Source: Malonomonas rubra DSM 5091 (GTDB taxonomy: Bacteria > Desulfobacterota > Desulfuromonadia > Desulfuromonadales > Geopsychrobacteraceae). From it: DNA of 64,000 nt. The notes beneath the pieces were generated by a model. The model did no database searches. It was given only the letters and a program-made list of their open reading frames with translations, and was not told the DNA's origin. This document shows positions 1 through 64,000 of this stretch, in pieces; the first letter of the stretch is position 1; every line of letters starts with the position of its first letter. The stretch is from the NCBI RefSeq assembly GCF_900142125.1, contig NZ_FQZT01000005.1, positions 186,001 to 250,000 on the forward strand, read 5' to 3'. The position numbers were made by a program, and so were the translations under genes.

Positions 1-265
1 AGGGCAGATCCATGATCACCCCTTTGTCGGCCATACGATCGAGTAGAGGTGCCAATTCTGCACAGCTAATTCCGGTCGCCTGTGCGACTTCCGTCAGTGT
101 CGATTCTTCCAAAGGGAAGCGGGAGGCGATGTAGGCTTCCTGTTCGTCAAACAGGTGGCTGAGAATCTGTCGCAGCGTTTCACTGTCTGGCAGGCCGACC
201 GGGTACTTGTTGAGGCGATCGATGAGAGGGACGATACTGCTTTTAGTGCCAACCTGGTGGCCCAT
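1..265 (-). CDS. N-terminal part of a winged-helix-type protein (runs off the window)
   Basis: Reading leftwards from an ATG at 265, this open frame has no stop before the window edge, giving 88 residues. It starts MGHQVGTKSSIVPL and contains a helix-turn-helix-like stretch (LTEVAQATGISCAELAPLLDR is split here as LTEVAQATGIS then CAELAPLLDR). The start codon overlaps the stop of the MBL hydrolase gene by one base (ATGA), so the two are translationally coupled. From memory, this kind of N-terminus precedes 4Fe-4S ferredoxin domains in Geobacter relatives, but no cysteine cluster is visible in the part present, so the product is not named. Confidence 0.5.
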   Translation of the reverse strand, partial: MGHQVGTKSSIVPLIDRLNKYPVGLPDSETLRQILSHLFDEQEAYIASRFPLEESTLTEVAQATGISCAELAPLLDRMADKGVIMDLP

Positions 266-1212
266 CAGGTTTCTCCTGTTGCCAGCTCAAACAGTTCCGC
301 CATTTGCGAGAAAAGGTCGATCTGTTGGAGCGAGTTCTTTAATCGGTCCGGTTCTGCAAGGAAATCGCGGATGAAAATGACCTCGGATGTTTTCAGATAT
401 TTCAGAAAAGGTTCTTTGATGCTACCGCCGAACAGCTTATCGACCACCTGCGGGGCACTCAGATCAACAGAATATTGACGACTGCGGGCCGCCCGTTCGA
501 GCAGTTTGCCGGTGTAATAGCAGATATTGTTGTCGACGCTGACGATATAATCGCGGTGGCCGGGAAAGATTTGTCTGCCACGCAGCGAGGCCAGTTTGGT
601 GATGGTTGCGCAATAGGCCTGGTAGTTGCTGAACCGTTCTCCCGTGAGCAGGTCGATATCGAGCAGCGGAGACTGGAAAATTTCGCGCAGCATGGTGTCG
701 CCGGTGACTGCCCAGTCGTTTGTCGCGTAGACGAGGTCGCTCTGTGAATGGCCGGGACAAGGAATAACGTCAATGCCAAGTTCCACTGGCAGATTCTGTT
801 CGGCGATTTTGAAGTTTTGCGGGAAGTCGGGAAACACGGAGTCGTTGTCCATTTCGCAGCGGAACGCCGTGGCGAAATCTGCGCTGAAACCGATATCACG
901 CAAAATCGAAACCATACCGTTCAGGCGTTTGTGGTGTTGGGTAATCTTCAGGCTGTCGCGATAGGGCAGGTAGATGGTGCAACCATATTCCTGTTCCAAC
1001 CAGGCGGCGAGGCCGTAATGATCGATGTGGCAGTGGGTAATCAGCACATGTTGCAAACGATCAAGGTCGAGTTTGTTCAGCAGATAGTCTTTGGTTTCGC
1101 TTGTCGGTGCGCCGGTGTCGATCAATATCAGTTGACCGTTGATTTCAATACTATAGAAATGCACCGGCCCGACCGGGTATGGCGTTGCCAGAGTATGTTG
1201 GGTCGGTCGCAT
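265..1212 (-). CDS. MBL-fold metallo-hydrolase
   Basis: A 315-residue metallo-beta-lactamase-fold hydrolase. The metal-binding motif HCHIDH lies at residues 60-65, a further motif PGHSQSD follows near residue 153, and TGDT and FPGHRDY further on complete the set expected for a binuclear metal site. No signal peptide is seen, so it is probably cytoplasmic. It is the first gene of a minus-strand pair and its stop overlaps the start of the partial gene at the left edge. The upstream Shine-Dalgarno is weak. The family covers thioesterase, glyoxalase II and other hydrolase activities; the substrate cannot be told from sequence. Confidence 0.8.
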   Translation of the reverse strand: MRPTQHTLATPYPVGPVHFYSIEINGQLILIDTGAPTSETKDYLLNKLDLDRLQHVLITHCHIDHYGLAAWLEQEYGCTIYLPYRDSLKITQHHKRLNGMVSILRDIGFSADFATAFRCEMDNDSVFPDFPQNFKIAEQNLPVELGIDVIPCPGHSQSDLVYATNDWAVTGDTMLREIFQSPLLDIDLLTGERFSNYQAYCATITKLASLRGRQIFPGHRDYIVSVDNNICYYTGKLLERAARSRQYSVDLSAPQVVDKLFGGSIKEPFLKYLKTSEVIFIRDFLAEPDRLKNSLQQIDLFSQMAELFELATGET

Positions 1213-1224
1213 AAACAGCTCACG

Positions 1225-1258
1225 AAAAAAGGGGACAGAATCAAATTCTGTCCCCTTT
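1225..1258 (-). terminator. Perfect hairpin and U-tract after the FadL-type gene
   Basis: A 14-bp perfect inverted repeat (arms 1228-1241 and 1245-1258, loop of three bases) is followed on the minus strand by a run of U from the six A at 1225-1230. It lies just past the stop of the outer-membrane porin gene and would end its transcript. The arm AAAGGGGACAGAAT resembles REP-type palindromes, see findings. Confidence 0.7.
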
Positions 1259-1285
1259 GCGGTGAGAAATCAAGTCAGCTGAGTT

Positions 1286-2698
1286 TTAGAATTTATAGCT
1301 CAGCTGGATGCTGGCGATGTCGACAGCGTTTTCGAATTCACCGACGACGGTGCCGCGGGCCAAGTCTTCATCGTCCGCACCCTCATCCGTTGCATATTTT
1401 TCCATTTTTGAATCCGAGACAAACAGGTGGGCATAGGCAACATCCATGCTCAGTTTGTCGGTAAACTGGTAACCGCAACCAAGGGAAACCCAGGTACGGT
1501 CTTCGCCTGGGATACGCGGTGTACGATGCTCGTCTGAAATTGGAGTTTCGTCAAAAGCAACGCCGGCGCGGAGAACGAGTTTTTCGTTAAGCTGGTAAGT
1601 TGCTCCGATTGAGTAGCGCCATGTGTCGTCCCAGTTTTCGGTAGTGATTGAGGGGCTGTCTGCGAGGGTCCCTTCAAAATTCATGACCAGTGAGTCAAAA
1701 GAACTCCATTCGGTCCAAGTGATGTCTGCCATGATTGCCAGTTCCGGGGTTGCCTGATGGAAATAGCTTAGTGATGCGCTCGCAGGTAATTCAATGCTTC
1801 CGTAGGCCCCTTGTTTCACAAAAGTCGCTTGTGCCATTGCCAGCAATGCTGGATCAACGTTACTTAGCCACGTAGGATTCTGAATGTTAAATTTCGCATC
1901 CCCTTCCAACTTGTGCTTAATCTTAGAACGGTAAGCAAATCCCATGCGGGTCTCCGGGGTAAACTCGTAAAGTAAGCCAAGGTTGTAGCCGAAGCTCCAG
2001 TCATCTGCGTTGAGCTCGGAAAAAACATCAGCGTTTGGGTTGGATGGAACGGGTGTGGCTGCTAACGCAGGGTTTAAGATGGCTGCTTTCAAGCCGAAAT
2101 CGATCATACTGCTAAGAGTTGCTTCAATATATTGGGCGTTGAATCCGGCACCTATGGAAAGTTTTTCAGTAGCCCTGTAGGCAATAGAGGGATTGATGTT
2201 GATGGTCATAACATCGGACTCGACGGCATGATATCGGCCAATCCAGGTTTTATCGTATTTAGTGGCGAGACCAAAGGGTGCGTTGATCCCAAGGCCAATA
2301 GCCATTTTTTCGGAGAGCCTGTTTACATAGTAAAAGTTGGGAGCAATTCCAGTAACACCGCCGTCTCCTCCCGAAGAGCCTGCAGTCATTGGTAGACTAT
2401 TGCTGTCGCGAATGGGGCCGGTTAAGGCATTTGTCGGGGCTTGCTCCGCAGTAAATTTAGTTGAGGGCATAATGACGTGGAGTGCACTAGTCACTTCCTG
2501 CCCTTCAAGCAACATCATACCTGCCGGGTTAAAAAAAACGGTGGTGGCATCTTCCGCACTGGCAGCACCGCCAGCGAAGGCATTACCGAGTCCGGAGACC
2601 GATTGCTCGATCAGTGCAAAACCGGCAGCAAAAGAGCTGCCGGCAGTCGCCAGCAGCAGGCCCAAACCGATAAGAGGGGCAGTGCATTTTTTCCACAT
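1286..2698 (-). CDS. OmpP1/FadL/TodX family outer-membrane channel
   Basis: A 470-residue outer-membrane beta-barrel of the FadL family, which moves hydrophobic compounds such as fatty acids or aromatics across the outer membrane. The start at 2698 is chosen because AAAGGAG sits just upstream and the product then begins with a clean signal peptide (MWKKCTAPLIGLGLLLA...SSFA). The mature N-terminus AGFALIEQSVSGLGNAF followed by FFNPAGM is the family hallmark, and the protein ends in an aromatic (LSYKF) as barrels do. An upstream frame extension to 2782 has no signal peptide and is rejected. It is transcribed alone, divergent from hemL, with a strong terminator. Substrate unknown. Confidence 0.9.
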   Translation of the reverse strand: MWKKCTAPLIGLGLLLATAGSSFAAGFALIEQSVSGLGNAFAGGAASAEDATTVFFNPAGMMLLEGQEVTSALHVIMPSTKFTAEQAPTNALTGPIRDSNSLPMTAGSSGGDGGVTGIAPNFYYVNRLSEKMAIGLGINAPFGLATKYDKTWIGRYHAVESDVMTININPSIAYRATEKLSIGAGFNAQYIEATLSSMIDFGLKAAILNPALAATPVPSNPNADVFSELNADDWSFGYNLGLLYEFTPETRMGFAYRSKIKHKLEGDAKFNIQNPTWLSNVDPALLAMAQATFVKQGAYGSIELPASASLSYFHQATPELAIMADITWTEWSSFDSLVMNFEGTLADSPSITTENWDDTWRYSIGATYQLNEKLVLRAGVAFDETPISDEHRTPRIPGEDRTWVSLGCGYQFTDKLSMDVAYAHLFVSDSKMEKYATDEGADDEDLARGTVVGEFENAVDIASIQLSYKF

Positions 2699-2855
2699 AG
2701 AAAACTCCTTTGATAGCAATAGTGCATGTAACAAGCTGTAACTAAGTGGTGGCAATATAGGCGGATTCCCTGTTTGGCGCAATAGAACAGTATTTTTTTG
2801 TTACGAACCCTAAGTTAAAAGTTTGCAGGCAGGCTCTTGGGTCGGGGCTGTTTTC

Positions 2856-2884
2856 TTGACAGTCGAAAGCCCCTGTGATAACGA
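2856..2884 (+). promoter_or_regulatory. Candidate sigma-70 promoter for hemL
   Basis: TTGACA at 2856-2861, a 17-base spacer, then TAACGA at 2879-2884. The -35 is perfect and the -10 is poor. It sits about 75 bases before the hemL start, in the divergent gap with the porin gene. Confidence 0.4.
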
Positions 2885-2959
2885 AAGCGGTCTATCCGTT
2901 TCAGATTTTTCGGTCACACTGTTTACTGACCCCCGCATCTCTTTTCAAGGAGCTCAAGA

Positions 2960-4243
2960 ATGAATCATCAACAATCGGAAGCTTTGTTCTCTGCCGCAAA
3001 AAACGTTATCCCCGGAGGGGTTAATAGTCCGGTTCGGGCGTTCAAGTCGGTTGGCATTAATCCGATTTTCATTGAGAAGGCTGCGGGCAGCAAGATTTAT
3101 GATGCCGATGGCAACGAGTATATCGATTATGTCGGTTCCTGGGGCCCGATGATTATGGGGCACTGCCACCCGAAGGTGGTCGAGGCGATCCAGAAGACCG
3201 CAGCCAGCGGAGCATCCTTTGGAGCGCCGACTGCACGTGAGACACAGCTGGCTGAGATGGTCAGTGAAGCCTACCCGAACATTGAAAAGGTGCGCATGGT
3301 CTCTTCTGGCACCGAGGCGACTATGAGCGCGATTCGGCTGGCTCGTGGTTATACCGGTCGCGACAAGATTCTCAAATTTGATGGCTGCTACCACGGACAT
3401 GCCGATTCTTTGCTGGTCAAGGCGGGCAGTGGTTTGGCGACTTTTGGCGTACCGACGTCTCCCGGTGTGCCAGCCGATTTCGCCAAGTACACTCTAACTG
3501 CAACCTACAATGACCTGGATGAGGTCAAGCAGATGGTCGCGGCCAACGATAAAGAGATCGCCTGTATCATCCTCGAGCCGATCGCTGGCAACATGGGCTG
3601 TGTGCCACCTGTTCCTGGTTTCCTCGAGGGGCTGCGCGAACTTTGTACCCAGGAAGGGATCGTGTTGATCGTCGATGAAGTCATGACCGGTTTCCGCGTT
3701 GCTTTCGGTGGTGCGCAGGAACGCTTCAACGTCCGCGGTGACCTGGTCTGTCTCGGCAAGATCATTGGTGGCGGACTACCGGTCGGCGCATTCGGCGGCA
3801 AAAAAGAAATAATGGATTCTCTCTCGCCGGAAGGTGGCGTCTATCAGGCCGGAACCCTTTCTGGTAACCCGCTGGCGATGAGCGCCGGGATCGCGACTCT
3901 GAATATCCTCAAGGAAGAGGGCTTCTACCAGCAACTGGAAGAGAAGAGCGCTTACCTTGAAAAGGGTCTGCTGCAGGTTGCGGGTAACAGTTCGGTCGCC
4001 ACCTGCTGGCAACGTGTTGGTGCCATGTTCTGCACCTATTTCCAGCAGGGGCCGGTTAACTCTTTTGCCGATGCGCTCAACAGCGACACGGAAACTTTCA
4101 GCAAATTTTTCCGCAACATGCTGGACAATGGAATCAATCTGGCACCGTCGCAATTCGAAGCCGGATTCATGAGTGTTGCCCATTCGCAGGAGGATCTCGA
4201 CAAGACGATTGAGGCTGCGGAAAAGTCATTTGCGGCGCTCTAA
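2960..4243 (+). CDS. hemL: Glutamate-1-semialdehyde 2,1-aminomutase
   Basis: 427 residues, the usual length for this PLP enzyme, which converts glutamate-1-semialdehyde to 5-aminolevulinate in the C5 route to haem. The PLP lysine is K267 in [15 protein letters not shown], and the N-terminal stretch [12 protein letters not shown] and the segment [17 protein letters not shown] are typical of HemL rather than general class III aminotransferases. Start chosen for AAGGAG about eight bases upstream. It lies just before the F0 ATP synthase genes but these have their own promoter. Haem supply fits an organism rich in multihaem cytochromes. Confidence 0.96.
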
Positions 4244-4296
4244 AAGGTAACCCGCTGAAACAACTAAGTTGCTGATCAAATGCCGTTATTATGCGG

Positions 4297-4325
4297 TTGA
4301 CTTCAAGGGTACGCTATGGTATTTA
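4297..4325 (+). promoter_or_regulatory. Candidate sigma-70 promoter for the atp F0 genes
   Basis: TTGACT at 4297-4302, a 17-base spacer and TATTTA at 4320-4325. The predicted transcription start near 4332 lies just before the palindromic element at 4349-4363, which would therefore sit where a repressor could block elongation or initiation. Confidence 0.45.
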
Positions 4326-4348
4326 AGGTCCGCTTTTTACGGCAGCAG

Positions 4349-4363
4349 TGTATGCTGTATACA
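4349..4363. promoter_or_regulatory. TGTATAC-type palindromic element before atpZ
   Basis: TGTATGCTGTATACA lies nine bases before the atpZ start codon. Related elements sit before nuoA (30315-30330), in the respiratory island control region (18971-18982 and 19141-19153) and before the UbiD-family gene (15157-15163). Its repeated placement before energy genes suggests an operator; the regulator is unknown. Confidence 0.45.
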
Positions 4364-4371
4364 ATTGACCG

Positions 4372-4647
4372 ATGACCGATACTAAAGAAAACAGACGTGA
4401 ATTATTCAAGTCGATCGGCTTTCTGTCGGGTGTCGGCATCTCCATGGTCGCGGCGACGTTTATTGGCTTCGGCATGGGGTATTATCTCGATCAGTGGCTT
4501 GATACCAAGCCTTGGTTGACGCTGGTTTTTCTGGCTCTGGGGATTATCGCCGGGTTCCGTAATGTCTACATCCTTACGGCCCGCGAGTTAAGACGACAGA
4601 AGCGGGAAGAGCAGCAGGCGGAAAAGGAACGTGACGCAGAAGGATGA
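4372..4647 (+). CDS. atpZ: AtpZ/AtpI family F0F1-associated membrane protein
   Basis: 91 residues with two hydrophobic helices (about residues 20-40 and 45-65) and a charged C-terminal tail, the layout of the small AtpZ (AtpQ-like) proteins found first in F0 operons. Such proteins are thought to help c-ring assembly or Mg2+ uptake. The segment GFGMGYYLDQWLDTKPW matches the family. There is no obvious Shine-Dalgarno before the ATG at 4372, where the palindromic element intrudes. Its end overlaps the GTG start of the next gene by 17 bases, so the two are coupled. Confidence 0.75.
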   Translation: MTDTKENRRELFKSIGFLSGVGISMVAATFIGFGMGYYLDQWLDTKPWLTLVFLALGIIAGFRNVYILTARELRRQKREEQQAEKERDAEG

Positions 4648-4996
4648 TCAGTTGCTGGCAGTAATGGCCCGGCGCAATTGGATAATACTGATCGTTCTGG
4701 TTCTGCTCAGCCTGTTCTGGCAATCACCCCCAGTGACATATGGAGTGTTGGCAGGTGGCGTGCTGGTGATTATCAATTATCGCTGGCTGGGACGTTCTCT
4801 GCTGAAGGTGATTAACGACCCGCAACTGCACTCGGCGAAAGGCTTCAAGCGTAATTATTTCTTCCGCTTGATCTTTATCGCCAGCGCTATTTATCTGTTG
4901 CTGGTTCGCGGTGGGGTTGACCCGCTGGCACTGATCGTCGGGCTTTCGGTTGTTGTCCTGAACCTGATGATTACGACGCTGAAAAGACTTTATTAA
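4631..4996 (+). CDS. atpI: ATP synthase subunit I
   Basis: 121 residues with four predicted membrane helices (roughly 15-30, 35-50, 75-92 and 98-115), matching AtpI, an assembly factor for the c-ring. The start is GTG at 4631 inside the end of atpZ; the frame MTQKDDQLLAVMARRNW begins there. It is the second of four F0 genes and is followed after 26 bases by atpB. Identification is by position, size and topology more than by motif. Confidence 0.7.
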   Translation: MTQKDDQLLAVMARRNWIILIVLVLLSLFWQSPPVTYGVLAGGVLVIINYRWLGRSLLKVINDPQLHSAKGFKRNYFFRLIFIASAIYLLLVRGGVDPLALIVGLSVVVLNLMITTLKRLY

Positions 4997-5022
4997 GTTC
5001 TCAATAGATAGGAGCACGAAAC

Positions 5023-5697
5023 ATGACTCATCCGTTTTTATTCTTGCAGTGGATCGAACAGCAGCTGCATCTGCATATTGGTGAACACGTGACCTACACT
5101 TGGCTGGTCATGATCATCCTGATTGCGGTCGCATTTTTTGCAACCAAGGCGATTTCGATTGTGCCGAGCGGACTGCAGAATCTGATGGAAGTTGTCACCA
5201 CCGGTATTGAGGGACTGCTGGAAGAGACCATGGGCGAAGAAGGCAAAGCCTACTTCCCGCTGATCGCGACCTTCGCGCTCTTTATTCTGGTGTCGAACCT
5301 GATTGCGCTGATTCCTGGTTTCTACCCGCCGACTGCCAATCTGAATACCAACGCAGCGCTGGCACTGACTGTTTTCGTGATGACTCATGTCGTCGGCTTC
5401 AAAAAGCATGGTGGTGCTTATCTCAAGCACTTCATGGGCCCGATCCTTTGGCTGGCTCCGCTGATCTTTGTCATCGAGATCATCGGTCACCTGGCTCGCC
5501 CGCTCTCCCTGACTCTTCGTCTTTTCGGTAACATGTGGGGTCACGAGATCGTACTGATGATCTTCCTGATGCTGGTGCCACTGTTCCTGCCGATCCCGAT
5601 GATGCTGATGGGTGTTCTGGTTGCCTTCATCCAGACATTCGTTTTTACCCTGCTGGCGATGATTTACATTGCCGGTGCGCTGGAAGAAGCTCACTAA
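5023..5697 (+). CDS. atpB: F0F1 ATP synthase subunit a
   Basis: 224-residue membrane subunit a, which forms the ion half-channels against the c-ring. The essential arginine is visible in [17 protein letters not shown], and a second conserved segment, [20 protein letters not shown], closes the protein (given here in two parts: [10 protein letters not shown] and [10 protein letters not shown]). AGGAGC precedes the ATG. The genes for F1 and for subunits b and delta are not in this window, so the synthase is encoded in at least two places, as in Geobacter relatives. Confidence 0.95.
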
Positions 5698-5704
5698 AGG
5701 TTTT

Positions 5705-5771
5705 AGCCTGATGACAGGCTCTAGATAGTTACTTTTCGCAGGTGCGAAAAAAAGTCCTATATCAAATAGGA
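5705..5771 (+). promoter_or_regulatory. Three consecutive hairpins between atpB and atpE
   Basis: Inverted repeats lie at 5705-5720 (AGCCTG/CAGGCT), 5731-5755 (ACTTTTCGC pairing with GCG...AAAGT) and 5755-5771 (TCCTAT/ATAGGA). They fill most of the 108-base gap before atpE. The second ends in a purine-rich arm, not a U-tract, so simple termination is unlikely; RNA processing or stabilisation that raises subunit c yield is a reasonable guess. Confidence 0.45.
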
Positions 5772-5805
5772 ACAATCAAAAACTTAGAAAAGAAGGAGTA
5801 AGACA

Positions 5806-6072
5806 ATGGAATTTTTCGCTTGGTGTATGATGGCAGCTGGTATTGGTATGGGTCTGGGTTCTTTCGGTACCGGTATCGGTCAAGGTCTGGCTATCAAGTC
5901 CGCTTGTGAAGGCGTTGCTCGTAATCCGGGCGCATCCGGTAAAATCCTGACCACCATGATGATCGGTCTGGCGATGATCGAGTCCCTGGCAATCTACGTT
6001 TTCGTTGTTGCCATGATCATCCTCTTCGCCAACCCGTTCACCGAGCAGGTTGTTCAACTGCTGGCCAAGTAA
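5806..6072 (+). CDS. atpE: F0F1 ATP synthase subunit c
   Basis: 88-residue hairpin of two membrane helices that forms the rotor ring. The ion-binding carboxylate is E59 in MIESLAIY, with Q26 in the first helix (GIGQGLA), S60 and Y64 also present; this resembles the Na+-type set in part, but position 61 is leucine as in H+-type rings. The loop VARNP is the expected F1-contact loop. A strong AAGGAG precedes the ATG, and a strong terminator follows. It is the last gene of the F0 group. Confidence 0.96.
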   Translation: MEFFAWCMMAAGIGMGLGSFGTGIGQGLAIKSACEGVARNPGASGKILTTMMIGLAMIESLAIYVFVVAMIILFANPFTEQVVQLLAK

Positions 6073-6091
6073 GAACGGCGAAATACAAAGA

Positions 6092-6126
6092 AAAAGGCGG
6101 GTCCCTTCGGGGCCCGCCTTTTTTTG
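6092..6126 (+). terminator. Rho-independent terminator after atpE
   Basis: A GC-rich stem (AAGGCGGGTCC pairing with GGCCCGCCTT around a TTCG tetraloop) is followed by a run of T at 6119-6125. It ends the F0 transcript. Confidence 0.9.
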
Positions 6127-6587
6127 TGCAGGGTTCTTGAAAGTTGAATAAGTAGGCGGGAAATAGCGATTTTTTTGTTGCTTGAAAAATAGGATGTGGT
6201 ATAGTTGGCGCCAAATTTTTGCCCGCTTTTTTGCGCATAATTTGCATATCTTGATACAGAAATGTACAGATGTGGTCTCTCAATCTTTGAGAAAGAATTA
6301 TTTTCGGTTTTGCCGATTGTGATTTGGTTACAGCGAAAAGCTTTTTGAGAGGTTTTCTTCTACTGTGTCTGCTACGACCTTAGCAAGAATCCCCTGATTG
6401 CGTCATTGATAGTTCCTGCTGCCACCGGGCAGCGACCGCGAGATTAACGCCCTTTGCGGTGGAGCTATGCTTTAGATAACTGATGTTCCTCTGAGGCTAA
6501 AAGCTGCTCACTTTCAGCCGCCGGTTTTTCTGCCATACCGCATTGAGGTGCATCATATTTCCAAAGGCCTTTAAAAGGAGAATTTTG
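6127..6587 (+). promoter_or_regulatory. Long leader region before the CbcL-like gene
   Basis: No gene was found in these 460 bases. A possible promoter is TTGCTT at 6178-6183, a 16-base spacer and TATAGT at 6200-6205; if used, the 5' leader would be about 375 bases. The leader holds a hairpin at 6418-6433 (GCTGCC/GGCAGC) and a longer one at 6435-6460 (ACCGC/GCGGT). It does not match the cyclic-dinucleotide (GEMM) riboswitch consensus as remembered. Structured-leader control is possible but unproven. Confidence 0.35.
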
Positions 6588-8438
6588 ATGAGAACGACCC
6601 GGCTGCTTATCATCGTGTCCCTGTTGTTTTGGGCACTCGGTTCTCAGGCTCTGGCTGAGAACCTGATCGCTTCGCCAGAAGCCTGTCTCGAATGTCATGA
6701 GGATGTCGTCTCCGCTGAGGAGTTCGCCAATTCCGTTCATGGCGCCAACGGTTGTGTTGCCTGTCACATTGAACTGACTGATCTTGACCTGCACATGGAA
6801 GGCGAATTGATGCCTGAAGAGGTCAAGTGTGTTCGCTGCCACAAGCAGGAGACCGCTGAGCACTATGCCAGTGTCCACCAGCTCAACGACATCGGTTGTG
6901 CGTCTTGCCACTCCGAAATCCACGCGCAGCAGGCATGGCACGGCGATAAGCGTATCGCCAATCAAAAGTGTGCTGAGTGCCATGACGATGCTCACGAGGT
7001 TTTCCACGAGTCGGCCCATGGTAAAGCTCTCCAAGCTGGCAATATGGACTCAGCTGCCTGCTTGGACTGCCACAATCTCCATGCGATTAAAGAGCTGGGC
7101 GATCCGAATGATCACGATGTACGTGCATTTCACACCGACGTCTGCTTGAAGTGTCATGCTGACGAAGAGCTGATGGATAAAAACGGCGTCACCCATATGG
7201 CCGTTGAAACCTATCTCTCCAGCTACCATGGTAAGAACTACAGCCTAGGTTATCCGGAATTGGTTGCCGGTTGTGCAGACTGTCACACCTCCCACGCCAT
7301 TCTGCCGCATGATGACCCGAACTCCAGTCTGCACCCGGAGAACCTGGTTTCCCAATGTGGCAAATGTCATGAGAATTCCTCGGCTCAGTTCGTGAAGTTC
7401 TATTCTCACGGCAATATGCACGACAAAGAGAATTACCCGATTCTCTACTACACATACCTTGCTATGACCGGGCTGCTGCTTGGTACCTTTGCCGTGTTCT
7501 GGATTCACACTCTGCTTTGGCTGTTCCGCGGTTTCGTTGAAAACCGTGAGAAGAAGCGTGCTCTGATTGCTGGTCATCATCATGTAATTCCTGATGCGCA
7601 CAAGATCTATCGCCGCTTCACCAAGGTTCACATTGTTCTGCACCTGTTGGTTATTACCAGCTTCCTGCTGCTGTCTGTAACCGGTATTCCGCTCAAGTTC
7701 GCAAACCAGCCCTGGGCCGTGGTAATGATGGACTTTTACGGTGGTGCTGATGTCGCTGCGTTCCTGCACCGTGTTGGCGCCGCGATCACCGGTGTTTACT
7801 TCGGCGCTGCGCTGTACATGAGTGCGATCTTCCTGTTCAAGAACCTGCAGTCGCCAGCCGAATTTGTGCAGCGTCTGTTTGGTCCGGACTCCCTGTTCCC
7901 GAACCTGCGTGATATTCAAGATGTCACAAACATGGTTCGTTGGTTCCTGTTCCTCGGTCCGAAGCCGACTTTCGAGCGTTGGACCTACTGGGAGAAATTC
8001 GACTTCATCGCCGTCTTCTGGGGTATGTTCGCCATCGGTGGTTCCGGTCTGATGCTCTGGTTCCCGGAGTTCTTCGGCTCCTTCCTGCCGGGTTGGGTTT
8101 TCAACGTGGCAACCATCATCCACTCGGATGAGGCGCTTCTGGCGACTGGATTTATCTTCACCGTCCACTTCTTCAACACCCACGGGCGTCCGGAGAAGTT
8201 CCCGATGGACTTCGTCATCTTCAACGGTGAACTGCCGAAAGAAGAGTTCCTTGAGGAGCGTGGCGATCAGTGGAAGCGTTATGAAGAAGCTGGCATCACT
8301 GAAACCTTCGTTAAAGAAAAACCGAGTGGTATCGCTTACGACTTCTTCGTCAAAGCATTCGGTTTCTTCGCTGTCTTCGTCGGCGTGTCGATGCTGTTCC
8401 TGATGGTTTACGCTTTTATCACCAGCGGATTCCACTAG
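6588..8438 (+). CDS. cbcL: CbcL-like nine-haem cytochrome c fused to a di-haem b domain
   Basis: 616 residues. A signal peptide (cleavage after SQALA) leads into a periplasmic domain with nine CXXCH motifs (CLECH, CVACH, CVRCH, CASCH, CAECH, CLDCH, CLKCH, CADCH, CGKCH), followed by an integral membrane part with about six helices and paired histidines, of HydC/FdnI cytochrome b type. Nine c-haems plus a b domain is the layout of CbcL of Geobacter sulfurreducens, an inner-membrane menaquinol oxidase needed for respiration with low-potential acceptors. The start at 6588 is set by AAAGGAG and the signal peptide; the frame is open further upstream to 6543. The gene stands alone with its own leader and terminator. 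Confidence 0.85.
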   Translation: MRTTRLLIIVSLLFWALGSQALAENLIASPEACLECHEDVVSAEEFANSVHGANGCVACHIELTDLDLHMEGELMPEEVKCVRCHKQETAEHYASVHQLNDIGCASCHSEIHAQQAWHGDKRIANQKCAECHDDAHEVFHESAHGKALQAGNMDSAACLDCHNLHAIKELGDPNDHDVRAFHTDVCLKCHADEELMDKNGVTHMAVETYLSSYHGKNYSLGYPELVAGCADCHTSHAILPHDDPNSSLHPENLVSQCGKCHENSSAQFVKFYSHGNMHDKENYPILYYTYLAMTGLLLGTFAVFWIHTLLWLFRGFVENREKKRALIAGHHHVIPDAHKIYRRFTKVHIVLHLLVITSFLLLSVTGIPLKFANQPWAVVMMDFYGGADVAAFLHRVGAAITGVYFGAALYMSAIFLFKNLQSPAEFVQRLFGPDSLFPNLRDIQDVTNMVRWFLFLGPKPTFERWTYWEKFDFIAVFWGMFAIGGSGLMLWFPEFFGSFLPGWVFNVATIIHSDEALLATGFIFTVHFFNTHGRPEKFPMDFVIFNGELPKEEFLEERGDQWKRYEEAGITETFVKEKPSGIAYDFFVKAFGFFAVFVGVSMLFLMVYAFITSGFH

Positions 8439-8458
8439 GACTTGATTGACCTCACACC

Positions 8459-8494
8459 GAAAGGGGCTGCCGTTCGGCAGCCCCTTTCTTTTTT
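8459..8494 (+). terminator. Rho-independent terminator after the CbcL-like gene
   Basis: A 13-bp stem (GAAAGGGGCTGCC with its complement) and a loop of four bases are followed by TTCTTTTTT. It lies only 10 bases before the start of the next small gene, so read-through would be needed for that gene to be cotranscribed with the cytochrome. Confidence 0.9.
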
Positions 8495-8504
8495 GGGTGA
8501 ACAG

Positions 8505-8726
8505 ATGAAAGATAAAGATTTATTGCTGTCGATTCTGGCCATCGCTGTTTATATCATTGGCGGGATTGCAACCTTCGGTGGCGTTGCTTTGATTTTATTG
8601 ATGGAAGGAAAAGACCTCTGGGGAATGGGGGATGGCCACACGCTCGGATATCTGTTTGTATGCGTCGGGCTGGTGATGTCGATCCTCGGTGTTCTGGTCA
8701 TGCGTATATTGCGGAACAGGTTATAA
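8505..8726 (+). CDS. Small two-helix membrane protein
   Basis: 73 residues starting MKDKDLLLSILAIAVY, with two strongly hydrophobic helices (about 5-30 and 45-65) and a short basic end (RILRNRL). The ATG at 8505 follows TGGGTGAAC, a weak ribosome site. It sits directly behind the terminator of the CbcL-like gene. Function is unknown; its place between two inner-membrane quinol oxidase genes suggests, without proof, a link to respiration. Confidence 0.6.
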   Translation: MKDKDLLLSILAIAVYIIGGIATFGGVALILLMEGKDLWGMGDGHTLGYLFVCVGLVMSILGVLVMRILRNRL

Positions 8727-8848
8727 ACTCCCTCCACGAGCCCTTGTCTACTGTTTCCTACCTGATAAAATAGTTTCTATTGGTTATTATTTTGCCAGCT
8801 ACCCGTTATGCTCAGTAAAACGTCGATCTATTTTTTGCGATATTCATA

Positions 8849-8877
8849 TTGACAGTTTTTTACTGCGATGCTAGATT
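8849..8877 (+). promoter_or_regulatory. Candidate sigma-70 promoter for the ImcH-like gene
   Basis: TTGACA at 8849-8854, a 17-base spacer and TAGATT at 8872-8877 form a good housekeeping-type promoter about 90 bases before the translation start at 8975. Confidence 0.6.
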
Positions 8878-8974
8878 TGCGCCTCAAATGTTCCCTAGTA
8901 TTTTGCTAGATGCTTAATGAGAGTATTGCCTCTGCTTTTAAATATAATCATTCTTGGCAAGGAGTGAAGATCCT

Positions 8975-10432
8975 ATGGCAACGTCCCTGTCCGATATCCA
9001 CAAGGCATTTCTGAAAGGGATCACTCATAGCCGGGTTTCCCTGCTCGGCGCGATGGTGGTCACTGTCTCTTTCCCGTTTCTGCTGGGCGCTGCGCTCTAC
9101 GACACGATATTCCATATCAAAAATGCCTACTTCTCAGGTTTTCTCTACATGATCCTCGGACCAGCCTTTATCGGTGGTTTACTGATGGTGTTTATCGGCC
9201 TCTTTTTTGCCCGAGGGAAAGAAGACGTCCGTTTGTTTACCTTGGCCTATTTCCGTGACAAGCTTGCTGACGAAAGCGCTTATAACCGCATTCGCAAGCT
9301 TGTTTTTCTGGGCGTTTTTCTCACTTGCGTCAACCTGTTTGTTGTTGGTGTTCTGGCTTACAGCGGTTATCACTATATGGAGTCGAACGCTTTCTGTGGG
9401 GAGGTTTGCCATGTGCCGATGACACCTGAATACACAGCATATCAAAACTCGGCACACTCACGGGTGAACTGCGTCGATTGCCATATCGGTTCGGGGGCGT
9501 CTTGGTTTGTAAAGTCAAAGATTTCGGGCGCTCGGCAGTTAGTTGCCGTTGTCGCCGATACTTTCTCCCGGCCGATTGCGACACCGGTACACGGGCTGCG
9601 CCCGGCACGCGATACCTGTGAGCAATGTCACCGACCTGAATTGTTCCATGGTGACAAGTTGGTGATCAAAGATAAGTACCTCGAAGACGAAGACAACACC
9701 CATGTTAAAACGGTATTGCTGATGAAAATTGGTAGCGCTGGCGACCAGGCTGCCGATTCGCATGGCATCCACTGGCATGTCGCTCCAGAGAATGAAATTA
9801 CTTACAAGGCAGCGGACTGGGAGCGTAATATTCTGCCGGAGGTTTCACAGAGCACACCGAGCGGAGGAAAAATCGTTTACCGCAAAAGCGATACAGATGA
9901 GCAACTGGCAGCAGCCACCCATCTGCAGGAACGAGCGATGGATTGTATCGACTGTCATAACCGGCCAAGCCACATCTATTTGCCGGCTGATGTTGCCATC
10001 GATGGTAAAATCCTGACCAACGAAATTCCGCAGGATTTACCATATGTTAAACAACAGGCAATGCTTGCCGTCCAGCCGGAATACAAGTCTCAGGATGAGG
10101 CGCGCGAAGCGATCGAAGTCAGCATGACGAGCTATTACCAGAAAAATTACTCTGACATTTATGCAAGTCAACGGCAGAAAATCGATCAGGCAATTGCTGG
10201 TGTACAGGCAGCTTATGCCGAGAACGTTTTCCCGGAAATGGGAATCCAGTGGGGAACTTACACCAGCAACCTTGGCCACACCAACGAAACGGGATGTTTC
10301 CGTTGCCATAATGACGAGCATGAATCGGCCAACGGGAAGGTCATTTCAATGGACTGTGACACCTGTCATACCATCCTTGCCGAAGACGAAGAGGATCCTG
10401 AGATTCTCAGAACCCTGATTGGTGACAATTAG
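8975..10432 (+). CDS. imcH: ImcH-like NapC/NirT-type inner-membrane multihaem cytochrome c
   Basis: 485 residues. Three membrane helices come first (about 20-42, 52-75 and 108-130), then a periplasmic domain with five CXXCH motifs (CVDCH, CEQCH, CIDCH, CFRCH, CDTCH) and an unusual CX3CH site, CGEVCH, directly after the third helix where NapC/NirT proteins carry their first haem. Three helices plus NapC homology and many haems is the layout of ImcH of Geobacter, the menaquinol oxidase for high-potential acceptors. Remembered ImcH has seven haems; six sites are seen here. The start at 8975 follows AAGGAG. It has its own promoter and terminator and follows the CbcL-like gene. Confidence 0.7.
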   Translation: MATSLSDIHKAFLKGITHSRVSLLGAMVVTVSFPFLLGAALYDTIFHIKNAYFSGFLYMILGPAFIGGLLMVFIGLFFARGKEDVRLFTLAYFRDKLADESAYNRIRKLVFLGVFLTCVNLFVVGVLAYSGYHYMESNAFCGEVCHVPMTPEYTAYQNSAHSRVNCVDCHIGSGASWFVKSKISGARQLVAVVADTFSRPIATPVHGLRPARDTCEQCHRPELFHGDKLVIKDKYLEDEDNTHVKTVLLMKIGSAGDQAADSHGIHWHVAPENEITYKAADWERNILPEVSQSTPSGGKIVYRKSDTDEQLAAATHLQERAMDCIDCHNRPSHIYLPADVAIDGKILTNEIPQDLPYVKQQAMLAVQPEYKSQDEAREAIEVSMTSYYQKNYSDIYASQRQKIDQAIAGVQAAYAENVFPEMGIQWGTYTSNLGHTNETGCFRCHNDEHESANGKVISMDCDTCHTILAEDEEDPEILRTLIGDN

Positions 10433-10452
10433 GTTCAAAGCTACCAGGACTG

Positions 10453-10485
10453 AGACCTCGCAGCGATTTGTTGCGGGGTCTTTTT
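10453..10485 (+). terminator. Rho-independent terminator after the ImcH-like gene
   Basis: GACCTCGCAGC pairs with GTTGCGGGGTC across a five-base loop and is followed by TTTTT. The last T residues abut the promoter of the next operon. Confidence 0.85.
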
Positions 10486-10487
10486 CG

Positions 10488-10516
10488 TTGGCAAGCCGGG
10501 AGCCACATCCTATACT
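10488..10516 (+). promoter_or_regulatory. Candidate sigma-70 promoter for the hydrolase-DksA-DUF606 genes
   Basis: TTGGCA at 10488-10493, a 17-base spacer and TATACT at 10511-10516, 26 bases before the first start codon. Confidence 0.6.
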
Positions 10517-10541
10517 GCGTGGACATTGAGAGGAGATCCTT

Positions 10542-11120
10542 ATGGCGGAAATAAAAGACAAATTTTGGTTGCAGAAAGAGCAGGCAGCACTTGTCGTTGT
10601 CGATATTCAGGAAAAACTGGTGCCGGCGATGGACCCGGCAATCAGCGAGCGGCTGGTTAAGCATGTCGACATGCTGGTGCAGGCGTTCCAGGCGATGGAG
10701 CTGCCGATTATCGTGACGGAGCAGTATCCACGCGGCCTTGGCAATACTATCGGCGCTTTGTCGACTGCGGCTGAAAAGAACTGTGTCGAGAAGACTGCCT
10801 TCAGTTGTGCGGGGGAACCGAACTTTGTGTCCGCTCTGGAAAAAACCGGTGCGAAACAGGTCGTGCTGGTTGGTATGGAAGCTCACGTTTGTGTCTACCA
10901 GACTATGATCGACCTTATTGATCGCGGCTATCGCGTGCATCTGGTAACAGATGCGATCTGCTCCCGCTTCAAATCAGATTATCAGACAGCCATCGCTATG
11001 GCGTCACAAATGGGTGCAGTGTTGACGACAACCGAGATGGCATTGTTTCAGTTGGTCGGCGTGGCTGGTGGTGACATTTTCAAGCTGGTCTCTAAGCTGG
11101 TTCGTCAGCGGAACGGCTGA
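10542..11120 (+). CDS. Isochorismatase-like cysteine hydrolase
   Basis: 192 residues of the isochorismatase/nicotinamidase fold. Seen are the N-terminal aspartate in VVVDIQEKL, the lysine of the VEKTAFSC strand and the catalytic cysteine in VGMEAHVCVYQT, which together form the Asp-Lys-Cys triad. The enzyme is probably a soluble amidase or related hydrolase; the family is broad and the substrate is not known. An AGGAG lies upstream. Its stop TGA overlaps the ATG of the zinc-finger gene by one base, so these genes form a coupled operon. Confidence 0.88.
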   Translation: MAEIKDKFWLQKEQAALVVVDIQEKLVPAMDPAISERLVKHVDMLVQAFQAMELPIIVTEQYPRGLGNTIGALSTAAEKNCVEKTAFSCAGEPNFVSALEKTGAKQVVLVGMEAHVCVYQTMIDLIDRGYRVHLVTDAICSRFKSDYQTAIAMASQMGAVLTTTEMALFQLVGVAGGDIFKLVSKLVRQRNG

Positions 11121-11479
11121 TGGACGATTTGACCGCAGAGCAGGCGGACGAATTACAGCAAGCCTTACACGAGTTGCGTGCAGAGTTGTTGCAACTGCTC
11201 GATGATTCTGCCGATAGCAGCAAGGCGGTGGAGCTGGATCAACCGATCGGCCGGCTATCGCGAATGGATGCTCTGCAGCAGCAGGCAATGGCAAAGGCTA
11301 GCCGCAACGGAGTGCAGCGCCGTTTGCAACTGATTGACTCAGCGCTGGCAGCGATCAAGCAGGGTCGCTATGGAGAATGCCGCCGCTGTGAAGAGCCGAT
11401 CGGCTATCCGCGTTTGCAAGCGCGGCCCGAATCGCTCTTCTGCCTGGAATGTCAGGGCCGAATCGAGGAAGAAAGCTGA
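11120..11479 (+). CDS. DksA/TraR family C4 zinc-finger protein
   Basis: 119 residues. A helical N-terminal hairpin is followed by a C4 zinc finger, CRRCEEPIGYPRL...FCLEC, the hallmark of the DksA/TraR family, which binds in the secondary channel of RNA polymerase. Tip residues of the coiled coil cannot be matched with certainty to DksA (a DXXDXA motif is not obvious), so it may be a paralogue, not the main ppGpp cofactor. Its start overlaps the preceding stop and its stop overlaps the following start (TGATG at both joints). Confidence 0.85.
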   Translation: MDDLTAEQADELQQALHELRAELLQLLDDSADSSKAVELDQPIGRLSRMDALQQQAMAKASRNGVQRRLQLIDSALAAIKQGRYGECRRCEEPIGYPRLQARPESLFCLECQGRIEEES

Positions 11480-11916
11480 TGTCGAACCTGTTATTAATTG
11501 TCTTGATGGTGGCAGGTGGTGTGGCTGTTGCCCTGCAGCCCTCAATCAACGCCCGGCTGGCGGAAAAGGTTGGTTTTCTGCAGGCATCAACGATTTCTTT
11601 TGCCGTTGGCACACTGGTACTGCTGACCATATCGCTGATCACTACACAGGGGAGTTTTAAACGGACCTTTGAGGCCGATTGGTGGCAGCTTAGTGGTGGC
11701 CTGTTCGGTGCTTTTTTTGTCACCATGACCATTATCGGCGTACCGCGTATCGGTACTACCGCTGTTCTCGCATTGACGATTGTTTCACAACTTGTCGCAG
11801 GTTTGCTGATGGACCATTACGGCCTCTTCGGTATGCGCGGCATTCCGGTCGATTTTAAACGTCTCCTGGGGGTTGCCCTTTTGTTGGCTGGAGTGGCTTT
11901 GATTTGCAGGCGATAA
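11479..11916 (+). CDS. DUF606/YdcZ family DMT-type transporter
   Basis: 145 residues with about five membrane helices and the repeat-like segments GGVAVALQPSINARL and FFVTMTIIGVPRIG that mark the DUF606 (YdcZ) family of the drug/metabolite transporter superfamily. The ATG at 11479 overlaps the stop of the zinc-finger gene. Several proteins of this group act as small exporters or as paired halves; no partner gene is seen nearby. It is the last gene of the three-gene operon and ends before a bidirectional terminator. Confidence 0.82.
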   Translation: MSNLLLIVLMVAGGVAVALQPSINARLAEKVGFLQASTISFAVGTLVLLTISLITTQGSFKRTFEADWWQLSGGLFGAFFVTMTIIGVPRIGTTAVLALTIVSQLVAGLLMDHYGLFGMRGIPVDFKRLLGVALLLAGVALICRR

Positions 11917-11939
11917 ATTGGGACTTATAGATTGGAAAG

Positions 11940-11976
11940 AAAACGAGCTGCTGATATCTCAGCAGCTCGTTTTTCA
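11940..11976. terminator. Bidirectional terminator between convergent genes
   Basis: A perfect 14-bp stem (AAACGAGCTGCTGA with its complement, loop TATC) is flanked by A-runs on one side and T-runs on the other. It serves the DUF606 gene on plus and the DUF3024 gene on minus, whose stop codon lies within it. Confidence 0.88.
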
Positions 11977-12315
11977 TTCTGGCCAGAAACAGCGCATCGG
12001 ATCTTGCCGGATGACGCTGAGCAACCTGCCAAGCTCGAGAGTCGGGGTAACGTTTAAATAGAGCTTCCAGCGTTCGTTATCGTAATGGTGCAGAGTCCAT
12101 TGGTTTAGTTCCGGAATATAACGAATTTGTGCGACAGGGAATTCCTCGTGTTCTTTCGGGTTGTTAGCATAGCGCCTGACTTCAACCAGATTGATCTGTT
12201 GATCGATGATGCGATAGCGGACATGACGAGGCTGGTACTGATCATCCGCGACCTGACGACAAAAGCCGAATAAAAGCTTTTCGGCCCGCTTTCTGAGCAG
12301 CTCGGGCAACATCAT
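11974..12315 (-). CDS. DUF3024 family protein
   Basis: 113 residues, soluble, with strand-rich segments RYRIIDQQINLVEVR and WTLHHYDNERWKLYL, matching DUF3024, a family of unknown function. The ATG at 12315 overlaps the stop of the cysteine synthase gene by four bases (ATGA), so I prefer it over a TTG at 12324. It is therefore the downstream partner in a cysM transcript. Confidence 0.7.
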   Translation of the reverse strand: MMLPELLRKRAEKLLFGFCRQVADDQYQPRHVRYRIIDQQINLVEVRRYANNPKEHEEFPVAQIRYIPELNQWTLHHYDNERWKLYLNVTPTLELGRLLSVIRQDPMRCFWPE

Positions 12316-13253
12316 GGTGGACAATTACCACAGTGCGAACGGAACAGGTTGGTGCTGAGGTAGCGGTCACCGCGGTCCGGCAGGATGGTGACGATGGTCC
12401 CGGAATCGATCTCAGTGGCAACGCGCATCGCGCCAGCTGCCGCTGCGCCGCTCGACATGCCGACAAAAATCCCCATGCGGGTCGCCAGCATTCGTGCCGT
12501 TTCGTATGCTTCATCATCTTCGACGACCAGTTTCTGGTGCAATTTGCTTTCGTCGTAGATCGCTGGAACTATCGCTTCCTGCATGTTTTTCAAGCCCTGG
12601 ACCTTGTGCCCCAGGGTCGGTTCGACACCGATAATTTTGACGTTGGGAGCATGATCGGCAAAATAGTTGCTCATTCCCATCAGGGTACCGGAGGTACCGA
12701 GGCCGGCAACGAAATAATCGATGTTGCCTTCACATTGCTGCATAATCTCAGGTCCGGTGGTCTCGTAATGGGCAAGTGGATTGTTCGGGTTGGAATACTG
12801 GTTCGGCATGTAGTAGATATCCGGGTGCTCAGCGAGAATCTTGTGAGCCATGCGGATCGCGCCGTCGGTCGCTTCGCAGCCGGGGGAGAGAACCACTTCG
12901 GCTCCGTAGGCTTCAAGAACCCCGCGGCGTTCAGCACTGACGCAGGCCGGCATCACCAGCTTGACCCGGTAGCCTTTCGCTGCACCGATCATGGCTATCG
13001 CGATGCCAGTGTTGCCGGACGTCGGCTCCAGGATGATTTTATCGTGTGTGAGCTCACCACTCTCCTCCGCTTTTTCAATCATGTAGAGGGCGGGGCGGTC
13101 CTTGATCGAGCCCCCCGGATTGCTCCCTTCGAGCTTGGCGAGAATGCGAACCCCCGGTTTGTCGACCAGCGCGGAGATGTCGACCAGCGGGGTGTTGCCG
13201 ACCGATTCCGCCAAGGTCGGAACTGCATAAAGTTTCTCTTTAACCATCAACAC
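12312..13253 (-). CDS. cysM: Cysteine synthase B-type PLP enzyme
   Basis: 313 residues; makes cysteine from O-acetylserine and sulfide or thiosulfate. The PLP lysine lies in NPGGSIKDRPA, the phosphate loop in PTSGNTGIA, and the C-terminal GDRYLSTNLF is typical of CysM rather than CysK. A CXXC pair (HCGNCPP) sits at the very C-terminus, which is not in the E. coli protein. Two starts are possible: GTG at 13253, seven bases after GGAG, or ATG at 13247; I use the GTG. It is followed by the overlapping DUF3024 gene. Confidence 0.87.
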   Translation of the reverse strand: MLMVKEKLYAVPTLAESVGNTPLVDISALVDKPGVRILAKLEGSNPGGSIKDRPALYMIEKAEESGELTHDKIILEPTSGNTGIAIAMIGAAKGYRVKLVMPACVSAERRGVLEAYGAEVVLSPGCEATDGAIRMAHKILAEHPDIYYMPNQYSNPNNPLAHYETTGPEIMQQCEGNIDYFVAGLGTSGTLMGMSNYFADHAPNVKIIGVEPTLGHKVQGLKNMQEAIVPAIYDESKLHQKLVVEDDEAYETARMLATRMGIFVGMSSGAAAAGAMRVATEIDSGTIVTILPDRGDRYLSTNLFRSHCGNCPP

Positions 13254-13272
13254 AATCTGACTCCGTTTCTTA

Positions 13273-15114
13273 CTAGATAATGCCGTACAGCGGACCGCCT
13301 TTGGCAGCTAACTGATCAACGCGTTTTTCCACTTCAGGGACTTCGATCAGTGGCGGCGCGTGGTGCGGTTTCTGCCGTGCGTCGATAATCAGGCTGCCGT
13401 TGCAGCCCCAGTGTTTAGCCGAAATCGAGCTATCGATTCCGTAGAGATCGGCTGCAGGATTGGAACGGGTAAAACAGGTCCAGAGCCAGTTGTTCAATGT
13501 TGCCGCGCAGAACTCACTGTCATCAACCACAATAATCAGCGGGAACTCATTGATCGGAGCGGTGGCCGAGTATTTTTTCGCCAGTCGCAGCAGGTTTTTG
13601 TCTTCACCAGGCTGGTAACTATCGCATGGAGGGCCGCTCAATAACAAGACACCAGGCATGGCGACACGCGGGCCCTTGTAGCCGCGCGGTAATTTCAGCT
13701 CGGCCGGTATTTCCGCCGGCAGTTCGCGTTTTTTGCGGCCTGCAGCCGCCATGATCACTTTCGACCCTTGATTCAGGCCATGCCCACTGTAATCGAGTGT
13801 GTCGATAGTGGTCCGGGTTTGAAAGTGCAGATCACGACGCCAGTCGATCCGCTCCAGAATGTGCCGGAAGAAGGCCGGTATGTCGTGAACATCAAGCTGG
13901 GGATCGTCGTTTTCCGCGGCGATCAGCAGGTATTTGGCCAGTGAAAGCTGCCCCTGGCCGAGAACCGCGTTCGCTTGGGTAAGAATCTCCTGCGGTTCCT
14001 TCAGATCGTTGTAGGGGGTGTATCGTTCACTGCCGGTCGCCAGCAACAACGGGTGGACGCCGGCGGCATCAACCGCATGGACTCCCTTGATGCCTGGCAG
14101 CACGTCGGGAATCAGTTCGCCGGTTAATTCGTGGATGAAAGCTCCAAAGCTGGTGTCTTCCTGCGGCGGTCTGCCGACGGTGGTGAAGGGCCAGATGGCA
14201 TCAGGACGATGGTACACCCGATCGACTTTAATCAGTGGGAAATCGTGCGCCAGGCTGTAGTAGCCGATATGGTCGCCGAAAGGCCCCTCCGGCTTCAGTT
14301 GATTGGGGTCGATGGTGCCAGAGATGACAAAATCGGCTTCTGCCGGCATCGGCAGCAGGCCATCCGGTTGAACCAAGGGAATTCTGTGTCCGCCGAGCAG
14401 GCCAGCGAAAGCCAGCTCCGGCATTCCTTCCGGGAGGGGCATGACCGCAGCGACTGTCATGCTGGGAGGGCCACCGATGAAAACATTGACCCGAAAGGGT
14501 CGGCCCAAATCGAGAGCTTCACGGTGGTGAACGCCGATGCCGCGATGAATCTGGTAGTGCAGCCCCGCTTCCTGGTCAGGCAGGTAGTCATTGCCGGAGA
14601 TTTGCACCCGGTACATGCCGAGGTTGGAGGAGCGCAGGCCCGGTTTCAGGCTGCTCTCTGAATAAACTTGCGGCAGGGTGATAAAAGCGCCACCGTCATC
14701 CGGCCAACTTTTGATTTGCGGCAGCTTGGAAAGTGTCGTTTGGCCGCCCAGAATCGGCCCGGTTTTAACCTTCTTTGGCAGCAAATGGAACGCGGCAGGT
14801 GGTGCTGAGAGAAAAGCCGATGGGTGTCGCAACAGGTGTTTCGGGTCGAGCTTCAGTTTGACCAGAGTTTCGACCTGCTTCAAAGTATCGCGGAACAGGT
14901 AGCGGGTCCGCTCCAATGTGCCGAACAGGTTGGCAACGGCGGGAAAGTCACAGCCTTTTAGATTGGTGAACAACAAAGCCGGGCCGCCTGCCTGATATAC
15001 GCGCCGCTGGATGACACCTGCTTCGATCTCGGGATCGATCTGTTGATCGATTTTGACCAGCTGACCGCTGCTTTCCAGGTCGTTGACCGCTTCACGTAAA
15101 TTTCGATAACCCAT
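13273..15114 (-). CDS. UbiD-family decarboxylase, probably menaquinone biosynthesis MqnL
   Basis: 613 residues of the UbiD fold, which decarboxylates aromatic acids using prenylated FMN supplied by UbiX. The N-terminus MGYRNLREAVNDLESSG and the catalytic stretch PEGPFGDHIGYYSL are clear. The length near 610 residues is that of the menaquinone-specific branch known from epsilonproteobacteria, and a futalosine cluster with UbiX is present at 51.5-55.1 kb, so a role in the late futalosine pathway is likely. The start at 15114 is chosen by alignment memory; the frame is open to 15372 without a ribosome site. A GTATACAGGTTAC element lies about 45 bases upstream. Confidence 0.7.
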   Translation of the reverse strand: MGYRNLREAVNDLESSGQLVKIDQQIDPEIEAGVIQRRVYQAGGPALLFTNLKGCDFPAVANLFGTLERTRYLFRDTLKQVETLVKLKLDPKHLLRHPSAFLSAPPAAFHLLPKKVKTGPILGGQTTLSKLPQIKSWPDDGGAFITLPQVYSESSLKPGLRSSNLGMYRVQISGNDYLPDQEAGLHYQIHRGIGVHHREALDLGRPFRVNVFIGGPPSMTVAAVMPLPEGMPELAFAGLLGGHRIPLVQPDGLLPMPAEADFVISGTIDPNQLKPEGPFGDHIGYYSLAHDFPLIKVDRVYHRPDAIWPFTTVGRPPQEDTSFGAFIHELTGELIPDVLPGIKGVHAVDAAGVHPLLLATGSERYTPYNDLKEPQEILTQANAVLGQGQLSLAKYLLIAAENDDPQLDVHDIPAFFRHILERIDWRRDLHFQTRTTIDTLDYSGHGLNQGSKVIMAAAGRKKRELPAEIPAELKLPRGYKGPRVAMPGVLLLSGPPCDSYQPGEDKNLLRLAKKYSATAPINEFPLIIVVDDSEFCAATLNNWLWTCFTRSNPAADLYGIDSSISAKHWGCNGSLIIDARQKPHHAPPLIEVPEVEKRVDQLAAKGGPLYGII

Positions 15115-15156
15115 TTTTATATCTCTACTCAAGAAAGGTCGTTGAGAAATGTAACC

Positions 15157-15163
15157 TGTATAC
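15157..15163. promoter_or_regulatory. TGTATAC half-site before the UbiD-family gene
   Basis: TGTATAC here reads on the minus strand as GTATACAGGTTAC, close to the TGTATACAGTTAC element at 19141. It lies about 45 bases before the UbiD-family start and 190 bases before the divergent sensor kinase gene. Weak on its own. Confidence 0.25.
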
Positions 15164-15353
15164 TTCATTGTAGGGCTGGATGGCAATGAAAATGCCTGAT
15201 AATAAAGGTCGGACATTGTGGTTTGAGAGTGAACAACCAGTCGCGAAAACAATTTTAGTTCAAAAAAACTGCGGTTTCGTTCAATATGGACGGAAATTTC
15301 ATTAATTTTGCAGCTTTGCTGCTCTGTACGTTGTCGCAATTCTGGAGGAATGG

Positions 15354-16991
15354 ATGCAGCTGAAACTGGCATCTAAATACACCGCGATCTCCTGCACCGC
15401 TCTGCTGGTGATCATGTTCACCTTCGCTTTTTTTCACGTCAACACTCTGCGCGAAAGTTTCCTGGCGGAGGCGATGTATGAAGCGGATACCCTCAGCGAG
15501 ATGATCCTGCACAATTCCCACTACCTTATGCTTAAGAATGATCGCGTGCAGCTGCAGCAGGTGATCGACGAAGCCGGAACCATGGCGCGGATTCAGCAAA
15601 TTCGGATCCTTGGCCGCGAGGGGGTGGTCAGCTTTTCGACGGATAAAACCGAGATCGGGACTGCGTTGAGCAACGACGACGAGGGGTGTTATTTCTGTCA
15701 TGTCGGAAAAAGTACCGCCCTGATCGATGCATCGATTGAGACCCGCAGCCGTAACTTCACCGATGTGTACGGGAAGGATTTTCTCGGCATGACCAGTGCT
15801 ATTTACAACGAGCCGAGCTGTTATACCGCCGACTGCCATTTCCACTCGGAAGAAGAAAAGAAGCTGGGTGTCCTCGATGTTGTGGTGTCTCTGGAGAAGA
15901 TGCAGGCGGTGACTTTCAATCATCACGCCGATGTCTTTGTCTCAACGGCGGTGATGCTGGTGCTGATGTCGATCTGCCAGTTTGTTTTTACCCAGAAATA
16001 TGTCTGCCAGCCGGTGCAGCGGCTTGTGCGCCACACTGAGCGCCTGGCGAGAGGTGATTTGGATGTCCGGATTGAAAATGTCCCCACGGATGAATTTGGT
16101 GAATTGGGCGAAGCTTTCAATTCGATGGCCAGCAGCCTGGAGCAGGCGCAGCTCGAACTGCGCGACTGGGCAGGGACTCTGGAGCAGAAGGTTGAGAAGC
16201 GGACAGAGGAGATTCAGGAGATGCAGGCGCAGCTGGTACAATCGGCCAAGCTGGCATCAATGGGGGAGCTGGTTGCCGGTATCGCCCACGAGATCAACAA
16301 TCCCCTCGGCGGTATCCTGATGTTTTCTTCGCTGGCAGCGAAGAACCCGGAGCTGCCCCCGCAAGTCAAAGACAACCTTGAGGTTGTGGTTTCAGAAACC
16401 CGTCGTTGTGCCAAGATTGTGCGTGGTCTGCTCGAGTTTTCGCGCGAATCGATCCCAGAGAAGCGCAGTGATTCGATCAATCGCATTATCAAGCAGACGT
16501 TGCGCCTGGTTTCGCAGCAGACGTTGTTTCAGGATATCGAGATGGATTGCGAGTTTGATGAAACTCTGCCAGAACTGCACCTTGACCCCGATCAAATTCA
16601 GCAGGTTTTCTTCAACATGTTTATCAATGCGGCGCAAGCGATGCATGATGGCGGGGGAATTCTGTCGATCACGACGGAGCGCGACAACGAACTGGAATCG
16701 GTGATCCGGGTGATCGTTGCGGATAACGGTCAGGGAATCGAGAAAGAGAGCTTGAACAAAATATTCGACCCCTTCTTTTCGACCAAGAGTAAAAAAGGCT
16801 TTGGTCTGGGACTGTCAATCTCTTACGGGATTATTAACAATCACGGTGGCAAGATAAGTGTGCAAAGTGAGCTGGGGGTAGGAACGCAGTTTACAATTCT
16901 GCTGCCGATTGACGAGAATGTCACGCTGGCAGAAACTGACGCGGATTCGATCCTGCTGCCGGGTAGTGCTGAGTCGGATGGAGAGGCTTAG
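15354..16991 (+). CDS. Sensor histidine kinase with two periplasmic haem-type motifs
   Basis: 545 residues. A first membrane helix (about 9-28) leads into a periplasmic sensor (about 29-190) carrying CYFCH at 112-116 and a CX4CH site, CYTADCH, at 156-162; both are covalent haem c attachment types, CX4CH being known from cytochrome c3. A second helix (about 197-215), a HAMP linker and a coiled coil follow, then a kinase with H312 in AGIAHEINNPLGG, an N box near NMFINAAQAMHDGG and G boxes DNGQGIE and FGLGLSIS. GGAGG precedes the ATG. It converges with the sigma-54 activator gene, its likely partner. Probably senses periplasmic redox state or a gas ligand through haem (inference). Confidence 0.85.
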   Translation: MQLKLASKYTAISCTALLVIMFTFAFFHVNTLRESFLAEAMYEADTLSEMILHNSHYLMLKNDRVQLQQVIDEAGTMARIQQIRILGREGVVSFSTDKTEIGTALSNDDEGCYFCHVGKSTALIDASIETRSRNFTDVYGKDFLGMTSAIYNEPSCYTADCHFHSEEEKKLGVLDVVVSLEKMQAVTFNHHADVFVSTAVMLVLMSICQFVFTQKYVCQPVQRLVRHTERLARGDLDVRIENVPTDEFGELGEAFNSMASSLEQAQLELRDWAGTLEQKVEKRTEEIQEMQAQLVQSAKLASMGELVAGIAHEINNPLGGILMFSSLAAKNPELPPQVKDNLEVVVSETRRCAKIVRGLLEFSRESIPEKRSDSINRIIKQTLRLVSQQTLFQDIEMDCEFDETLPELHLDPDQIQQVFFNMFINAAQAMHDGGGILSITTERDNELESVIRVIVADNGQGIEKESLNKIFDPFFSTKSKKGFGLGLSISYGIINNHGGKISVQSELGVGTQFTILLPIDENVTLAETDADSILLPGSAESDGEA

Positions 16992-16995
16992 TCGT

Positions 16996-18414
16996 TTAGT
17001 TCGAGTTGTGGTTTTTGACTGAGACGCCGAGCTTTTTCAGCATCGCCTGAAAGTTCGGCCTGAGCATCCCGGTTTCTTCGGCGGCTTTGGTGACGTTCCA
17101 GTTGTTACGTTCCAGCGCCGCATAAACAAAGGCTTTTTCGACCGGTTCGACCGCTTTCTCGCGGGCGAGCCGTTTATTTTCTTTCAGCTCTTCGGTATTC
17201 AGCGGAATGGGAATCTCATCCATCGGGTTTTCATCGCTTGTGCGGAGTTCCAGGTCCTCCCGACGAATCTGCTCGTCTTGCGCAAGAACAACTGCACGCT
17301 CAATGATGTTTTCCAGTTCACGAACGTTGCCGGGGAAGTTGTAGCTTTCCAGTGCGATACGGGCTTCCGGGGTCAGACCCTTGACTTCCTTGCCGACCTC
17401 TTCAGCGAATTTTTTCATAAAGTAATTTATCAGCAGCGCCACGTCGCCCTGCCGATCGCGCAGCGGCGGCAGATCGACCGGGATAATATTGAGGCGGAAG
17501 TAGAGGTCGTCACGGAATGTACCGGCTTCGACCATTTCCTCCAGGCCCTTGTTGGTCGCAGCAATCAGGCGGATGTCGATCGGGGTCGCTTTGGTGCCGC
17601 CGATCGGGGTGACTTCCCGCTGCTGCAGGACACGAAGCAGTTTTGCCTGAGTGGTCATGCTGAGGTTGGAGATTTCGTCAAGGAACAGGCTGCCGCCATT
17701 GGCGACGGAGAACAGCCCCGGCTTGGTCTGGGTGGCGCCGGTGAAGGAGCCTTTAACATGGCCGAACAGTTCGCTCTCGAGCAGGTTTTCCGGCAGCGAA
17801 TTGCAGTCAACAGCGACGAATGGTTGATCTTTGCGGTGACTGTGGTTGTGGATGGCACGAGCTGCCAGCTCTTTACCGGTACCGCTTTCGCCGGTAATCA
17901 GCACAGTACTGTTGGTCGGAGCGACCTGAATGATGCGCTGATAGACCTTCTGCATTTCTTTACTGCGGCCGACAAAGGCATCGCATTCCTCTGCGACGAA
18001 TTCATCCTCCTGCTCAGGAACTTCCGACAGCGACAGTTCACGCTGGCGAGCTGCGGAGTTGATCTTTTCTGAAATCTGCTCCGGCAGGAAAGGTTTGGTC
18101 AGGTAATCGAATGCACCGTTTTTCATCGCTTCGACTGCAGAATCGACGGTGGCGTATCCGGTGATGATGATGACAGGGACGTCCGGCTGCAGGACACGGA
18201 TCGCTTTGAGGACTTCGATACCATGCATACCCGGCATCTTCAGATCGGTGACGACAACGTGGAAGTTGCTCGTCTGCAGCTTGCTCAGGCCGATTTTTCC
18301 GTTGGGGGCGACTTCGACATCATAGCCTTCAAGGCACATGGTCTGTTTGATGCCTTCGCGGATGACGGCTTCGTCATCGATGATCAGAATTTTATATGCT
18401 TTGGATTCGTCCAT
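16996..18414 (-). CDS. NtrC-type sigma-54 response regulator
   Basis: 472 residues in three domains: receiver (about 8-120, phospho-Asp in VVVTDLKMPGMHG), AAA+ (about 145-385, Walker A GESGTGKE, Walker B SLFLDEIS) and a Fis-type helix-turn-helix at the end (NVTKAAEETGMLRPNFQ). The sigma-54 contact loop reads GSFTGA instead of GAFTGA, a tolerated variant in some activators. Its stop lies four bases from the stop of the sensor kinase gene, and it is divergent from the respiratory operon that begins behind a -24/-12 promoter at 19246. It most likely switches that operon on when phosphorylated by the sensor. Confidence 0.92.
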   Translation of the reverse strand: MDESKAYKILIIDDEAVIREGIKQTMCLEGYDVEVAPNGKIGLSKLQTSNFHVVVTDLKMPGMHGIEVLKAIRVLQPDVPVIIITGYATVDSAVEAMKNGAFDYLTKPFLPEQISEKINSAARQRELSLSEVPEQEDEFVAEECDAFVGRSKEMQKVYQRIIQVAPTNSTVLITGESGTGKELAARAIHNHSHRKDQPFVAVDCNSLPENLLESELFGHVKGSFTGATQTKPGLFSVANGGSLFLDEISNLSMTTQAKLLRVLQQREVTPIGGTKATPIDIRLIAATNKGLEEMVEAGTFRDDLYFRLNIIPVDLPPLRDRQGDVALLINYFMKKFAEEVGKEVKGLTPEARIALESYNFPGNVRELENIIERAVVLAQDEQIRREDLELRTSDENPMDEIPIPLNTEELKENKRLAREKAVEPVEKAFVYAALERNNWNVTKAAEETGMLRPNFQAMLKKLGVSVKNHNSN

Positions 18415-18970
18415 CCCGCAGCGTTACCCCTCTTGGCAAAGGTCGGTCGCTCAATTCGGCGTGAAGTGAGTAGTTCCTGTTGACGAAGATGTGATCGCCG
18501 ATACGACTCTATAAAAGGTGTTAAATGCCTAACATTAACCTTTAAATGATAGTTTTGGCAGGCATTTGAGTCAAGGAATAAGTTACAGGAGTTGCTTCGC
18601 GAAACTCCCGGAGAAACGACTGGGTTGAGTGTGGTTTTCCCACATGAGGGAAATGTAAGTTGCTAATTTCCAGATAAGGTTTGCTTTATGTCATGGATCA
18701 TTGATGGAAAATCAGTATTGAATTTTATGCCCGCTTAGTTGCTGGAGAATCATTACTGAAAACAGGTGTATATCGTTTTTATACACTCATGTCAGAATGT
18801 AATTGTGACAACATTTGTCTTTTATTTGGTTGCATTTATCATATTTGAGAGAGGGGTTTGCAGGAGCCTAATAAAGCGTCCTTTTTTCTCTAAAGAACAA
18901 GATCCGTTTGTATGAAAAAAAATGTAAAGATTTTTTTCGTTATTGCTAAAAGCAGCCCGCTTTTTAAATC

Positions 18971-18982
18971 TGTATACTGTAT
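18971..18982. promoter_or_regulatory. TGTATACTGTAT element
   Basis: Identical over 11 bases to one half of the perfect palindrome before nuoA (GTATACTGTAT). It lies about 275 bases before the sigma-54 promoter. Confidence 0.4.
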
Positions 18983-19140
18983 CCAAAGAGTGGTTTCAGC
19001 AGGCAGAAATGGAGTGAATATTTAGCGCACATTTTTTTTGTTCACTTGGGTCTAAATAGAAAAAACCTATTTGTATCAAAGGGTTGTGGGTTTTTTCTGT
19101 TTTTTGCTTTCAACTCGGTCCATTTTGGCTGTATGTGGAT

Positions 19141-19153
19141 TGTATACAGTTAC
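19141..19153. promoter_or_regulatory. TGTATACAGTTAC element
   Basis: A related element about 95 bases before the sigma-54 promoter, at a distance where sigma-54 activator sites are usually found. It shares TGTATACAG with the reverse complement of the atpZ element. Confidence 0.4.
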
Positions 19154-19245
19154 TCGCCTGAATCTCTGTCTCTGATGCCCCGAAAAATATTTAACTCTTT
19201 ATAAATTATATAGTTAAGTCTTCTTTGCGCTATTTGTGAAGCGTC

Positions 19246-19261
19246 TGGCACAGCTCCTGCT
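19246..19261 (+). promoter_or_regulatory. Sigma-54 (-24/-12) promoter
   Basis: TGGCACAGCTCCTGCT matches the consensus TGGCACN5TTGCW at all but one position (C for T before TGC). The GG and GC pairs are exactly 12 bases apart, as required. It lies 46 bases before the ATG of the first small gene, and the gene for an NtrC-type activator is divergent on the other side of the control region. Confidence 0.8.
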
Positions 19262-19306
19262 ATATCTAGGGGTACAGATAGATAACGCTTAACCCGGAGG
19301 TTGATC

Positions 19307-19534
19307 ATGAAAAACATAATTCTTAATGTAATCGCCCTGTTGTCCTGCTTTGCTTCTTCGTCTTTTGCTGCGACCGAGGCCGGTACCGGAGGCGGAAGTT
19401 TTCTTCTGACTCTGTTCATCGGTTTCTTTGCGCTGATCGTCGTGTTCCAGCTGGTTCCAGCCATCATTCTGTTTTTCGGCATGCTCAAAGGCTTGTTTGT
19501 GCGTGACCAGGAAGTCGAGAAACATTTGAACTAA
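19307..19534 (+). CDS. Small membrane protein A of the Cbc-like operon
   Basis: 75 residues: a signal peptide (MKNIILNVIALLSCFASSSFA), a short Gly-rich linker, one membrane helix (about 30-58) and a charged C-terminal tail. GGAGG lies six bases before the ATG. It resembles the 80-residue product at 19979 (both have signal peptide, then F-[IV]-G-F-x-A-L-[IL]-V-V-x-Q-L-[IV]-P-A), so the two are paralogues. First gene after the sigma-54 promoter. Function unknown; probably a small subunit of the quinol-oxidising complex encoded downstream. Confidence 0.75.
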   Translation: MKNIILNVIALLSCFASSSFAATEAGTGGGSFLLTLFIGFFALIVVFQLVPAIILFFGMLKGLFVRDQEVEKHLN

Positions 19535-19561
19535 AGAGTTGTCAGGGGAAAGGGTGGCACG

Positions 19562-20221
19562 ATGCATGGTTTGTTGATTGCAAATGAAGATCGTGAAGCG
19601 CGTGATCGGTTGGCAGATGTCTTTGCTGACGACGACATTCAAGTTGAGACCACCGATTCCGTTGTGAATGGACTGGAAGGAATCCTGAATAAAACTATTC
19701 AGGTTGTTGTGCTGGGGGGGGATTTCGACGAAACCCATGTTGCCAAGTTTGTTCCCCTGCTGAAAAAATGTAATCGGAACCTCTCGATCATCCTGATTTC
19801 AGATGAAATCTCGATCACTCTGCTGCGGCGGATTCGTAAAGAAGGAATCTTCTATCACGCGCTGAAGCCGGCGGGAGAAGAGGGCTGGGAAGAAATAAAA
19901 CAAGCGGTTCATTGTGCGTTTAAAACCTATGATGCACGCCAGAGTGAACCCAGAATAACTCAATCCAAGGAGGTTTTTATGAATCGTGTGAAGACAGTGT
20001 TGACTTCGTTGTCGCTGGTCTTGATGGCGGTCCCGGCTTTTGCGGCTGATACGACCAAAACCTATACCAGCGGTATCCTGGTGCTGATGTTTGTCGGTTT
20101 CTGTGCCCTGCTGGTGGTTATGCAGTTGATCCCTGCCGTGCGCCAACTCTTCCTGCTGACAAAAGATGCTGCAAAGAAGAGCAAGTACAGCGATAGTGCC
20201 GTGACTGTCAAGAAACAATAA
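19562..20221 (+). CDS. Receiver-like domain read in frame with small membrane protein B
   Basis: 219 residues if read through. Residues 1-130 look like a degenerate receiver: an acidic pocket (ANEDRE), a beta-3 strand VVVLGG where the phospho-Asp would be replaced by Gly, then ILISDE and the lysine of ALKPA. From residue 140 the frame continues, without a stop, into a signal-peptide-plus-helix protein that has its own AAGGAGG site and ATG at 19979. Either one fusion protein is made or the downstream part is also made alone. The start at 19562 follows AGGG at good spacing. Confidence 0.65.
   Translation: MHGLLIANEDREARDRLADVFADDDIQVETTDSVVNGLEGILNKTIQVVVLGGDFDETHVAKFVPLLKKCNRNLSIILISDEISITLLRRIRKEGIFYHALKPAGEEGWEEIKQAVHCAFKTYDARQSEPRITQSKEVFMNRVKTVLTSLSLVLMAVPAFAADTTKTYTSGILVLMFVGFCALLVVMQLIPAVRQLFLLTKDAAKKSKYSDSAVTVKKQ
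19979..20221 (+). CDS. Small membrane protein B, nested start
   Basis: 80 residues from an internal ATG preceded by AAGGAGG at seven bases, one of the best ribosome sites in the operon. The product has a signal peptide (MNRVKTVLTSLSLVLMAV PAFA), one membrane helix with GFCALLVVMQLIPAV and a basic tail. It is a paralogue of membrane protein A. The independent signal peptide and ribosome site argue that this is a real separate product although the upstream frame is not closed. Confidence 0.7.
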   Translation: MNRVKTVLTSLSLVLMAVPAFAADTTKTYTSGILVLMFVGFCALLVVMQLIPAVRQLFLLTKDAAKKSKYSDSAVTVKKQ

Positions 20222-20245
20222 CTTTTAACGGAAAAGGTGATGTAA

Positions 20246-20407
20246 ATGATTGAGTTTTTTACCACTATCGGGACAGTAGACCAAATCTACACAGTTGTTG
20301 ACTACTACACCTATATCAAAGGACTCGAGTATCTGATCTGTGTCGGTTTCTTCTGTGTTTTCCCTATGTTTTACCGTTACATCCATGGCGGTGATGAAAA
20401 GAAATAA
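20246..20407 (+). CDS. 53-residue membrane protein
   Basis: A short gene starting MIEFFTTIGTVDQIY and ending HGGDEKK, with one hydrophobic segment (about 27-43, EYLICVGFFCVFPMF) . AAAGGTG lies upstream of the ATG and the gene fits neatly between the preceding membrane protein and the pentahaem cytochrome. No signal peptide is seen. Its function is unknown; small single-helix subunits are common in NrfD-type complexes. Confidence 0.6.
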   Translation: MIEFFTTIGTVDQIYTVVDYYTYIKGLEYLICVGFFCVFPMFYRYIHGGDEKK

Positions 20408-20496
20408 GAAAGAGTTCGACGTTTATTTATTCATCGGGCCGCCCAGCTTCATTGGAGAGATCGGCTGCTCGATACTGACAAGGAGATGTGAGTGCT

Positions 20497-21030
20497 ATGT
20501 TTGATGCCTCAAAGTGGCACATGAAGGCTTTGTTGCTGTTGATGATGGGTTTGTTTATGTCTGTGAGCGTTTATGCCATGGACGCTTCCGATGCTCCCGA
20601 CAGCATTACTATTGATGCAATTGCTCAGTACTATGAGCCGGTCGAATTCGATCATGCCATGCATACTGAACTGGCCGAAGACTGTTCGGTCTGTCACCAC
20701 CACAGTACTGGTAACGGTACTTCCGATATCTACTGTTCACGCTGCCACAGCGATTACAAGGAACTGGATAGAGTGTCCTGCCAGGATTGCCACTCGGTCG
20801 ATTCTTTCTCGGCTGAAGCGATCAACCGCCAAGGGCAGCAGGATCTTTTCCATGCCGACATGCTCGGTTTGAAGGGTGCCTATCATCAGAACTGCCTCGG
20901 TTGCCATCAAGAGATGGACGGACCGGTTGGCTGTGAAGATTGCCACGCTAAGACCGATGCCGGTGAGAAGCTGTTCGATTCGGGCAAATACGCTCCGGAA
21001 CCGTCTGAGGGCGGCGGCAGCCATCATTGA
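20497..21030 (+). CDS. Pentahaem periplasmic cytochrome c
   Basis: 177 residues with a signal peptide (cleaved after VSVYA) and five CXXCH motifs: CSVCH, CSRCH, CQDCH, CLGCH and CEDCH. The pattern HAMHTELAEDCSVCHHH is typical of class III (c3/c7-type) cytochromes. The protein should carry electrons in the periplasm for the FeS/NrfD complex encoded next, as in the Cbc gene groups of Geobacter. Start: ATG at 20497, eleven bases after AGGAG; a GTG at 20488 is possible but too close to the ribosome site. Confidence 0.88.
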   Translation: MFDASKWHMKALLLLMMGLFMSVSVYAMDASDAPDSITIDAIAQYYEPVEFDHAMHTELAEDCSVCHHHSTGNGTSDIYCSRCHSDYKELDRVSCQDCHSVDSFSAEAINRQGQQDLFHADMLGLKGAYHQNCLGCHQEMDGPVGCEDCHAKTDAGEKLFDSGKYAPEPSEGGGSHH

Positions 21031-21081
21031 TTACGATTCTGATTCGGTAATTGTTGTAGCATTTAGCTAGGAGATATCGTC

Positions 21082-22014
21082 ATGAGTAAAGTTAGTCGTA
21101 GAAAATTTCTTGCCGGCAGTTTGGCTGGTGGTGCTGCTGTCGTCGCAGCCCCCGCTAAAAAAGCTCTGGCAGCCGGAAACTTCAGCGGTTTCCCTGATGG
21201 CATGGGTGTTCTGGTTGACCTGACCCGTTGCGTCGGCTGCCGTAGCTGCGAAGCGGCTTGTAATAAAGAACAAAACCTGCCGAAGCCGGCAGTTCCGTTC
21301 GATGATACATCTGTTTTCGATCTGACCTTCCACCATGGAACCCAGAAGCGTCGCCCCGATGAGAACGCTTACACCGTGGTTAACCGCTACGAGCCGGAAG
21401 GCATGGACAAGCCAACCTATCGCAAGATGCAATGCATGCACTGCAACGAGCCGTCCTGCCTGACCTCCTGCTTCGTTAAGGCATACACCAAGACTGACGA
21501 AGGTGCCGTTGTTTATGATGAGCATGTCTGCGTTGGTTGCCGGACCTGTATGGTCGCTTGCCCGCACAACATTCCGGCATACGCCTATTCCAAGGTTATC
21601 AATCCGGTCGTTAAGAAGTGCATCTTCTGCTACGACACCCGTGTCAGCCAGGGTAAGCCTCCAGCATGCGTTGACATTTGCCCTGCTCAGGTGATGACTT
21701 TTGGCAAACGCAAAGACCTGCTCAAGCTTGCCAAGGCCCGTATCAAGCGTAACCCTGAAAAATACCAGACTGAAATCTACGGTGAAGAAACCGTAGGCGG
21801 CAGCGCTTGGATGTATATCTCTGGTGCTCCGCTCGACGAAGTCGGTTGTGATACCTCTCTGCCGAAAGAGCCTATTATCAGCAACGTTAAAGGTTTCCTC
21901 GGCGTTGTGCCGATGGTCCTGTCGATCTGGCCTGCACTGTTCACCGGTTTCCACCTGTTGGCGACCAAGAATAAAGATCACCATGACAGCCACCACGCAG
22001 AGGGAGAAGAATAA
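21082..22014 (+). CDS. Tat-exported ferredoxin-type FeS subunit (NrfC/PsrB type)
   Basis: 310 residues. A twin-arginine signal (SRRKFLAGS) leads to a periplasmic protein with four cysteine clusters: CVGCRSCEAAC, CMHCNEPSCLTSC, CVGCRTCMVAC and CIFCYDTR...CVDIC, enough for four 4Fe-4S clusters. Near the C-terminus a hydrophobic helix (LGVVPMVLSIWPALFTGF) may anchor it. It would relay electrons between the NrfD-type quinol site and the pentahaem cytochrome. AGGAGA precedes the ATG. Its stop overlaps the start of the NrfD-type gene by one base. Confidence 0.92.
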   Translation: MSKVSRRKFLAGSLAGGAAVVAAPAKKALAAGNFSGFPDGMGVLVDLTRCVGCRSCEAACNKEQNLPKPAVPFDDTSVFDLTFHHGTQKRRPDENAYTVVNRYEPEGMDKPTYRKMQCMHCNEPSCLTSCFVKAYTKTDEGAVVYDEHVCVGCRTCMVACPHNIPAYAYSKVINPVVKKCIFCYDTRVSQGKPPACVDICPAQVMTFGKRKDLLKLAKARIKRNPEKYQTEIYGEETVGGSAWMYISGAPLDEVGCDTSLPKEPIISNVKGFLGVVPMVLSIWPALFTGFHLLATKNKDHHDSHHAEGEE

Positions 22015-23339
22015 TGGAACAGCTTTCAAAGTATGGAGTGACCCCTCTGGATGGGGCCAAGAAAAAGAGCGGAGAGAAGTTCAATCTGATGGAGAAGGTT
22101 TTCCTCGGGTTGAGTGTCGATCAATACATTGCGCAGGTATTGCGTAATAAATTTAACTGGATTCTGGCTGCTATCCTGGCTGTCGGTGTCCCCTTTATTC
22201 TCTACCGATTCCTGTTCGGTCTGGGTGCAGTCACCCACTCTTCGAACGATTATCCGTGGGGTCTGTTCCTCGGTTTCGGTCTGTTCTGTATGGTGCCGCT
22301 GTCCGCTTCCGGCTTTATGCTGGGGACGACCTGCGAGCTGTTTGGCCGGCATGACTTTGAACCGATTGAGCGGTTGGCACTGCTGAACGGTCTGCTCGGT
22401 TACTTCTTTGCTGTTGTTTACCTGCTGGTTGACCTTGGTCAGCCTTGGCGTCTGGCTTACCCGATGGTTTATGCCTGGGGTCCGGCAGCGGTTCTGTTCC
22501 TGGTCGGTTGGCACGTTGCTACCTACCTTTCGGTGCAGGTTGCCGAGGTTTCGGTTGCCTTTTTCGAGTGGATCGGTTGGCCGCATGCTAAAGCTTTCAT
22601 CCGCAAGGGTGTTGTGGGCTTGACCGTGTCCGGTATCATCCTGTCGACCCTGCACCAGGGGGCCTTGGGGGCCTTGTTCACTTACGCGCCTGGAAAGGTG
22701 CATCCGCTCTGGTATTCGGCTGAATTCCAGTGGATTCACTTCTTCACTTCATCGATCTTCGGTGGTCTCTGCATGGTTATCTGTGTCAGTACCATCGTCA
22801 TGATGACCATGTCCTGGCGTTGCGATGATCGTTTCAAGGAAGCTCTGCCTGACTTGACCATCAAGCTGGGTAAAGGTGCTGCCATGGCATTGATCACATA
22901 CCTGGTTATTAAGCTGATCGCTGTTGCTCACGATAACGAGTGGGTTTACCTGGCGACAGGTTGGGGTGCCTGGTACATCTTTGAACTTCTGGCTGGTGTT
23001 GTTGCTCCGCTGGTAATTCTGTCCTACGGAATTCGCAACAAGCAAGTCTGGATTGTCCGGATTGGTGCTTTCGGTGCAGTCATCTTCGGTATTCTGCTCA
23101 ACCGTTTGAATACCGCCCTGATCGCTTTCAACTGGAAGCTTTATCAGGAAATACCGCATATTTCCGAGATCATCATTGCGATTACGATCTTTGCAATCTA
23201 TGTCGGAACTTATCGTTTCATCCTCAACCGACTGCCGATCCTCTACCAGTGGAATGAGGAGCCAGCAAAGGCTGAAGAAACAGTTGCCGTGCCGGCAAGC
23301 CCTGAGCAAGGGCAGGAAGAGATTCCTGCTCGGGCTTGA
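22014..23339 (+). CDS. NrfD/PsrC/HybB-type quinol-binding membrane subunit
   Basis: 441 residues with about ten membrane helices and no haem motifs, of the NrfD/HybB family that binds menaquinol and passes electrons to an FeS partner. The segment SNDYPWGLFLGFGLF and DLGQPWR are conserved family features. It follows the FeS gene with a one-base overlap (TAATGG), so the two are coupled. With the pentahaem cytochrome they form a Cbc-type menaquinol:cytochrome oxidoreductase, matching Geobacter Cbc3/Cbc4-like triads. The C-terminal tail is Glu/Pro-rich and cytoplasmic. Confidence 0.9.
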   Translation: MEQLSKYGVTPLDGAKKKSGEKFNLMEKVFLGLSVDQYIAQVLRNKFNWILAAILAVGVPFILYRFLFGLGAVTHSSNDYPWGLFLGFGLFCMVPLSASGFMLGTTCELFGRHDFEPIERLALLNGLLGYFFAVVYLLVDLGQPWRLAYPMVYAWGPAAVLFLVGWHVATYLSVQVAEVSVAFFEWIGWPHAKAFIRKGVVGLTVSGIILSTLHQGALGALFTYAPGKVHPLWYSAEFQWIHFFTSSIFGGLCMVICVSTIVMMTMSWRCDDRFKEALPDLTIKLGKGAAMALITYLVIKLIAVAHDNEWVYLATGWGAWYIFELLAGVVAPLVILSYGIRNKQVWIVRIGAFGAVIFGILLNRLNTALIAFNWKLYQEIPHISEIIIAITIFAIYVGTYRFILNRLPILYQWNEEPAKAEETVAVPASPEQGQEEIPARA

Positions 23340-23351
23340 TCCCATGGCTTT

Positions 23352-23396
23352 CATGGTCGGCGAGGAAGCCGGGTCCTCGCCGACCATGATTTTTAA
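23352..23396 (+). terminator. Hairpin terminator after the NrfD-type gene
   Basis: CATGGTCGGCGAGGA pairs with TCCTCGCCGACCATG over an eight-base loop and is followed by ATTTTTAAT. It may end or thin the transcript before the sensor-like gene. Confidence 0.7.
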
Positions 23397-23452
23397 TGCT
23401 ATATTTGATAAAAATTGCACAACTAACCGGTGTCCCCTGCCATGGAGTGAGC

Positions 23453-24361
23453 ATGTTTAATAATCTGATCGCCAGAGCTATTGTTCCAGTCACCATTGCT
23501 GTGACCGGTTTTGTCGTTTTCGGCTGTATCCTGCTCTATACCTTTATCAAGTCAGACATGACAGACGAGGCGATCCTGCATGTTGACAACCTGGCAGAAA
23601 CCGTTTCCAAATCTGCGCGTTACGCGATGATGCAGGATGACCGTGAATCATTGCGCAACATTGTCAGTAACGTCGGAACCTTGACTGACGTTGGCCAAAT
23701 CAGAATTTATGATCAAGGCGGCCGTATCCGTTTTTCCGGTAATCCCGAGGAAACAGCTGCAGGATCCACTTCGGCAGAGATCGATCCCTGGGTTAGCCGG
23801 ATGATGGAGCCCGGTTATGCCGAGCGGACCAAGACCCACCATGACATTGGTGGAGGCAGCGGGCTGATTTCTGTTTCCATTCCGATCCTCAACGAACCGA
23901 AGTGTTCCACGGCTGCTTGCCATTTTCACGCAGCCAACGAACCGGTTCTCGGTTTTCTGACTCTTGGCATATCGAGTAAACCTCTTGAAAAAACTCTTGA
24001 TTTGTTAAGAAGTCGGATGATAATTTTCAGCGTAATGGTTCTGTTCCTCACCGTTGGTGGTGTTGCCGCCCTGCTGAGGATGAACCTGTTCCTCCCGATC
24101 CTCCGCCTGACCTATTGTGCCGGACAAGCTGTTCAAGGTGTCCGAGCCAAGGATCTGCCAAAGGCTGATAATAAGCTGGGCAGCCTGGAGCGGGATTTCC
24201 GACAGCTGGTTCAGCAGCGTGATGATGCGTTGCAGGGTTGGCAGACCACTGGTAGTGCACAGGCAGACACAGGGAATGGCTCCACCATTGACTCCAGACT
24301 CGGAAACAAAGATGCCGGACATCAACCCGCTGAGGCGGCAGGTCCAGGCCAAAATCCGTAA
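23453..24361 (+). CDS. Kinase-less sensor with periplasmic CX4CH haem-type motif
   Basis: 302 residues: a first helix (about 8-30), a periplasmic domain with CSTAACH (CX4CH) at 151-157, a second helix (about 190-212) and a short cytoplasmic coil that ends without any kinase, cyclase or chemotaxis domain. The periplasmic domain is homologous to that of the sensor kinase at 15354 (both have LNEP/YNEP before the motif and H-F-H after it, then a LGxLxLxxS strand), but lacks the first CXXCH. GGAG lies five bases before the ATG. It may act as a ligand- or redox-sensing partner of the kinase or of the complex. Known family not identified. Confidence 0.75.
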   Translation: MFNNLIARAIVPVTIAVTGFVVFGCILLYTFIKSDMTDEAILHVDNLAETVSKSARYAMMQDDRESLRNIVSNVGTLTDVGQIRIYDQGGRIRFSGNPEETAAGSTSAEIDPWVSRMMEPGYAERTKTHHDIGGGSGLISVSIPILNEPKCSTAACHFHAANEPVLGFLTLGISSKPLEKTLDLLRSRMIIFSVMVLFLTVGGVAALLRMNLFLPILRLTYCAGQAVQGVRAKDLPKADNKLGSLERDFRQLVQQRDDALQGWQTTGSAQADTGNGSTIDSRLGNKDAGHQPAEAAGPGQNP

Positions 24362-24794
24362 GTTAGAGCTGCTGTCGAGCAGCGGCTTGTGGGTATTGGC
24401 TCTGTTTACGGCTTTGAGTATCGGAGCTTCGCGGGATTTCGATTTTTTTCCTGATTTCAGCCCCGAAATACACAAGATGCTCGGAGCCGCACCGCCGACC
24501 AATTTTATTAATTGGGCACTTGTGCTCTACGGTTTCTCTGCAATCATCATGGTGTTGACCCAGATGACCGGCAGTAAAAGACCGCGTGGAGCATTCGCCC
24601 ATTTCGGCTACCTGAGTGCCTTCTACGCTTTTTATCATTTCTCAGGAGACTTGCAGGAGAACCTCTGGGCGATTTTCACTGTCGGGATGACGATCCTCAG
24701 TCTGCAGAGCTACCATGTCTGGAACTATTATAAAGACAAGATCCGCGAAGAGCAGGAGATCCTCGCCGAACTCGACAAGTTGCTTGAGGACTGA
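24312..24794 (+). CDS. Four-helix membrane protein
   Basis: 160 residues with four hydrophobic helices (about 26-42, 68-88, 100-116 and 118-138) and a charged coiled tail (KIREEQEILAELDKLLED). The start is uncertain: ATG at 24312 has GGA seven bases upstream, ATG at 24276 is also in frame; either overlaps the end of the sensor-like gene in another frame. No family recognised. Its position at the end of the island suggests a part in the same membrane complex. Confidence 0.65.
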   Translation: MPDINPLRRQVQAKIRKLELLSSSGLWVLALFTALSIGASRDFDFFPDFSPEIHKMLGAAPPTNFINWALVLYGFSAIIMVLTQMTGSKRPRGAFAHFGYLSAFYAFYHFSGDLQENLWAIFTVGMTILSLQSYHVWNYYKDKIREEQEILAELDKLLED

Positions 24795-24817
24795 TTTTTT
24801 CAGGATGTACAGATAGG

Positions 24818-24856
24818 AAAGCCCAGCAACAGTTTTGTGTTGCTGGGCTTTTGTTT
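24818..24856 (+). terminator. Rho-independent terminator, also the intron target
   Basis: A perfect 14-bp stem (AAAGCCCAGCAACA with its complement) is followed by TTTTGTTT. The group IIC intron begins at the next base, as expected for introns that use terminator hairpins as targets. Confidence 0.92.
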
Positions 24857-25507
24857 GTGCGCCCGGCATGGCGCGTGGTGCGAAAGCGCCATCCATCCAG
24901 CTGTGGTGGCTGAATGGTGACTTGGAGGTGAAAGTCCTCTGCGGACCCTGATGACGGGAACCGCTAGTTCAACGGCAAGGGTGTCCACCGCGAGGTGGAA
25001 TCTGAAGGAAGCCGCAGGCAAAATCCTGGCCCGACGAACAGAAATCACATACGAGGCAGTCCCATCCGGGCGAGAAGGCAAGCATCTTCGAAGCCCAATA
25101 GTCATCCGGGATGGTGGGGCTGTAGATGTGGCGGGTATATGGGAGGAAGGTCACGCGCATTACCCGGGGAGGTCTGTCGATCTGCCTCGTGCTACTGGCG
25201 TCGAGAGGCGTTGGGATGGATCGGCAGAAGTCAGCAGAGGCCATAGTAGCTGGGCTAACCACCACAGCGAAGGGCCGAACCTGATATGCGGAGTGAAACT
25301 ACTTTTCTGAACGTCTTGAGCAGATGCCTCGGAAGAGGGCCTAAAGCTGGAAGTGGCGACCGGAAGTCGTGAGGTAAAGCTGGGCGCTTATAGGACGACA
25401 GGCATTGTTAGTTGATATTGCAGAAGCAAATCAGGAACCGCCGTGTACGGAACCGTACGCACGGTGGTGTGGGAGGACGGCGGGGGCGACCCCGCCTCCT
25501 ACCCGAT
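24857..25507 (+). mobile_element. ORF-less group IIC intron
   Basis: The 5' end GTGCGCCCGGCATGG, the internal segments AACGGCAAGGGTGTCC and GGAATCTGAAGGAAGC (domain I), TTACCCGGGGAGGTCTG and CAGAAGTCAGCAGAGG, and a 34-base domain V near 25437-25470 with the CGC triad (25439-25441) closely follow the Oceanobacillus iheyensis group IIC ribozyme as remembered. Domain VI has a likely branch-point A at 25501, seven bases before the 3' end CTACCCGAT. The intron is about 651 bases and domain IV has no reverse transcriptase frame; only a 28-codon frame starting at ATG 25286 is seen. It would have to be moved by a maturase encoded elsewhere. Confidence 0.93.
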
Positions 25508-25522
25508 TGATAACTCTCTCTG

Positions 25523-25801
25523 TTAGCTGCGGCTGGTAATTTCGATCAGGTGGTAACCGAACTGGGTTTTCACTGGACCGAGGACTTTGCCGACTTCGCC
25601 GCTGAAAACCACCTCGTCAAACTCTTTGACCATTTGTCCCGGACCGAACTCTCCGAGATTTCCACCCTGCTTCCCGGAAGGGCACTTGGAGTGAGTTTTC
25701 GCGATGTCGGCGAAATCTTCGCCCCCTTCAATCATCTTTTTCAGGGTGTTGCAGTCGTCTTCGCTGGGGACTAGGATATGTCGAGCAGTTGCTTTTGCCA
25801 T
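25523..25801 (-). CDS. Parvulin-type peptidyl-prolyl isomerase
   Basis: 92 residues, a single parvulin domain without a signal peptide: ARHILVPSEDD at the start, KCPSGKQGGNLGEFGPGQMV in the middle (in two parts: KCPSGKQGGNLGE and FGPGQMV) and FGYHLIEI at the end. This is the size of cytoplasmic PpiC (Par10), which speeds cis/trans change at proline bonds. AGGAG lies upstream. It follows the methyltransferase gene by 14 bases on the same strand and its 3' end faces the intron. Confidence 0.93.
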   Translation of the reverse strand: MAKATARHILVPSEDDCNTLKKMIEGGEDFADIAKTHSKCPSGKQGGNLGEFGPGQMVKEFDEVVFSGEVGKVLGPVKTQFGYHLIEITSRS

Positions 25802-25815
25802 GTTTGTTACTCCTT

Positions 25816-26451
25816 TTACGCTTTGCTGTGTGGTTTTTGGGCGCGGCCGATAACGGCTCTGCGGACAATCGACGGCGCTCCGGTAATGGTTTCTTCCGTC
25901 ATATCTTTGATGATCATACCCATTTCTTCAATCTTGTAAACGGTGTCTCGGGTCAGGTGGCAATTACCGCAAGCACATTTCCAGAGTGGTTCCCAGAATT
26001 TTTGCCAGCGTACTGTGCTGGCATCATTGGCAATCACATGCTCAAGGAACAGCAATTGACCTCCAGGTTTCAAGACGCGAAACAGCTCCTGCAGGCTTTG
26101 CTGAACGGAGTCAACGGAACATAGCACCAATGTACTGACAACTGTGTCGAGGGATCCATCCGCTAGATTGATCTTTTCCGCCGGCCAGGCTGTAATTTGA
26201 GCCGGTTGTTTGTGTATAGGCAGCTTTTGCTGCAGGCGGCGACGCATGTATGGGTCCGGTTCACTCAGGATAAGGCGCTCCACCTGTTGCGGATAGTGGG
26301 GGAGGTTGAGTCCGGTCCCAGCACCGACCTCCAACAGATCTCCTTCGGCCTGCTGCAAGAGTTGACTGCGCCAGGGACTGAAACAGCGCCGTTCGGTTGC
26401 GCCGATGGCCGCGTCATAATATTTCGCCATCAGGCGGTTGTAAAAACTCAT
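25816..26451 (-). CDS. Class I SAM-dependent methyltransferase
   Basis: 211 residues. The SAM-binding motif I is LLEVGAGTGLNLPHY, and motifs DTVVSTLVLCSV and LKPGGQLLFLEHV follow, giving the UbiE/Coq5-like subclass. A CACGNCHLTR stretch near residue 157 (CACGNC) could hold a metal. The substrate is not clear; a role in quinone methylation is possible but other methyltransferases of this group act on phospholipids or arsenite. It lies 11 bases after the coiled-coil protein gene. Confidence 0.82.
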   Translation of the reverse strand: MSFYNRLMAKYYDAAIGATERRCFSPWRSQLLQQAEGDLLEVGAGTGLNLPHYPQQVERLILSEPDPYMRRRLQQKLPIHKQPAQITAWPAEKINLADGSLDTVVSTLVLCSVDSVQQSLQELFRVLKPGGQLLFLEHVIANDASTVRWQKFWEPLWKCACGNCHLTRDTVYKIEEMGMIIKDMTEETITGAPSIVRRAVIGRAQKPHSKA

Positions 26452-26462
26452 TTGTGATTCCG

Positions 26463-26978
26463 TTAAAGTTCCAGGTTGCGTTCGACAAAGCTTTCTACAT
26501 CGTCAAGCTGGTTGCGCAGCTCGACAATCTGGTTGTCGAAATCGAAAAGGGATTCATCGATTCGCGCGAGGCGTTGCTTGAACATATTTATTTGTTCGCG
26601 GGTGTCGTTTTGTGCCGCTAGGTTATCTTCGTCCTGCTCGCCGATATTTTCGTCTTCCAGTTGTTCCAAGCGGCTTTCGAGCTGCTGGAGGATATCTTCC
26701 AGGCGATTTTTGCTGGTTTGATTGTTCTGTCGATCACGTTCTAGCATTTCAATGCGGCGAGACCGGAAATTGAGATAAGCAACTGCGATGTCGAGTTTGC
26801 GCAGGATCTCGTTCTGCTCTTTCTGCTGACCCTGCTCATAAAGCAGTTGTGTCAGGCGGTCGACTGAGGTCGACAGGTTGCGGATCTCAAGGGCAATAAT
26901 TTCTGCTTCTTCATTGGCGAAAGCGGTTAAGGAGAAACAAAAACAGATAAGCAGGCTCATGGTCATTTTTTTCAGCAT
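26463..26978 (-). CDS. Periplasmic coiled-coil protein
   Basis: 171 residues with a signal peptide (MLKKMTMSLLICFCFSLTAFA) followed by a nearly continuous helix-rich, charged region with heptad spacing (for example LEDILQQLESRLEQLEDE). The start at 26978 is set by the signal peptide and an AAGG upstream; the frame is open further upstream to 27089. No family recognised. It is the first gene of a three-gene minus-strand group with the methyltransferase and the parvulin; a structural or envelope role is possible. Confidence 0.7.
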   Translation of the reverse strand: MLKKMTMSLLICFCFSLTAFANEEAEIIALEIRNLSTSVDRLTQLLYEQGQQKEQNEILRKLDIAVAYLNFRSRRIEMLERDRQNNQTSKNRLEDILQQLESRLEQLEDENIGEQDEDNLAAQNDTREQINMFKQRLARIDESLFDFDNQIVELRNQLDDVESFVERNLEL

Positions 26979-27104
26979 GATTTGTGTCCTTGTGGAGGTT
27001 GTTTTTGGCGCAGTTAAGCCGCCTGAAATCATTATTGACCGATTGTGGTTTGTCAAGCAACAGAGGCTGTTGCCAGCGGCGTCTTCCACAGGTATAGTCC
27101 CCGC

Positions 27105-28034
27105 ATGATGAATGCGTTAGAAATTGATAGTCTTTCCAAATCGTTTGCCGGGACCGATGCAGTAAAGGGGGTTTCCTTTTCGATTAAGCAGGGGGAAATC
27201 TTTGGGCTGCTGGGCCCAAATGGAGCAGGCAAGAGTACGACGATCAATATGATTGCCGGTGTTTGCCGTGTGGGTGGTGGCTCGATCACTGCTTTCGGCT
27301 ATGACAACCAGCGCGACTACCGTTTTACGCGTCGCCTTCTGGGGGTGGTGCATCAGGAAATAGTTATCGACAATTTCTTCACCATTGATCAGGCGTTGAA
27401 GCTGCATGCCGGCTATTACGGTGTGAAAGATGACCCTGCCTGGCGCAACCTGCTGATTAAGCGCCTCGGATTAGGGCCGCATCTGAATAAGGTGATGTTG
27501 AAGCTCTCTGGCGGCCTCAAGCGACGTTTTATGATCGCCAAGGCTTTAATTCACAAGCCGCAGTTGCTGATTCTGGATGAGCCGACGGCTGGGGTCGATG
27601 TCGAACTCCGCCACGGATTGTGGGATTTTGTTCGCGAAATCAACCGACAGGGAATTACTATTCTGCTGACGACTCATTATCTTGAAGAGGCGGAACAGAT
27701 GTGTGATCGGATTGCCATAATGAACCATGGGGAGCTGATCGCGCTGGAAAAGACCCATGAGCTTGTGCGTCGTTTGTCGAGCAGGCGTTTGCGTTTGTGG
27801 CTTGCGCAGGAGTTGTTGCACGTGCCTGATGAGCTGGACACCTATCGGCCGGAGTTGTCAGAAGACGGGAGTGAGTTGCTGCTCTGTCTCCCGCCGGACG
27901 AGAGTGCCGGAGATCTGCTGAAACAGATTTGCGCTCTCGGGCTTGATATCCGAGATTTTGAAACCGATCAGAGTGGGTTGGAGGAGGTTTTTCTGCAGCT
28001 CACAGGAATGCGGGAGGGGAATGATGGTACCTAA
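27105..28034 (+). CDS. ABC exporter ATP-binding protein
   Basis: 309 residues of the ABC-2 (NodI/DrrA-like) class: Walker A GPNGAGKST, signature LSGGLKRRF, Walker B LLILDEPTAGVD and the H-loop TTHYLEEAEQ are all present. Two ATGs (27105 and 27108) are possible; the ribosome site is weak. The last 14 bases overlap the start of the permease gene, so the two make one transporter. The substrate is unknown; this class exports drugs, polysaccharide or lipid-linked compounds. Confidence 0.92.
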   Translation: MMNALEIDSLSKSFAGTDAVKGVSFSIKQGEIFGLLGPNGAGKSTTINMIAGVCRVGGGSITAFGYDNQRDYRFTRRLLGVVHQEIVIDNFFTIDQALKLHAGYYGVKDDPAWRNLLIKRLGLGPHLNKVMLKLSGGLKRRFMIAKALIHKPQLLILDEPTAGVDVELRHGLWDFVREINRQGITILLTTHYLEEAEQMCDRIAIMNHGELIALEKTHELVRRLSSRRLRLWLAQELLHVPDELDTYRPELSEDGSELLLCLPPDESAGDLLKQICALGLDIRDFETDQSGLEEVFLQLTGMREGNDGT

Positions 28035-28815
28035 AATCGCTTCGCCGCAATTTCATTCCTGGCTGCCTTTCGTGACGTTGCTGCGTAAAGAAGTGTTACG
28101 TTTTATGCGGGTGGCATCGCAGACTTTGCTGACGCCGATCATTACTGCGTCGCTTTACCTGTTTGTTTTTGGAGCCACCCTCGGAGAACGACTCAGCGTG
28201 TTGGAAGGTTTCAGTTATGCACAGTTTGTCATTCCTGGCTTGATTTTGATGGGAGTGATCAATAACTCTTTTGCCAACACCTCGTCGTCATTATTTATGT
28301 CGCGTTATCTTGGTGGCATTGTCGATCTGCTGGTGACGCCGGTAACCCCTCCGCAGTTTATCCTGGCCTACACGCTGGCAGCTATGCTGCGCGGCTCTCT
28401 TGTTGGCGGCGTGGTTTGGGTGATCTCGACCCTGTTTGCCGAACTGCCCTGGACCTCGCCTCTGCTTGCGGTGCTGATGGCTTTTCTCGCTAGTTTTCTG
28501 TTCGCTCAATTTGGCTTGATTGCGGCAATATTCGCTCACAACTTCGATACCTTGTCGATGTACAGCAATTTCCTGATCCTGCCGCTTATTTATTTGGGTG
28601 GGGTTTTTTATCCGATTTCCATCCTGCCAGCACCATGGGAGAATCTGTCTTATCTGAATCCACTTTTTTATCTGATCGATGGCTTCAGGCATGCAATTCT
28701 GGGGGTTGGTGACACCAGCTTCGTGTTGGCTTTTTGCGTGAGTGGGGGGATCGCAGCGACTTTGTTTGTCTGGGCTGCCTGGTTGATCGGCAAGGGGTAT
28801 CGTTTGCGCAGCTGA
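28021..28815 (+). CDS. ABC-2 type permease
   Basis: 264 residues with six membrane helices, matching NodJ/YadH-type ABC-2 permeases; the segment PLIYLGGVFYPISILP and NPLFYLIDGFRHAILG are conserved in this family. It starts inside the end of the ATPase gene (ATG at 28021 after GAGGGG). The selenoprotein gene follows 13 bases later, so all may be on one transcript. Confidence 0.92.
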   Translation: MMVPKIASPQFHSWLPFVTLLRKEVLRFMRVASQTLLTPIITASLYLFVFGATLGERLSVLEGFSYAQFVIPGLILMGVINNSFANTSSSLFMSRYLGGIVDLLVTPVTPPQFILAYTLAAMLRGSLVGGVVWVISTLFAELPWTSPLLAVLMAFLASFLFAQFGLIAAIFAHNFDTLSMYSNFLILPLIYLGGVFYPISILPAPWENLSYLNPLFYLIDGFRHAILGVGDTSFVLAFCVSGGIAATLFVWAAWLIGKGYRLRS

Positions 28816-28828
28816 AAAGGTGTCCGTT

Positions 28829-29092
28829 ATGTTGTCAGAGAAAAACGGCAAGGCATATAGCACTTTTTATGACGCGGTTCGTGACGAGACGGTTCTCGAT
28901 CGGCGGATAACGGTGCTGGTCGGGCTGGCCGCCGCTATGACGGCTGGCTGTGAGCCCTGAGTTGAACATTACCTCGGCGTTGCCGAGGACGCTGGGATTG
29001 GCAAGGATGAGGTCGGCGCTGTGCAGGGTATCTGTATGGCGGTGTCGGCAGGCAAGGTGAACGCACTGATGAAAGCTATTGAAGCAAAGTAG
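28829..29092 (+). CDS. AhpD-like (CMD family) selenoprotein with in-frame TGA
   Basis: 88 codons with AAAGG eight bases before the ATG. The frame has one TGA at 28958-28960 (codon 44) and then runs on to TAG at 29090. The product reads AAMTAGCEP-U-VEHYLGVAED, where U replaces the second cysteine of the CXXC redox motif of carboxymuconolactone decarboxylase/AhpD proteins. Downstream of the TGA the frame stays homologous (GIGKDEVGAVQGICMAV). A SECIS-type hairpin follows 11 bases after the TGA. Probably a thiol or peroxide reductase partner. It precedes the redox chaperone Hsp33. An ordinary nonsense mutation is less likely, see findings. Confidence 0.82.
28958..28988 (+). promoter_or_regulatory. 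Recoding site: UGA plus bacterial SECIS-type hairpin
   Basis: TGA at 28958-28960 is followed after 11 bases by a perfect 7-bp stem (CCTCGGC at 28972-28978 and GCCGAGG at 28982-28988) with loop GTT. The loop opens with G and starts 18 bases after the TGA, within the 16-37-base range remembered for bacterial SECIS elements. Confidence 0.75.
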
Positions 29093-29110
29093 GCTGACGG
29101 AAGGTTTATT

Positions 29111-29980
29111 ATGCAAGACCACATGGTGCGCGTTGTCAGCGCTGATGGTTTGCTGCGCGGAACTGCGGCTGTAACAACGGGGTTGGTGAAAGAAATCTGC
29201 CAGCGGCAGAAAAGTGACTTTACTGCGACTGTCGCACTGGGGCGCCTGTTGACGGGTGGTGCCCTTCTCAGTAGTTTGTTGAAGGGGCAGCAGAGGCTGG
29301 CGTTGATGATTGAAGGCAATGGCCCCCTCGGGAAAATGAGTGTCGAGACAGATGCCAAGGGGCGTGTTCGAGGCACGTTAAGTAATCCAGTCGTTGATTT
29401 GCCTCCGAAAGGCGATCGTTTTGATGTTGCAGGGGCAATCGGGCGAGCGGGCTTCCTCCACGTCTGGAAAGATCTTGGTCTGAAAGACCCTTATCAGAGT
29501 ATGGTGCAGCTGCAGACCAGTGAGGTGGGTGATGACCTGGCCTGGTATCTGGCCAGTTCCGAACAGGTTCCGTCCAGTGTGTCTCTTGGTGTTGAACTGG
29601 ACTCGGAAGGGGCTGTGGCGGCGGCGGGGGGGCTGCTGATTCAATCTTTGCCACCTGGCGATGAAGATCGTGTAGAGGCTGTTATTGCTGCTTTGCAACA
29701 ATTGCCACCAACAACCAGCTTGTTGCGGCAGGGGATGGCTCCTGTGGAGATATTGGCCAAAGTTCTTGCTGACGTTGAGTTTAGAGTGCAGGAAACGGTG
29801 CCGCTTGAGTTCTATTGTCCTTGTAGCCGTCAACAGACAGAGTCTATGCTGCGTTCGCTGGGCCCTGAAGAATTGAAGCGACTTGCTGCGGAGCAGGACT
29901 CAGTCGAAGTCGTTTGCGAATATTGTCGTACGCCCTATCAATTCAGCAGCGAAGAGGTTGAGCGGTTGGCGCAGCACTAG
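29111..29980 (+). CDS. hslO: Redox-regulated chaperone Hsp33
   Basis: 289 residues, the usual length. The C-terminal redox switch has the zinc-binding CXC and CXXC pairs, FYCPCSR and VCEYCRTPY, and the N-terminal domain starts DHMVRVVSADGLLRG as in the family. On oxidation the zinc is released and the protein holds unfolded proteins in the cytoplasm. GGAAGG precedes the ATG. It lies 18 bases behind the AhpD-like selenoprotein, so a shared role in oxidative stress is likely. Confidence 0.96.
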   Translation: MQDHMVRVVSADGLLRGTAAVTTGLVKEICQRQKSDFTATVALGRLLTGGALLSSLLKGQQRLALMIEGNGPLGKMSVETDAKGRVRGTLSNPVVDLPPKGDRFDVAGAIGRAGFLHVWKDLGLKDPYQSMVQLQTSEVGDDLAWYLASSEQVPSSVSLGVELDSEGAVAAAGGLLIQSLPPGDEDRVEAVIAALQQLPPTTSLLRQGMAPVEILAKVLADVEFRVQETVPLEFYCPCSRQQTESMLRSLGPEELKRLAAEQDSVEVVCEYCRTPYQFSSEEVERLAQH

Positions 29981-30314
29981 GCTCTTTCGAGACCTGCCCG
30001 TTTTAGCGAAAGTAATTATTTATATCTAATAAATGGAGGCAAAGGAGAGGGTTGCTCATCGGTCCGGTTTGCCCTCTTGCGTATACGCTTTACTCGGCAG
30101 GTAAAACTTGTTGTAAACATGACTCCCGGACTAGGGAAAACAAAAAACCTTGCGGTTTTCAATCATTATGAATCCAAACATTGTTTTATTGTTGCCGAGA
30201 GCCCTTTCAAACACCCTCCTGGGCCTGAAATCGAGCCTTTAGGTTTTTATTGTAACATTCAAAAACTACAGTAATTCCGATAGAAAAGAGGACTGGCAAG
30301 GTCAGCACAATTGC

Positions 30315-30330
30315 ATACAGTATACTGTAT
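30315..30330. promoter_or_regulatory. Perfect 16-bp palindrome before the nuo promoter
   Basis: ATACAGTATACTGTAT is its own reverse complement. It ends seven bases before TTGACA at 30338. Its half-site GTATACTGTAT recurs at 18971 and a close form at 4349. Such a symmetric element is what a dimeric regulator binds. Confidence 0.65.
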
Positions 30331-30337
30331 TTTTTCC

Positions 30338-30366
30338 TTGACATGTCAGGCGACTTTATCTTAATT
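30338..30366 (+). promoter_or_regulatory. Candidate sigma-70 promoter for nuo
   Basis: A perfect TTGACA is followed after 17 bases by TTAATT, which shares only three positions with the -10 consensus. A weak -10 next to a palindrome suggests regulated activity. Confidence 0.45.
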
Positions 30367-30445
30367 TTCGACACGCTATGGCGTAAACGCTAACGCCGAG
30401 CCGATGTCACACAGTCCAATTTCTTCAATGGAAGGAGCGGGTTTT

Positions 30446-30802
30446 ATGCTGGATATCTATTTGCCGATTCTTGTCGTTATCGGCATCGCCTTCGCTTTTG
30501 CACTCGGGTCAGTTATTTTTTCCCGTTTGATTGGGGTTAAAAAGCCCACCGCACTTAAGCTGTCGCCTTATGAGTGTGGTATGCCGCTACTCCAGGGGGC
30601 AGAAGAGCGCTTCTCGATCAAGTTCTACATTATCGCGATGCTCTTTATCTTGTTCGATATTGAGTGCGTGTTTCTTTATCCCTGGGCAGTCATGTTCAAG
30701 AAACTGGGGATCTTCGGTTTCGTCGAGATGGGTGTCTTTATTATCATCTTGCTCGTCGGCTATATCTACGTTTGGAAAAAAGGAGCTCTGGAATGGGAGT
30801 AG
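30446..30802 (+). CDS. nuoA: NADH-quinone oxidoreductase subunit A
   Basis: 118-residue membrane subunit with three helices; the loop YECGMP that lies near the quinone site is present ([13 protein letters not shown]). The start MLDIYLPI at 30446 follows GGAAGGAG; the frame is open upstream to 30404. It is the first of 14 genes in the order A to N and overlaps nuoB by 10 bases. Confidence 0.95.
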
Positions 30803-31320
30803 AGCAACCAAAGACACTCGGGAGTGGTTTTGTTACCACGAGTCTGGACAAATTGGTTAACTGGTCGCGTGCCAGTTCCATGTGGCCTCTGACTTTTGGT
30901 CTCGCATGTTGTGCGATCGAGATGATGGCCACGGGTGCTGCCCGCTTCGACCTTGACCGGATGGGTATTCTCTTCCGTGCTTCCCCGCGTCAGGCTGACG
31001 TTATCATTATAGCTGGTACCGTCACCAAGAAGATGCTGCCAGTTATTAAGACTGTTTACGAGCAGATGCCTGAGCCGCGTTACGTCATTGCGATGGGCGC
31101 CTGCGCCTCGTCTGGCGGTATCTTTGATACCTACAGCACTGTTCAGGGTATCGATGAGCATCTTCCGGTTGACGTTTATATTCCGGGTTGCCCGCCGCGC
31201 CCAGAGGGTCTTCTTTATGGCTTGATGAAGCTGCAAGAGAAGATTCGTGCAGAGCGCAATACTTTCGGTGCTGCTATCGGTGTCGGCGAAGTTGTAGTGC
31301 CTGACATGGTTTCCAGTTAA
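30793..31320 (+). CDS. nuoB: NADH-quinone oxidoreductase subunit B
   Basis: 175 residues; carries the N2 4Fe-4S cluster closest to the quinone. The cysteines are seen in [19 protein letters not shown] and GCPPRPE. ATG at 30793 lies inside the end of nuoA behind AGGAG. It forms the connecting module with NuoC, NuoD and NuoI. Confidence 0.97.
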
Positions 31321-31335
31321 GACAGGACAGGGTCA

Positions 31336-31821
31336 ATGAGCGATCAAGCGATTGTTGAAAAACTAAAGGCAAAGTTTTCGTCAGCCGTACTGGATGTCGT
31401 CGAGCATCGTGGTGAGACTACGGTGACCGTTGAGAAGGGTCAGATTGTTGAAGTCTGTACCTTCATGCGTGACGAGTGTGGTTACAATTTCCTCTGTGAT
31501 CTCTGTGGTGTTGATTATCTCGGCAAGCAAGAGGTCCGCTTCATGGTTGTTTATAACCTCTACAATATAGCGACCAAGCAGCGTTTCCGGGTCAAGGTTC
31601 CTGTAACAGAAGAGGATGCCACTGTTGATACTGTCAGCACGGTTTGGGGGACTGCCAACTGGATGGAACGCGAGTGTTGGGACCTGATGGGGATCAGCTT
31701 TAATGGTCATCCCGACCAGCGCCGCATTCTGATGCCGGCAGATTGGGAAGGACATCCGTTGCGTAAGGACTATCCAGTACAAGGTCCTGACCGCGAACCG
31801 TATCAGGGTCGTCTTTCCTAG
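31336..31821 (+). CDS. nuoC: NADH-quinone oxidoreductase subunit C
   Basis: 161 residues, the 30-kDa-type subunit. The end of the protein has the expected GHPLRKDYP motif, and ERECWDLMGI lies before it. It is a separate gene and not fused to nuoD as in E. coli, the arrangement usual in deltaproteobacteria. Fifteen bases follow nuoB; the ATG has AGGACAGGG upstream. Confidence 0.94.
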   Translation: MSDQAIVEKLKAKFSSAVLDVVEHRGETTVTVEKGQIVEVCTFMRDECGYNFLCDLCGVDYLGKQEVRFMVVYNLYNIATKQRFRVKVPVTEEDATVDTVSTVWGTANWMERECWDLMGISFNGHPDQRRILMPADWEGHPLRKDYPVQGPDREPYQGRLS

Positions 31822-31862
31822 TTGACGCGATAACCAATTCCTTAATCGGACGAGGCATACAA

Positions 31863-33044
31863 ATGGCAGTTAACACAGAAACAATGACCATCAATATGGG
31901 TCCGCAGCACCCGTCAACTCACGGTGTGTTGCAGTTGATCCTGGATCTTGATGGCGAAACGGTTGTAAAGGCAACTCCGCATATCGGTTTTCTGCATCGC
32001 GGAATCGAAAAGCTGTCGGAGCACCGCACTTATCATCAGATTATCCCGCTGACCGACCGGATGGACTATCTGGCCCCGATGCACAATAACCTCGGTTACG
32101 TGCTGGCCGTTGAGAAGCTCCTCGGTATCACCGACGAGATTCCGGAGCGCGCAAAGGTTATCCGGGTCATCCTGGCTGAGCTGACCCGTCTGAAGAGTCA
32201 CTTGGTCTGGCTTGCATGTCACGCTCTCGATATCGGTGCAATGACCGTATTTATCTATTGCTTCCGCGAGCGTGAATTCATCATGAACACCTATGAGAAA
32301 ATCTCTGGTGCTCGGATGACTTCCAACTATTTCCGTGTTGGTGGCTTGTCTGCGGATCTGCCGGAAGGTGTCGCTGATGAGATTCGTCAGTTCGCAGAAG
32401 AGATGCCTGCGCACGTTGCAGAGTACGAAGGTCTGCTGACTGGTAACAAGATTTGGCAGATGCGGACTATGGGCGTTGGCGAAATTAGCGCTGAGGCTGC
32501 CATTGATATCGGTTTGACCGGTCCGGCCCTGCGCGCTTCTGGCGTTGACTGGGACCTGCGTCGCGATAACCCCTATAGTGGTTATGAAGATTACGATTTT
32601 GATGTTCCGGTTCGCGAAGAGTGTGACACCTGGGCACGTTATCATTGCCGTCTTGAGGAAATGCGTCAGGCCAGCCGGATTATTCTGCAGGCGCTCGACA
32701 AGCTGGAAGAAGGGCCAATTTTGGCCGACTGCCCGCAAGTCTGTCTGCCGCCGAAGCAGGATGTTGTCAACACTATTGAGGGTCTGATCCATCACTTTAA
32801 GATCGTGACCGAGGGTTTTAAGCCTGAGCCGGGTGAGATCTACCAAGGTGTTGAAAACCCGAAAGGGGAGCTCGGCTACTATCTGGTCTCTGATGGTTCG
32901 CCGATGCCGTTGCGCATGAAAGTGCGTCCGCCTTCTTTCATCAATCTACAGGCATTGCCACAGATGTGTGAAGGTAGGCTGTTGGCCGACGTTATCGCGG
33001 TTATTGGTACGCTCGATATCGTTCTCGGTGAAATCGACCGTTAA
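31863..33044 (+). CDS. nuoD: NADH-quinone oxidoreductase subunit D
   Basis: 393 residues, the 49-kDa-type subunit related to the large subunit of NiFe hydrogenases, lining the quinone cavity. The conserved starts MGPQHPSTHGVL and HIGFLHRGIEK are present, as is DRMDYLAPM. The protein ends DIVLGEIDR, the family C-terminus. The four hydrogenase metal cysteines are absent, as expected. Confidence 0.97.
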   Translation: MAVNTETMTINMGPQHPSTHGVLQLILDLDGETVVKATPHIGFLHRGIEKLSEHRTYHQIIPLTDRMDYLAPMHNNLGYVLAVEKLLGITDEIPERAKVIRVILAELTRLKSHLVWLACHALDIGAMTVFIYCFREREFIMNTYEKISGARMTSNYFRVGGLSADLPEGVADEIRQFAEEMPAHVAEYEGLLTGNKIWQMRTMGVGEISAEAAIDIGLTGPALRASGVDWDLRRDNPYSGYEDYDFDVPVREECDTWARYHCRLEEMRQASRIILQALDKLEEGPILADCPQVCLPPKQDVVNTIEGLIHHFKIVTEGFKPEPGEIYQGVENPKGELGYYLVSDGSPMPLRMKVRPPSFINLQALPQMCEGRLLADVIAVIGTLDIVLGEIDR

Positions 33045-33076
33045 CCCTCAGGTTTATTGATCAAAAAGAGGTCATT

Positions 33077-33583
33077 ATGACGGAAACCGCAGAGCAGGTA
33101 GCAGAAAAAACAGAAGAAGAAATCGATCTGGGTCCGGCCAATAAGGTCATCGACAAGTATCTCGATATGTCCGGGAACCTGATGCCGGTGTTGCAGGGGA
33201 TTCAGGAAGAGTACGGTTATATTCCTGAAGAGACTGTGCATCTGACTGCAGAGCGTCTCAATGTCTATGCCAGCCAGATTTACGGCGTTCTCACTTTCTA
33301 TGCTCAGTTCCACTTGGAGCCGCGCGGTAAGTACATTATCCGTGTTTGCATGGGTACTGCCTGCCACGTTAAAGGTGCTGGTCGTATCGGCGATACGATC
33401 AAGGAACGGCTCGGTATCGGTCATGCGGAAACAACAGAGGATCTGTTGTTCACTGCTGAATACGTGGCCTGTATCGGTGCCTGCGGTATGGCACCGGTTA
33501 TCATGGTTAATGACGCGACCTACGGTAGTATCACTGTCCAGAAGACGGACGAGGTCATCGAGAAATATAAGGCAATGGGCTAA
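33077..33583 (+). CDS. nuoE: NADH-quinone oxidoreductase subunit E
   Basis: 168 residues with the thioredoxin-like 2Fe-2S fold: CMGTACH and, further on, YVACIGACGMAP give the four cysteine ligands. It belongs to the NADH-input module with NuoF and NuoG. The acidic N-terminus (TEEEIDLGP) is an extension of about 15 residues. Confidence 0.95.
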   Translation: MTETAEQVAEKTEEEIDLGPANKVIDKYLDMSGNLMPVLQGIQEEYGYIPEETVHLTAERLNVYASQIYGVLTFYAQFHLEPRGKYIIRVCMGTACHVKGAGRIGDTIKERLGIGHAETTEDLLFTAEYVACIGACGMAPVIMVNDATYGSITVQKTDEVIEKYKAMG

Positions 33584-33620
33584 TTCTGCCATACACCGAG
33601 CTGGTATTGAGGATTGATTT

Positions 33621-35405
33621 ATGTCCGAAACTGCTGAAAAAGTAAAAATTCTTATCTGTACAGGGACCGGTGGTCTGGCGTCCGGTGCTGCAAGTGTTCA
33701 AGCTGCTTTTGAGGAGGAGTTTGAGAAGAAGGGTGTTGCAGCCAAGGTCGGTAGTGCCTGTGAGGTTAACGGTACAGGTTGTCGGGGGCTGTGTGCCAAC
33801 GACGTGCTTGTCGATGTTTGTTTGCCGGGCAAGGATGCTGTCACTTATGACTTCGTGACTCCTGAACTGGTTCCGCAGATTGTCGATGAGCATGTCATCG
33901 GTAGCGAGCCGGTCGCCAAGAAAGTAGCTGGCAAGTACTACCACGAGTTCCTTGATAAGCAGAAGCGGGTTGTTTTCTCTCGTTGCGGTACTATCGACGC
34001 TGAAAGCCTGGACCAGTTCCTTGAGACTGGTGGCTTCAACGGTGTTAAGAAAGCCGTAAAAATGACCCAGGATGAGGTCATCGAGGAAGTCAAAAAGTCC
34101 GGTCTGCGTGGTCGTGGGGGCGGTGGTTTCCCGACAGGTATGAAATGGTCTTTTGCCAAGGGTTCTCCTGGTAACCACAAATACCTGATCTGTAACGCTG
34201 ACGAGGGCGATCCAGGTGCATTTATGGACCGCTCGATCCTCGAAGGTGACCCCTATGGTCTGATCGAGGGGATGATGATCGCGGCTTACGCCATCGGTTG
34301 TAAGTTTGCTTACGTTTATGTCCGGGCGGAATATCCGCTGGCGATCAAGCGTCTGCAGATGGCGATCGACACCTGCTACGAAAAAGGCTACTTGGGCGAG
34401 AAGAATATCTTGGGGCTGCAGATGCCTCTCGATATGCGTATCAAGGCTGGTGCCGGTGCTTTCGTTTGTGGTGAAGAAACCGCTCTGATGGCCTCTATTG
34501 AAGGTCAACGCGGGATGTCCCGCCCGCGCCCGCCGTTCCCGGCAGTTCGCGGCCTCTGGGGCAAGCCGACCAACATCAACAACGTTGAGACTTATGCAAA
34601 CGTCTCTTATATCTTCTATAACGGCGCCGATTGGTACAGCTCCATCGGTACCGAGGGGACCAAAGGAACAAAGATCTTTGCACTGACTGGTAAGGTCAAG
34701 CACACTGGTCTGGTTGAGGTTCCTGCTGGTATCACCATGAAGGAAGTTATCTACGATGTTTGTGGTGGCATCCTGAATAACCGCAAGTTTAAAGCGGTTC
34801 AGGCAGGTGGCCCATCCGGTGGTTGTCTGCCAGCTGAAGCGATTGAGGCAGAGGTCGATTACGATTCTCTGATCAAGGCCGGCGCGATGATGGGTTCCGG
34901 TGGTCTGGTTGTTATGGACGAGACGACCTGTATGGTTGATATCGCACGCTTCTTCCTTAACTTTACCCGGGTCGAATCCTGCGGTAAGTGTATCCCCTGT
35001 CGGATCGGTCTGAAAATTATGCTCGAGATCCTTGAGCGAATTACTCAGGGTAAAGGTCAAGAAGGCGATATCGAGCTGCTTCAGGATATGGCCTACGATA
35101 TCAAGAAGAGCTCGCTCTGTGGTCTTGGTCAGACAGCTCCGAACCCGGTTCTTTCAACCATTCGTTATTTCCGCGACGAGTACGAAACGCACATTAAAGA
35201 GGGTGAGTGTCCGTCTCACTCCTGTAAAGAGTTGCTACATTTCCGGGTCATTGAAGACAAATGTAAGAAATGTGGTCTCTGCCCGCGTGTCTGTCCGGTA
35301 GATGCTATCGAATGGGAGAAGGGCCAAGTGGCCAAAATCGATCTGGAAAAGTGTACCAAGTGTACTTCCTGCTACGATGCTTGCCGCTTCATGGCGATCG
35401 AATAG
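33621..35405 (+). CDS. nuoF: NADH-quinone oxidoreductase subunit F, long HndC/HydB-like form
   Basis: 594 residues, about 150 more than E. coli NuoF. Order: an N-terminal 2Fe-2S thioredoxin-like domain (about 10-95, cysteines in GSACEVNGTGCRGLC), the FMN/NADH domain (GRGGGGFPTGMKW, CNADEGDPGAF), the N3-cluster motif ESCGKCIPCRIG, and two C-terminal 4Fe-4S motifs (CKKCGLCPRVCPVDAI and CTKCTSCYDACRF). This architecture is shared with NAD-reducing and bifurcating hydrogenase subunits. In Geobacter-type nuo operons the long form is usual. Confidence 0.95.
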   Translation: MSETAEKVKILICTGTGGLASGAASVQAAFEEEFEKKGVAAKVGSACEVNGTGCRGLCANDVLVDVCLPGKDAVTYDFVTPELVPQIVDEHVIGSEPVAKKVAGKYYHEFLDKQKRVVFSRCGTIDAESLDQFLETGGFNGVKKAVKMTQDEVIEEVKKSGLRGRGGGGFPTGMKWSFAKGSPGNHKYLICNADEGDPGAFMDRSILEGDPYGLIEGMMIAAYAIGCKFAYVYVRAEYPLAIKRLQMAIDTCYEKGYLGEKNILGLQMPLDMRIKAGAGAFVCGEETALMASIEGQRGMSRPRPPFPAVRGLWGKPTNINNVETYANVSYIFYNGADWYSSIGTEGTKGTKIFALTGKVKHTGLVEVPAGITMKEVIYDVCGGILNNRKFKAVQAGGPSGGCLPAEAIEAEVDYDSLIKAGAMMGSGGLVVMDETTCMVDIARFFLNFTRVESCGKCIPCRIGLKIMLEILERITQGKGQEGDIELLQDMAYDIKKSSLCGLGQTAPNPVLSTIRYFRDEYETHIKEGECPSHSCKELLHFRVIEDKCKKCGLCPRVCPVDAIEWEKGQVAKIDLEKCTKCTSCYDACRFMAIE

Positions 35406-35441
35406 TCGCACTCACTGATTTTGAGTTGATACGAGGTTAAG

Positions 35442-37910
35442 ATGGTTAATCTTACGATTGACGGAAAACAGGTAACAGTCAGCAAGGACGCCACAATTTA
35501 TGAGGCTGCCAAACAAGCTGGCATCTATATTCCTGTCCTTTGCTATGCCAAGAAGCTGCTGCCATACGGTGCTTGCCGGGTCTGCCTGGTTGAAGTGGAG
35601 CAGATGAAGGGACGCTTGATTCCTTCCTGTACGACTCCCGTCACCGAAGGAATGGTCGTAACCACGATGTCGGATGAGATCCGCAAAGTGCGTAAGACGG
35701 TTCTGGAGTTCCTGCTGGTCAACCACGTTGTTGATTGTCCAGTTTGTGATAAGGGCGGTGAGTGTGATCTTCAGGAATTGACTTACGAATACGAAGTTGT
35801 CACCAACCGTTTTGAAGGTGAAAAGTTCGACCTTCCGACCGATGAAGTCAACCCGCTGATCGAGCGCAACATGAACCGCTGTGTTCTTTGCGGTAAGTGT
35901 GTTCGCGTGTGTGACGAGATTGTCGGCTACGGCTCCTACTCATTCATCAATCGCGGCTTTGAAACCAAGATCGCAACGGCATTTGACCGTGGCCTGAACT
36001 GTGAGTTCTGTGGTCAGTGTGTTTCCATGTGCCCGGTCGGGGCGATTTTGCCACGTCCGTTCAAGTTCAAGGCACGTCCATGGCAGCTCAAAGAAGTCGA
36101 TACGGTCTGTGGTTACTGCGGCAACGGTTGCACTATTACCCTCGGCACCAAGGATAACGAAGTCCAGACTATCCGCTTCAATGATGAGACCGGCGTTAAC
36201 GACGGTAATCTCTGTATTCGCGGACGCTTCGGTTACTCCTACGTTAACAGTGCTGACAAGCTGACCTCTCCAATGGTTCGCCGCGATGGTCAATTGGTCG
36301 AAGCAAGCTGGGATGAGGCGATTCAGGCAGTCTCTGATGGGTTCAAGGCTGCTGGAGATAGCCTCGGCATTATCTCCGGTGCGCGTCTGACCAACGAGGA
36401 GCTGTTCCTGCTGAAAAATTACAGCAAGGCCCTCGGCACTGAGAACCTCGATCACTCCGGAGGCGAGTGTTACAAAGGGGTGACTGAAGGACTTCAGGAG
36501 ACTTTGGGCATCAAGGCTTCAACCGCGACCTTCCCTCAGGTTGAGAAATGTGATGCGATCCTTTCGATCCGCTCTGATTTCTACGAAACCCATCCAGTAT
36601 TCGGAATGGTTGTCAATCAGGCGATTCGTCGTAACGAAGCAAAACTGACCGTTGTGGCTGACAAGTTAGGTAAGTTCACCAAGCTGCCTAATGCTCGTAC
36701 GCTGTTGCACAAGCCTGCCCTGGAACTGAATATTATCAATGCGATCTGTTCGGTTCTGCTGGAAGAGGGTTTGGCGAAAACTGATGGCCTTGAAGGTCTT
36801 GATGATCTGAAAAAGGGCCTGAAGAAATTCACCGCCAAGGCTGTCGCCAAAGAAACCGGCGTCGATGAAGAAGCAATCAAGCAGACCGCTCGTGAGCTTG
36901 CCGCTGCGGAAAATGCCGCTATCCTGCTGGCATATGGCCTGCCTTACACTGCATACAGTAAGGAACTTGGTATCGCTGCAGCTAACCTTTCGCTGCTGAC
37001 CGGCATCGCTGGTCGTCAGGGATCAGGTCTCTACCTCTGTGGAGAGAAGGCAAACAGTCAAGGTGCTATCGATCTTGGTATCCTGCCTGGTGCTAAAGGT
37101 ATTGGTGCTCAGCAAATGCTGGATGATGCCTCAACTGGCAAGCTTAAAGCACTCTACATGGTCGGTGAGGATCCGATTGCTTCTTATCCGAACCGTGGCA
37201 TGGTTGAAAAGGCGATGGATAACGCTTTCCTCGTTGTCCAGGATCTGTTCCTCACTGAGACTGCAGCCAAGGCCGACGTTGTTCTTCCCGCGGTTTCATT
37301 TGCGGAGAAGGATGGCACTTTCACTAACGCTGAACGTCGGATCCAGAAGGTTCGTAAGGGAATCAAGTCAAAAGGTGATGCAAAGAGCGATTTTGAAATC
37401 CTGCAGCTGCTGCTGAGTGCCGCAGGCAAGGATGCTCCGGCAACGACCACCGATGCTTTCGCCGCATTGACTGCGGAAACTTCGGGCTACGAAGGAATTA
37501 CTCTCGATATGCTTGGCAAGCAGGGGTATGTCTGGGGTACCGATATTTTGAAGCCGGTCACCTCGAAGCTCGTGGCAGTGGGTGGTGGCGAAGCCAGCAA
37601 GAGCAAGTATCAACTGCTGGTCGGTAGTGCTCTCTACCATAGCGGGACTGTATCGACCAAAGCCAAGGGGCCGAACGCTGTTGTTTCTGAGGCCTATATT
37701 GAGGTTTGTCGTGAAGATGCGGCAGAGCTCAAGTTGGAAGAAGGCGATCTGTTGAAGCTGAAGGCTGAAGGCGGAGAACTGAAGGCGAAAGTCAAGGTTG
37801 ACCGTCGTTTGCCGCAGGGAGTGATGTTCGCTCCGTATCATTTCTCGGCAATGGAATTAAATCGGGTATACACCGGACAACCGGTGATTGCTGTAGAGCC
37901 CGTTAAGTAA
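35442..37910 (+). CDS. nuoG: NADH-quinone oxidoreductase subunit G
   Basis: 822 residues. An N-terminal 2Fe-2S domain (CYAKKLLPYGACRVC...C) is followed by the HX3CX2CX5C cluster NHVVDCPVCDKGGEC, two 4Fe-4S motifs (CVLCGKCVRVC and CEFCGQCVSMC) and the extra cluster CGYCGNGC at the start of a molybdopterin-oxidoreductase-like domain without a likely metal ligand. The C-terminal beta domain ends with YTGQPVIAVEPV. It links NuoE/F to the rest of the complex. Confidence 0.94.
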   Translation: MVNLTIDGKQVTVSKDATIYEAAKQAGIYIPVLCYAKKLLPYGACRVCLVEVEQMKGRLIPSCTTPVTEGMVVTTMSDEIRKVRKTVLEFLLVNHVVDCPVCDKGGECDLQELTYEYEVVTNRFEGEKFDLPTDEVNPLIERNMNRCVLCGKCVRVCDEIVGYGSYSFINRGFETKIATAFDRGLNCEFCGQCVSMCPVGAILPRPFKFKARPWQLKEVDTVCGYCGNGCTITLGTKDNEVQTIRFNDETGVNDGNLCIRGRFGYSYVNSADKLTSPMVRRDGQLVEASWDEAIQAVSDGFKAAGDSLGIISGARLTNEELFLLKNYSKALGTENLDHSGGECYKGVTEGLQETLGIKASTATFPQVEKCDAILSIRSDFYETHPVFGMVVNQAIRRNEAKLTVVADKLGKFTKLPNARTLLHKPALELNIINAICSVLLEEGLAKTDGLEGLDDLKKGLKKFTAKAVAKETGVDEEAIKQTARELAAAENAAILLAYGLPYTAYSKELGIAAANLSLLTGIAGRQGSGLYLCGEKANSQGAIDLGILPGAKGIGAQQMLDDASTGKLKALYMVGEDPIASYPNRGMVEKAMDNAFLVVQDLFLTETAAKADVVLPAVSFAEKDGTFTNAERRIQKVRKGIKSKGDAKSDFEILQLLLSAAGKDAPATTTDAFAALTAETSGYEGITLDMLGKQGYVWGTDILKPVTSKLVAVGGGEASKSKYQLLVGSALYHSGTVSTKAKGPNAVVSEAYIEVCREDAAELKLEEGDLLKLKAEGGELKAKVKVDRRLPQGVMFAPYHFSAMELNRVYTGQPVIAVEPVK

Positions 37911-37990
37911 TTTATATCTTTTGGTTTGTCGGTAGAACTACCGACTGAATTCGGCATTTAATGCCTTAGACATCAAGGAAGAGGATGGTC

Positions 37991-39043
37991 ATGACGCCAG
38001 AAGTTTTGACACTCTCAAACACACCGCTTTTGTACACAGTTGCTATGTTGGCGAAAATTGTGGTGGCGTTTGTTGTGACGCTGTTGATCGTTGCTTATGC
38101 CACCTGGTGTGAGCGGAAGATAATCGGCCGGATGCAGACTCGTTGCGGTCCGACAATGACTGGCCCTAAGGGACTGTTGCAGCCGATTGCTGATGGTTTG
38201 AAGCTCTTCTTTAAAGAAGATATCATTCCTGCAGAAGCGCACTGGTTGGCTTTTATTCTGGCCCCGATGATGATTTTGGCGCCCGCCTTTGTTGCAATCT
38301 GCGTCATTCCGTTCGGCGCGGATTTCCATTTCACTTATGATGGCGTTCTCTATGCGGTGCCTTTGCAGATAGCAGATCTGAACATCGGTGTTCTGTTCAT
38401 CTTGGCGATGGCTGGTCTTGGTGTTTACGGAATCGTTCTGGCGGGTCTGGCCTCAAACAGCAAGTATTCGCTGCTTGGTGGTATCCGTTCCACAGCGCAG
38501 ATGATCTCTTACGAGCTGGCTGCTGGCCTGTCGATCATTGCCGTCTTCATGCTGGCAGAAACTTTGAGCATGCGTGGGCTGGTTGAAGCGCAGATGGAGC
38601 CTCTCTGGGGTGTCATCGACTTCCTGCCAAACTGGTATATTTTCACTCAACCTCTGGCATTCGCCCTCTTTGTTGTTGGCTCAATGGCTGAGGTAAACCG
38701 TACCCCGTTCGACTTGCCAGAAGCTGAGACCGAACTGGTTTCCGGTTTCTGTACCGAATATTCCTCCATGAAGTACGCACTGTTCTTCATGGCTGAATAC
38801 GCCAACATGGTCACCGTTTCTGCGATCGCTACGACATTGTTCCTCGGCGGTTGGAGTGGCCCGCTCTTCGGTTGGATGAACTTCCTGATCAAAGTTTTCG
38901 CATTCATGTTCTTCTTCATCTGGGTCCGGGCGACCTTCCCTCGCCTGCGCTATGACCAGCTGATGTACTTGGGTTGGAAAATCATGCTTCCCCTGTCCCT
39001 GGCTAATATCGTGGTCACGGGTGTAGCGATCCTGCTCTTTTAG
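37991..39043 (+). CDS. nuoH: NADH-quinone oxidoreductase subunit H
   Basis: 350 residues with about eight helices. Conserved features: [18 protein letters not shown] near the start (given as [11 protein letters not shown] then CGPTMTG), [13 protein letters not shown] and the loop acidic residues that face the quinone channel. ATG at 37991 is chosen, six bases after GAGG; an ATG at 37985 is in frame. The gap to nuoG is 80 bases, the longest in the operon. Confidence 0.96.
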
Positions 39044-39070
39044 TAATCATACGTTGCGTAGAGGATAGAT

Positions 39071-39469
39071 ATGTTTAAAGCATTTGCCAAAGGCCTGAGT
39101 ATCACGCTGAAGTACCTGGCACCGGGTAATACTACCACGGTCCAGTACCCGAAAGAGCGTTGTGAGATTGCCCCTCGCTTCCGCGGTCAGCATCGGTTGG
39201 TTCCGACTACGGATCGTGAGAAGTGTGTGGCTTGCTACCTCTGCCCGACCGTTTGCCCGGCGAAATGTATTACCGTCGAATCGGCTGAGAATGAGAAGGG
39301 CGAGAAGTATCCTAAAGTGTATGAAATTGACATGCTGCGCTGCATCTTCTGTGGCTACTGTGTTGAGGCCTGTCCGATCGAAGCGATCGAAATGACCGAT
39401 AAATACGAATTGGCCAATTACAAGCGCGAACAATTCATTTTCGATAAAGAACGTCTTCTGAAGTCGTAA
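39071..39469 (+). CDS. nuoI: NADH-quinone oxidoreductase subunit I
   Basis: 132 residues with two 4Fe-4S motifs, CVACYLCPTVCPAKC and CIFCGYCVEACPIEA, the N6a/N6b clusters that pass electrons to NuoB. The amphipathic N-terminus lies on the membrane. It is shorter than the E. coli subunit (180), ending soon after the second cluster. Confidence 0.95.
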   Translation: MFKAFAKGLSITLKYLAPGNTTTVQYPKERCEIAPRFRGQHRLVPTTDREKCVACYLCPTVCPAKCITVESAENEKGEKYPKVYEIDMLRCIFCGYCVEACPIEAIEMTDKYELANYKREQFIFDKERLLKS

Positions 39470-39486
39470 GAAGGAGCAACGAAACC

Positions 39487-39990
39487 ATGGAAGCTATCCT
39501 ATTCTATTTAACAGCACTTGTTGCGGTTGTTGCATCGTTCTTTGTTGTTAAATGTCGTAACCCGATTAACAGTGCACTCTGTCTGGTCACTAATTTCATC
39601 TGCCTGGCTGTCCTCTATGTCATGCTTGAAGCACCGTTCATGGCCGCGATTCAGATCATGGTCTATGCGGGCGCGATTATGGTTTTGATCATCTTCGTTA
39701 TTATGCTTCTGCAGCTGGCCAGCGTTAACAAAAAAGCATATACACACGGAATTCTTGGTGGTGGTGTGTTGGCTGCTTTGATGCTGGTTCTGACCAACCG
39801 CTTTATTGCCGGCGGTGAAGCAACTGGCACCGGCGGAGAGATCACCAGTGAAGTTATCCAGAGCGTTGGCCACACTGAACTGATTGGTAGAGCGATGTTT
39901 ACTGATTTCCTGCTGCCCTTCGAGATCGCTTCGATCTTGCTGCTGGTAGCAATTATCGGTGCCGTCATCCTCTCGAAACGGGAAATATAA
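39487..39990 (+). CDS. nuoJ: NADH-quinone oxidoreductase subunit J
   Basis: 167 residues with five helices; the segment MVYAGAIMVLIIFVIML is the conserved helix 3 with the pi-bulge glycine. AAGGAG precedes the ATG. It sits between NuoI and NuoK in the membrane arm. Confidence 0.94.
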   Translation: MEAILFYLTALVAVVASFFVVKCRNPINSALCLVTNFICLAVLYVMLEAPFMAAIQIMVYAGAIMVLIIFVIMLLQLASVNKKAYTHGILGGGVLAALMLVLTNRFIAGGEATGTGGEITSEVIQSVGHTELIGRAMFTDFLLPFEIASILLLVAIIGAVILSKREI

Positions 39991-40015
39991 CCGGAGTTAG
40001 GTTGGGAGATAGATC

Positions 40016-40318
40016 ATGATTAGCGTACATCATTACCTGCTATTGAGCGCGATCCTTTTCAGTATTGGCACATTGGGTGTGCTGACAAGGAAAAATGCCA
40101 TTGTCATCTTCATGTGCATTGAAGTGATGCTCAACTCAGTAAATCTGACTTTCATTGCCTTGTCAAAGCACGTTGGCAATATGGACGGACAGATATTCGT
40201 TTTCTTTGTTATGACTGTTGCTGCAGCTGAAGCTGCCGTCGGTTTGGCTTTGATGATTGCTTTCTTTAAGAATAAAGAATCGATCGAAGTCGACGACTTC
40301 AACATGCTTAAGTGGTGA
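40016..40318 (+). CDS. nuoK: NADH-quinone oxidoreductase subunit K
   Basis: 100 residues with three helices; two conserved membrane glutamates of the proton path are visible in [12 protein letters not shown] and [10 protein letters not shown]. Homologous to MrpC. The start ATG at 40016 follows GGAGATAG. Confidence 0.96.
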
Positions 40319-40360
40319 TGTTATCCGCCCAACGGATATTTCAGCTAATAGGAGAGTTTG

Positions 40361-42328
40361 ATGTACAGTAATCTGTGGCTCATCCCGTTCTTCCCACTGG
40401 TAGGTTCGATTATTAATGGCCTATTCGGTAAGAAGATCAAGAATGAGAAAATTATCGGCGGTCTCGCAACACTGATGATGTTCTTATCGTTCCTGGTCGC
40501 TACCCAGAACTTCCTCCGTTTGATGGGGGACAATGTGAAGACCCATCAGGTCGTTATCGCGTCCTGGATTTCGGTCGGAAACCTGCAGATCGATTGGGGC
40601 TTCCTGCTTGACCCACTATCAGCCGTTATGATCATGGTTGTTACTGGTGTCGGTACCCTGATTCACCTTTACTCGATTGGCTACATGCACGGCGAGTATA
40701 GTTTTTATCGCTTCTTCTGTTACCTGAATCTGTTTGCATTCGCAATGTTGATGCTGGTTCTTGGTGGCAATGCACTGGTCATGTTTATCGGTTGGGAAGG
40801 TGTTGGTCTTTGCTCATACCTGCTGATCGGATACTACTTCGAGAAGAAGAGCGCTAGTGACGCCGGCAAGAAAGCCTTCGTTGTCAACCGTATTGGTGAC
40901 TTTGGTTTTCTCTGTGGCTTGTTCACACTATTCTGGGCACTGGGCAGCAAGGGTGTCTGGACTATCAACTTTGTTGAGATTGCTGAGAATGCACACCTGC
41001 TTGAAACTGGTGGTGTGGTAGTAACAGCGGTTACTCTCTGTTTCTTCCTCGGCGCTACTGGTAAATCTGCTCAGATTCCACTCTATACTTGGTTGCCTGA
41101 CGCGATGGAAGGTCCGACTCCGGTTTCCGCTCTGATTCACGCTGCGACCATGGTTACTGCCGGTGTTTACATGATCGGCCGAATGAATGTCCTGTTCGCC
41201 ATGTCGCCGACAACAATGATGACCGTTGCGACTGTTGGTGGCCTGACTGCTTTCTTCGCAGCGACCATCGGCTTTGCACAAAACGACATTAAGCGGGTTC
41301 TGGCATATTCGACTGTTTCGCAGCTCGGTTACATGTTCCTGGCAATGGGTGTCGGTGCTTTTTCTGCCGGTATTTTCCACCTGATGACTCACGCTTTCTT
41401 TAAAGCCTGTCTGTTCCTTGGTTCTGGTTCGGTTATCCACGGTCTGCATCATGCTTATCACCATGCTCATAACCATCATGATGATCCGCAGGATATGCGC
41501 AATATGGGTGGCCTCCGTAAGAAGATGCCGATTACTTTCATCACCTTCTTCGTCTCGACTCTGGCTATCTGCGGTGTGCCGCTGTTCTCCGGTTTCTTCT
41601 CGAAAGACGAAATTCTCTGGTGGGCATTCGGCTCGACCCGCGGTCACTGGTTCCTCTGGGCCATGGGCGCTGTCGCTGCTGGTATGACTGCATTCTACAT
41701 GTTCCGTCTGGTCTTCATGACCTTCTTCGGTGAGCAAAAAACAGATCCGAAAGCTAAAGATCACATCCCTGAGTCTCCGCTGACGATTACCATTCCGTTG
41801 ATGGTGCTTGGTCTGCTGGCAGTGATCGGTGGTTATATCGGCGTACCTAAGATTCTTGGTGGAAGCAACCGTTTCGAGCACTGGTTGGCACCGGTTTTTG
41901 AGCACACACAGCATCACTTTGAGATTCATGCTCACGGTTCACATGCGACCGAGTACATGATGATGGGTATCTCTGTCGGTATCGCAGCCTTCGGTATCCT
42001 TTTGGCTTGGACGATGTATGTGAAGAATCCGGACATGCCGGCCAAGTTTACGGCTAAATTCCCAGCTCTTTACAAAGCGGTATTCAACAAGTGGTACATC
42101 GACGAGCTGTACGATTTCCTGTTCGTCAATCCTTGCAAAAAAATCGGAACTTTCCTCTGGCGCGGTTTCGATGTGAAAGTTGTCGACGGAGTCGTCAATG
42201 GTGTTGCCTGGGTGGTCAAAGGGGTCGGTTCCGGTCTCAAGTACACCCAATCCGGTTACCTGCATAACTACGCAGTGGCCATGGTTATCGGCGTCGTTGT
42301 GATCGTCGGATACTACGTCTTCGGTTAA
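40361..42328 (+). CDS. nuoL: NADH-quinone oxidoreductase subunit L
   Basis: 655 residues, an antiporter-like subunit with about 15-16 helices and the long lateral helix at the C-terminus. GWEGVGLCSYLLIGYY and AATMVTAGVYMIGR are conserved; the key lysines and glutamate of the proton channel lie in these helices. A histidine-rich stretch (HHAYHHAHNHHDD, near residue 372) interrupts the usual loop and another lies near residue 520. ATG at 40361 follows AGGAG. Confidence 0.96.
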   Translation: MYSNLWLIPFFPLVGSIINGLFGKKIKNEKIIGGLATLMMFLSFLVATQNFLRLMGDNVKTHQVVIASWISVGNLQIDWGFLLDPLSAVMIMVVTGVGTLIHLYSIGYMHGEYSFYRFFCYLNLFAFAMLMLVLGGNALVMFIGWEGVGLCSYLLIGYYFEKKSASDAGKKAFVVNRIGDFGFLCGLFTLFWALGSKGVWTINFVEIAENAHLLETGGVVVTAVTLCFFLGATGKSAQIPLYTWLPDAMEGPTPVSALIHAATMVTAGVYMIGRMNVLFAMSPTTMMTVATVGGLTAFFAATIGFAQNDIKRVLAYSTVSQLGYMFLAMGVGAFSAGIFHLMTHAFFKACLFLGSGSVIHGLHHAYHHAHNHHDDPQDMRNMGGLRKKMPITFITFFVSTLAICGVPLFSGFFSKDEILWWAFGSTRGHWFLWAMGAVAAGMTAFYMFRLVFMTFFGEQKTDPKAKDHIPESPLTITIPLMVLGLLAVIGGYIGVPKILGGSNRFEHWLAPVFEHTQHHFEIHAHGSHATEYMMMGISVGIAAFGILLAWTMYVKNPDMPAKFTAKFPALYKAVFNKWYIDELYDFLFVNPCKKIGTFLWRGFDVKVVDGVVNGVAWVVKGVGSGLKYTQSGYLHNYAVAMVIGVVVIVGYYVFG

Positions 42329-42372
42329 CAGTTCGCCAGCGAATACGATAAAGTTACAAGGAGCGTTTCAAC

Positions 42373-43959
42373 ATGGCCGATTCTCTATTAAGTTTAATGA
42401 CCTTCTTCCCGCTGTTGGGGATGTTGTTTGTCCTCTTCATCCCGAAGGACAATGACGGACTGCTGAAGGGGTTCACCCTGGTAGTTACGTTGATTACATT
42501 TGTTATCAGCCTGCCGCTGGCTTTCAATGATGTTTTTGCAACCTCTGGTGGGATGCACTACCGTGAGTTTGCTGAATGGATCAACATCGGCGGCTTTTTC
42601 CAGATGAACTACAATCTGGGTGTTGACGGCATCAGCCTCTGGCTGGTGATGCTGACCACTTTCATCATGCCGATCGCTGTTCTCTCGACTTGGAAAGCTG
42701 TCGAGAAGAACACCAAGGGCTTCATGGCATTGTTGCTGTTGCTCGAGACCGGCATGCTGGGTGCGTTTGTTTCTCTCGACCTGTTCCTGTTTTACATCTT
42801 CTGGGAACTGATGCTGATCCCGATGTACTTCCTGATCGGTATCTGGGGTGGCAAGAACCGCATCTACGCCGCTGTTAAGTTCTTCATCTACACCGCCGTC
42901 GGTTCTTTGCTGATGCTGGTGGCGATCATCTTCGTTTACTACTATGCCGTGCAGAGCGGTGCTGATATCAACGGTTTCGGAATTCAGGAGTTCTACAAGC
43001 TTGACCTGCCGTACAACGCACAGTACTGGTTGTTCCTGGCCTTTGGCTTCAGCTTCGCGATCAAGGTTCCGATGTTCCCGCTGCACACCTGGTTGCCTGA
43101 CGCACACACCGAGGCACCAACGGCTGGTTCCGTTATCTTGGCTGCTGTTTTGCTGAAGATGGGTACTTACGGTTATGTCCGTTTCGCCATGCCGCTCTTC
43201 CCTGATGCACTGCAGACCTTTATTCCGCTGCTGGCGACTCTCTGTGTTATCGGTATTATCTACGGTTCGCTGGTTGCCATGATGCAGGAAGACGTTAAGA
43301 AGCTGGTTGCCTACTCATCTGTTGCCCACCTCGGCTTCGTTATGCTCGGTGTGTTCGCGATGAACATGCAGGGTATGGCCGGTGGTATGCTCCAGATGAT
43401 CAACCACGGTGTTTCGACCGGCGCGCTGTTCCTTATCGTTGGCTTTATTTACGAGCGCCGCCACACCCGCTTGATCACTGAGTTTGGTGGTCTGGCCCAT
43501 AAGATGCCTGTGTTCGCCACTATCTTCATGATCGTTACTTTGTCTTCCATCGGCTTGCCTGGTACCAACGGTTTCGTTGGTGAATTCCTGGCCCTGATGG
43601 GTGCATTTGAGAGTGGTCTGCGCTGGTATGCAGTGATCGCGACCTCGGGTGTTATCTTTGCTGCTGTTTACATGCTGTGGATGTACCAGCGCGTTATGCT
43701 CGGCACCGTGACCAACCCAGCTAACGAGAACCTGAAAGATCTTAATGCTCGTGAAATCGTTCTGATGCTGCCACTGCTGCTGTTCGTCTTCTGGATCGGT
43801 GTTTACCCGAATACCTTCTTCAGAAAAATGAACCCGGCTCTGGAACAGATGTTGACCCAGATGGGTCATAAGCCTGCGATTGTTGAAGTTCATAATCCTG
43901 TGGCCGCGCCAGCAGCACATGCGACTGAGCATGCGCCGGCAGGACACGGGCATAATTAA
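42373..43959 (+). CDS. nuoM: NADH-quinone oxidoreductase subunit M
   Basis: 528 residues, a second antiporter-like subunit with 14 helices. FYIFWELMLIPMYFLIG contains the conserved glutamate, and HTWLPDAHTEAPTAGS the mid-membrane loop. The C-terminus is an unusual Ala/His-rich tail (HNPVAAPAAHATEHAPA and GHGHN). AAGGAG precedes the ATG. Confidence 0.96.
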   Translation: MADSLLSLMTFFPLLGMLFVLFIPKDNDGLLKGFTLVVTLITFVISLPLAFNDVFATSGGMHYREFAEWINIGGFFQMNYNLGVDGISLWLVMLTTFIMPIAVLSTWKAVEKNTKGFMALLLLLETGMLGAFVSLDLFLFYIFWELMLIPMYFLIGIWGGKNRIYAAVKFFIYTAVGSLLMLVAIIFVYYYAVQSGADINGFGIQEFYKLDLPYNAQYWLFLAFGFSFAIKVPMFPLHTWLPDAHTEAPTAGSVILAAVLLKMGTYGYVRFAMPLFPDALQTFIPLLATLCVIGIIYGSLVAMMQEDVKKLVAYSSVAHLGFVMLGVFAMNMQGMAGGMLQMINHGVSTGALFLIVGFIYERRHTRLITEFGGLAHKMPVFATIFMIVTLSSIGLPGTNGFVGEFLALMGAFESGLRWYAVIATSGVIFAAVYMLWMYQRVMLGTVTNPANENLKDLNAREIVLMLPLLLFVFWIGVYPNTFFRKMNPALEQMLTQMGHKPAIVEVHNPVAAPAAHATEHAPAGHGHN

Positions 43960-44005
43960 TATTTAATTTAACTGAAGTAAACTCTGGTTCCCAAGGAGCT
44001 GTTTG

Positions 44006-45469
44006 ATGGACGCAAATCTAGTTCAAGAAGCCATCCAGAATGTGAACTTTTCGGCGATCATGCCGTCGTTGGTTCTCAGTGTCTTCGGTATGGTGCTGCT
44101 GCTGGTGTCGGTCTTCTCGCAACGCGGTAAGACAACACCGATCGCCTGGTTGAGCTTTATCGCATTGGTTATTACCGGTATTGTTACCTTGTCTGGTTGG
44201 AATAATCCTCAGGCTGGTTTTGCCGGGAGCGTTTTGCTCGATAACTTTGCGACATTCTTTAACATGATCTGTATCATCGCTGCTGCGCTGACCATCCTGA
44301 TGTCCGATAACTATCTCAAACGAGAAGGATATCCGGTTGGTGAGTACTACGCTTTGATCCTCTTTACAACTGCCGGCGCAATGTGGATGGCTTCAGGCAC
44401 CGACCTGATGACTATCTTCCTTGGTTTGGAAGTTCTTTCGGTATCCCTCTATGTTCTGGCCGGTTTCTTCCGGGACCAAACCAGATCAAATGAGGCAGGT
44501 CTCAAGTACTTCTTCCTTGGCGCTTTCTCGACCGGTTTCCTGCTCTACGGTGTTGCTCTGCTGTATGGTGTGACCGGGACGACCAAGATTCACGGAATTG
44601 CCGAATACGTTGCTGCTAACTCGGCCGCATCTTCGAACATTATGTTTATCGCAGGTGGTATGCTGCTGTTGACCGGCTTCCTGTTTAAGGTCGCTGCTGC
44701 TCCTTTCCACATGTGGACACCTGATGTTTATCAAGGGGCACCGACACCGATCACTGCTTTTATGAGTGCTGGTCCTAAAGCTGCTGCTTTTGCTGCTTTC
44801 ATTCGTGTCACCATGGTCGCTCTTGAAAGTATGCAAGCTGACATCACCGCAGTTTTCTGGGTACTTGCAGTTCTGACCATGACCGCAGGTAACTTCATCG
44901 CCCTGTCGCAAAAAGATATCAAGCGGATGCTGGCTTACTCGTCAATCTCTCATGCTGGTTATGCCTTGGTCGGCTTGGTTGCATGGAACGAGATCGGTTA
45001 CACCGGTATCATGTTCTACATGCTGGTTTATACCTTCATGAACATGGGTGCCTTTGCAGTGCTGGTTCTGATCGGTAAGAAGGGCGAAGATAACCTGACT
45101 GTTGATGGTGTTAAAGGAATGGGTTACAAGCGACCAGTTCTTGCTATCGCACTCAGTATCTTCTTACTTTCCCTGATGGGTATGCCACCAACAGCTGGTT
45201 TTGCTGGTAAGTTTTACATCTTTGCTGCCGCTGTTAAGTCAGGATATATCTGGCTGGCCGTTATCGGCGTACTGAACTCTGCAGTTTCTCTTTACTACTA
45301 CCTGAGAGTCATGGTTTCCATGTACTTCAAGGATGCAGAGGAAGACTTCAGCTGGGCCGTGATGAACACCGGTACCGCAATCTCCATCGTTATCGCTATC
45401 GCTGGCGTCCTGTTGCTAGGCGTTCTGCCAGGTCCTGTTATGGAAATGGCTAAACTGGCAGGCTTCTAA
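44006..45469 (+). CDS. nuoN: NADH-quinone oxidoreductase subunit N
   Basis: 487 residues, the third antiporter-like subunit and last gene of the operon. FLGLEVLSVSLYVLAGF holds the conserved glutamate, and FKVAAAPFHMWTPDVYQGAP (in two parts: FKVAAAPFHMW and TPDVYQGAP) the lysine loop. ATG at 44006 follows AAGGAG; a TTG three bases before is less likely. A strong terminator follows. Confidence 0.96.
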   Translation: MDANLVQEAIQNVNFSAIMPSLVLSVFGMVLLLVSVFSQRGKTTPIAWLSFIALVITGIVTLSGWNNPQAGFAGSVLLDNFATFFNMICIIAAALTILMSDNYLKREGYPVGEYYALILFTTAGAMWMASGTDLMTIFLGLEVLSVSLYVLAGFFRDQTRSNEAGLKYFFLGAFSTGFLLYGVALLYGVTGTTKIHGIAEYVAANSAASSNIMFIAGGMLLLTGFLFKVAAAPFHMWTPDVYQGAPTPITAFMSAGPKAAAFAAFIRVTMVALESMQADITAVFWVLAVLTMTAGNFIALSQKDIKRMLAYSSISHAGYALVGLVAWNEIGYTGIMFYMLVYTFMNMGAFAVLVLIGKKGEDNLTVDGVKGMGYKRPVLAIALSIFLLSLMGMPPTAGFAGKFYIFAAAVKSGYIWLAVIGVLNSAVSLYYYLRVMVSMYFKDAEEDFSWAVMNTGTAISIVIAIAGVLLLGVLPGPVMEMAKLAGF

Positions 45470-45491
45470 TCGAATAGATTGGGAACGATTC

Positions 45492-45523
45492 AAGCCCCTC
45501 GGTTATCCGAGGGGCTTTTTTTA
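45492..45523 (+). terminator. Rho-independent terminator of the nuo operon
   Basis: AAGCCCCTCGG and CCGAGGGGCTT form an 11-bp stem with loop TTAT, followed by TTTTT. It closes the 15-kb operon. Confidence 0.93.
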
Positions 45524-45557
45524 TGCCTGACTTCCAGTAATCAGCTAAAATTGAACA

Positions 45558-46868
45558 ATGAACTTCAGAGACTATCTACAAGCATTGAAAGAACAGGGGC
45601 AACTGACAGAAATTACTGCCCCGGTCAGTTGCGACCTTGAGGTTGCGGCGATCGCCCGCCAAGAATTCAAAAAAACAGACGGGGGAAAAGCTTTACTTTT
45701 TCAAAAGCTGCCTGATAGCGATTATTCGCTAGCTGTCAATGTTTTTGGCAATGAACGGCGTATGCTAGGCATACTACAAGATGATTCATTTCCAGCATTC
45801 ACTCAGAAGTTAAAAAATATCCTCCAACTTAAAAATCAGGGATATCCTTTCGGTAACAGCTTAGAGAACGCATCATTTTTACAGCACAAAGCTTCTTTTG
45901 ACTTATCCAGGATTCCAGCGTTAAGAAGCTGGGCTGGAGAAAAGGAGCCTTATCTTACTCTTGCCGTTGCTGTTTCGAGAAACCTGGATAATGGTGTCGT
46001 TAATCTTGGTCTGTACCGCGCACAAATCAAATCGGCCAAAGAAATAGCTCTGAACTGTTCAGCAGGATCAGGACTGGGAAGGCACCTTGAACTGGCAAAA
46101 AAAAAGAATGAAAAATTACCTGTAGCCTTGCTGTTAGGCTTGCCTCCGGTTTACTGGTGGCTAGCAGCGGCCCCCTTGCCGGAGGAGGTCAATGAATTGT
46201 CTTTTGCACATAAACTGTTTACTGATGGTGCACGTTTTTATGCCACGAAAGAGCATCATTTTCCCATTCCTGACGACGTTGAAATGGTCATTGAAGGGGA
46301 ACTGTCTATTACCGAAACATGTGTCGAAGGCCCTTTCGGGAACCATACAGGTCAATATGTCATGCGGCGAGACTGTCCGCTGATGCGCGTACAATCTGTT
46401 CAGCACAAAGATGATGCGATAATCCCTGCGACAGTTGTAGGGCCTCCGCCGAGTGAAAATGTTTACTTCGGAAAAGCAAACGAGTGTCTGATTCGAGAAT
46501 TGATAAAAAGCGAATTTCAGGAAATTCATGATATATCAATGCCGCTAAGCACCATCTTCCATGGAGCAGCAATACTCCAGGTTTCTTCCCTTAGTCAGCG
46601 CAGTCGCCGTGAATTGATAGAAGCTCTCTGGCAGGTCAGTCCATTGAACAGAAGTCGCTTTATTCTGCTGGTCGATCGTGATATCGATCTGTTGTCTTTT
46701 GAACAATGCTGGTGGCGCGCAATAAATGGACTTAAGTCTGAACGGGTTTACATGAACGGCGGGCGCATCGCGATAGATGCGACAGGCCTTGACCCAGCTA
46801 AGAAGGTCGCTGAAGACCCTGAGATTCTTAAATTGCTCGCAGCCCGTGCAACTGAGTACAAGCTATAG
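45558..46868 (+). CDS. UbiD-family decarboxylase, second copy
   Basis: 436 residues of the UbiD fold, with the catalytic stretch VEGPFGNHTGQYVMRRDCPL and GPPPSENVYFGKANE. It is about 180 residues shorter than the MqnL-like protein at 13273 and differs in sequence, so it belongs to a separate subfamily. It has no clear Shine-Dalgarno. Its codon use (more A/T-ending codons) differs a little from the adjacent nuo genes, which may point to later acquisition. Substrate unknown; it lies 10 bases before recQ, so the two could be cotranscribed. Confidence 0.82.
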   Translation: MNFRDYLQALKEQGQLTEITAPVSCDLEVAAIARQEFKKTDGGKALLFQKLPDSDYSLAVNVFGNERRMLGILQDDSFPAFTQKLKNILQLKNQGYPFGNSLENASFLQHKASFDLSRIPALRSWAGEKEPYLTLAVAVSRNLDNGVVNLGLYRAQIKSAKEIALNCSAGSGLGRHLELAKKKNEKLPVALLLGLPPVYWWLAAAPLPEEVNELSFAHKLFTDGARFYATKEHHFPIPDDVEMVIEGELSITETCVEGPFGNHTGQYVMRRDCPLMRVQSVQHKDDAIIPATVVGPPPSENVYFGKANECLIRELIKSEFQEIHDISMPLSTIFHGAAILQVSSLSQRSRRELIEALWQVSPLNRSRFILLVDRDIDLLSFEQCWWRAINGLKSERVYMNGGRIAIDATGLDPAKKVAEDPEILKLLAARATEYKL

Positions 46869-46878
46869 TGATCCCCTG

Positions 46879-48684
46879 ATGAATGCACCAAGGACCGGCA
46901 TATTAAAAACACTGCGGAATGTATTCGGCTATCAGAATTTTCGGCAAAACCAGCAAGAGGTTATCGCTACCCTCTTGGAAGGAAATGACGCCTTTGTTTT
47001 GATGCCGACGGGCGGCGGGAAATCTCTTTGCTACCAGATCCCTGCTTTGCACCGATCTGGTGTCGCTATCGTGGTTTCACCATTAATTTCGCTGATGAAA
47101 GATCAGGTTGATGCCCTGCTTGCCAACGGCGTCAACGCAGCTTGCTATAATTCGTCACTTTCGGCTGACGAGGCACGGGGAACGCTAGCCCGAATGCATG
47201 CAGGCGAACTTGATCTGCTTTATGTTGCGCCAGAGCGTCTACTGGCTGAAGGATTTCTAGAGCGGTTGAGAGACGTTGAGGTTGCTCTGTTTGCGGTTGA
47301 CGAAGCGCACTGCGTTTCTCAGTGGGGGCATGATTTCCGTCCGGAATATGTTCAGCTCGGCCAATTACGCTCTTTATTCCCATTGGTTCCGATGATCGCT
47401 TTGACGGCGACTGCCGAAAAGCAGACGCGGATGGATATTCTGCAGCGTTTGCAGCTGCAAGATGCAAAACAAGTCATTGCCGGATTCGACCGACCGAATA
47501 TCCGCTACACTGTTATCGATAAATCCAAACCCTTCAGCCAGCTTTGCGCGTTCCTGGATGCCCGTCCTGAAGAATCTGGCATCATTTATTGCCTGAGTCG
47601 CAAAAGAGTCGAAGAGGTTGCTCACAAGCTGCAGCTTGAAGGGATTGATGCTGCAGCCTACCATGCTGGCCTGGCAGCCGATGAACGTAAACATGTACAG
47701 GAGCAATTCATCCGTGACGATCTGCAGATAGTTGTTGCCACCGTTGCTTTCGGCATGGGTATTGACAAGCCAAATGTACGCTTCGTTGTCCATTATGACC
47801 TGCCGAAAAATATCGAAAGCTACTACCAGGAAACCGGCCGCGCCGGGCGGGATGGCTTGCCGGCAGAAGCGCTGCTTCTTTTCGGTTACGGTGATATCGC
47901 CATCAGCAGGGGCCTAATCGAAAAAAGCGACAACGCAGAGCAAAAACGGATTGAAATACACAAGCTCAATGCAATGGTTGCCTTTGCCGAGTCAGGAACT
48001 TGTCGCCGTCGCGCGTTACTCGGCTACTTTGGTGAAACTCTGGCGGAAGATTGCGGCAACTGTGATATCTGCCTAAACCCGCCTGAAAAGATTGATGCGA
48101 CCGACGATGCGCGCAAAGCTCTTTCCTGCGTTTATCGTGTTGGGCAGCGTTTCGGCATTGGCCATGTTATCGATGTCCTGCGCGGAGCAAAAACTCAACG
48201 AATCTACGATCTGCAGCACGATCAGCTGTCAACCTATGGCATTGGCAAGGAGCAGAATCAGGATCATTGGAACCACCTGTTGCGCCAGCTCATTCATTAT
48301 GGCTATCTGGAACAGGATATTGCGAATTACTCTGTTCTTAAACTGACGGAAGAAGCACGGCCGTTGTTGCGGGGCGAAATAACGCTGACAATGACCAAGC
48401 CACGGTTGAAAACAACGAAAAAGAAAAAACCGGCAACAAAGATTGTCGGGCTTGAGTATGATCAGGAGTTGTTCAACCTGCTGCGTGCGAGAAGAAAGCA
48501 GATCGCTGACCGTGATGGTGTTCCACCCTATGTCGTTTTTGGTGATGCCAGCCTTGCTGAGATGGCAGCAACCTTGCCAACAGATAGCAAGGCATTGCTG
48601 CAAGTCAACGGTGTCGGTCAAACCAAATTACAACGCTACGGAAATGAATTTATTGAAGAAATCGTTTCCTTCCTGTGCCGCTGA
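46879..48684 (+). CDS. recQ: ATP-dependent DNA helicase RecQ
   Basis: 601 residues, of the RecQ helicase type. Helicase motifs: PTGGGKSLCYQIP (Walker A), AVDEAHCVSQWGHDFRPEY (in parts: AVDEAHC and VSQWGHDFRPEY), ATVAFGMGIDKPNVR and ETGRAGRDG. A zinc-binding RQC part (CRRRALLGYFGE...CGNCDIC) and an HRDC domain at the end follow. It acts in recombination and fork repair. ATG at 46879 is chosen because the MNAPRTGILKTL start suits the family; the frame continues upstream to 46777 inside the UbiD-like gene. Confidence 0.96.
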   Translation: MNAPRTGILKTLRNVFGYQNFRQNQQEVIATLLEGNDAFVLMPTGGGKSLCYQIPALHRSGVAIVVSPLISLMKDQVDALLANGVNAACYNSSLSADEARGTLARMHAGELDLLYVAPERLLAEGFLERLRDVEVALFAVDEAHCVSQWGHDFRPEYVQLGQLRSLFPLVPMIALTATAEKQTRMDILQRLQLQDAKQVIAGFDRPNIRYTVIDKSKPFSQLCAFLDARPEESGIIYCLSRKRVEEVAHKLQLEGIDAAAYHAGLAADERKHVQEQFIRDDLQIVVATVAFGMGIDKPNVRFVVHYDLPKNIESYYQETGRAGRDGLPAEALLLFGYGDIAISRGLIEKSDNAEQKRIEIHKLNAMVAFAESGTCRRRALLGYFGETLAEDCGNCDICLNPPEKIDATDDARKALSCVYRVGQRFGIGHVIDVLRGAKTQRIYDLQHDQLSTYGIGKEQNQDHWNHLLRQLIHYGYLEQDIANYSVLKLTEEARPLLRGEITLTMTKPRLKTTKKKKPATKIVGLEYDQELFNLLRARRKQIADRDGVPPYVVFGDASLAEMAATLPTDSKALLQVNGVGQTKLQRYGNEFIEEIVSFLCR

Positions 48685-48696
48685 CAAGGAGTCAAT

Positions 48697-49512
48697 GTGA
48701 AAATTATTTCTTTTAATGTCAATGGATTGCGTGCTCGCCCCCACCAGATGCAAGCGCTGGTTGAGCAACATCGCCCAGATATTATTGGCCTGCAGGAAAC
48801 AAAGGTGCATGACAGTGAGTTTCCCCAGGAGATGATCGATGACCTTGGCTATCAGGTGATTCATCATGGCCAGAAGGGACATTATGGGGTTGCCACGCTG
48901 TTTAAAGGGGAAGTGACAGCGGTGCAGAGAGGGTTTCCCGGCGAAGATCCTAAGCACCAGCGACGGATGTTGATGACTACCCATTCGCTTGGAAATGGGC
49001 GGATACTGCGCGTGCTCAATGGTTATTTCCCGCAGGGTGAAAATCGCGAGCACCCGGAGAAGTTTCCCAACAAACGGAATTTCTATGCAAACCTGAAGCA
49101 TTGGCTTGAGAACGAGGCTGATCCGTCGGAACTGCTTGTCGTTATGGGAGATATCAACATTTCCCATCGGGACGATGATATCGGTATTGGTGCTGACAAC
49201 GCCAAACGTTGGCTGCGTACCGGTAAATGCAGCTTCCTGCCGGAAGAGCGGGAATGGCTGGAAGAGATTTACGCCTGGGGAATAAAGGATAGTTTTCGTA
49301 AACACCACCCGGATACGAACGACCGGTTCAGCTGGTTTGATTACCGGTCGCGCGGCTTCAATGCGGAACCGAAGCGGGGTCTGCGAATCGACCAGATTAT
49401 GGTGACTGAATCACTTTATGAACTCTGCAGCGATAGCGGGATCGACTATCAGATACGGGGTATGGAAAAGCCTTCTGACCATTGTCCGATCTGGGCAGAG
49501 TTTGATCTGTAA
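48697..49512 (+). CDS. xthA: Exodeoxyribonuclease III
   Basis: 271 residues of the AP endonuclease/exonuclease III family: [26 protein letters not shown] and [10 protein letters not shown] hold the metal and catalytic residues. It repairs abasic sites and 3' blocks. The start is GTG at 48697, eight bases after AAGGAG; an ATG two bases earlier is out of frame and followed by TGA. It lies 12 bases behind recQ, making a small DNA-repair operon. Confidence 0.95.
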
Positions 49513-49670
49513 TCGTGGCGCCGGTGCAACAAAAGTGTAAAAAAATAATTCACAATAGGGAAAACGATCCTTATAGATGAGCTAAATACTGTAAATAAGA
49601 GAAAATATTTATTGGCATTGTGCGTGCATATGGTTCATTAAGTTTTGATGTTGCGCGTGGAGTCTTGCTG

Positions 49671-49775
49671 ATGAAAAAATTACGCCGTAATCTGCTGGTT
49701 AATATTATCCCCGGTGCATTGCTGATGGTGTTAATGGCCGTGGCCATGTATCTCGTTAGCTTGAAGTTTGGTTAA
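49671..49775 (+). CDS. 34-residue single-helix membrane protein
   Basis: ATG at 49671 with GGAG eight bases upstream opens a short frame: a basic start (MKKLRRNLL) and one hydrophobic helix, ending LVSLKFG. The stop codon overlaps that of the convergent MFS gene. The clean ribosome site, topology and stop make it a credible microprotein, but no family is known and there is no terminator. Confidence 0.45.
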   Translation: MKKLRRNLLVNIIPGALLMVLMAVAMYLVSLKFG

Positions 49776-50929
49776 GCGGGGCTGTTGTCCGGTCGGTAGC
49801 TGAAGATCCAGCGGCCAGAAAGGACAATTGTCGCTGCACAGAAAAAAAGGACTGTATAGCCGAATAAATCACCAAGCTGGCCGAGAATCAGTGCACCGAC
49901 AAACGAACCGGAGTCAATGCCTCCGGTAAAAATGCCAGTGACCTTGCCACGGACCGAGTAAGGCTCGTCCCGAATGGCCATGCTGTTAATCGCAGGAAAC
50001 AGCAGGCCGTGCCCTATCCCGAAGATAAACCCGCAAACCCCTAATAACAGGTCATTGCCGACAAACGGCACAACAATTAAGCCGCCTGCAGCAAGATAAA
50101 AACCCCAGGGGATAATCTGCTGCTCCCCGATTCGATCCGCCAGTCTGCCGGAAAAGAAACGTATGCCGACAGCTGCACAGGAATAAGAGAGATAAAAAAG
50201 GGAGATCAGCTCAAGCTGGCGATCTTGTGCCAAGGGAGCGATGAAGTTACCGGTTGCTGCCAGGCCGAAACCGAACACCAGAGCCAGGCAGGCACTCACC
50301 AGTAATTTTCGTTGTTTCAGCAAGGCAAAAAAGGAGACAGCTGGTGAGTCAGCATGCTGCCTGCCATGATGCGGGTCGCGCAATGGCAGGTGGACCAGCA
50401 GGCCGAACCCAGCCAGACCGGCGGCCGTTAGAAAATATGCGTTGTAGCCGAAGTTGCTCAGAACAGGCTCTGCAATCATCGGCCCGACTGCCAGCCCGAT
50501 CAGGCCGGAGGTGCCGAACATGCCGATCCCCTCATTCAAGCGTCCTTCAGGAATCAGGTCGACAATAAAGGTGAAAACGGCCGTAAAGCAAATGGCTAGG
50601 CCGATGCCGTGAACGGCCCGCAGAAGCAGCAGAGGCAGGTAGAAGCTCGTAAGGGGTCCGCTGAAAAACAGGTGCAGCAACGGCATCAGTGTCATTATGG
50701 TGCAGCCGAGGCTGTAGCTGCGCTTTCGACCGAAACGGTCGATCATTTCCGACACCCAGGGGCGGCAAAGGGCGGAAGCCAGGGCAAAGCAGCCCATGAT
50801 GATGCCGATGTCGCGCTGACTTCCGCCGTGATCAGTGATAAACAGTGGAAACAGGAAAAATGCGGCAAAGCTGGCGACAAGCGACAGGTTGGCAGCAAAA
50901 AGCGAAGCAAAGGCAGGGGTGTAAAGCAT
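49772..50929 (-). CDS. Major facilitator superfamily transporter
   Basis: 385 residues with 12 predicted helices. The loop motif between helices 2 and 3 reads RPWVSEMIDRFGRKRSY, the MFS signature. GGAG lies upstream of ATG. The set of residues is that of general small-molecule exporters; the substrate is unknown. It precedes a YqaA-like gene on the same strand by 11 bases. Confidence 0.88.
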   Translation of the reverse strand: MLYTPAFASLFAANLSLVASFAAFFLFPLFITDHGGSQRDIGIIMGCFALASALCRPWVSEMIDRFGRKRSYSLGCTIMTLMPLLHLFFSGPLTSFYLPLLLLRAVHGIGLAICFTAVFTFIVDLIPEGRLNEGIGMFGTSGLIGLAVGPMIAEPVLSNFGYNAYFLTAAGLAGFGLLVHLPLRDPHHGRQHADSPAVSFFALLKQRKLLVSACLALVFGFGLAATGNFIAPLAQDRQLELISLFYLSYSCAAVGIRFFSGRLADRIGEQQIIPWGFYLAAGGLIVVPFVGNDLLLGVCGFIFGIGHGLLFPAINSMAIRDEPYSVRGKVTGIFTGGIDSGSFVGALILGQLGDLFGYTVLFFCAATIVLSGRWIFSYRPDNSPA

Positions 50930-50940
50930 TTTATCTCCGG

Positions 50941-51396
50941 CTAGCTCAATGAGCTGATGCCTTGCAGGGTAAGAAAAGCAAGGCTGGTATAGCGTGCGCC
51001 TTTACCTATGGTGACCAGCAGGGCAAAACGCAGCAGGGGTGTTTTCAGGCTGCCGCTGACAACGCACAGTGGATCGCCGACAATCGGTAGCCATGCCAGT
51101 AGTAACGCCCAGCTGCCGTAGCGGTTGAACCAGATTTCGGCACGTTGTTGCTGTTTTGTATCGATGCGCAGCAGGCGACTCAGCAACCAGTCACCTCCCC
51201 AGCGGCCGATCAGATAGTTCGTTGCCGCACCCAGCGAGTTGCCAAGGGTGGCGACGGCAACAGTCGATAGCGGGCTGACCCCCTCGAGGAGAAGCACAAC
51301 AAGAAACCATTCGGAACCGAGCGGCAGCAGGGTTGCAGCACAGAAGCTGAGCAGGAAGAGTGATAGCAATCCGTATTCGGTCAGGAGTTCAGGCAT
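50941..51396 (-). CDS. YqaA-type small DedA-like membrane protein
   Basis: 151 residues with four to five helices, close to E. coli YqaA: FCAATLLPLGSEWFLVVLLL, ATLGNSLGAATNYLIGR and SWALLLAWLPIVGDPLCVVSG are the shared blocks. YqaA is related to the DedA (SNARE-associated) family and has no firm function. ATG at 51396 is chosen by homology memory; the ribosome site is poor. It lies immediately upstream of the MFS gene on the same strand. Confidence 0.82.
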   Translation of the reverse strand: MPELLTEYGLLSLFLLSFCAATLLPLGSEWFLVVLLLEGVSPLSTVAVATLGNSLGAATNYLIGRWGGDWLLSRLLRIDTKQQQRAEIWFNRYGSWALLLAWLPIVGDPLCVVSGSLKTPLLRFALLVTIGKGARYTSLAFLTLQGISSLS

Positions 51397-51511
51397 GCGG
51401 CATGATAGCAGAGCCTGCAAGCGATGGAAACGACAGAAAAGCCCTTGTTTCAAGGTTTTGCCGGGTGTAAAGTAGCCGCTTGTCAATTGATTGCAATAAA
51501 GGAATTACTTG

Positions 51512-52387
51512 ATGGATATGGAGAAGATATACCTGAAAATAAAGACCCTGTTGGAGATGATAAAATTCTCCCACACGGTTTTCGCATTTCCTTTTGCCCT
51601 GATGGGACTGGTGCTGGCCTCGGTGGCGAATGGAAGCCCTCCCAGCTTCGCTCAGGTGTTCTGGATCTGCGTTGCCATGGTCGGCGCCCGCAGCGCGGCG
51701 ATGGGCTTGAATCGGTTAATCGATACCAAGATCGATGCCGAGAACCCGCGTACCGCTGATCGTCACATTCCAGCAGGCAAAGTGTCACAGCTGGAAGCTG
51801 GCCTGTTCATTGCCGGGTCGATTGTCGTACTGTTGTTCGCGGCCTGGATGCTCAACCCTCTCTGTTTTTTCCTGGCCCCGATCGCGCTCGGTTTTTTCGT
51901 CCTGTACGCCTACAGTAAGCGTTTTACCCACTATGCCCACGTCGTCCTCGGCATATGTCTGGCTGGTGCGCCGATCGGTGCCTGGGTCGCTCTGCGCGGT
52001 GACCTCGGCTGGTCGGTTATCTCCCTGGCGCTGGCAGTCCTGTTCTGGGTCGCCGGGTTCGATATTTTCTATGCCATGCAGGATTACGACTATGATGTCG
52101 AAAAAGGTTTGCACTCGGTCCCGTCGAGGCTGGGAGTCAAGAAATCCTTCTGGCTGGCAGAAGTCTTTCACTTTCTGATGATTTTTTTCCTGCTGCTGGT
52201 CTACCCGGGCAGCGGGCTCGGTGGCATTTACCTGTTCGGTGTTCTCGTGGTTGCCGGCATGCTGCTCTACGAGCACAGCCTGGTCAAGCCGGATGACCTG
52301 TCGAAGCTGGATATGGCCTTTTTCAACATGAACGGCTATATCAGCGTGACGATTTTCATTTTTACCCTGTTGGATGCTTTGATCTGA
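51512..52387 (+). CDS. mqnP: UbiA-family prenyltransferase, probably MqnP
   Basis: 291 residues with about nine helices. The two aspartate motifs that hold Mg-diphosphate are present: NRLIDTKIDAENPRTADR and DYDYDVEKG. It attaches the polyprenyl chain to a naphthoate intermediate. Its neighbours ubiX, mqnE and mqnC show that it serves the futalosine route to menaquinone. The start is ATG at 51512, behind AAAGGA. Its stop overlaps the start of ubiX. Confidence 0.87.
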   Translation: MDMEKIYLKIKTLLEMIKFSHTVFAFPFALMGLVLASVANGSPPSFAQVFWICVAMVGARSAAMGLNRLIDTKIDAENPRTADRHIPAGKVSQLEAGLFIAGSIVVLLFAAWMLNPLCFFLAPIALGFFVLYAYSKRFTHYAHVVLGICLAGAPIGAWVALRGDLGWSVISLALAVLFWVAGFDIFYAMQDYDYDVEKGLHSVPSRLGVKKSFWLAEVFHFLMIFFLLLVYPGSGLGGIYLFGVLVVAGMLLYEHSLVKPDDLSKLDMAFFNMNGYISVTIFIFTLLDALI

Positions 52388-52980
52388 TGGAGAAATTTGT
52401 CATCGGTATAACCGGAGCTTCCGGTTCGATTTACGGCCTGCGCCTGATCGAGGAATTATTGCGAGCGGGCAAGTCGGTTTCGCTGTTGCTCAGCGATGCC
52501 GGCCGGCAGGTTCTCGGCTACGAAACCGGCTTACAGTTGGCTGCAGAGCCGCAGGACTGCCTGCAGCAGTTGAGAAAGTATTTTTCTGCCGGCGAAGAGC
52601 TGAATCATTACGGCATCAGTGATTTTTTTGCCCCGGTGGCCAGCGGCTCAAGTGCTCCCGATGCGGTGGTGATCTGCCCCTGTTCCATGGGAACGGCTGG
52701 ACGGATTGCTGCCGGGCTGTCGGATAATCTGCTCGAGCGCGTGGCAGATGTGGCTCTGAAAGAGCAGAGAAAACTGCTGGTGGTCCCGCGAGAGACCCCG
52801 TTCAACCAGATTCACCTGGAAAACCTGCTGCGGTTGTCGCAGGCCGGTGCGCAAATCCTTCCGGCGATGCCGGCCTTTTACCAGAAGCCGCAGTCGGTCG
52901 AGGACCTGGTCGATTTTGTGGTTGGAAAAGTTTTGGATAGCCTCGCTGTTGAGCACAAGTTGTTTCAGCGCTGGGGCTAA
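52387..52980 (+). CDS. ubiX: Flavin prenyltransferase UbiX
   Basis: 197 residues. GITGASGSIYGLRL and VICPCSMGT AGRIAAG belong to the family, as does VVPRETPFNQIHL. The enzyme makes prenylated FMN for UbiD-type decarboxylases, two of which are in this window (13273 and 45558). The ATG overlaps the stop of mqnP by one base. Confidence 0.94.
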   Translation: MEKFVIGITGASGSIYGLRLIEELLRAGKSVSLLLSDAGRQVLGYETGLQLAAEPQDCLQQLRKYFSAGEELNHYGISDFFAPVASGSSAPDAVVICPCSMGTAGRIAAGLSDNLLERVADVALKEQRKLLVVPRETPFNQIHLENLLRLSQAGAQILPAMPAFYQKPQSVEDLVDFVVGKVLDSLAVEHKLFQRWG

Positions 52981-53001
52981 TTTTGAAAGTTTGAGAGAGT
53001 G

Positions 53002-54072
53002 ATGTTTGAAACGATAAAACAGAAAGTTGCAGACGGGCAGCGCATCACGGACGCTGAAGCTCTGGCACTGTTCGAATCGAACGACCTGCTGGCGATTGGC
53101 GAGCTGGCGGCTGAAGCTAATCGGCTGAAGAACGACGACCGGGTTTTTTTCAACGTCAATCGTCATATCAATTACGGCAATCTTTGTGTCAATCGCTGTA
53201 AATTCTGCGCCTTCTCCAAGGAAAAGGGAGAGCCGGGCGAATACACCCTGGCGATGAAGGATGTCCGGCAGAAGGCAGCCGAGGCGGCCGCAGCCGGAGC
53301 GACGGAGATCCACATCGTCGGTGGCCTGCACCCTGATCTTCCGTTCGATTTTTATTTGCAGATGATGCGCACAATCAAGGATGTTTCCGTTGATCTGCAT
53401 ATCAAGGCTTTTACTGCAGTGGAGATCGACTATTTTGCCAAACTGGCTGGTTTAACCATCCCGCAGGTGATCGAAGAGCTGAAAGCGGCCGGACTCGATT
53501 CTTTGCCGGGTGGTGGTGCCGAGATCCTCGGCCAGAAGGTACGGGATAAAATTTGCCCGGAAAAGATCAGCGGCGCACGTTGGCTGGAAGTGACCGAGAT
53601 GGTGCACAACGCCGGTCTTAAGTCGAACGCCACCATGCTGTTCGGCCACCTTGAAGAATATCAGGACCGGGTTGAGCATCTGCATTTGATCCGTGAACTG
53701 CAGGACCGCACCGGTGGCTTTCAGACCTTTATCCCGCTGGCTTTCCAGCCCGACAATACCCGGGTGCCGGGTGCCAAGGGGGTTGGCGGTGTTGATGCCC
53801 TCAAAACTCTGGCGATCAGCCGCCTCTATCTCGACAACTTCCAGCACGTCAAAGCCTACTGGGTCATGCTCGGCCTGAAGATTGCCCAGACTTCGCTCTG
53901 CTTCGGCGTCAACGATCTCGACGGCACCGTGGTCGAGGAAAAGATCGGTCACGACGCCGGTGCCGATTCACCACAGGCGATGGCCAAAAACGGCATCATC
54001 GAACTGATTCGCAAGGCCGGTCGAACCCCGGTGGAACGGGACACCCTGTATAACCCGTTGAAGGCCTACTAA
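53002..54072 (+). CDS. mqnE: Aminofutalosine synthase MqnE (radical SAM)
   Basis: 356 residues. The radical SAM cysteines are in CVNRCKFCAF, followed by GATEIHIVGGLHPDLPF and DSLPGGGAEIL, as in MqnE. It joins the enolpyruvyl-chorismate-derived substrate to SAM to make aminofutalosine, the first committed step after MqnA. The GTG at 52999 is also possible. It is followed after two bases by mqnC. The mqnA and mqnB genes are not in this window. Confidence 0.93.
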   Translation: MFETIKQKVADGQRITDAEALALFESNDLLAIGELAAEANRLKNDDRVFFNVNRHINYGNLCVNRCKFCAFSKEKGEPGEYTLAMKDVRQKAAEAAAAGATEIHIVGGLHPDLPFDFYLQMMRTIKDVSVDLHIKAFTAVEIDYFAKLAGLTIPQVIEELKAAGLDSLPGGGAEILGQKVRDKICPEKISGARWLEVTEMVHNAGLKSNATMLFGHLEEYQDRVEHLHLIRELQDRTGGFQTFIPLAFQPDNTRVPGAKGVGGVDALKTLAISRLYLDNFQHVKAYWVMLGLKIAQTSLCFGVNDLDGTVVEEKIGHDAGADSPQAMAKNGIIELIRKAGRTPVERDTLYNPLKAY

Positions 54073-54074
54073 CC

Positions 54075-55139
54075 ATGCTTGAAACGATTCAAAAACAACT
54101 GGCAGCCGGGCAGTCAATCGACCGTGAACAGGCGCTCTGGCTATTGACGGCAGCAGACCTGCTGCAGGTCGGCAAACTGGCTGACAGCATCCGTAGAGCG
54201 AAACATCCGCACAACCGGGTGACTTTTGTGATCGACCGCAACGTCAACTACAGCAACGTCTGCGAGTCAAAATGCAAGTTCTGCGCGTTCTATCGCAATG
54301 AAGGTGATGACGACGCCTACCTGCTCGATTACGATGCCATCTTCGCTAAAGTACAGGAGCTGGTCGATCATCAGGGGACCCAGCTGCTGATGCAGGGTGG
54401 CTTGCACCCGACCCTGAAAATCGACTGGTTCGAAGAGTTGTTCCGTCAGCTCAAGCAGCGCTTCCCGCAGGTGCAGATCCATTCGCTCTCGCCGGCAGAA
54501 GTGACCCATGTCGCCAAGCTCTCCGGGCTGTCGATGCCGGAGTGTCTGCGCCGGATGCAGGCGGCCGGACTCGATTCGGTGCCGGGTGGCGGTGCCGAGG
54601 TGCTGGTCGATGATGTGCGCCAGGAAATTTCTCCGGACAAGATCGGCTGGCGGCAGTGGGCAGCGGTGATGGAGGAGGCCCATCGGATCGGCATGCGCAC
54701 CACTGCGACCATGATGTTCGGCAGCAAGGAAAAACCGAAGGATATTGTCGAACACCTGTTCCGGGTGCGGGAAATTCAGCAGAAAACAGGTGGCTTTACC
54801 GCCTTCATCCCCTGGACCTTTCAGCCGGAGAACACCGAACTCGGGGGCGAGACCGCCAGTGGTGTCGAGTATCTGAAAGTGCTGGCGCTCTCAAGGATCG
54901 TTCTCGACAATATTGAAAATATTCAGGCCAGCTGGGTCACTCAGGGATCGCGCATGGCGCAGGTCGCCCTCTTCTTCGGCGGCAACGACCTGGGAGGCAC
55001 CATGCTGGAAGAGAACGTCGTTGCCGCGGCCGGCTGCTCCTTCCGCATGTCGTATGAAGAGATCGTCGAACTGGCCCGTGGCGCCGGCTTCATTCCGGCG
55101 CGGCGGACGACCGAATACCAGATCCTGGAAGAATATTAA
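54075..55139 (+). CDS. mqnC: Cyclic dehypoxanthine futalosine synthase MqnC (radical SAM)
   Basis: 354 residues, radical SAM motif CESKCKFCAFYR and the segment MQGGLHPTLKIDWFEELF. It closes the naphthoate ring from dehypoxanthine futalosine. It is a relative of MqnE but distinct (DSVPGGGAEVL, and EYQILEEY at the C-terminus). AAC precedes the ATG without a clear ribosome site, so translation is probably coupled to mqnE. Confidence 0.93.
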   Translation: MLETIQKQLAAGQSIDREQALWLLTAADLLQVGKLADSIRRAKHPHNRVTFVIDRNVNYSNVCESKCKFCAFYRNEGDDDAYLLDYDAIFAKVQELVDHQGTQLLMQGGLHPTLKIDWFEELFRQLKQRFPQVQIHSLSPAEVTHVAKLSGLSMPECLRRMQAAGLDSVPGGGAEVLVDDVRQEISPDKIGWRQWAAVMEEAHRIGMRTTATMMFGSKEKPKDIVEHLFRVREIQQKTGGFTAFIPWTFQPENTELGGETASGVEYLKVLALSRIVLDNIENIQASWVTQGSRMAQVALFFGGNDLGGTMLEENVVAAAGCSFRMSYEEIVELARGAGFIPARRTTEYQILEEY

Positions 55140-55178
55140 ACAGAAAGACAGTGGGAGGGGATTTGCAGTAAAGGATGT

Positions 55179-56237
55179 ATGAGAAAAATGTTACCGCTCC
55201 GTAAGAATATTGCCGAAATGGCCGGCTACGTGCCCGGTTTTCAGCCGCAGGAAGATGGCTGGATCAAGCTGAATACCAACGAAAATCCCTACCCGCCGTC
55301 AGCGAAGGTGCGCGAGGCGATTATCGCCGAGCTTGGTGCCGAGGGCGAATCCCTGCGAAAATACCCGGACGCTGCCAGCAAGGAAGCGCGTGCCGTGGCT
55401 GCCAGGCTGTATAAAGTCGACCCCGAGTGGGTAATCATGGCGAACGGCTCCGACGAACTGCTCAATAACCTGATCCGCGCTTTCGCCGGAGAGGGCGAGG
55501 AAGTCGGCTACATCCATCCGTCCTATTCTTACTATGCGACGCTGACGGAGATTCAGGGCGCAAAGATTCGCACTTTTGGATTGACCGATGATTTCAAAAT
55601 TGCCGATTTTCCTGAGCGCTACGAGGGAAAACTATTCTTTCTTACCAGCCCGAATGCTCCACTTGGATTCATTTTCGACAACGCTTATATCGAAGAGCTG
55701 GCGCAGCGCTGCGCCGGGGTGCTGGTGGTTGATGAAGCCTACGTTGATTTCGCCGACAGCAGCGCCATGCAGCTGGTAAAAAAGCATGAGAATATTGTCG
55801 TTACCCGCACCTTTTCCAAAAGCTATTCACTCGCCGGAATGCGCCTTGGACTGGCTGTGGCGCGGCCGGAAGTGATTGCCGCACTCGATAAGATTCGCGA
55901 TCACTACCATCTCGACAGGTTGGCGCTGGTGGCTGCCACTGCAGCGCTTGAAGATCAAGAGCAACTGCGGCTGAACGTGGACAGGGTCTGCAACGTGCGT
56001 GATTGCTTCAGTAACGAGCTGCGCAAGCTCGGCTACGAAGTGATTCCGTCGCACGGCAATTTCGTTTTCGCTGTGCCGTCCGATCGGGATGGTAAGCGGG
56101 TTTACGATGCCCTGTTCGAGCGGAAAATCCTGGTGCGTTACTTCTCCGACCCTCTGCTCAAACATGGCCTGCGCATTACTATCGGCACCCGCGAGGAGAT
56201 GATGAAAATCAAAGAGGCGTTGACGGAGATTGGCTGA
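55179..56237 (+). CDS. hisC: Histidinol-phosphate aminotransferase
   Basis: 352 residues of the class I/II PLP fold. The catalytic lysine lies in [16 protein letters not shown], the substrate-binding start is [12 protein letters not shown], and the lid is VDEAYVDFA. The usual reaction is histidinol-phosphate to imidazoleacetol-phosphate; relatives also act on phenylalanine or tyrosine. No other his genes are nearby. ATG at 55179 or 55188; I use the first. Its last eight bases overlap mutY. Confidence 0.93.
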
Positions 56238-57303
56238 ACTGCCGTTCCCGGCTGAGGCCGTCGCAAAACGTCTGCTGCAATGGTACGGGCGAGAAGGACG
56301 TGACCTGCCTTGGCGTCAGACGGATGATCCCTACCGCATCTGGCTGTCGGAAATCATGCTGCAGCAGACTACGGTCGCGGCGGTGGTCGGGTATTATCAG
56401 CGTTTTTTAGACAACTTTCCCAGTATCGAGCATCTGGCCTCTGCGCCGCAGGAGGCAGTGATCGACCTCTGGGCCGGGCTCGGTTATTATGCCCGCGCCC
56501 GCAATCTGCATGCGGCGGCAAAAGTGGTGGTTGAGCAGTTTAGCGGGGTATTTCCGCAGACTGTTGATGAGCTGCAGCAGCTACCGGGGGTGGGGCGTTC
56601 CACCGCCGGGGCAATAGCGGCGCTGGCGTTCGCGCAAAGAGCGCCGATCCTCGATGGCAATGTCCGCCGGATTCTCTGCCGCCTGTTTGCATTGCAGCAA
56701 CCGCCCCGCTCCAGCGCAGCAGAAAAACAGCTCTGGGTCTGGGCTGATTTGCTGACGCCGGCGCAGCATGTGCACGACTACACTCAGGCGATCATGGATC
56801 TGGGGGCAACGGTGTGCCTGCCGCGCAAGCCGCTCTGTGGACAATGTCCACTGCGTGAGCTCTGCCAGGCGCAGCGGCTTGGACTGGCGCAGCAGCTGCC
56901 ACTGAAACAGAAGAGCAAGCCGCTGCCGACCCGACGGGAAGCGGCAATGCTGCTGGAATGGAAGGGGCGTTACCTGGTTCGGCGACGCCCGGCCAGCGGA
57001 CTGCTCGGCGGCCTCTGGGAGTTTCCGACCATCAGTTTATCCGGGGAGGAAACAGCGGAACAGCAGCTTAAACGACTGATGCTCGATTTCTCTGTTCGTG
57101 GAAAACTGCAACAGCTCGGGAATATTAATCATATTTACAGTCATTTCCGTCTCGATCTGCAGCTGTTTCGCCTGTCAGTCGATGAGATGCCACTGGTTGG
57201 GGAGAACGAAAACAACTGGTATCAGCGGGAACAATTGCATGATTTGGCGCTTCACGGCGCCCATAAAAAAGCGGTCGGAAAAATACCGATCACTGGAGAA
57301 TAG
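56230..57303 (+). CDS. mutY: A/G-specific adenine glycosylase MutY
   Basis: 357 residues. The helix-hairpin-helix with its [17 protein letters not shown], the catalytic Asp region ([14 protein letters not shown]), the FeS ligands [17 protein letters not shown] (CX6CX2CX5C) and a Nudix-like C-terminal domain with GGLWEFP are all present. It removes adenine opposite 8-oxoguanine. The start is TTG at 56230 inside the end of hisC, with GGAG directly before it. The next gene begins right after its stop. Confidence 0.94.
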
Positions 57304-58425
57304 ATGTCTTTACCCCCAATTCTGACAACCACCGAAGAAGTTGCTGCGCTTGCGGCGAAACTGCAGCAGGAGCAGGTGATCGCCGTCGATCTGGAAGCGG
57401 ATTCGATGCACAACTACCAGGAGAAGGTCTGCCTGCTGCAATTTTCAACCGAAGCGGAAACCGTGCTGATCGACCCCTTGGCCGGGGCCGAGCTCGACCC
57501 GCTCAAAGCGGTGTTGGCCGAGCCGCAGATTCGCAAGATTTTTCACGCCGCCGATTACGATATCCGCTGCCTTGCGCGCGATTTCGACATCGAGATCAAC
57601 GGCCTGTTCGACACCATGATTTCCAGTCAGTTTCTTGGCGAGGAAAAATTCGGTTTGGCCGATGTGCTGCGCAAATACTTCGCGGTCGAGCTGGATAAAC
57701 AGTACCAGCGCGCCGACTGGTCGAAGCGCCCGCTTTCCGAGGGAATGATCCGCTATGCCGCTGAAGACACCTGTCACCTGCATCGCCTGGTGGAGATTCT
57801 GGAGCAGAAGCTGATCGAAAAAGGCCGACTGGATTGGGTGCAGGAGGAGTTTGCTCTGCTGGAAAAGGTTCGTTTCGCCGTACATGAGGGCCCTCTGTTT
57901 CTGCGCTTTAAAGGTGCTGGAACCCTTGACCGGCGCCAGCTTGCGGTGTTGGAGGCGTTGCTGCAGTGGCGGGACGCCGAAGCCCAGCGGCGGGATTGCC
58001 CGCTCTATAAAGTGCTCGGCAACAAGTCGTTGCTGCACATGGCTAAACTGAAACCGACCGGGCGTAATAAGTTGCAGGAAGTTGAGGGGTTGTCTCCACG
58101 CCTGATCGATCGTTACGGTGGCAAGCTGCTTCACCAGATAGGCACGGCTCTCGAGCTGCCGGAGTCTGAATTACCGGTTTATCCGCGGGGTGAACGACGG
58201 CAGAAAGATCCTCAGGTTGAGAAACGGATGTCCCGACTGAAAGATTGGCGCAAACAGGTTGCTGCTGAACTGGAACTCGACCCGGGCGTGCTGATCAACA
58301 ATGCCCTGCTTGACGAGTTGGCTCGCAAGCAGCCGCAGGCTGAAGCCGATTTTGCCCAGATTGACCAATTGAAAAATTGGCAGCGCAAGGTCCTGGGCGA
58401 AGGGATCCTGCGGGTTTTGAGCTAG
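57304..58425 (+). CDS. rnd: Ribonuclease D
   Basis: 373 residues: a DEDD 3'-5' exonuclease domain (VIAVDLEADSM, HAADYDIRCL, YAAEDTCHLHRL) followed by an HRDC domain with ATG and LKPTGRNKLQEVEGLSPR. It trims tRNA precursors. The ATG is directly behind the mutY stop, with GGAG upstream, so mqnP to rnd may be one transcript. The end overlaps the convergent MFS gene by four bases. Confidence 0.93.
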   Translation: MSLPPILTTTEEVAALAAKLQQEQVIAVDLEADSMHNYQEKVCLLQFSTEAETVLIDPLAGAELDPLKAVLAEPQIRKIFHAADYDIRCLARDFDIEINGLFDTMISSQFLGEEKFGLADVLRKYFAVELDKQYQRADWSKRPLSEGMIRYAAEDTCHLHRLVEILEQKLIEKGRLDWVQEEFALLEKVRFAVHEGPLFLRFKGAGTLDRRQLAVLEALLQWRDAEAQRRDCPLYKVLGNKSLLHMAKLKPTGRNKLQEVEGLSPRLIDRYGGKLLHQIGTALELPESELPVYPRGERRQKDPQVEKRMSRLKDWRKQVAAELELDPGVLINNALLDELARKQPQAEADFAQIDQLKNWQRKVLGEGILRVLS

Positions 58426-59675
58426 CCTTTGCCCCCTGTGGATGGCGAGGGAAGAAAAAATGCCAGGATGACGGCCAGCAGCGTCAGGGCCGCTGAACTG
58501 AGATAGCTGCCACTGAAGGTCCCGGTCCTTTCTGCCACGGCACCGGCTGCCGCGGGCCCAAGCGTTTGGCCGATCGCGAAGCCGAAAGTAATCAGGGAAA
58601 AGCCGGTTGCGGCTCTCGCCTTGCCCAGGTAGTCGCCGATTGCCGCGGCCATGATGGCCGGAATAGCAAAGGCGGCCAGCCCGTAAAGAATCACCGAACT
58701 GAAGATGGCAATTGTGCCGAGCTTCAGCCCCGCCAGCAGGTAAGCCAGTGTCTGCACACTGAATACCGCCATCAACCCGCCTTTTCGTCCGATTTTATCC
58801 GACAGAGTGCCGAACAGGGTGCCGGAAAAAAGACTGAAAAAACCAACCCAGGACCAGAAGTGTCCAGCGCTGGCTTCGGCAAAGTTGTATTCTTCGATCA
58901 TCGTAGTGACGATGAAAGTGCCGTAGATCACGTAGGTCGCACCAAAAGCGAAATAGAGTCCCCCGAGGTGGGAGAGAATCCGCAGCCTGCTGAAATTCCC
59001 CTTGGTCTCGGCTGGATCGTAATTCTCCTGCTCTTTTGCACCGACCGCTTCCAGGCCTTTTTCGGTCGGATTGTTGCGGATCAGCAGGGCCGCGATAAGG
59101 GTGATCAGCAACACAATCAGCGCAATCAACAGCCAGCCTGCACGCCAGCCGTCGGTGCCGAAGCGGACATTGAGCAGGGGGATGGCAACGCCGGAGAAGA
59201 TTATGGCGAAGCCGCTTCCGGCAACAATCAGGCCGGCTGCACGGCCACGGCGATCGCTGCGGAACCAGTAGGAAACCAGCACCATCACTGGGATGTTGGC
59301 CAACCCGCTGCCGCAGCCGACCAGGGTGTAGAGGAGCAGTACCGGCAGGTAGCTGTTACTGATCCCGATGCCGAGGGTGCAGCAGCCGATTAACAGTAGC
59401 CCCGCGGAGATCAGCTTACGAGGTGAGAGCCTGCGCAGCAGCAGTGGCGTGGTGGCGACCGCGACCAGATAGCCGGCAAAGTTAGCCGTACCGAGCAGGC
59501 CCATTTGGTCGTACGACATCCCCAGTGCATCACGCATCGCTGGCAATAACATACCGAAGGCGAAGCGCGCCAGGCCAAGGCAGGCGACGATGGTCAGGGT
59601 GCCGACAAAAACAATCACCCAGCCATAGTGGACAGAGGAGGGCGATGTCTCCGGCTTTTTCTGCAGATTCCTCAT
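58422..59675 (-). CDS. YbfB/YjiJ-type MFS transporter
   Basis: 417 residues with 12 helices; the N-terminus HYGWVIVFVGTL and GLARFAFGMLLPAMRD are the marks of the YbfB/YjiJ family of MFS proteins, whose substrates are poorly known. ATG at 59675 (MRNLQKK) is chosen, although the frame is open to 59711 and no ribosome site is clear. Its end overlaps rnd in convergent orientation. Confidence 0.85.
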   Translation of the reverse strand: MRNLQKKPETSPSSVHYGWVIVFVGTLTIVACLGLARFAFGMLLPAMRDALGMSYDQMGLLGTANFAGYLVAVATTPLLLRRLSPRKLISAGLLLIGCCTLGIGISNSYLPVLLLYTLVGCGSGLANIPVMVLVSYWFRSDRRGRAAGLIVAGSGFAIIFSGVAIPLLNVRFGTDGWRAGWLLIALIVLLITLIAALLIRNNPTEKGLEAVGAKEQENYDPAETKGNFSRLRILSHLGGLYFAFGATYVIYGTFIVTTMIEEYNFAEASAGHFWSWVGFFSLFSGTLFGTLSDKIGRKGGLMAVFSVQTLAYLLAGLKLGTIAIFSSVILYGLAAFAIPAIMAAAIGDYLGKARAATGFSLITFGFAIGQTLGPAAAGAVAERTGTFSGSYLSSAALTLLAVILAFFLPSPSTGGKG

Positions 59676-59869
59676 AACGATGGATATTACCCGGACTGGA
59701 ATGGGAAACAAAGTGAAAGATTAGTCCTTTTGACCGATTGATTTTTATCAATCCGGGGATAAATTTTAATGAAATTTTAAGCTGTTATTTCTGATGCAAT
59801 TCTTTTTTTGTTACCGGGTGCCACATGTTTTCGATGTTTATCATCCGCAAGGTGCAAAGGAGAGTTGTG

Positions 59870-61207
59870 ATGAAAGGGGCATGGTTAACGTTTTATCTTC
59901 GAATGTTGTTCGGTTTGTTTTTGTTCGCTGCGGTTTTGTCGCTCGGGGCCTGTATCCATCGCCCGGTGCAAAAGGAAAAACCCTATTTGCTGATCGCTAA
60001 AATCGCCAGCGCCAAAGGGGTGGTGAAAACCCTCAAGGGAGAGCGGGAAACTGTATTCCGTGGCCAGGTTGCCTTTAAGGTGACGACTGCTGATAAGGGG
60101 CAGTTGAAGCTTGCCCTTTACCGGCTCAACTTGTGGAGTCCGGGAGTTGTCACCAGCCGTGGTGAGTCGGGGGTTATCGGTATGACTCTGGTCGGGGAGG
60201 AAGGCACGACAAGTTACAGTGGTAAAAGTGGCCGTCTGAAGGCCGAATCGACTCTGACCCTGCATTATCCGCTGATCGATAAAATCAAAGGATATCGCTC
60301 CAAACCGGGAGGCGGTGACACGAACTTCATCCCCTTTACCGAGACAGTAAAAGGAAAGCTGGTCGGCGAGTTTAAGCAAGGACTGAAGCCAGCAAAAGGA
60401 GAAGGCGTCGGCTTCAACGGCGAATTGGTTTTTGAGCTCGATGATGGTGATCCCGCGCTGCTGCCGTGGATGCGCTGTGTCATCTCTCTCGAATTTATCT
60501 GGGAAAGGCTGTTTGAGTCGGCCGAAATCCTGAAAATTCAGCCCGTTTTTATCGGCAGCGGTGAAGACGATCCGACGGCAACGGGGGAGAGTTTCGATAC
60601 GCTGGTTCGGCGTGCTTTCGACTTATGGAATCGGTGCGGTACCGAGCGCTGCATCCGGCTGCTGGTCGACCCGCCAACTTATGTCGACAACGATGCCTAT
60701 CGCGTTCTGGACAATGACGCTGAGGCTGTCGCCTTGAAGGATGAGGTCAATGTCGCCGATGCCATCGAAATCTTCGTCGTCGAGAGGTTTGTCGATTCCA
60801 TGGCGGTAAACTGGGGTGGTGGTGGAACTTTCAGTAGCGGAACGGCCGCATCCAAAATCGTCTCAAGCGATCAGAACCTCGATGTTCCCTGCCCGGAACC
60901 CTGTACCAGCCATGAAACGACTGCCGGGAGCAATGCCGCCATGTGCACGCGCTGCGGCGACACCTTGGGCTGCGGTGATGTCAACTATCAACACCTTTCT
61001 CACGAACTGGGGCATGTGCTCAATCTGGGCCACCCGCTTAACCCGAACGGATTGGCCGACAGTACCGATAACTCGGTGATGGAGCCGAGTGGCCTCTGCT
61101 GCGACAATCCGGATGTACAGAGCGGGCTCAACTGCCGAAATGCATCGAACCCATTGTTGTACTGGGGGTGGGCAACCTGTGAAGAATCACCGGATATCAC
61201 TGATTGA
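59870..61207 (+). CDS. Metzincin-like zinc metalloprotease lipoprotein
   Basis: 445 residues. The lipobox LGAC with Cys28 follows a hydrophobic start, so it is a lipoprotein. A beta-rich domain (about 30-180) of unknown type is followed by a protease part with HELGHVLNLGH at 378-388 (zinc ligands H378, H382 and H388, catalytic E379) and a Met-turn SVMEP with M404. Asn replaces the usual Gly in HEXXHXXGXXH. Eleven cysteines near the active site suggest disulfides. AAAGGAGAG precedes the ATG. No partners nearby; a role in surface or envelope protein processing is possible. Confidence 0.8.
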   Translation: MKGAWLTFYLRMLFGLFLFAAVLSLGACIHRPVQKEKPYLLIAKIASAKGVVKTLKGERETVFRGQVAFKVTTADKGQLKLALYRLNLWSPGVVTSRGESGVIGMTLVGEEGTTSYSGKSGRLKAESTLTLHYPLIDKIKGYRSKPGGGDTNFIPFTETVKGKLVGEFKQGLKPAKGEGVGFNGELVFELDDGDPALLPWMRCVISLEFIWERLFESAEILKIQPVFIGSGEDDPTATGESFDTLVRRAFDLWNRCGTERCIRLLVDPPTYVDNDAYRVLDNDAEAVALKDEVNVADAIEIFVVERFVDSMAVNWGGGGTFSSGTAASKIVSSDQNLDVPCPEPCTSHETTAGSNAAMCTRCGDTLGCGDVNYQHLSHELGHVLNLGHPLNPNGLADSTDNSVMEPSGLCCDNPDVQSGLNCRNASNPLLYWGWATCEESPDITD

Positions 61208-61257
61208 TAGGACTGGATCAGCTGAAGGAAAAATGAACTTTTCGTATCGTCTTTTGT

Positions 61258-61287
61258 GATGGAGCCGGTCGGACAGACCGGCTCCTG
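61258..61287 (+). terminator. Hairpin after the metalloprotease gene (no U-tract)
   Basis: GGAGCCGGTC pairs with GACCGGCTCC over a short loop. No run of T follows on either strand, so it is at best a weak terminator or RNA-stabilising hairpin. Confidence 0.4.
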
Positions 61288-61309
61288 ACGCCCCACAGCT
61301 GGGGCAGGA

Positions 61310-61402
61310 ACCGGCTATTGTCGCCGGGTCGAGCCGCCGCGAGCGTCTCTGCCGGAAATTCCGCCAGGGCTTCATTTCGATGTTTCGTGCGGAGCTCAAG
61401 GA
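61310..61402 (-). pseudogene. Possible remnant of a class II fumarase 3' end
   Basis: On the minus strand this stretch reads EALAEFPAETLAAARPGDNS, and its DNA (GTCGCCGGGTCGAG, GTCTCTGCCGG) matches the true fumC 3' end at 62619-62662 (GTCGCCGGGTCGAG, GTCTCTGCCGG). It is only about 90 bases, so it may be a small duplication scar or gene-conversion product, not a gene. Confidence 0.4.
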
Positions 61403-61425
61403 AAAGTACCGCCGCAGGTAACGAG

Positions 61426-62481
61426 TCAGTGTTCCAGCCCGGCCAGGTGCAGCAGCAGCGAGTGGAAGGCCTGGCTGGCCGCAACGGTCGCGGTTTCTGC
61501 CATGGTGTGGTATCCGGCGGTCGGTATCTGCAGCGTGGTTCCCTGGATGAATCCTTTGGACGCTGTGATGATCCGTCCCATCTCCGTGCTCCCCAGTGAC
61601 AGCGTACTTCCTCCCGTTTTGTGCGCCTGCAGGTTGTGTTGTTCGATGTAGGCATCCTTGAAGCTGTAAGTCAGCCCCAGCTTGTTGCAGAGAGTCTCGA
61701 GTCGCCAGGTGGTTTCCCGGTGAAAGCTGGCGTTGGCGTCTTTACGACGCAGCACCAGCTGCTGGCGGTTGGCCTGCTCGCGGTCCGGGTAGGGGCTGGT
61801 GTCGACGACGATGAGCCGGTTGGTGCCGCCGTTGAAGCGGCGGAACCATTCCAGCAGGTAGCGCCAGCTGCTCCCCGACTCCTCCTGGGCGGTAAAGAAG
61901 GCCGTCCCCTTGAAGCCGAGGCTGAAGAGGTGCACCAGGTGAGCCGCCGCAAGAACGTTGTCCAGCTGTCCGCTGAGGATGTCGTCCTTGATGGATAGGC
62001 GGTCACTGAAGGCAACCGGGGTGCCGGCGACCAAGTGCTCCAGGCCCTCGACTTCGAAGATCAGGTTGTTACGGAATTCGCAGACATAGGTTCGGGTGAT
62101 GACCCCTGCGCCGCGGTAGCTGCCCGACCAGGGCTCATAGGCCATCACCGGCACCGACTGGAAGCGGTCGACGATCTTCTTCATCAGCTTTTCCGAGACC
62201 GAGTTGCCGAGCAGGTCCGAGCGGCGGCCGGTGACGAAAGCCGCATACTGAAACTCGTTCGGACCGGTACAGATCAGTCCGTGGCGGTCGATGTGGGCGG
62301 AAAACATCGCCGAGTCCGGCTCGTCCCCTTGGGCCACCAGCAATCCTTCATACCAGGTAACTTTTGCTCCCCGTTCTTCCAGTTCGCGTTGCAGAACGCG
62401 AAAGAAGGAATGTTCTGCTCCAACGACGCTTGGGTGCCGCACCAATGACTTGAGTAGATCGATAAAGGGTTCGTACTGCAT
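61426..62481 (-). CDS. M42/M20-type metallopeptidase-like protein
   Basis: 351 residues. The metal ligands of the peptidase fold are partly visible: SAHIDRHGL, SGQLDNVLAAAHLVHLF, TAQEESG and VVDTSPYPDRE; GYHTMAETATV near the end suits the last histidine ligand. This matches the M42 (glutamyl aminopeptidase/deblocking) group better than M20. Probably cytoplasmic. ATG at 62481; GGGAG lies upstream at moderate spacing. It stands alone between the fumarase remnant and fumC. Confidence 0.75.
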   Translation of the reverse strand: MQYEPFIDLLKSLVRHPSVVGAEHSFFRVLQRELEERGAKVTWYEGLLVAQGDEPDSAMFSAHIDRHGLICTGPNEFQYAAFVTGRRSDLLGNSVSEKLMKKIVDRFQSVPVMAYEPWSGSYRGAGVITRTYVCEFRNNLIFEVEGLEHLVAGTPVAFSDRLSIKDDILSGQLDNVLAAAHLVHLFSLGFKGTAFFTAQEESGSSWRYLLEWFRRFNGGTNRLIVVDTSPYPDREQANRQQLVLRRKDANASFHRETTWRLETLCNKLGLTYSFKDAYIEQHNLQAHKTGGSTLSLGSTEMGRIITASKGFIQGTTLQIPTAGYHTMAETATVAASQAFHSLLLHLAGLEH

Positions 62482-62599
62482 GCTGTAGATCTCCCTGGAG
62501 CGTGACGATGGACAGAGCGGGTATTTTACGCGTTTTTCCGCAAAAACCCAGCAAGATCAGCAGCAGTGCGGGGGAAAAGGTCCCCTGCGACCCATGACC

Positions 62600-63988
62600 T
62601 TATGCCCTCGGTTCGGTCATCGTCGCCGGGTCGAGCAGCCGGTCGAGTGTCTCTGCCGGCACCCCGTCCTCCAGCGCTAGTTCGCGCAGGGTGCGGCCGG
62701 TTTTGTGGGCCTGTTTCGCCAGTTCGGCGCTGCGGTCGTAGCCGATTTCCGGCACCAGCGCGGTGACCAGCGCCAGGCTTTGCTCAAGCAGGTCGGCGCA
62801 GCGTTGCTCATCGGCTTGTAGACCGCTCAGACACTTCTCTTCGAAGGCGCGGATGCCGTTACTCAGCAGCTCGATGCTCTCCAAGATGTTGTGTACCAGC
62901 ACCGGCATCATCACGTTCAGTTCGAAATTTCCGGAGAGCCCGCAGAGGGCGACGGTCGCATCGTTACCGATGACCTGGGCGCAGACCTGCATCAGGGATT
63001 CCGCCATCACCGGGTTGATCTTGCCCGGCATAATAGAGCTGCCCGGTTGCACGGCAGGCAAGACCAGTTCGCCGATACCGCAGCGCGGACCGCTGGCGAG
63101 AAAGCGGATGTCGTTGGCGATTTTGAACAGGCCGACGGCGCAGATTTTCAAGCTGCAGCTAGCCGTGACCAAAGCATCTTTCGAGCTTTGAGCTTCGAAA
63201 TGGTTGGTCGCTTCACGAAACGGCAGGCAGGTTTCGCGGGCAATCGCGGTGATGGTTTTTTCTGCAAATTCCGGGTGAGTGTTGATCCCGGTGCCGACGG
63301 CAGTGCCGCCGAGCGGCAGTTCGTAAAGCGGGCTGCTGCAGACCGACAGTCGTTCGTGGGCCAGTTCGACCTGGCGGGCATAGCCGGAAAAAACCTGTCC
63401 CAGCTTGACCGGGGTGGCGTCCTGAAGATGGGTGCGGCCGATTTTCAGCACATCTTTAAACTGTTCAGATTTTTCCGTCAGTTGCTGCAGCAGTTGCTCC
63501 AGCGCAGGCAGTAATTGCTTGTGTAGCTGCTCGGCACAGGCGATATGGATAGCGCTGGGGAAAACATCATTGCTTGATTGGCCGAGGTTGACCTGGTCAT
63601 TCGGGTGGACCGCTTTGCTGCCGATCGGTTGGCCGAGCAGGCCGGCTGCGCGATTGGCAATCACTTCGTTGACGTTCATGTTGCTGCTGGTGCCGGAGCC
63701 GGTCTGGAAAACATCGACCGGAAAGTGCTTGCTCAGTTTACCGTTTATCACCTCGGTTGCCGCCCGGATTATCGCGTCGGCGATCTCAGGAGGGAGCAGG
63801 CCGAGTTCCAGGTTGGTTTGTGCAGCGTGTTTTTTCACCAGCCCGAGGGCGCGGATCATCGGTTCTTTCAGCGGGATACCGGAAATCGGAAAATTGTCGA
63901 CAGCGCGAGCTGTCTGGGCGCCGTAGAGGGCGTTCTCGGGAACCTTCATTTCGCCGAGAGAATCTTGTTCTATACGATAAGCGGTCAT
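62600..63988 (-). CDS. fumC: Class II fumarate hydratase
   Basis: 462 residues. The superfamily signature GSSIMPGKINPVMAE and the active site segments TGSGTSSNMNVNE, NDVFPSAIHIA and GRTHLQDATPVKLGQ are present; TGINTHPEF and EIGYDRSAELAK fit FumC better than aspartase. The enzyme converts fumarate to malate in the TCA cycle, without a metal cluster. The ATG lies close to the window edge and upstream signals are cut off. Confidence 0.92.
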   Translation of the reverse strand: MTAYRIEQDSLGEMKVPENALYGAQTARAVDNFPISGIPLKEPMIRALGLVKKHAAQTNLELGLLPPEIADAIIRAATEVINGKLSKHFPVDVFQTGSGTSSNMNVNEVIANRAAGLLGQPIGSKAVHPNDQVNLGQSSNDVFPSAIHIACAEQLHKQLLPALEQLLQQLTEKSEQFKDVLKIGRTHLQDATPVKLGQVFSGYARQVELAHERLSVCSSPLYELPLGGTAVGTGINTHPEFAEKTITAIARETCLPFREATNHFEAQSSKDALVTASCSLKICAVGLFKIANDIRFLASGPRCGIGELVLPAVQPGSSIMPGKINPVMAESLMQVCAQVIGNDATVALCGLSGNFELNVMMPVLVHNILESIELLSNGIRAFEEKCLSGLQADEQRCADLLEQSLALVTALVPEIGYDRSAELAKQAHKTGRTLRELALEDGVPAETLDRLLDPATMTEPRA

Positions 63989-64000
63989 GAGCGTACCTTT

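Follow-up and report, generated by a model that had tools for sequence, protein, structure and literature searches.

An in-frame UGA between an ABC exporter and hsp33 in Malonomonas rubra as a very probable selenocysteine codon of a small CMD/AhpD-fold protein

The window considered here, that is the whole stretch of 64,000 nucleotides from the genome of Malonomonas rubra DSM 5091, contains a short plus-strand frame with a single internal TGA, which raises the question whether this triplet ends a protein, marks a gene in decay or is read as selenocysteine. The locus is composed of the following elements:
27105..28034, plus strand: ABC transporter ATP-binding protein (NCBIfam matches; start codon chosen by eye)
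28027..28815, plus strand: ABC-2 type permease (NF011648, 251.6 bits, cut-off 225; conserved synteny)
28829..29092, plus strand: predicted CMD/AhpD-fold selenoprotein gene with C41-E42-P43-U44 (Pfam CMD match; purifying selection before and after the TGA)
28949..28960, plus strand: codons of the C-E-P-U redox motif, Cys41 to Sec44 (invariance in the alignment of 25)
28958..28960, plus strand: UGA, predicted to be read as selenocysteine, residue 44 (TGA in 46 Sec and TGC in 10 Cys homologues)
28972..28988, plus strand: predicted bSECIS hairpin, stem CCUCGGC/GCCGAGG, loop GUU (covariation, Sec/Cys distribution, codon constraint, published constraints)
29111..29980, plus strand: hslO, redox chaperone Hsp33 (NF001033, 282 bits, cut-off 244; conserved synteny)

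The gene at 28829-29092 comprises 87 codons and a TAG stop (29090-29092), its sole in-frame TGA (28958-28960) occupying the second redox position of C-E-P-U (context AGCEPUVEHYLGVA), and is translated as MLSEKNGKAYSTFYDAVRDETVLDRRITVLVGLAAAMTAGCEPUVEHYLGVAEDAGIGKDEVGAVQGICMAVSAGKVNALMKAIEAK. With the TGA read as Cys, the product matches the Pfam CMD domain (PF02627) over residues 7-85 with 37.2 bits against a cut-off of 23. Since translation table 11 yields no plus-strand ORF of at least 60 aa in this region, leaving antisense ORFs only, the gene would be overlooked by a plain gene caller. An earlier sequence-only reading of this DNA had proposed just that, describing a clean frame split by one TGA at the second Cys of a CXXC motif, homologous and in frame beyond it, and escaping standard gene calling; each of these points was borne out, close homologues keeping both the frame and the TGA. 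A scan of the window for further readthrough frames returned many weak ones. The longest, 46777-49512, was discarded, being recQ followed in frame by a gene of the exonuclease/endonuclease family, with the TGA between them and separate domains in each, while five other candidates gave no Pfam match.

A search of 60 relatives provided 25 intact full-length homologues that could be read in frame, the window copy included, and all 25 carry TGA at this exact codon, none having Cys there; their alignment shows no variation at Cys41, Pro43 or the Sec position. Extension of the search, with this alignment as query, to 277 genomes of the class added 21 Sec forms that allowed detailed checking, 10 Cys forms and one TTA form (two of the added Sec forms, L105 and L106, have a doubtful end, their motif and hairpin being intact), so that TGA stands at this codon in 46 intact homologues of the class versus TGC in 10. 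Nine further Sec forms were found outside the class. The Cys forms, mostly reading GC[SVI]PCMEYYL, constitute one clade (support 93/87), in a tree of few columns that does not settle which of the two states, Sec or Cys, is ancestral. Median pN/pS is 0.40 before the TGA and 0.36 after it, and because both values are low, both halves of the gene are kept as protein. The single TTA form (L088 in genome G134, gene at 1468-1740) has Leu at the Sec codon and a perfect hairpin, TGA being found at the same codon in G135 of the same genus; it could reflect a sequencing error or a real, very recent mutation. A second copy of a CMD selenoprotein was also noticed in G155 (L140, from 4223), with another TGA in its start region, possibly owing to a different start or to a damaged 5′ end.

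Downstream of the UGA the window sequence can form a hairpin of seven pairs (CCUCGGC, 28972-28978; GUU, 28979-28981; GCCGAGG, 28982-28988) with G first in the loop, the stem beginning 11 nt after the UGA and the loop lying 18 nt from it. Bacterial SECIS elements are expected to have a loop of 3-9 nt, a stem of 4-16 bp, a UGA-to-loop distance of 16-37 nt, G within the first two loop positions and a minimum free energy of at most -7.5 (PMC13188914). The hairpin lies within these bounds (loop 3 nt, 7 bp, 18 nt, and -14.5 kcal/mol for the stretch that holds it), in line with the bSECIS geometry that had been ascribed to it beforehand. As a single sequence, 60 nt of the window fold with z of -1.0 relative to shuffles, which is not unusual and is a weak control on its own; an Rfam scan of the region returned chance matches only. 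The hairpin is taken as real on account of its distribution, covariation and codon constraint. It is present at the same spacing (11-12 nt 3′ of the UGA) in 46/46 Sec homologues of the class and absent from all 10 Cys homologues, the mean energy of this stretch being -10.6 kcal/mol in the Sec forms versus -5.6 in the Cys forms. The stems of the Sec forms have 6-7 pairs, with an alternative reading of 8-9 pairs in two, and the usual form is CCUUGGC GUN GCCNNGG with G leading the loop; L041 lacks the outermost pair, and opening of the innermost one in L103 and L106 enlarges the loop to 5 nt. Among the first 25 sequences 99.4% of stem cells are paired and 3 of the 7 stem pairs show two-sided changes, compared with 1.0 in shuffles; examples are the replacement of GC by AU in L050, with a concomitant change from Gly to Ser in the protein, and of CG by UA in L039. 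As to codon choice, Gly at U+6 is GGC in 45/45 cases, an equally conserved Gly elsewhere using four codons, and Ala at U+8 is GCC in 41 out of 44, Ala elsewhere using all four. Judged from this choice, the stem codons are constrained beyond the requirement of the protein. One folding frame of the window sequence favours an alternative pairing of 9 bp that relatives do not share; the comparison supports the shared 7-bp hairpin over it.

The genome (3.96 Mb in 42 contigs) was also checked, as had been suggested, for the genes needed to insert selenocysteine, and all four are present. SelA occurs once (502 bits), SelB is full-length (353 bits), tRNA-Sec scores 69.9 bits against a gathering score of 47, and the SelD frame has a TGA of its own; SelA, SelB and SelD are grouped on one contig (C29). 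With the TGA conserved, the machinery at hand and Cys occupying the position in more distant homologues, the original proposal of a selenoprotein in place of a chance nonsense mutation is upheld, and on these comparative grounds we consider it almost certain that 28829-29092 is a functional selenoprotein gene whose UGA is read as selenocysteine.

An AlphaFold model, calculated with Cys in place of Sec, consists of four helices (pLDDT 91.8), the last two of which are encoded after the TGA, and its best matches among solved structures, 3bey (TM 0.85) and RclX (7y4r), are both folds of the CMD type. In AhpD of M. tuberculosis a proton relay involves a Glu located 12 residues ahead of the first Cys and a His located 4 residues beyond the second. 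Both are absent here: among 47 sequences (46 Sec forms plus L088) position C-12 is I, A, V, L or T, and U+4 is Tyr in 47/47. The initial designation "AhpD-like" is thus right for the fold and fails for the relay residues. The mode of action may be envisaged as follows. SelB with Sec-tRNA-Sec would read the UGA at 28958 by means of the hairpin 28972-28988 acting as bSECIS. The product would be an all-helical protein of 87 residues with the CMD/AhpD fold and the CxxU pair Cys41/Sec44. Attack on the substrate, be it a peroxide, a disulfide or some other soft electrophile, would come from Sec44, and Cys41 would resolve the intermediate via a Cys41-Sec44 selenenylsulfide, to be reduced next by a cellular thiol. 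Because the Glu and His of AhpD are missing, this scheme requires a substitute for the relay, a part that an acidic selenol might play, or the helix dipole in the Cys forms; the selenol is presumed acidic enough to act without a relay, and its acidity cannot be the whole explanation since the Cys forms also do without one. On this scheme we favour, with moderate confidence, the activity of a small thiol oxidoreductase or peroxidase that works through a selenol.

Genomic surroundings give some indication of what such an activity may serve. The gene was originally placed between an ABC exporter and Hsp33, and both NCBIfam matches and synteny agree with this. The best NCBIfam match of the ATPase at 27105..28034 is a DrrA-type subfamily, below its cut-off, and the same upstream partner occurs in relatives. 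Only 13 nt separate the end of the ABC-2 permease from the start of the CMD gene, and 18 nt separate the stop of the latter from the start of hsp33; this tight spacing suggests that in the window the exporter, the selenoprotein gene and hsp33 form one transcript, and the family to which the window belongs probably co-transcribes them as well. Among the first 25 loci 22 have the ABC permease upstream and hsp33 downstream (L041, L051 and L052 differ), and in nearly all of these nuoA lies beyond hsp33. Co-transcription with hsp33 and the exporter would be in keeping with a part in defence against redox or thiol stress.

Relatives offer two other settings. In families f12 and f17 the CMD gene is directly upstream of selA-selB at 17 intact loci, always on the strand of selA: this holds for 15/15 loci of f12 (L100, L101, L107-L119) and, in f17, for L088, L099 and the remnant L055. 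It precedes the selA start by about 30-50 nt, and selB comes next in nearly all of them. In the Geobacter-like families f24 and f25, tblastn revealed nine loci (L089-L094, L103, L104, L106; six Cys and three Sec forms) with the CMD gene just downstream of an hgcA-like gene, itself preceded by a MarR-like regulator in 8/9. Identification of the mercury methylation genes is based on L104, where HgcA scores 413 bits (NCBIfam cut-off 275) and HgcB 134 bits (cut-off 99); L090 also shows an HgcB-like frame, and HgcA at the other loci is assigned from 66-72% identity to that of L104 (56-68% for L106, where it is in two pieces). Outside the class, L130 and L132 have hgcA nearby too. In the literature that could be searched, no paper was found linking hgcAB with CMD proteins.

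These settings feed a different reading of the same selenoprotein, in which its main role is the handling of selenium or soft metals (selenide, mercury, arsenic) and not defence against peroxide or disulfide stress. Besides the copies leading selA-selB and those following hgcA/hgcB in either Sec or Cys form, it draws on the absence of the AhpD relay residues and on the fusion of related CMD domains to methyltransferases in MduS and ArsM-AhpD. The window copy, however, adjoins hsp33, its own genome contains no hgcA match, and a neighbourhood is merely suggestive, so that we regard this role as possible and rather unlikely. A broader version is a good deal more speculative: the family would be a selenium/soft-metal redox module recruited to selAB, hgcAB and hsp33 settings, UGA decoding in the short gene ahead of selAB acting in addition as a sensor of selenium by which selAB expression is tuned, and the hgcAB-linked protein supplying or protecting a step in the methylation of mercury that involves a thiol or selenol. 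As far as the sensor is concerned, a short gene with UGA and SECIS ahead of selA-selB could act in this way.

Two further readings dispute selenocysteine itself. According to one, UGA is a real stop and the downstream part is kept as RNA structure or through reinitiation. Termination at UGA does normally compete, to some extent, with Sec insertion, but the elements HYLGVA, AVQG and MAV.AG beyond the TGA are conserved as protein with low pN/pS, the final two helices of the model follow the TGA, and the Cys homologues encode the whole protein in one uninterrupted frame; functional truncation is hence hardly credible. Disrupted close homologues, named at the outset as an observation that would speak against a selenoprotein, do exist in the literal sense. 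The congeners G002 (L057) and G008 (L054) harbour decayed copies with apparently one common frameshift, the copy in a third congener, G003 (L056), has several lesions, TAG among them, and that in the more distant G052 (L055) is frameshifted, the TGA still being visible in the remains. Since other close relatives that have the gene keep an intact Sec form, the decayed copies are interpreted as losses in single lineages. SelA was found in 4/4 of these genomes and tRNA-Sec in three, being not found in the assembly of G008; these genomes indicate that the gene may disappear while the Sec system stays, and the decay itself that it is dispensable in some lineages. A pseudogene in the window, its catalytic codon hit by a chance nonsense mutation and the homology beyond it a recent relic, would agree with these decayed copies. 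It is refuted by the same TGA in 46 intact homologues across many genera with both halves under purifying selection, the presence of the Sec machinery also speaking against it, and we give it next to no weight.

A functional selenoprotein being the preferred reading, its relation to described systems can be considered. Surveys of 2006 and 2008 reported selenoproteins with CxxU in CMD or AhpD-like domains, and recent reviews list them. The CMD-like selenoprotein of a 2026 review (PMC13188914) shares with the window protein the Pfam domain PF02627 and CxxU; that entry has one exemplar and no NCBIfam model, so the likeness is one of description only. The GSU3128 family (NF041047), a "distant AhpD homologue" of Geobacter, is likewise a small stand-alone CxxU CMD selenoprotein from the same order, but the two members that were read have Glu at C-12 and His at U+4, both lacking in the window family. 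The window protein scores 24.6 bits with NF041047 (cut-off 110) and was rejected as a member; genes of both families coexist in G045, G070, G074 and G135. Its best NCBIfam matches are to the C-terminal CMD domain of MduS (NF045649; 53.5 bits, cut-off 380) and of the ArsM/AhpD-domain protein (NF041537; 52.4 bits, cut-off 510), and assignment to either was dismissed, as the scores fall below the cut-offs; the match covers that domain only. Both proteins are long, are built of several domains and contain additional Sec residues, whereas the window protein is a lone domain; long relatives in the class (L121-L125) carry CxPU too. AhpD of M. tuberculosis (1gu9) and RclX (7y4r) share the helical fold and a CxxC-type pair, from which the window protein differs by Sec in place of the second Cys and by replacement of the Glu/His relay residues. 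No NCBIfam model was matched at its curated cut-off by the window protein or by the one relative tested. Since it falls far below the cut-offs of the named models and coexists with GSU3128-family genes, the window family is, by sequence comparison, a separate family of a known kind, with the exemplar of PMC13188914 compared by description only.

CxxU selenoproteins with CMD domains are already known. The finding is sound and of use for annotation: plain gene callers do not see the gene, so that throughout this bacterial family they would pass over a conserved redox protein next to hsp33. The family comprises at least 55 Sec forms and a Cys clade among the sequences examined, although neither the window protein nor the relative tested matches an NCBIfam model at cut-off. 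It also provides an unusually clean case of Sec/Cys exchange, which tracks whether the SECIS hairpin is there or not. The association with selAB and hgcAB is the part that specialists may not expect, and these neighbours suggest a connection, open to testing, of a small selenoprotein with selenium supply and with the methylation of mercury.
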